This document shows, one piece after another, positions 1-10,617 of a stretch of 10,617 nt of DNA. Every line of letters starts with the position of its first letter. The first letter of the stretch is position 1. A model generated the notes under the pieces. That model saw only the letters and a program-made list of their open reading frames with translations. It ran no database searches and was not told the origin of the DNA. Source of the DNA: Mycobacterium sp. (lineage in GTDB: Bacteria; Actinomycetota; Actinomycetes; Mycobacteriales; Mycobacteriaceae); assembly GCA_018500005.2 (NCBI GenBank), contig JAHBAP020000337.1, positions 1 through 10,617 on the forward strand, given 5' to 3'. Both the position numbers and the translations under genes were made by a program.

Positions 1-40
1 GCCCGCCCCGCCCCGACCGCGCTACCGGGCAATGGGATCA

Positions 41-57
41 CCGGCAATTAATGCCGG
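41..57. repeat. short inverted repeat at the window edge
   Basis: CCGGCA (41-46) and TGCCGG (52-57) are perfect 6-bp inverted arms around the AT-rich spacer ATTAA. The element sits exactly where the downstream coding-like frame opens after a TAA at 49-51. It could be a hairpin, a protein-binding site or a recombination scar. Nothing in the sequence distinguishes these. Confidence 0.35.
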
Positions 58-264
58 ACCGCGGCCGCGAAGCACAGTGAGGATCCGCTGGCCGAGCGCC
101 TCGAACGGGCAGTGGAGTTCTTGCTCACCGTCGCCGCGCCGGACTTCTCGCGACTGCCCGGCGATGCTGCTGCACATATCAGTCCCGAGCGCCTGGCCGC
201 GTTCGCCCAACGGATCGTCCCCCCGGCACAAGGTGTTCAGGACCGCGTTCGCGGCGCGACCTGA
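52..264 (+). pseudogene. 3' remnant of an unidentified protein-coding gene
   Basis: The frame opens just after a TAA at 49-51 and ends in TGA at 262-264. About 70 codons read like real actinobacterial protein, with strongly G/C third positions and helical, Ala/Leu/Arg-rich stretches such as DPLAERLERAVEFLL and SPERLAAFAQRI. There is no ATG and no Shine-Dalgarno sequence at its beginning; the only internal candidate start is GTG at 112. It therefore looks like the C-terminal end of a longer gene whose 5' part is missing or interrupted. The helix-rich tail would suit the ligand-binding half of a TetR-type regulator, but I cannot identify the family. It could also be chance openness in GC-rich DNA. 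Confidence 0.4.
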
Positions 265-304
265 GGAATGGCACGGCGTCCCACCGGCGCTGGCCGCCCA
301 CCCC

Positions 305-322
305 GGGGATGAGGGTGTCCCC
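305..322 (-). terminator. possible hairpin downstream of the DUF1272 gene
   Basis: GGGGA (305-309) and TCCCC (318-322) form a 5-bp GC-only stem with an 8-nt loop, beginning 12 bases after the DUF1272 stop on the minus strand. There is no T tract, so intrinsic termination is only a possibility. Confidence 0.25.
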
Positions 323-334
323 TGCCGGCTTGCA

Positions 335-514
335 TCAGGCTGATATTCGGGTGGGTCTGGCGAGGAGTTCACCGCTGCAGTTGGGGCAACGATGGTTGAG
401 TTCGGCAGCACACGACTCACACCAGGTGCATTCGTAACTGCAGATCGCCGCACCAGAAAGGTTGGCAGGTAGGGCCGTCTGGCACCTTTCGCACTGCGTC
501 TTCATCTCCAGCAC
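335..514 (-). CDS. DUF1272 small zinc-ribbon-like protein
   Basis: This short minus-strand gene encodes about 59 residues. From the internal ATG at 505 the protein begins MKTQCERCQTALP, continues with ICSYECTWCESCA, and ends HRCPNCSGELLARP. Counted from that Met the cysteines are at 5, 8, 22, 26, 29, 32, 40 and 43: eight in CxxC-like pairs, as expected for two structural zinc sites. The order of motifs matches the DUF1272 family, whose function is unknown. I prefer the upstream GTG (512-514) as start. It gives the LEM lead-in I associate with the family and lies 4 nt after GAGGAGG, whereas the ATG at 503-505 would have a 13-nt spacer. The gene is divergent from TetR1 and may share its operator region. 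Family members are usually compact cytosolic proteins; a metal or nucleic-acid role is inference. Confidence 0.85.
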   Translation of the reverse strand: MLEMKTQCERCQTALPANLSGAAICSYECTWCESCAAELNHRCPNCSGELLARPTRISA

Positions 515-563
515 TTCGCCTCCTCGATCGTGGGGTGTCGCCGACCATCAGCGTTATCAGAAC

Positions 564-593
564 TTGATTCCGTTACCAGATTCAGACTACGGT
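564..593 (+). promoter_or_regulatory. predicted promoter of TetR1, giving a leaderless transcript
   Basis: TTGATT (564-569) resembles a -35 box. TACGGT (588-593) fits the mycobacterial -10 pattern TANNNT, with an 18-bp spacer. The last T of the -10 would be at -7, which places +1 exactly at G600, the first base of the TetR1 GTG codon. No Shine-Dalgarno sequence precedes that codon. Leaderless mRNAs starting directly with ATG or GTG are common in mycobacteria, so the three observations agree. Confidence 0.5.
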
Positions 594-598
594 ATCGG
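570..598. promoter_or_regulatory. 29-bp inverted repeat, candidate TetR1 operator
   Basis: CCGTTACC (570-577) and GGTATCGG (591-598) are inverted with 7 of 8 positions matching, separated by 13 bp. The repeat covers the predicted -10 box and stops 2 bases before the GTG start of TetR1. Binding there would block transcription of TetR1 and could also affect the divergent DUF1272 gene. Autorepression from such a site is typical of TetR regulators; the assignment is inferred from position. Confidence 0.45.
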
Positions 599-599
599 T

Positions 600-1202
600 G
601 TGAGCTTGGAAACCCCCCTTGATCGCCGCAGACGCCGCACCCACACCGCTGTGCTTGACGCGGCCGAACGGCTCTTCGCGCGCCACGGCTATCGGGGAAC
701 CACCATCGAGGCCCTGGCAGAAGACGCCGATGTGGCGGTCAGTTCCATCTATTCCAACTTCACCGGCGGCAAGCCCGACGTGTATGCCGCGCTCGCGTGG
801 CGCATCGCGCAACGTCACGCCGAGCAGATGCAACGCGGCGGTGCGGGCGCGCTGGCCCATTTCGATAACTACGTGGCCTTTCACCACGACAACCCCTTGG
901 CGGTACGCCTCCTCGGCCTGCACGACGTGGCCTCGCAGGATTCCGAACTGGTTCTCAAGGCACGCGCGCAGATCACGGCACTGCTGGACAGCGTCGTCGA
1001 GCGGGTGACCGCCGCTGTCGCGGAATCGGATTGCGACGCCGACCCGCGAGCCCTGGTTCTCTACCTCTGGGCCGGTGTCAACGGCATGTTCTCGCTGCGC
1101 CAACGCGGCATCGTCGATGACGCGACTCTGCGCCAGATGCTGGCCATCGCCCGCAGCGACCTGAGCTTGCACTTTCGCCGCGGCGACAACGCGCGCGCGT
1201 GA
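600..1202 (+). CDS. TetR/AcrR-family transcriptional regulator (TetR1)
   Basis: The 200-residue protein has the usual TetR length. Its N-terminal helix-turn-helix domain spans about residues 12-65: TAVLDAAERLFARHGYRGTT, then an ALAEDADVAVSSIYSNF recognition region. The remaining helical part would bind a ligand and dimerise. The frame is open upstream to 462, but the GTG at 600 is chosen because it places the HTH near the N-terminus and coincides with a predicted leaderless transcription start. The gene is followed after 42 bp by HD hydrolase 1 on the same strand. It is the likely local repressor of the HD/membrane protein/P450 unit and perhaps of the divergent DUF1272 gene. The ligand cannot be predicted. 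The family call is firm; the start is less certain. Confidence 0.9.
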   Translation: MSLETPLDRRRRRTHTAVLDAAERLFARHGYRGTTIEALAEDADVAVSSIYSNFTGGKPDVYAALAWRIAQRHAEQMQRGGAGALAHFDNYVAFHHDNPLAVRLLGLHDVASQDSELVLKARAQITALLDSVVERVTAAVAESDCDADPRALVLYLWAGVNGMFSLRQRGIVDDATLRQMLAIARSDLSLHFRRGDNARA

Positions 1203-1244
1203 ACTCACGCGCCAGGAGATTCGAATCGACCAGGAGGTCCCGTT

Positions 1245-1952
1245 ATGACAACCCCTGAACCTCCCCTGGCCGTCATCAGCAGATTGGGCCGTGCGCAACT
1301 CGAGCAGAGCCTTCGCCGAGCCGCCCGCCGCATCGGCCGGAACCGACCGGAGGCGTTGGCGCTCAACACCATTGACTACCCGGACACCGCAGTCGCCCTG
1401 GAAGCGGCCTCGCTCCTGCGCGGCCAAGCCCCTACCGTCCTGGCCGCCCACTGCTACCGCACCTACCTCTTCGGTGCCGCCCTGGGGACGCGCGACGGAC
1501 TGCACTGGGATCCCGAGGCGCTGTTCGTCGCAGCGATGCTGCACGACCTCGGCCTGACCGAGTACATCGCCGGCCAAGGGCCCTTCGAACAGCGCGGCGC
1601 CGCATCCGCCGAATCCTGGCTACTCAAACAGGGCTGGCCCGATGAGCGGGCGGGCATCGTGGCCAAGGCGATCCGGATGCACCTCGACGTCGGGCGCGCC
1701 GGCAAAGAACGGCCCGAGGTGGCACTCCTGCACTTCGGCGCGGCCGCCGATGTCACCGGAATTCGCCTGGAGGACATCCACCCGCACACCATCGAAGAAG
1801 TGCTCGACTCCCACCCCCGCGAAGGATTCAAGCGGTATTTCGCCGACAAAGTCCGACGCGAGGCCCGGGCCTACCCCCGGTCGGCCACCGCGTCCCTGTG
1901 CCGCTGGGGCCAGTTCCCCTGGCGCATCGAACATTCCCCGTTCGCCGAATGA
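1245..1952 (+). CDS. HD-domain metal-dependent hydrolase 1, cyanamide hydratase-like
   Basis: The protein has 235 residues and a near-perfect Shine-Dalgarno sequence (AGGAGGT, 1232-1238) 6 nt before ATG. It carries an HD-type metal site: H69 in AAHCYRTYLFG, H100-D101 in AAMLHDLGL, H146 in AIRMHLDVG and D169 in AAADV. HD proteins are metal-dependent phosphohydrolases or hydratases. The H...HD...H...D layout with the YRTYLFG segment resembles the cyanamide hydratase branch (Ddi2-like) rather than nucleotide phosphohydrolases, but this comes from motif memory and the substrate is unknown. A second copy with the same spacing is encoded at 8672-9442. The gene lies between TetR1 and a membrane protein whose start is only 7 nt downstream, so translational coupling is likely. 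It is probably cytosolic, with no signal peptide visible. Confidence 0.8.
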   Translation: MTTPEPPLAVISRLGRAQLEQSLRRAARRIGRNRPEALALNTIDYPDTAVALEAASLLRGQAPTVLAAHCYRTYLFGAALGTRDGLHWDPEALFVAAMLHDLGLTEYIAGQGPFEQRGAASAESWLLKQGWPDERAGIVAKAIRMHLDVGRAGKERPEVALLHFGAAADVTGIRLEDIHPHTIEEVLDSHPREGFKRYFADKVRREARAYPRSATASLCRWGQFPWRIEHSPFAE

Positions 1953-1959
1953 GGCGGAG

Positions 1960-2388
1960 ATGAACTCGGCGATCACGACCGCGACTTCGGTCACGTTCTG
2001 CGCGGCCGGCCTGACCTTTCTGCTGGCACTGGTGCTCGGGGTCTGGAAATACCGGCAGATGGCCACCAGCCCCGATCACCGTGCCCATCCCTACGTCGAC
2101 ATCGCCCACCGCTCAGCGCTGCTGTATTCGTTCGCCACCGCATTGGTGGCGGTGTTCGTCCAACTCAGCGCCTGGCCGCAGTGGGTCAATCTGGCAGCCG
2201 CGATGACACTGGTCGTCTTCTTCATCGGCGCGATCGCCAGTTACATCCTCCACGGCGCCAAGGGCGAGATCACCAACCAGTTCGCCCACCCGGGCCCCGG
2301 CCTTCATGCGGCGATGATGGCCCTGATCCTCGCCGAGATCGGCGGCTTCGCCGTGTTGTTCTCGGGCTTCCTCCGAAGCTGGCTCTGA
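1960..2388 (+). CDS. small four-helix integral membrane protein, unknown function
   Basis: ATG at 1960 follows the HD1 stop by 7 nt, with GAGG at 1951-1954. The same frame is open far upstream inside HD1, but only this start gives a clean membrane protein. The 142 residues contain four hydrophobic segments, at roughly 8-29, 52-70, 74-97 and 115-138. A conserved-looking polar motif HPYVDIAHR (43-51) leads into helix 2, and HG (98-99) and NQF (106-108) follow helix 3. I do not recognise a characterised family. The size, the four helices and the AH at the start of helix 2 recall styrene-oxide isomerase and hydroxylaminobenzene mutase, which are membrane enzymes; this is a weak, topology-level resemblance. 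Position between an HD hydrolase and a P450 suggests it acts on, or transports, the same compound. Confidence 0.75.
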   Translation: MNSAITTATSVTFCAAGLTFLLALVLGVWKYRQMATSPDHRAHPYVDIAHRSALLYSFATALVAVFVQLSAWPQWVNLAAAMTLVVFFIGAIASYILHGAKGEITNQFAHPGPGLHAAMMALILAEIGGFAVLFSGFLRSWL

Positions 2389-2452
2389 ACAACGACAGCC
2401 CTTGACGTCGTGAGCCGATATCACAGTCACAACAACACATTCGGGAGACTTC

Positions 2453-3844
2453 GTGACTGACATGCCGGGTCCCGCGGGCGCCGCAACAGCACCACCCATT
2501 GCACGTGACTCGCCGCCGTCCTCGATGCTCCCGCGCGCACTTTTCGGGCTGGGCTTCGTGACCAACCGCCGGCGCGCTCTGGACCTTCTGGTCAAGACAA
2601 CAGGCGGGTGCGTGAGCGTACGGGTTCCGGTGTTCGGTGACACCGTTGTGGTCGCCGACCCTGGGTTGGCCAAACAGGTCTTCACCACCAGCCCCGAGGT
2701 ACTGCACAACGTGCAACCCAACCTCTCGCGGGTATTCGGCCCTGGGTCGGTGTTCGCCCTCGACGGCGCCGAGCACCGCCGGCGACGCAAACTGCTCACC
2801 CCGCCATTCCACGGCAAGAGCATCGCCGCCTACGAACGCATCGTGGAAGAGGAGACGCTGCGCGAGATCGCGAACTGGCCGGAAGGCAAGGAATTCGCGA
2901 CCCTGGAACCGATGATGCGCATCACCCTCAATGTCATCCTGCGCGGGGTATTCGGCGCCGACGGCATCGAGCTGGAGCAGCTGCGCGATGTCCTGCCGCA
3001 ATGGGTGACATTGGCATCCCGGCTCGCGCTGCTCCCCATTCCGAAGCGTCCGATCGGCCCCTGGGACCCGTGGGGACGCCTGGCCGGCTACCGGCGTACC
3101 TATGAGTCTCTGGTCGACACCCTCATCACCCGCGCCCGTCAGGACCCCCGGCTTGAGGAACGCACCGACATCCTCGCGCTGTTCCTGCGCAGCCGATACG
3201 ACGACGGCACCGCGATGACCCGAGGCGAGATCGGCGACGAGTTACTCGCCCTGCTGGCCGCCGGCCACGAGACCACGGCCTCGACCCTGGGGTGGGCGTT
3301 CGAGCGCATCTCCCGCCACCCCGAGATCCTGCACCGACTGGTCACCGAAGCACACGGCGACCAGAACACCTACCGGCAGGCGACCATCCTGGAAACTCAG
3401 CGAGTCCGCACGGTCATCGACCTCGCCAGCCGACACGTCGCTGTGTCGGACTACGAACTGGGCCCGTGGAGCATCCCCCGGGGCCACACGATCATGGTCA
3501 GCCTGCGCCAACTGCACGAAAACCCCGACGAATTCCCCGAACCCGACCGGTTCGACCCCCAGCGGTTCATCGACAACAAGCCCAACGCCTTCTCCTGGGT
3601 GCCGTTCGGCGGCGGCACCCGCCGCTGCGCCGGAGCGGCCTTCGCCACCATGGAAATGGACGTCGTACTGCGAACCGTGCTGCGCAACATAACCATTCAG
3701 ACAACAGACAAACCGGATGAGAAAATCCACAACCGCGGTGTGGCGTTCACGCCCAGCCGCGGTGGCCGCATCGTCGTGCACCGCCGACCCACACGTCACC
3801 GGCCCCGGCCAACACGGCCCGACAAATCAGATCAGACCGCGTAA
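2453..3844 (+). CDS. cytochrome P450, CYP138-like
   Basis: This 463-residue heme monooxygenase starts at GTG, 5 nt after GGGAG (2443-2447). All P450 signatures are present: I-helix oxygen-activation motif AAGHETTA (269-276), K-helix ExxR as ETQR (314-317), PERF-like region DRFDPQRF (365-372), and heme loop FGGGTRRCAG (385-394) with C392 as the iron ligand. Segments such as NVQPNLSRVFGPGSVFALDG, PPFHGKS and the heme loop closely recall M. tuberculosis CYP138 (Rv0136), whose substrate is unknown. The Arg-rich tail from about residue 444 is longer than I expect. No N-terminal membrane anchor is visible. It needs ferredoxin and ferredoxin reductase partners, and none is encoded here. It is 64 bp after the membrane protein and probably in the TetR1 unit, although a separate promoter in the gap is possible. 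Confidence 0.95.
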   Translation: MTDMPGPAGAATAPPIARDSPPSSMLPRALFGLGFVTNRRRALDLLVKTTGGCVSVRVPVFGDTVVVADPGLAKQVFTTSPEVLHNVQPNLSRVFGPGSVFALDGAEHRRRRKLLTPPFHGKSIAAYERIVEEETLREIANWPEGKEFATLEPMMRITLNVILRGVFGADGIELEQLRDVLPQWVTLASRLALLPIPKRPIGPWDPWGRLAGYRRTYESLVDTLITRARQDPRLEERTDILALFLRSRYDDGTAMTRGEIGDELLALLAAGHETTASTLGWAFERISRHPEILHRLVTEAHGDQNTYRQATILETQRVRTVIDLASRHVAVSDYELGPWSIPRGHTIMVSLRQLHENPDEFPEPDRFDPQRFIDNKPNAFSWVPFGGGTRRCAGAAFATMEMDVVLRTVLRNITIQTTDKPDEKIHNRGVAFTPSRGGRIVVHRRPTRHRPRPTRPDKSDQTA

Positions 3845-3944
3845 CGGCGGAGGCCTCGCTGATCACTGAATCCCGTCGCCCGTCACGCCGATGCACAAAC
3901 ACAAACCGGCAGAATCCATTTCGCCCCTACGAAGTAAGGACATC

Positions 3945-4343
3945 ATGGCGACCACCCGGCTTGCACACGAACCTGAGGATTTCGCTGCGGCGTTCGCCGC
4001 GACCTTCAACCGGGGCGATCTCGACGAGATCGTCGCGGGCTACACCGAGGATGCAGTCCTGAATCCCGGCGGCGCCAACGTGATGCGCGGACATGCCGAG
4101 ATCCGCATGGCACTTGCCAATTTCCTCGCGCCGCGTCTGCCGATGACGGTCACCCCGGGCACCCACATTGTCTCCGGCGACACGGCGCTGGTGACATTCG
4201 ATTGGGTCATCGAAGGAAAGGCCCCAGACGGGCAGCAGATCCTGATGCAAGGCAGCGCGGTCGACGTTCTTCGCCGCGGCCCAGACGGTTACTGGCGGCA
4301 GTTACTGGACCTCCCGTTCGGCACCGCGACCCGGCCTGGGTGA
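3945..4343 (+). CDS. SnoaL/NTF2-like fold protein (SgcJ/DUF4440 type)
   Basis: The 132-residue protein reads FAAAFAATFNRGDLDEIVAG, then YTEDAVLNPGG, MRGHAEIRMAL, SGDTALVTFDW and GYWRQLLDLPFG. This is the helix, helix, then curved-sheet order of small SnoaL-like proteins. Such proteins act as isomerases, cyclases, hydrolases or ligand binders, so the fold alone does not give a reaction. ATG at 3945 is preferred over the in-frame ATG at 3891 because AAGGA (3936-3940) lies 4 nt upstream and the protein then begins at the normal family position. It follows the P450 by 100 bp on the same strand and is the last gene before a convergent pair. It may process the P450 product, which is inference from context. 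Confidence 0.8.
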   Translation: MATTRLAHEPEDFAAAFAATFNRGDLDEIVAGYTEDAVLNPGGANVMRGHAEIRMALANFLAPRLPMTVTPGTHIVSGDTALVTFDWVIEGKAPDGQQILMQGSAVDVLRRGPDGYWRQLLDLPFGTATRPG

Positions 4344-4375
4344 CCGCTCGCACCCATTGTTGCGGACAGCGCCGA

Positions 4376-4389
4376 GCCCGTCGTCGGGC
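4376..4389. terminator. hairpin in the convergent intergenic region
   Basis: GCCCG (4376-4380) and CGGGC (4385-4389) form a perfect 5-bp stem with a TCGT tetraloop. It lies 33 bp after the SnoaL-like stop and before the end of the oppositely oriented Ddn-like gene. No T tract follows, so bidirectional termination is plausible but unproven. Confidence 0.3.
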
Positions 4390-4445
4390 ATGGCGAGGCC
4401 ATTCCGGACAGGCAGGCACCGGCGAGGCGATGCATTCAGCTGGGA

Positions 4446-4460
4446 CCCCTTTCGCTGGGG
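4446..4460 (-). terminator. possible hairpin after the Ddn-like gene
   Basis: CCCC (4446-4449) and GGGG (4457-4460) enclose 7 nt. On the minus strand this lies 18 bases after the Ddn-like stop. The stem is short and has no T tract. Confidence 0.2.
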
Positions 4461-4478
4461 AGGGGAGACGCTTGGGTT

Positions 4479-4979
4479 TTAGCCGCCAATCAGCCGAATG
4501 ATGGGAATCGTCCGCCCGGTTTCATCGGCACGTCTGCGGTATTCGGCATATGGCGGGTAGACGCGGTCAGCCAGGTTCCACAGTCGCGTTCTCTCGCTTG
4601 TATCGGTGATGAGTTCTGCGTGATACGGATGGCCGCCAAAGGTGACTTGCGGGTGCGCGCGGAGGTTGTGGTACCAGGCGGGGTTGTTGGCGAGTCCGAA
4701 CATGGATGCCACGATGACGGGGTGCTGGCCGTCGTGGAAGTAGAGGACGGCGTTTTGGCGCGGTTCGCCGCTTTTCGCGCCGGTGGTTTCGAGTACGGCC
4801 GTTGCGAGCGGTCCTCCTGCACCGATGCGTCCGCGAGTGATGCGCATGAGTGCTGGGTCTAGGCGGGCGATGTACTTGCGCGTGAAGGCCCCGACAGTTT
4901 TGGTGCCGATGAGTTGTGCCCACATGTAGTAGGCGCGGCTGCGTTGCGCGAAGGGGTCTACGTAGGGAAGCGACGACAT
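4479..4979 (-). CDS. nitroreductase-family deazaflavin (F420)-dependent oxidoreductase, Ddn-like
   Basis: The 166-residue protein belongs to the Ddn/DUF385 split beta-barrel group, which uses reduced coenzyme F420 to reduce quinones, nitro compounds and other xenobiotics. Visible signatures are VLETTGAKSGEPRQNAVLY (62-80), the phosphate-contacting region, HPVIVASMFGLANNPAWYHNL (86-106) and HPQVTFGG (109-116). ATG at 4979 is chosen because AAGGA (4992-4988) lies 8 nt before it and the N-terminus then has family length; the frame is open 22 codons further. It follows the isomerase-like gene by 46 bp on the same strand and is probably the last gene of the TetR2 operon. F420 dependence supports an actinobacterial, likely mycobacterial, host. 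The substrate is unknown. Confidence 0.9.
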   Translation of the reverse strand: MSSLPYVDPFAQRSRAYYMWAQLIGTKTVGAFTRKYIARLDPALMRITRGRIGAGGPLATAVLETTGAKSGEPRQNAVLYFHDGQHPVIVASMFGLANNPAWYHNLRAHPQVTFGGHPYHAELITDTSERTRLWNLADRVYPPYAEYRRRADETGRTIPIIRLIGG

Positions 4980-5025
4980 GGGGCAGGTCCTTCTACTGGG
5001 TGAGCAGGCCGAGCGCTGAACGGGC

Positions 5026-5688
5026 TTAGCTGATGGCCGCTGCAACGAGGGCGGTGACTGCGTTGCGGTACATGGTGTTCTTGATAGCCCCGAGGGTGCC
5101 GGGGTCCTTGCCGGCGATGGAAGTCATCCGAGTGAGCGCAGCGTCGATGAGGTCGGCTTCGGTGGCGGTGTCGTCAACCAGTGCGGCAACTTTGGCTTCC
5201 GGGCCGCCGAAGCGGTGACCGGTGGTCATCGCGGTCACTGCGGTTTGCGGGGTGAGCTTGGCCTGGATCAGTGCGGCCATTCCGGGGGTGAACGGAATTC
5301 GGATGTCCACTTCGGGGAAGCAGTAGTACCCGCGGTCGGACCGCATGATGCGGTAGTCGTGGGCGAGGGCCAGCATGGCCCCGGCGCCGAAGGCGTGTCC
5401 ATTGACTGCGGCCAGGGTGGGTAGCGGGAAGGTGAGGATGCGGGCGAAGAGTTTCTGGACGGTGCCGACGTACCATTCGCCGCGGTCGGTGTTGGCGGTG
5501 AGCCAGTCCAGATCCAGCCCGTAGGAATAGAACTTGCCCACGCCGGTGGTCACCAGCGCCTGCGCTTGGGTCTCGACGGTGTCGATGTGGGCGTTGATGG
5601 TGTCCAGCCATTCCGCGGAGAAGCGGTTCTCGTCGGTGCCCAACTCGAGGACGGCGACTGTGCCGCGGAAGTTGAGTGTCGGTGTCAT
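5026..5688 (-). CDS. enoyl-CoA hydratase/isomerase family protein, delta3-delta2-enoyl-CoA isomerase-like
   Basis: The 220-residue crotonase-fold protein is shorter than typical hydratases (about 260). The two oxyanion-hole segments are visible: KFYSYGLDLDWL (52-63) and NGHAFGAGAMLALAHDYRIM (96-115). FPEVDIRIPFTPGM (124-137) follows. A single Glu at 126 in the PEVDI motif aligns with the catalytic Glu of plant and animal enoyl-CoA delta-isomerases (SEVDI), and I see no second Glu of the hydratase type, so isomerase activity on 3-enoyl-CoA esters is more likely than hydration. ATG at 5688 has AAGGAG 6 nt upstream and overlaps the TetR2 stop in an ATGA, indicating translational coupling. The C-terminal helices look complete to a normal TAA. 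Confidence 0.88.
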   Translation of the reverse strand: MTPTLNFRGTVAVLELGTDENRFSAEWLDTINAHIDTVETQAQALVTTGVGKFYSYGLDLDWLTANTDRGEWYVGTVQKLFARILTFPLPTLAAVNGHAFGAGAMLALAHDYRIMRSDRGYYCFPEVDIRIPFTPGMAALIQAKLTPQTAVTAMTTGHRFGGPEAKVAALVDDTATEADLIDAALTRMTSIAGKDPGTLGAIKNTMYRNAVTALVAAAIS

Positions 5689-6341
5689 GTTGGTCTCCTT
5701 CGTTTCCGGATCGGCTGCTGTCGGACCGGTGGCGGGCCGACTTCTAGGACTGCGCGCACTGCTGCTGAAAGTCGTTGCCGGGCCGGGAGATCGGTTGTCC
5801 GGTTTCCGCGCAGAAGCAGAGCACCGGGTAGCTCGACGATGCATTCCCGCATCACTCCGATGGCGTGACGGTCGTCGCGGTCCCACAACCGTCGCGCCAG
5901 CTGGGCGAAGAGATCCCCTAGGAGCTTGTCGAGCGTGCGCAGCCCGGTGGCGACGTCCGCCGGGATGTCACTGGATCCGATCAATTCATCGCGGCGAACG
6001 GTGAGAAGGAAGCGGCCGCCCGTCGGGTATTGCTCAAGATAAATCGCCGGCGCGTCAGCGGCGACGACCACCGCCTGCACGGCCGCCTCGCCCGACGGGG
6101 AATTCGATAGCGTCGCCTCGACCGCCTCGCGCTGCAACAGCAGGAATCGTTCGGCGGCACGCAACCACACACGGCCTAACAGGCCGGCTCGGGAACCGAA
6201 CCCGTGATAGATCGCCCCATTGGACACCCCAGTGGTCGCCGAAATCGCGCGGATGGTCACCGCACTCGGACCCGACGTGACTGCCAGTCGCTCGGCGGCA
6301 TCCATGACAGCGTCGAGATCATGAACGCGGGGACGAGGCAC
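5685..6341 (-). CDS. TetR/AcrR-family transcriptional regulator (TetR2)
   Basis: The 218-residue protein has an N-terminal HTH domain at about residues 8-58: LDAVMDAAERLAVTSGPSAV, then IRAISATTGVSNGAIYHGF. The rest is helical with a basic tail (RKRRRPT). The frame is open to 6548, but GTG at 6341 is chosen because it places the HTH normally and because an operator-like palindrome and a promoter lie directly upstream; coding through those is unlikely. The TGA overlaps the isomerase-like ATG by 4 nt, so regulator, isomerase and Ddn-like protein form one operon with the regulator first. The palindrome at 6352-6373 predicts autorepression relieved by a ligand, perhaps an acyl-CoA or the reductase substrate; the ligand is inference. 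Confidence 0.9.
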   Translation of the reverse strand: MPRPRVHDLDAVMDAAERLAVTSGPSAVTIRAISATTGVSNGAIYHGFGSRAGLLGRVWLRAAERFLLLQREAVEATLSNSPSGEAAVQAVVVAADAPAIYLEQYPTGGRFLLTVRRDELIGSSDIPADVATGLRTLDKLLGDLFAQLARRLWDRDDRHAIGVMRECIVELPGALLLRGNRTTDLPARQRLSAAVRAVLEVGPPPVRQQPIRKRRRPT

Positions 6342-6351
6342 GCAGCCACCA

Positions 6352-6373
6352 TAACAGAGCGGTTGCTCTGTAA
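6352..6373. promoter_or_regulatory. palindromic operator of the TetR2 operon
   Basis: ACAGAGC (6354-6360) and GCTCTGT (6365-6371) are perfect 7-bp inverted arms around GGTT. They extend outward to T6352/A6373, giving 8 of 9 paired positions over 22 bp. The site ends 11 bp before the TetR2 GTG and overlaps the predicted -10 box and start point. Arm length, spacing and place are those of a classical TetR operator. Confidence 0.75.
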
Positions 6374-6400
6374 TTAAGATCGCGAATACCGAATTGACAA
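6372..6400 (-). promoter_or_regulatory. predicted promoter of the TetR2-isomerase-Ddn operon
   Basis: On the minus strand TTGTCA (6400-6395) resembles a -35 box and TTAATT (6377-6372) is a loose -10 box, with a 17-bp spacer. Transcription would start near 6365, inside the palindrome, leaving a leader of about 24 nt. The -10 match is imperfect. Confidence 0.4.
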
Positions 6401-6596
6401 ACGCGGGGACCGAACCGCCGGCCCGCGGGAGTTGGCTGGACAAAATCACGATGTGAACGGGTCCGCTGAAGGACAAGAGGCCCCGCGCGGCGGATTCGCG
6501 AAAGGGGGCCAAATCTAGAGAGCGTCCCTGGCGAGGAAAAACCGCCACCGCGCTGATGGCCAGGGAACTCGAGGCCGTGGCGGCGGAATCCGGTCA
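6401..6596. other. intergenic stretch between divergent TetR2 and TetR3 genes; possible relic
   Basis: Most of the 367 bp between the two regulator starts lacks a recognisable gene. A plus-strand frame is open from 6457 to the TGA at 6598-6600 and its last part (TALMARELEAVAAESGH) looks protein-like, but it has no start signal and no family I recognise. It may be the end of a deleted gene or chance. The outer parts hold the TetR2 and TetR3 control regions. Confidence 0.3.
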
Positions 6597-6626
6597 TTGA
6601 CAGATTTCTAGTGTTCCTTCTAAGTT
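6597..6626 (+). promoter_or_regulatory. consensus-like promoter for the TetR3 operon
   Basis: TTGACA (6597-6602) is a perfect -35 hexamer. TAAGTT (6621-6626) fits TANNNT, with an 18-bp spacer. The start would be near 6633, leaving a leader of about 76 nt to the TetR3 GTG. The surrounding 70 bp are clearly richer in A/T than the flanking genes. Confidence 0.6.
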
Positions 6627-6669
6627 TGGAGATGGCGCTAAGAAAGTTTCGGAGATGTCGTCAAGAAAG
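6623..6669 (+). repeat. tandem imperfect direct repeat, candidate TetR3 operator pair
   Basis: Two copies of a 24-25-bp unit lie head to tail at 6623-6646 and 6645-6669. Each begins AGTTT, has GGAGATG in the middle and ends AAGAAAG; 21 of 24 aligned positions agree, with one 1-bp indel. The period of 22-23 bp is close to two helical turns, so bound proteins would sit on the same face. Copy 1 overlaps the -10 box and start point. A looser GGGGATG at 6676-6682 may be a third trace. Confidence 0.55.
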
Positions 6670-6708
6670 AGGCGTGGGGATGCGGCGCGGTGAACACGAG
6701 GCTCTGCG

Positions 6709-7425
6709 GTGACCGGGCTGCGCGAACGCAACAAAGCCAAGCGCCGCACCGCGATTCTCGACGCCGCCGTCGAACTGCTTGCCGAGGCCCCGTGGGCCGA
6801 GGTGACGACCGAACGGATCGCCGCCCGCGCCGAGGTAGCCTCGGCCACCGTCTACAACCTGGTGGGAACCCGCGACCAGTTACTGGTCGCACTGGTCGAA
6901 CGGGTCCTGGACTCGGTGGCCGGCGGGATCACCGGCCCGGACTGGCCGATGGACGGGGACCCGCTGACCATCGTGCGCCGGGTGGTCGACGACTCCACGG
7001 CCGCGTTCACCGCCGAGTCGGCGGCGTTTCGGCGCGTCGTAGTCGCACTGCGGCTGGTTACCGGAGCCGGCGGGTCGGTCGATCTCGATCCGGCCCGGCT
7101 GCAGATCGCGGGTATGCGGGAGGCACAGCGAGCAGGCGTACTCGACCCCCGATTCGCCCCGGAGGCGTTGGGGCGCCAGGTCTACCTCAGCTATATCGGG
7201 GCCATGCAGGCGTGGGCTGATGGCGATCTCGACGACGACGGCTTCGCGGTGATGACCCGCCACGGACTGGTTGCGGTGCTGGCGGCCACCGCGCTGCCCG
7301 CGCACCGGGACGCCCTCGTCATGGAGTTGCACCAGTTGTCCCGGCAGGCCGCGTCCTGCTGGCGCCACTGTCCCGGCACGCAGCAGTCCGAAGCCACGAC
7401 GATCACCGAGGAGCACAGCCGATGA
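6709..7425 (+). CDS. TetR/AcrR-family transcriptional regulator (TetR3)
   Basis: The 238-residue protein starts at GTG, 7 nt after GAGG (6698-6701). Its HTH domain (about residues 10-62) reads KRRTAILDAAVELLAEA, then TTERIAARAEVASATVYNLV and GTRDQLLVALV. The ligand-binding half is rich in Ala, Val and Leu. The Thr/Glu-rich tail overlaps the dehalogenase gene: TGA at 7423-7425 shares 4 nt with its ATG. This puts regulator and dehalogenase on one message and implies coupled translation. The upstream promoter and tandem repeat fit autoregulation. The inducer may be a halogenated substrate or its alcohol product, which is inference from the neighbour. Confidence 0.92.
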   Translation: MTGLRERNKAKRRTAILDAAVELLAEAPWAEVTTERIAARAEVASATVYNLVGTRDQLLVALVERVLDSVAGGITGPDWPMDGDPLTIVRRVVDDSTAAFTAESAAFRRVVVALRLVTGAGGSVDLDPARLQIAGMREAQRAGVLDPRFAPEALGRQVYLSYIGAMQAWADGDLDDDGFAVMTRHGLVAVLAATALPAHRDALVMELHQLSRQAASCWRHCPGTQQSEATTITEEHSR

Positions 7426-8336
7426 CCCAGGTAATGCGTACATCCGACGACCGGTTCGCCGACCTGCCCGACTTCGGCTGGGCGCCGCGTTATGTCGAAG
7501 ATCTCGACGGCTTCGACGGCCTTCGTATCGCTTACCTTGACGAGGGGCCGGCCGACGCCGCGCACACCTTTCTGTGTCTGCACGGCGAGCCGACGTGGGG
7601 TTTCCTCTACCGCAAGATGATCCCCCCGTTCCTGGCTACCGGGGCGCGGGTCGTGGTCCCCGACTTCCTCGGATTCGGGCGATCCGATAAGCCCGTCGAT
7701 GACGCCTTCTACACCTTCGACCGCCACCGCAACACCCTGCTGGCGCTGATCCGGCGACTCGACCTGCACGCCGTTACCCTGGTCGTCCAGGACTGGGGCG
7801 GACTGCTCGGGTTGACCCTGCCCGTCGATGCGGACATGCGGGGACGCATCACCCGGCTGATCGTGATGGACACCGCGATCGCCGTCGGCGAATCCCTGGG
7901 CGAGGGTTTCGACAACTGGCGGATGTTCTCCTCGATGACCGAGGACATGCCAGCCGGGCAACTGCTGTCGCAGTCCGAGCCCTACCTGACCGCCGCCGAG
8001 GCGGCGGCCTACGACGCCCCGTTCGAGGACGCCCGGTTCAAGGCCGGGGTGCGGATGTTCCCGAAACTGGTCATGACCGAACCCGGAATGGGCGGGGTCA
8101 CCGAGAGCCGACAAGCCGCGAAGTTCTGGCGCGACGACTGGCAGGGCCCCACGTTCATGGCCTGTGGGGCAACGGATCCGGTGTTTCCGCCCGACCACAT
8201 GCGCGCGCTGGCCGCCCAGATCAACGGCTGCCCCCCTCCGCTGGTGATCCCCGACGCCGGCCACTTCGTCCAGGAGCGGGGCGACATCGTCGCCGCCGCG
8301 GCCCTGGATCACTTCAATGGACAAATCCACGGTTGA
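7422..8336 (+). CDS. haloalkane dehalogenase, subfamily HLD-I (DhlA/DhmA-like)
   Basis: The 304-residue alpha/beta-hydrolase hydrolyses carbon-halogen bonds to an alcohol, halide and proton (EC 3.8.1.5). The layout matches Xanthobacter DhlA closely: oxyanion motif HGEPTW (54-59), nucleophile D124 followed by halide-binding W125 in VVQDWGG, second halide-binding W166 in EGFDNWRMF, acid D252 in MACGATDPVF, and base H281 in DAGHFVQE. An acid after the cap, in line with DhlA D260, is the HLD-I arrangement. Other shared segments are YDAPFEDARFKAGVRMFPKL and INGCPPPL. The cap is complete and no residue is missing. GAGGAG (7408-7413) lies 8 nt before ATG, inside the end of TetR3. A related epoxide hydrolase is less likely because the two Trp residues are intact. 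The natural substrate is unknown. Confidence 0.92.
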   Translation: MTQVMRTSDDRFADLPDFGWAPRYVEDLDGFDGLRIAYLDEGPADAAHTFLCLHGEPTWGFLYRKMIPPFLATGARVVVPDFLGFGRSDKPVDDAFYTFDRHRNTLLALIRRLDLHAVTLVVQDWGGLLGLTLPVDADMRGRITRLIVMDTAIAVGESLGEGFDNWRMFSSMTEDMPAGQLLSQSEPYLTAAEAAAYDAPFEDARFKAGVRMFPKLVMTEPGMGGVTESRQAAKFWRDDWQGPTFMACGATDPVFPPDHMRALAAQINGCPPPLVIPDAGHFVQERGDIVAAAALDHFNGQIHG

Positions 8337-8356
8337 CACCAACCACCCGTGCGGGA

Positions 8357-8373
8357 GAACATGAGTCATGTTC
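8357..8373. repeat. 17-bp perfect palindrome after the dehalogenase gene
   Basis: GAACATGA (8357-8364) and TCATGTTC (8366-8373) are perfect 8-bp inverted arms around a single G. The element lies 20 bp after the dehalogenase stop and contains the first ATG of the GNAT relic. It could be a protein-binding site inside the operon or mark a deletion junction. A hairpin is impossible without a loop, so a DNA-level role is more likely. Confidence 0.45.
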
Positions 8374-8675
8374 GCGTTTACCATCGGCAAGCAGGTCGGT
8401 CGATGACCGCACTGGTACCTCCGGTGATCGGCAGCGACCCAATGGTGCGCGGCGGCGGATTCGGCCAAGCGTTGATGACCGCGGGATTGAGTCGGCGCGA
8501 CGCCGAACACGCACCTGCGTACCTGTAGTCCAGTGAGCCCGCGAATGTCCCTTACTACGAACGACTCGGGTCTGAAGTCACAGGAGAAACCGTGGTGCCG
8601 AACGGACCGACGTTGATACCGATGTCGCGCCGCGCTTGGTTTGATCCCCGTGTCGACCGCGAGGTCTCGCGGTGA
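8361..8675 (+). pseudogene. decayed GNAT-family N-acetyltransferase (C-terminal half, in-frame TAG)
   Basis: About 105 codons remain, from ATG 8361 or 8403 to TGA 8673-8675. The C-terminal half of a GNAT acetyltransferase is readable: PPVIGSDPMVRGGGFGQALM is the acetyl-CoA-binding loop (family form often GRGLGSALL), then RRDAEHAPAYL, a TAG stop at 8526-8528, and SSEPANVPYYERLGSEVTG, ending PNGPTLIPMSRRAW. The TAG sits where the family has Glu (YLESS), so a single G-to-T change of GAG explains it. The N-terminal half, about 80-100 residues, is missing. The final TGA shares 4 nt with the GTG of HD2, which shows the gene was once an intact member of the operon. It could survive as a short peptide, but catalytic activity is unlikely. 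Confidence 0.75.
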
Positions 8676-9442
8676 ACACCCGCCCCGACCCCAACCGCAT
8701 CGGCGGCTTCGAATGGACCCAACGCACCAAGGGGCAGCTCACCCGCCGAGAGCGGCTGCAACTGCTCGGCTCCTTGGTCACAAGTCAGCGCGACTTTTTC
8801 CTCCATAGACTTCGCCGTGAACGGCCCTCCGCCACTACCCGGTCAGGCGATCGGGACATCCAACCGCCCGACAGCCGGTTCGCCCGAGAGGTGCAGGCGG
8901 CCGCCGCCGAGCAGAACCAGGTGATCCTCACTCACAGCTACCGGTCGTGGATCTTCGGGCGCGCACTAGCAGGTGTCGACGGCATCAATGTCGACGACGA
9001 GCTGTTGTTCGCCGGAACCTTGCTCCACGACCACGGCATCGAGTTGGTGGTGCCCGGCGAGGACTTCACCTTGCGCAGCGCCCGCCGCGCCATCGAGTGC
9101 GCCACCGCGACCGGAGTGAACGGCGAGCGGGCTGCGGCCTTGGCTGACGCCATCACCGTGCACACCACCCCGGGAGTCACCATCGAACGCGACGGTGCGC
9201 TCGGGTACTACATCCAGAACGGCGCCCTGGTAGACATCGCCGGCAACCGAATCTGGGATCTGTCCCAGACTCTGATCGACGACACACTGGCCCATTACGA
9301 CCGGCGCGGTTTGACCCACGGACTCGGAGGCCACATCATCGCCGAGGCGAAAGGCGTTCCCCGCGGCCGTTTCTCGCTGCTGCGTAAATGCGGCTTTGTC
9401 CAATTGATGCAAATGGCACCCTTCGACAGGGATTCCAAATGA
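8672..9442 (+). CDS. HD-domain metal-dependent hydrolase 2, paralogue of the 1245-1952 product
   Basis: The 256-residue protein starts at GTG 8672, 7 nt after GAGG (8661-8664), and overlaps the GNAT relic stop by 4 nt. The HD site reads H88 in LTHSYRSWIFG, H119-D120 in GTLLHDHGI, H164 in ITVHTTPGV and D188 in GALVDIAG. The spacings (31, 45 and 24) nearly equal those of HD hydrolase 1 (31, 46 and 23), and both carry a Tyr-Arg...Phe-Gly segment right after the first His, so they are members of one family. HD2 is about 20 residues longer at the N-terminus. The substrate is unknown; resemblance to the cyanamide hydratase branch is tentative. Position in the dehalogenase operon suggests action on a dehalogenation product or co-substrate. 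Confidence 0.8.
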   Translation: MNTRPDPNRIGGFEWTQRTKGQLTRRERLQLLGSLVTSQRDFFLHRLRRERPSATTRSGDRDIQPPDSRFAREVQAAAAEQNQVILTHSYRSWIFGRALAGVDGINVDDELLFAGTLLHDHGIELVVPGEDFTLRSARRAIECATATGVNGERAAALADAITVHTTPGVTIERDGALGYYIQNGALVDIAGNRIWDLSQTLIDDTLAHYDRRGLTHGLGGHIIAEAKGVPRGRFSLLRKCGFVQLMQMAPFDRDSK

Positions 9443-9477
9443 CCGCCACCGCGCTCGACCCGACAGGCCCAAAATGA
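9439..9477 (+). other. 13-codon coupled mini-ORF, possible deletion scar
   Basis: ATG at 9439 overlaps the HD2 TGA (ATGA), and the reading frame MTATALDPTGPK ends in a TGA overlapping the ATG at 9474 (again ATGA). Two consecutive 4-bp overlaps around such a tiny frame suggest either a coupling peptide or the leftover start of a gene whose body has been deleted. Chance cannot be excluded. Confidence 0.3.
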
Positions 9478-9737
9478 GTTTTCACAAACCGGCGTCATTG
9501 TTGGAATTGGACATCTTCGCCGGAGTCCACGAGCACGACAACTTCTGCCGGATCCAGGACGTCCTTCCGACGACCTCGCTCGAACCATCCTCCAACGCAC
9601 AGCACTGGCCGAGCGCCGATCCGGTGGCACCGCCGAGGAACCACACCGTCCCGGGCGCGTACCAATCCTTGGGACGCCCGCTTTCCTGCGGGCGATCGCC
9701 GAATCTCTGCCGGCTTGAGAACGAAAGGGGAACGTGA
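9474..9737 (+). pseudogene. 5' fragment of a probable serine hydrolase (beta-lactamase class C-like) gene
   Basis: The 87-codon frame starts MSFHKPASLLELDIFAGVHE, then HDNFCRIQDVLPTTSLEPSS and WPSADPVAPPRN. This order (a D...HxNF segment, LPT, P-rich linker) recalls the N-terminus of actinobacterial serine hydrolases of the beta-lactamase/CubicO type. That family is 350-450 residues long and carries its SxxK motif further on, so the catalytic part is absent here. After about residue 62 the resemblance ends, and the tail (PLSCGRSPNLCRLENERGT) looks out of frame. A competing frame in the same strand ends PILGTPAFLRAIAESLPA before a TGA at about 9716 and is equally protein-like over its last 50 codons, so a second gene end may be fused here. 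The TGA of this frame overlaps the TetR4 GTG by 4 nt. Confidence 0.45.
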
Positions 9738-10354
9738 CCCAGTCCAGCCCCGCGCACCTGCGCCGCTACCCCAGCCAGCAGCGCAGCCGCGAGCGCGTCG
9801 AACGCATCCTGGATGCGGCGGCAGCCATCGTGGTCGAGGAGGGAGTGGACAACCTCAAGGTCAGCGATATCGCCAAACGGGCGGGCGTGCCACTGGGAAC
9901 GCTGTATCAGTTCTTCGCACGCAAGGACGACATCATCTTCGCACTCGCACAGCGGTTCGCCGACCGGTTCGGCGACGTCCTCCAAACTAGCTTGGCCCAC
10001 CTCGACCCGGACGTCGGTTGGCGTAGCCTGCTCGACCGTCTGCTGGACGCCTATGCATCCCATTACCGCAGCGAACCGGCCCTTCGCGAGTTATGGGTGG
10101 GAGCGCGCCTTGATCCGGAATTCATCCATGCCGACCACCAGAACAACAACACCCGATTCGCCAGCGTCGTCGCCGACCTGCTGGCCGCCAAATCTCGGGT
10201 TCCGCGAAATGAACTGGCGCTGATGATCTATATCTGTTGGGAAGCCAGTCAGGCGCTTCTTGAAACGGCGTTCCGGGCCGACCCAAACGGTGATCCGGCG
10301 ATCATCGAGCAGACCAAAATCATGGCGGCACGGTACCTTTCGCCGGCATTTTGA
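9734..10354 (+). CDS. TetR/AcrR-family transcriptional regulator (TetR4)
   Basis: The 206-residue protein starts at GTG, with GAAAGGGG (9723-9730) just upstream. The HTH domain spans about residues 21-70: VERILDAAAAIVVEEGVDNL, then KVSDIAKRAGVPLGTLYQFF and ARKDDIIFALA. The helical ligand-binding part has a Trp-containing segment (LRELWVGARLDPEF) common in regulators of this size. It follows the hydrolase fragment with a 4-nt overlap and may be transcribed with the TetR3 operon, or from an undetected promoter in the 9443-9733 region. It has no intact target gene downstream in the window, so its regulon cannot be assigned. It may have controlled the truncated hydrolase. Confidence 0.9.
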   Translation: MTQSSPAHLRRYPSQQRSRERVERILDAAAAIVVEEGVDNLKVSDIAKRAGVPLGTLYQFFARKDDIIFALAQRFADRFGDVLQTSLAHLDPDVGWRSLLDRLLDAYASHYRSEPALRELWVGARLDPEFIHADHQNNNTRFASVVADLLAAKSRVPRNELALMIYICWEASQALLETAFRADPNGDPAIIEQTKIMAARYLSPAF

Positions 10355-10376
10355 GGCTGTCCTGCGACGCGCAGCC
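10355..10376 (+). terminator. possible hairpin after TetR4
   Basis: Immediately after the TetR4 stop, GGCTG (10355-10359) can pair with CAGCC (10372-10376), and alternatively CTGCG (10362-10366) with CGCAG (10370-10374). The stems are GC-rich but lack a T tract. Confidence 0.3.
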
Positions 10377-10617
10377 AGGGCGACCGCGTGATTAAAACGT
10401 TTGGTAGCGGCGGTTTGTAGAGCGACTCAAGCCACCTTCCCGGGACTCGTGGTGGCTCGCGCCGCGGCGGCGGGTGATTCATCGACAACATCGCGCGCAG
10501 CATCCAACATCATCTGCAATCTTCTCCTTGATTCGCGCGTTCTTCTCCAGATGAAGCGATGATGGCCGCGACTGGACTACTGGGGCAGCGGAGCTACTAG
10601 GTAGGCGCAGATTATTA
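10377..10617. other. terminal stretch with no confident gene
   Basis: Apart from one possible minus-strand small ORF, I see no gene. A 7-bp inverted repeat (AGCCACC 10430-10436, GGTGGCT 10451-10457, 14-bp spacer containing CCCGGG) could form a stem. Base composition from about 10500 is less GC-rich than the genes to the left. Confidence 0.35.
10427..10513 (-). CDS. possible small ORF, unidentified
   Basis: On the minus strand AAGGAGA lies about 9 nt before a double ATG (10513-10508), opening a 28-residue frame MMLDAARDVVDESPAAAARA that ends in TGA at 10429-10427. The frame is open for a further 21 codons upstream (RRTRESRRRLQ) back to a TAG. It could be a real small protein, the end of a longer gene, or chance. 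No family is recognisable. Confidence 0.25.
   Translation of the reverse strand: MMLDAARDVVDESPAAAARATTSPGKVA

What the first reader, a model, noticed from the sequence alone, without database searches (positions are those of the whole stretch)
1245..9442. Two paralogous HD-domain hydrolases, one in a P450 operon and one in a dehalogenase operon
The proteins at 1245-1952 and 8672-9442 share the same metal-site layout (H, HD 31 residues later, H 45-46 later, D 23-24 later) and the same Tyr-Arg...Phe-Gly motif after the first His, yet sit in two separately regulated units 7 kb apart. The HD branch resembles cyanamide hydratases, which add water to a C-N triple bond. A repeated HD partner beside oxidative and dehalogenating enzymes suggests that the HD proteins perform a common step on products of different upstream enzymes. 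As far as I know this pairing is not a described pathway.
Basis: partly seen in the sequence, partly recalled or inferred. Interest (0 to 1): 0.7.

Follow-up and report, generated by a model that had tools for sequence, protein, structure and literature searches.

The report
Two separately controlled cyanamide-hydratase-like enzymes
This stretch of a Mycobacterium genome carries two distantly related enzymes built like yeast's cyanamide-detoxifying enzyme, each apparently switched on by its own regulator; one belongs to a conserved gene set that sometimes includes a P450 enzyme, while the other only happens to lie next to a dehalogenase gene.

The parts
600..1202 (+). TetR1, TetR-family regulator (longest ORF starts at 462, TTG; GTG at 600 fits better by my reading); first gene of the HD1 unit here. 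It stands where the relatives have a different, divergently read TetR.
   Evidence: Pfam TetR_N 44.5 bits, TetR_C_33 27 bits; 30-33% identical to the TetRs of the six other TetR-bearing HD1 loci, which are 81-90% identical to each other
1195..1212 (.). Perfect-armed 18-bp palindrome GCGCGTGAACTCACGCGC over the TetR1 stop, 32 bp before HD1; candidate operator only
   Evidence: one of six such 8-bp-arm sites in the window, the HD2 one included, so weak on its own
1245..1952 (+). HD1, Ddi2-type HD-domain metalloenzyme, 235 aa
1960..2388 (+). Small membrane protein (MEMB), 142 aa, no Pfam family; 7 bp behind HD1 (membrane nature read from its hydrophobic stretches)
   Evidence: in the operon of 7 of 8 HD1 loci; a homologue in 105 of 198 genus genomes, own included; no Pfam hit
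2453..3844 (+). Cytochrome P450 of the HD1 operon
   Evidence: PF00067 203.7 bits; in 3 of 8 HD1 loci, monophyletic
3891..4343 (+). SnoaL-like (NTF2-fold) protein, last gene of the HD1 run
   Evidence: SnoaL_2 51 bits. L118 and L145 also carry a SnoaL-like gene, but it is barely similar to this one (28% over 90 aa, E 0.009, and no match)
7422..8336 (+). Haloalkane dehalogenase (HLD); overlaps TetR3 (6709-7425) by 4 bp. Judged NOT part of the HD2 unit.
   Evidence: NCBIfam PRK00870 309.1 bits, cut-off 265
8358..8372 (.). Palindrome AACATGAGTCATGTT, probable TetR4 operator of the HD2 unit
   Evidence: upstream of HD2 in 5 of 5 HD2+TetR4 loci; once in the held own assembly; expectation about 0.001 per 3.35 Mb from base composition. 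In the window alone it is not striking: 27 of 200 shuffles hold a 13-base core with up to 2 mismatches.
8373..8675 (+). Broken GNAT-like reading frame with an in-frame TAG at 8526-8528; its final TGA overlaps the HD2 start codon
   Evidence: the piece after the TAG matches Acetyltransf_10 at E 0.0076, below its cut-off; the piece before it (8337-8525) matches nothing
8672..9442 (+). HD2, Ddi2-type HD-domain metalloenzyme of the second clade, 256 aa
9734..10354 (+). TetR4, partner regulator gene of HD2
   Evidence: TetR_N and TetR_C_22; a 76-78% identical partner at all four other HD2 loci

Best explanation
HD1 and HD2 are two anciently separated members of the Ddi2 (cyanamide-hydratase-like) branch of HD metalloenzymes, each the enzyme of its own TetR-controlled, probably inducible unit. 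HD1 belongs to a mosaic operon of some environmental mycobacteria: TetR, RidA, HD1, small membrane protein, optional P450, DUF4345, normally read from twin 19-bp palindromes; in the window another regulator, TetR1, stands in its place and the twin palindromes are missing. HD2 forms a unit with TetR4 behind a 15-bp palindrome; the dehalogenase came to lie upstream by chance. Proposed mechanism: a small toxic compound, or a metabolite of it, releases the TetR repressor; the HD enzyme, with one metal held by His-His-Asp and an open coordination side, adds water to a small C-N electrophile (nitrile, cyanamide-like or imine-like); in the HD1 operon the P450 produces or oxidises the compound and RidA clears imine by-products. 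SHOWN by computation: fold class, conserved three-ligand residues, gene partners, conserved palindromes. INFERRED: TetR binding, inducibility, metal, hydration chemistry, substrate class, roles of P450 and RidA.
Against: Both proteins miss the NCBIfam cyanamide-family cut-off (71.5 and 32.3 bits against 109.85), and T157 of Ddi2 is Ala here, so the substrate is probably not cyanamide. The window's own HD1 copy has neither the twin operators nor RidA nor DUF4345. The membrane protein and the P450 belong to families common across the genus without HD1. L068 has the twin palindromes but no TetR beside them. No result bears directly on metal, substrate or TetR binding.
Confidence: 0.5

Rival explanations
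1. HD1 is a dedicated partner of the operon P450: the P450 oxidises a nitrogenous substrate (for example to an oxime, nitrile or imine) and HD1 hydrates the product. HD2 has an unrelated substrate.
For: The three operon P450s form one clade (100/99, stem 0.16) although P450s of this family occur in 238 of 248 genus genomes, and none of the 29 best-scoring other loci carries HD1 within the 1.5 kb held on each side. One P450-bearing locus, L090, lies in the sister group of the other HD1s, so the P450 may be ancestral. RidA in the same operon at 5 of 8 loci points to imine chemistry.
Against: At 4 of 7 readable HD1 loci no P450 was found, and the operon persists without it, so HD1 should have a use of its own. 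RidA and P450 occur together at only one locus, L068.
Confidence: 0.2
2. One reading: HD proteins perform one common step on products of different upstream enzymes, the P450 for HD1 and the dehalogenase for HD2.
For: Same fold branch and same three-ligand residues; HD proteins of either side of the tree occur beside the same TetR and DUF4345.
Against: HLD within 5 kb of an HD gene: 0 of 86 (named relatives), 1 weak of 32 (genus sample), 0 of 26 (HD2-like). P450 within 5 kb: 5 of 86 (at four loci, one of them the HD1 orthologue L090), 1 of 32, 0 of 26, against 2 P450s in 400 kb of arbitrary genus regions. HD2 has its own palindrome and TetR.
Confidence: 0.06
3. HD1 and HD2 are ordinary mononuclear HD phosphohydrolases (nucleotide or phosphomonoester).
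For: The characterised HD superfamily is largely phosphohydrolases (recalled, and passages of PMC8177086); some relatives are named metal-dependent phosphohydrolase by their sources (P0106, P0116). HD1 passes the Pfam HD cut-off (23.5 against 22).
Confidence: 0.15
4. HD1 and HD2 are di-iron HD oxygenases like PhnZ or MIOX.
For: One extra invariant His (H146/H164) follows the HD dyad.
Against: The oxygenase motif needs two further His (H...HD...H...H...D, passages of PMC8177086); only one is invariant here.
Confidence: 0.03

Closest known systems
Yeast Ddi2/Ddi3 cyanamide hydratase (PDB 6dk9, 6dka, 6dkd)
   Different: 20-23% identity; T157 replaced by Ala; TetR units instead of the yeast promoter; activity untested
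NCBIfam TIGR03401, HD domain protein, cyanamide hydratase family
   Same: Best-matching NCBIfam model for both (E 6.9e-20 and 6.8e-8)
   Different: Both far below the curated cut-off (71.5 and 32.3 against 109.85), as are the five HD relatives tried (42.7-80.9 bits)
Rid/YjgF family imine or enamine deaminases (RidA)
   Same: A YjgF-like gene precedes HD1 at 5 of 8 loci, a fragment at one of them (Pfam YjgF_endoribonc 77.4 bits)
   Different: Absent from the window; a 46% relative lies elsewhere in the assembly; the L086 gene is below the NCBIfam TIGR00004 cut-off (29 against 106.25)
TetR-autoregulated detoxification cassettes (general kind, recalled)
   Same: HD2-TetR4 pair with one palindrome 44-50 bp before the enzyme gene at four of five loci
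   Different: The enzyme is an HD hydratase-like protein; in the window the palindrome is 313 bp away, beyond a broken GNAT-like frame; at L070 a beta-lactamase-family gene lies between HD2 and TetR4

Membership tests
Ddi2-type (cyanamide-hydratase-like) HD enzymes | Ddi2 fold over most of the chain | tested here: met
Ddi2-type (cyanamide-hydratase-like) HD enzymes | Three-residue metal site H...HD with no Asp at the fourth position | tested here: met
   Invariant H69/H100/D101 and H88/H119/D120; fourth position Ala, Thr, Ser or Cys in 97 of 97 distinct aligned sequences. By alignment; no metal seen.
Cyanamide hydratase in the strict sense | NCBIfam TIGR03401 curated cut-off of 109.85 bits | tested here: not met
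   71.5 and 32.3 bits
Cyanamide hydratase in the strict sense | Thr at Ddi2 position 157 | tested here: not met
   Ala166 in HD1, Ala185 in HD2; what T157 does is a prediction in the review
Cyanamide hydratase in the strict sense | Turns cyanamide into urea | not testable with these tools
   needs an assay
Canonical mononuclear HD phosphohydrolase | H...HD...D with Asp as fourth ligand | tested here: not met
   Ala at the position of Ddi2 T157, which is said to replace that Asp; D169/D188 align with Ddi2 D160, not named as a ligand. Alignment only.
Di-iron HD oxygenase (PhnZ, MIOX, TmpB) | H...HD...H...H...D | tested here: not met
   Only one further invariant His after the dyad
Pfam HD (PF01966) | Gathering score of 22 bits | tested here: inconclusive
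   HD1 23.5 (met); HD2 16.0 (below)
Haloalkane dehalogenase (window 7422-8336) | NCBIfam PRK00870 cut-off of 265 bits | tested here: met
   309.1 bits

The most novel reading that the evidence does not exclude
The HD1/HD2 families are a bacterial class of TetR-inducible Ddi2-like hydratases for small C-N electrophiles other than cyanamide, a counterpart of yeast DDI2/3. In the HD1 operon a dedicated P450, a RidA and two small membrane proteins form a previously undescribed pathway that makes and clears such a compound, and the same TetR/DUF4345 scaffold accepts HD enzymes of either clade.
Probability: 0.2. Interest if true: 0.65.

Novelty: new variant of a known kind. Interest (0 to 1): 0.42.

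Why it matters
Ddi2 is the only lyase named in the passages that I read of a review of HD proteins. Two conserved bacterial clades with its fold and three-ligand residues but another residue at its Thr157 suggest that the branch is wider than cyanamide. The two kinds of palindrome give testable handles: an inducer screen on each TetR would point to the substrate, which has otherwise been open to guesswork.

Tried and rejected
HD2-HLD operon: rejected (335-bp gap, conserved palindrome in between, no recurrence). The promoter and terminator scan of 8200-8750 found nothing either way. General P450 association of the HD family: rejected. The control there is 20 arbitrary 20-kb regions from 10 genus genomes; it is not matched to the other taxa. 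P450s and HLDs were sought with a profile or query grown from the window's own genes, so distant ones may be missed. Recent duplication of HD1/HD2: rejected by the tree (124 rows; named-loci HDs thinned to every third locus number, HD ORFs of 330 aa or more left out; root at the midpoint). Carriage of HD1 by viruses: 314 pattern matches, none encoding a relative; HD2 was not tried there. Plasmids: only matches under 60% identity (64 records for HD2, 115 for HD1), not pursued. More operons with an L118-like HD: 1 hit in 394 class genomes at E 1e-35, without the TetR, SnoaL or DUF4345 neighbours. Membrane protein as a P450 or HD partner in general: rejected, other neighbours recur; one of them, at 17 loci, looks like DNA polymerase IV by my own reading. 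SnoaL as a conserved HD1 partner: rejected, only the window has it among the 8 loci and it is hardly similar to those of L118 and L145; the 299 and 289 bits come from a profile that contained those genes, and the same holds for the TetR and DUF4345 scores in that call, so I rest on the pairwise figures. TGTTG-type operator in the window: none at up to 3 mismatches with a 20-base pattern that has one N more than the 19-base site, and none at up to 2 mismatches with the 19-base pattern. At L118 none was found and at L145 one site with 2 mismatches. MIOX or PhnZ structures did not appear among the rows shown; this absence proves nothing. Literature: searches for cyanamide hydratase with HD domain, HD domain with Mycobacterium and cyanamide (40), cyanamide hydratase alone (65), RidA with cyanamide (71), HD domain with P450, RidA and TetR (72), DUF4345 (98), Ddi2 with cyanamide and metalloenzyme (99), haloalkane dehalogenase with HD domain and P450 (100): no title or abstract start listed describes this operon. 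I read passages of PMC8177086, PMC13274452 (a DUF4345 gene is mentioned at the edge of the N-nitroglycine cluster, no HD gene) and PMC12239629; the Ddi2 structure paper itself is not held.
Full report
WHAT IS THERE. The window is contig C448 of a 3.35-Mb assembly, 72% complete, in a genus whose other held members match records titled Mycobacterium (G288:C70, 7112 bp, has the length and the HD1 position of VERS01000102, Mycobacterium sp. ZLKRG49). On the + strand lie TetR1, HD1, a small membrane protein, a P450 and a SnoaL-like gene (600-4343). On the - strand follow an F420-type reductase, an enoyl-CoA hydratase and TetR2. Then, on the + strand, come TetR3-HLD (4-bp overlap), HD2 and TetR4.

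OBSERVATION. The motif layout and the YR...FG stretch are as described, and the proteins are homologous: 30% over 232 aa, profile-profile E 5.7e-80. The tree puts them in two deep clades (split 100/96 at the midpoint root), each with its own relatives, so they are old paralogues and not a local duplication.

FOLD AND SITE. Models of both are confident (pLDDT 94.4 and 94.5). Yeast Ddi2 is the nearest solved structure by a wide margin and the only strong relative by sequence profile. Ddi2 holds zinc with H55, H88 and D89, and T157 stands where other HD proteins have their second Asp (passages of PMC8177086). The T157V chain fixes the numbering; counting back gives H137, which meets H146 of HD1, and from there the alignment runs without gaps, so that T157 meets A166 and D160 meets D169. 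That position is Ala 38, Thr 9, Ser 1 in 48 HD1-side rows and Ala 46, Ser 2, Cys 1 in 49 HD2-side rows: 97 distinct sequences, none with Asp (the 59-row alignment also held 11 of the HD2-side rows). That rests on alignment; I had no coordinates to measure.

HD1 NEIGHBOURHOOD. Eight distinct loci with HD1 at 70% identity or more were found in what was searched (window, L066, L067, L068, L069, L086, L087, L090). L068 and L069 come from one genome; L088 and L089 repeat L069 and L067 and were not counted. The named sources are two Loclat bins, one ErkenSummer bin (lake names, as I recall) and two Mycobacterium sp. ZLKRG assemblies. Gene content: membrane protein 7 of 8 (cut by the contig end at L087); DUF4345 5 of 8; RidA 5 of 8 (a fragment at L069); P450 3 of 8 (window, L068, L090; L087 not readable beyond the membrane protein). 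One TetR, 81-90% identical between loci and divergently read, is at 6 of the 7 loci outside the window (none at L068); the window's TetR1 is 30-33% identical to it. Two 19-bp palindromes, TATTG-N9-CAATA and TGTTG-N9-CAACA with small variations, lie 47-48 bp apart just before or at the start of the first operon gene at 7 of 7 loci outside the window, at 1 mismatch or fewer; none in 2.54 Mb of other fetched loci, some of which overlap; none in the window. Start codons of the TetRs are uncertain; the longest ORF runs over the palindromes at L067 and L090. The window's HD1 unit has TetR1 on the same strand and a weaker candidate palindrome at 1195-1212. The three operon P450s form their own clade although relatives reach E 1e-80 in 238 of 248 genus genomes, own included; none of the 29 other loci examined carries HD1 in the 1.5 kb held on each side. 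Nocardioides L118 and Kribbella L145 have TetR - HD - SnoaL-like - DUF4345 with a TetR 56-61% and a DUF4345 51-52% identical to those of HD1 loci, while their HD proteins share only 36% and 33% with HD1 and fall on the HD2 side of the tree. So the regulator has kept company with HD genes of both sides.

HD2 NEIGHBOURHOOD. HD2 at 67-79% identity was found in four other genus genomes of 296 searched (G284, G047, G120, G167; broken into two frames in G167). All four have TetR4 at 76-78%, at L070 with one gene between, and AACATGA-N-TCATGTT 44-50 bp before HD2. The window has it 313 bp before, followed by a broken GNAT-like frame. The 15-mer occurs once in the held assembly (expectation about 0.001) and, at up to 1 mismatch in its 13-base core, upstream of none of 21 distinct relatives of 33-48% identity. 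In the window alone a 13-base core with up to 2 mismatches is not rare (27 of 200 shuffles); the weight lies in its recurrence. None of these loci has an HLD. HLD has one relative at the cut-off used, in 197 other genus genomes, without an HD gene nearby.

WIDER FAMILY. Of 86 HD genes at 80 named loci, 5 (at four loci, one of them L090) have a P450 within 5 kb; of 32 at 28 loci taken from the matches that came with a locus, 1; of 26 HD2-like (one place fetched twice), 0; 20 arbitrary regions held 2 P450s in 400 kb. Recurrent neighbours among 134 loci are DJ-1/AraC (GlxA-type) regulators (18 loci), cupins (13), nitroreductases (11) and second HD genes (9).

MECHANISM. See Best explanation. The TetR units, the three-ligand site and RidA suggest inducible clearance of a small C-N electrophile. 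Fold, residues, partners and palindromes are shown; everything chemical is inferred.

VERDICT. Known fold branch, two uncharacterised clades, one conserved operon and two kinds of conserved palindrome that I did not find described in the searches listed under Tried and rejected. The proposed P450/dehalogenase pairing holds for half of the claim only.

Noticed in passing
window 8373-8675: Broken GNAT-like acetyltransferase frame with an in-frame TAG, lying between the HD2 palindrome and HD2; its last stop overlaps the HD2 start codon. At the four other HD2 loci the palindrome is 44-50 bp from HD2.
   Followed up: partly
window 600-10354: Four TetR-family genes in under 10 kb (about 600-1202, 5685-6548, 6709-7425, 9734-10354), each beside a different enzyme unit.
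   Followed up: no
L068 712-1367 and L066 203-885: VapBC-like toxin-antitoxin pairs, by my reading of the ORF starts, on the contigs of two HD1 operons; at L068 the pair sits where the TetR would be expected.
   Followed up: no
L069 4896-5141: RidA-like gene reduced to 81 aa beside an otherwise intact HD1 operon; a second HD1 operon (L068) is in the same genome.
   Followed up: no
L168-L195: The 142-aa membrane protein family is widespread in the genus (105 of 198 genomes), with His43, His50 and His98 kept in at least 97% of 35 rows (three of them repeats), and has no Pfam family.
   Followed up: partly
L074-L084, L224-L227: HD2-like proteins (about 43-48% identity) of several mycobacteria sit in a recurrent group with an esterase (13 loci), a metal-type P-type ATPase (11), a Rieske oxygenase on the other strand (10) and a polysaccharide deacetylase-like gene (7).
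   Followed up: partly
G017:C13, G058:C47, G051:C193, G031:C1, L099: Pairs of HD paralogues about 1-3 kb apart recur in mycobacteria.
   Followed up: no
L066-L090 against L118 and L145: The HD1-operon TetR keeps 56-61% identity across families while the HD proteins beside it share only 33-36%: the regulator is far better conserved than the enzyme.
   Followed up: partly
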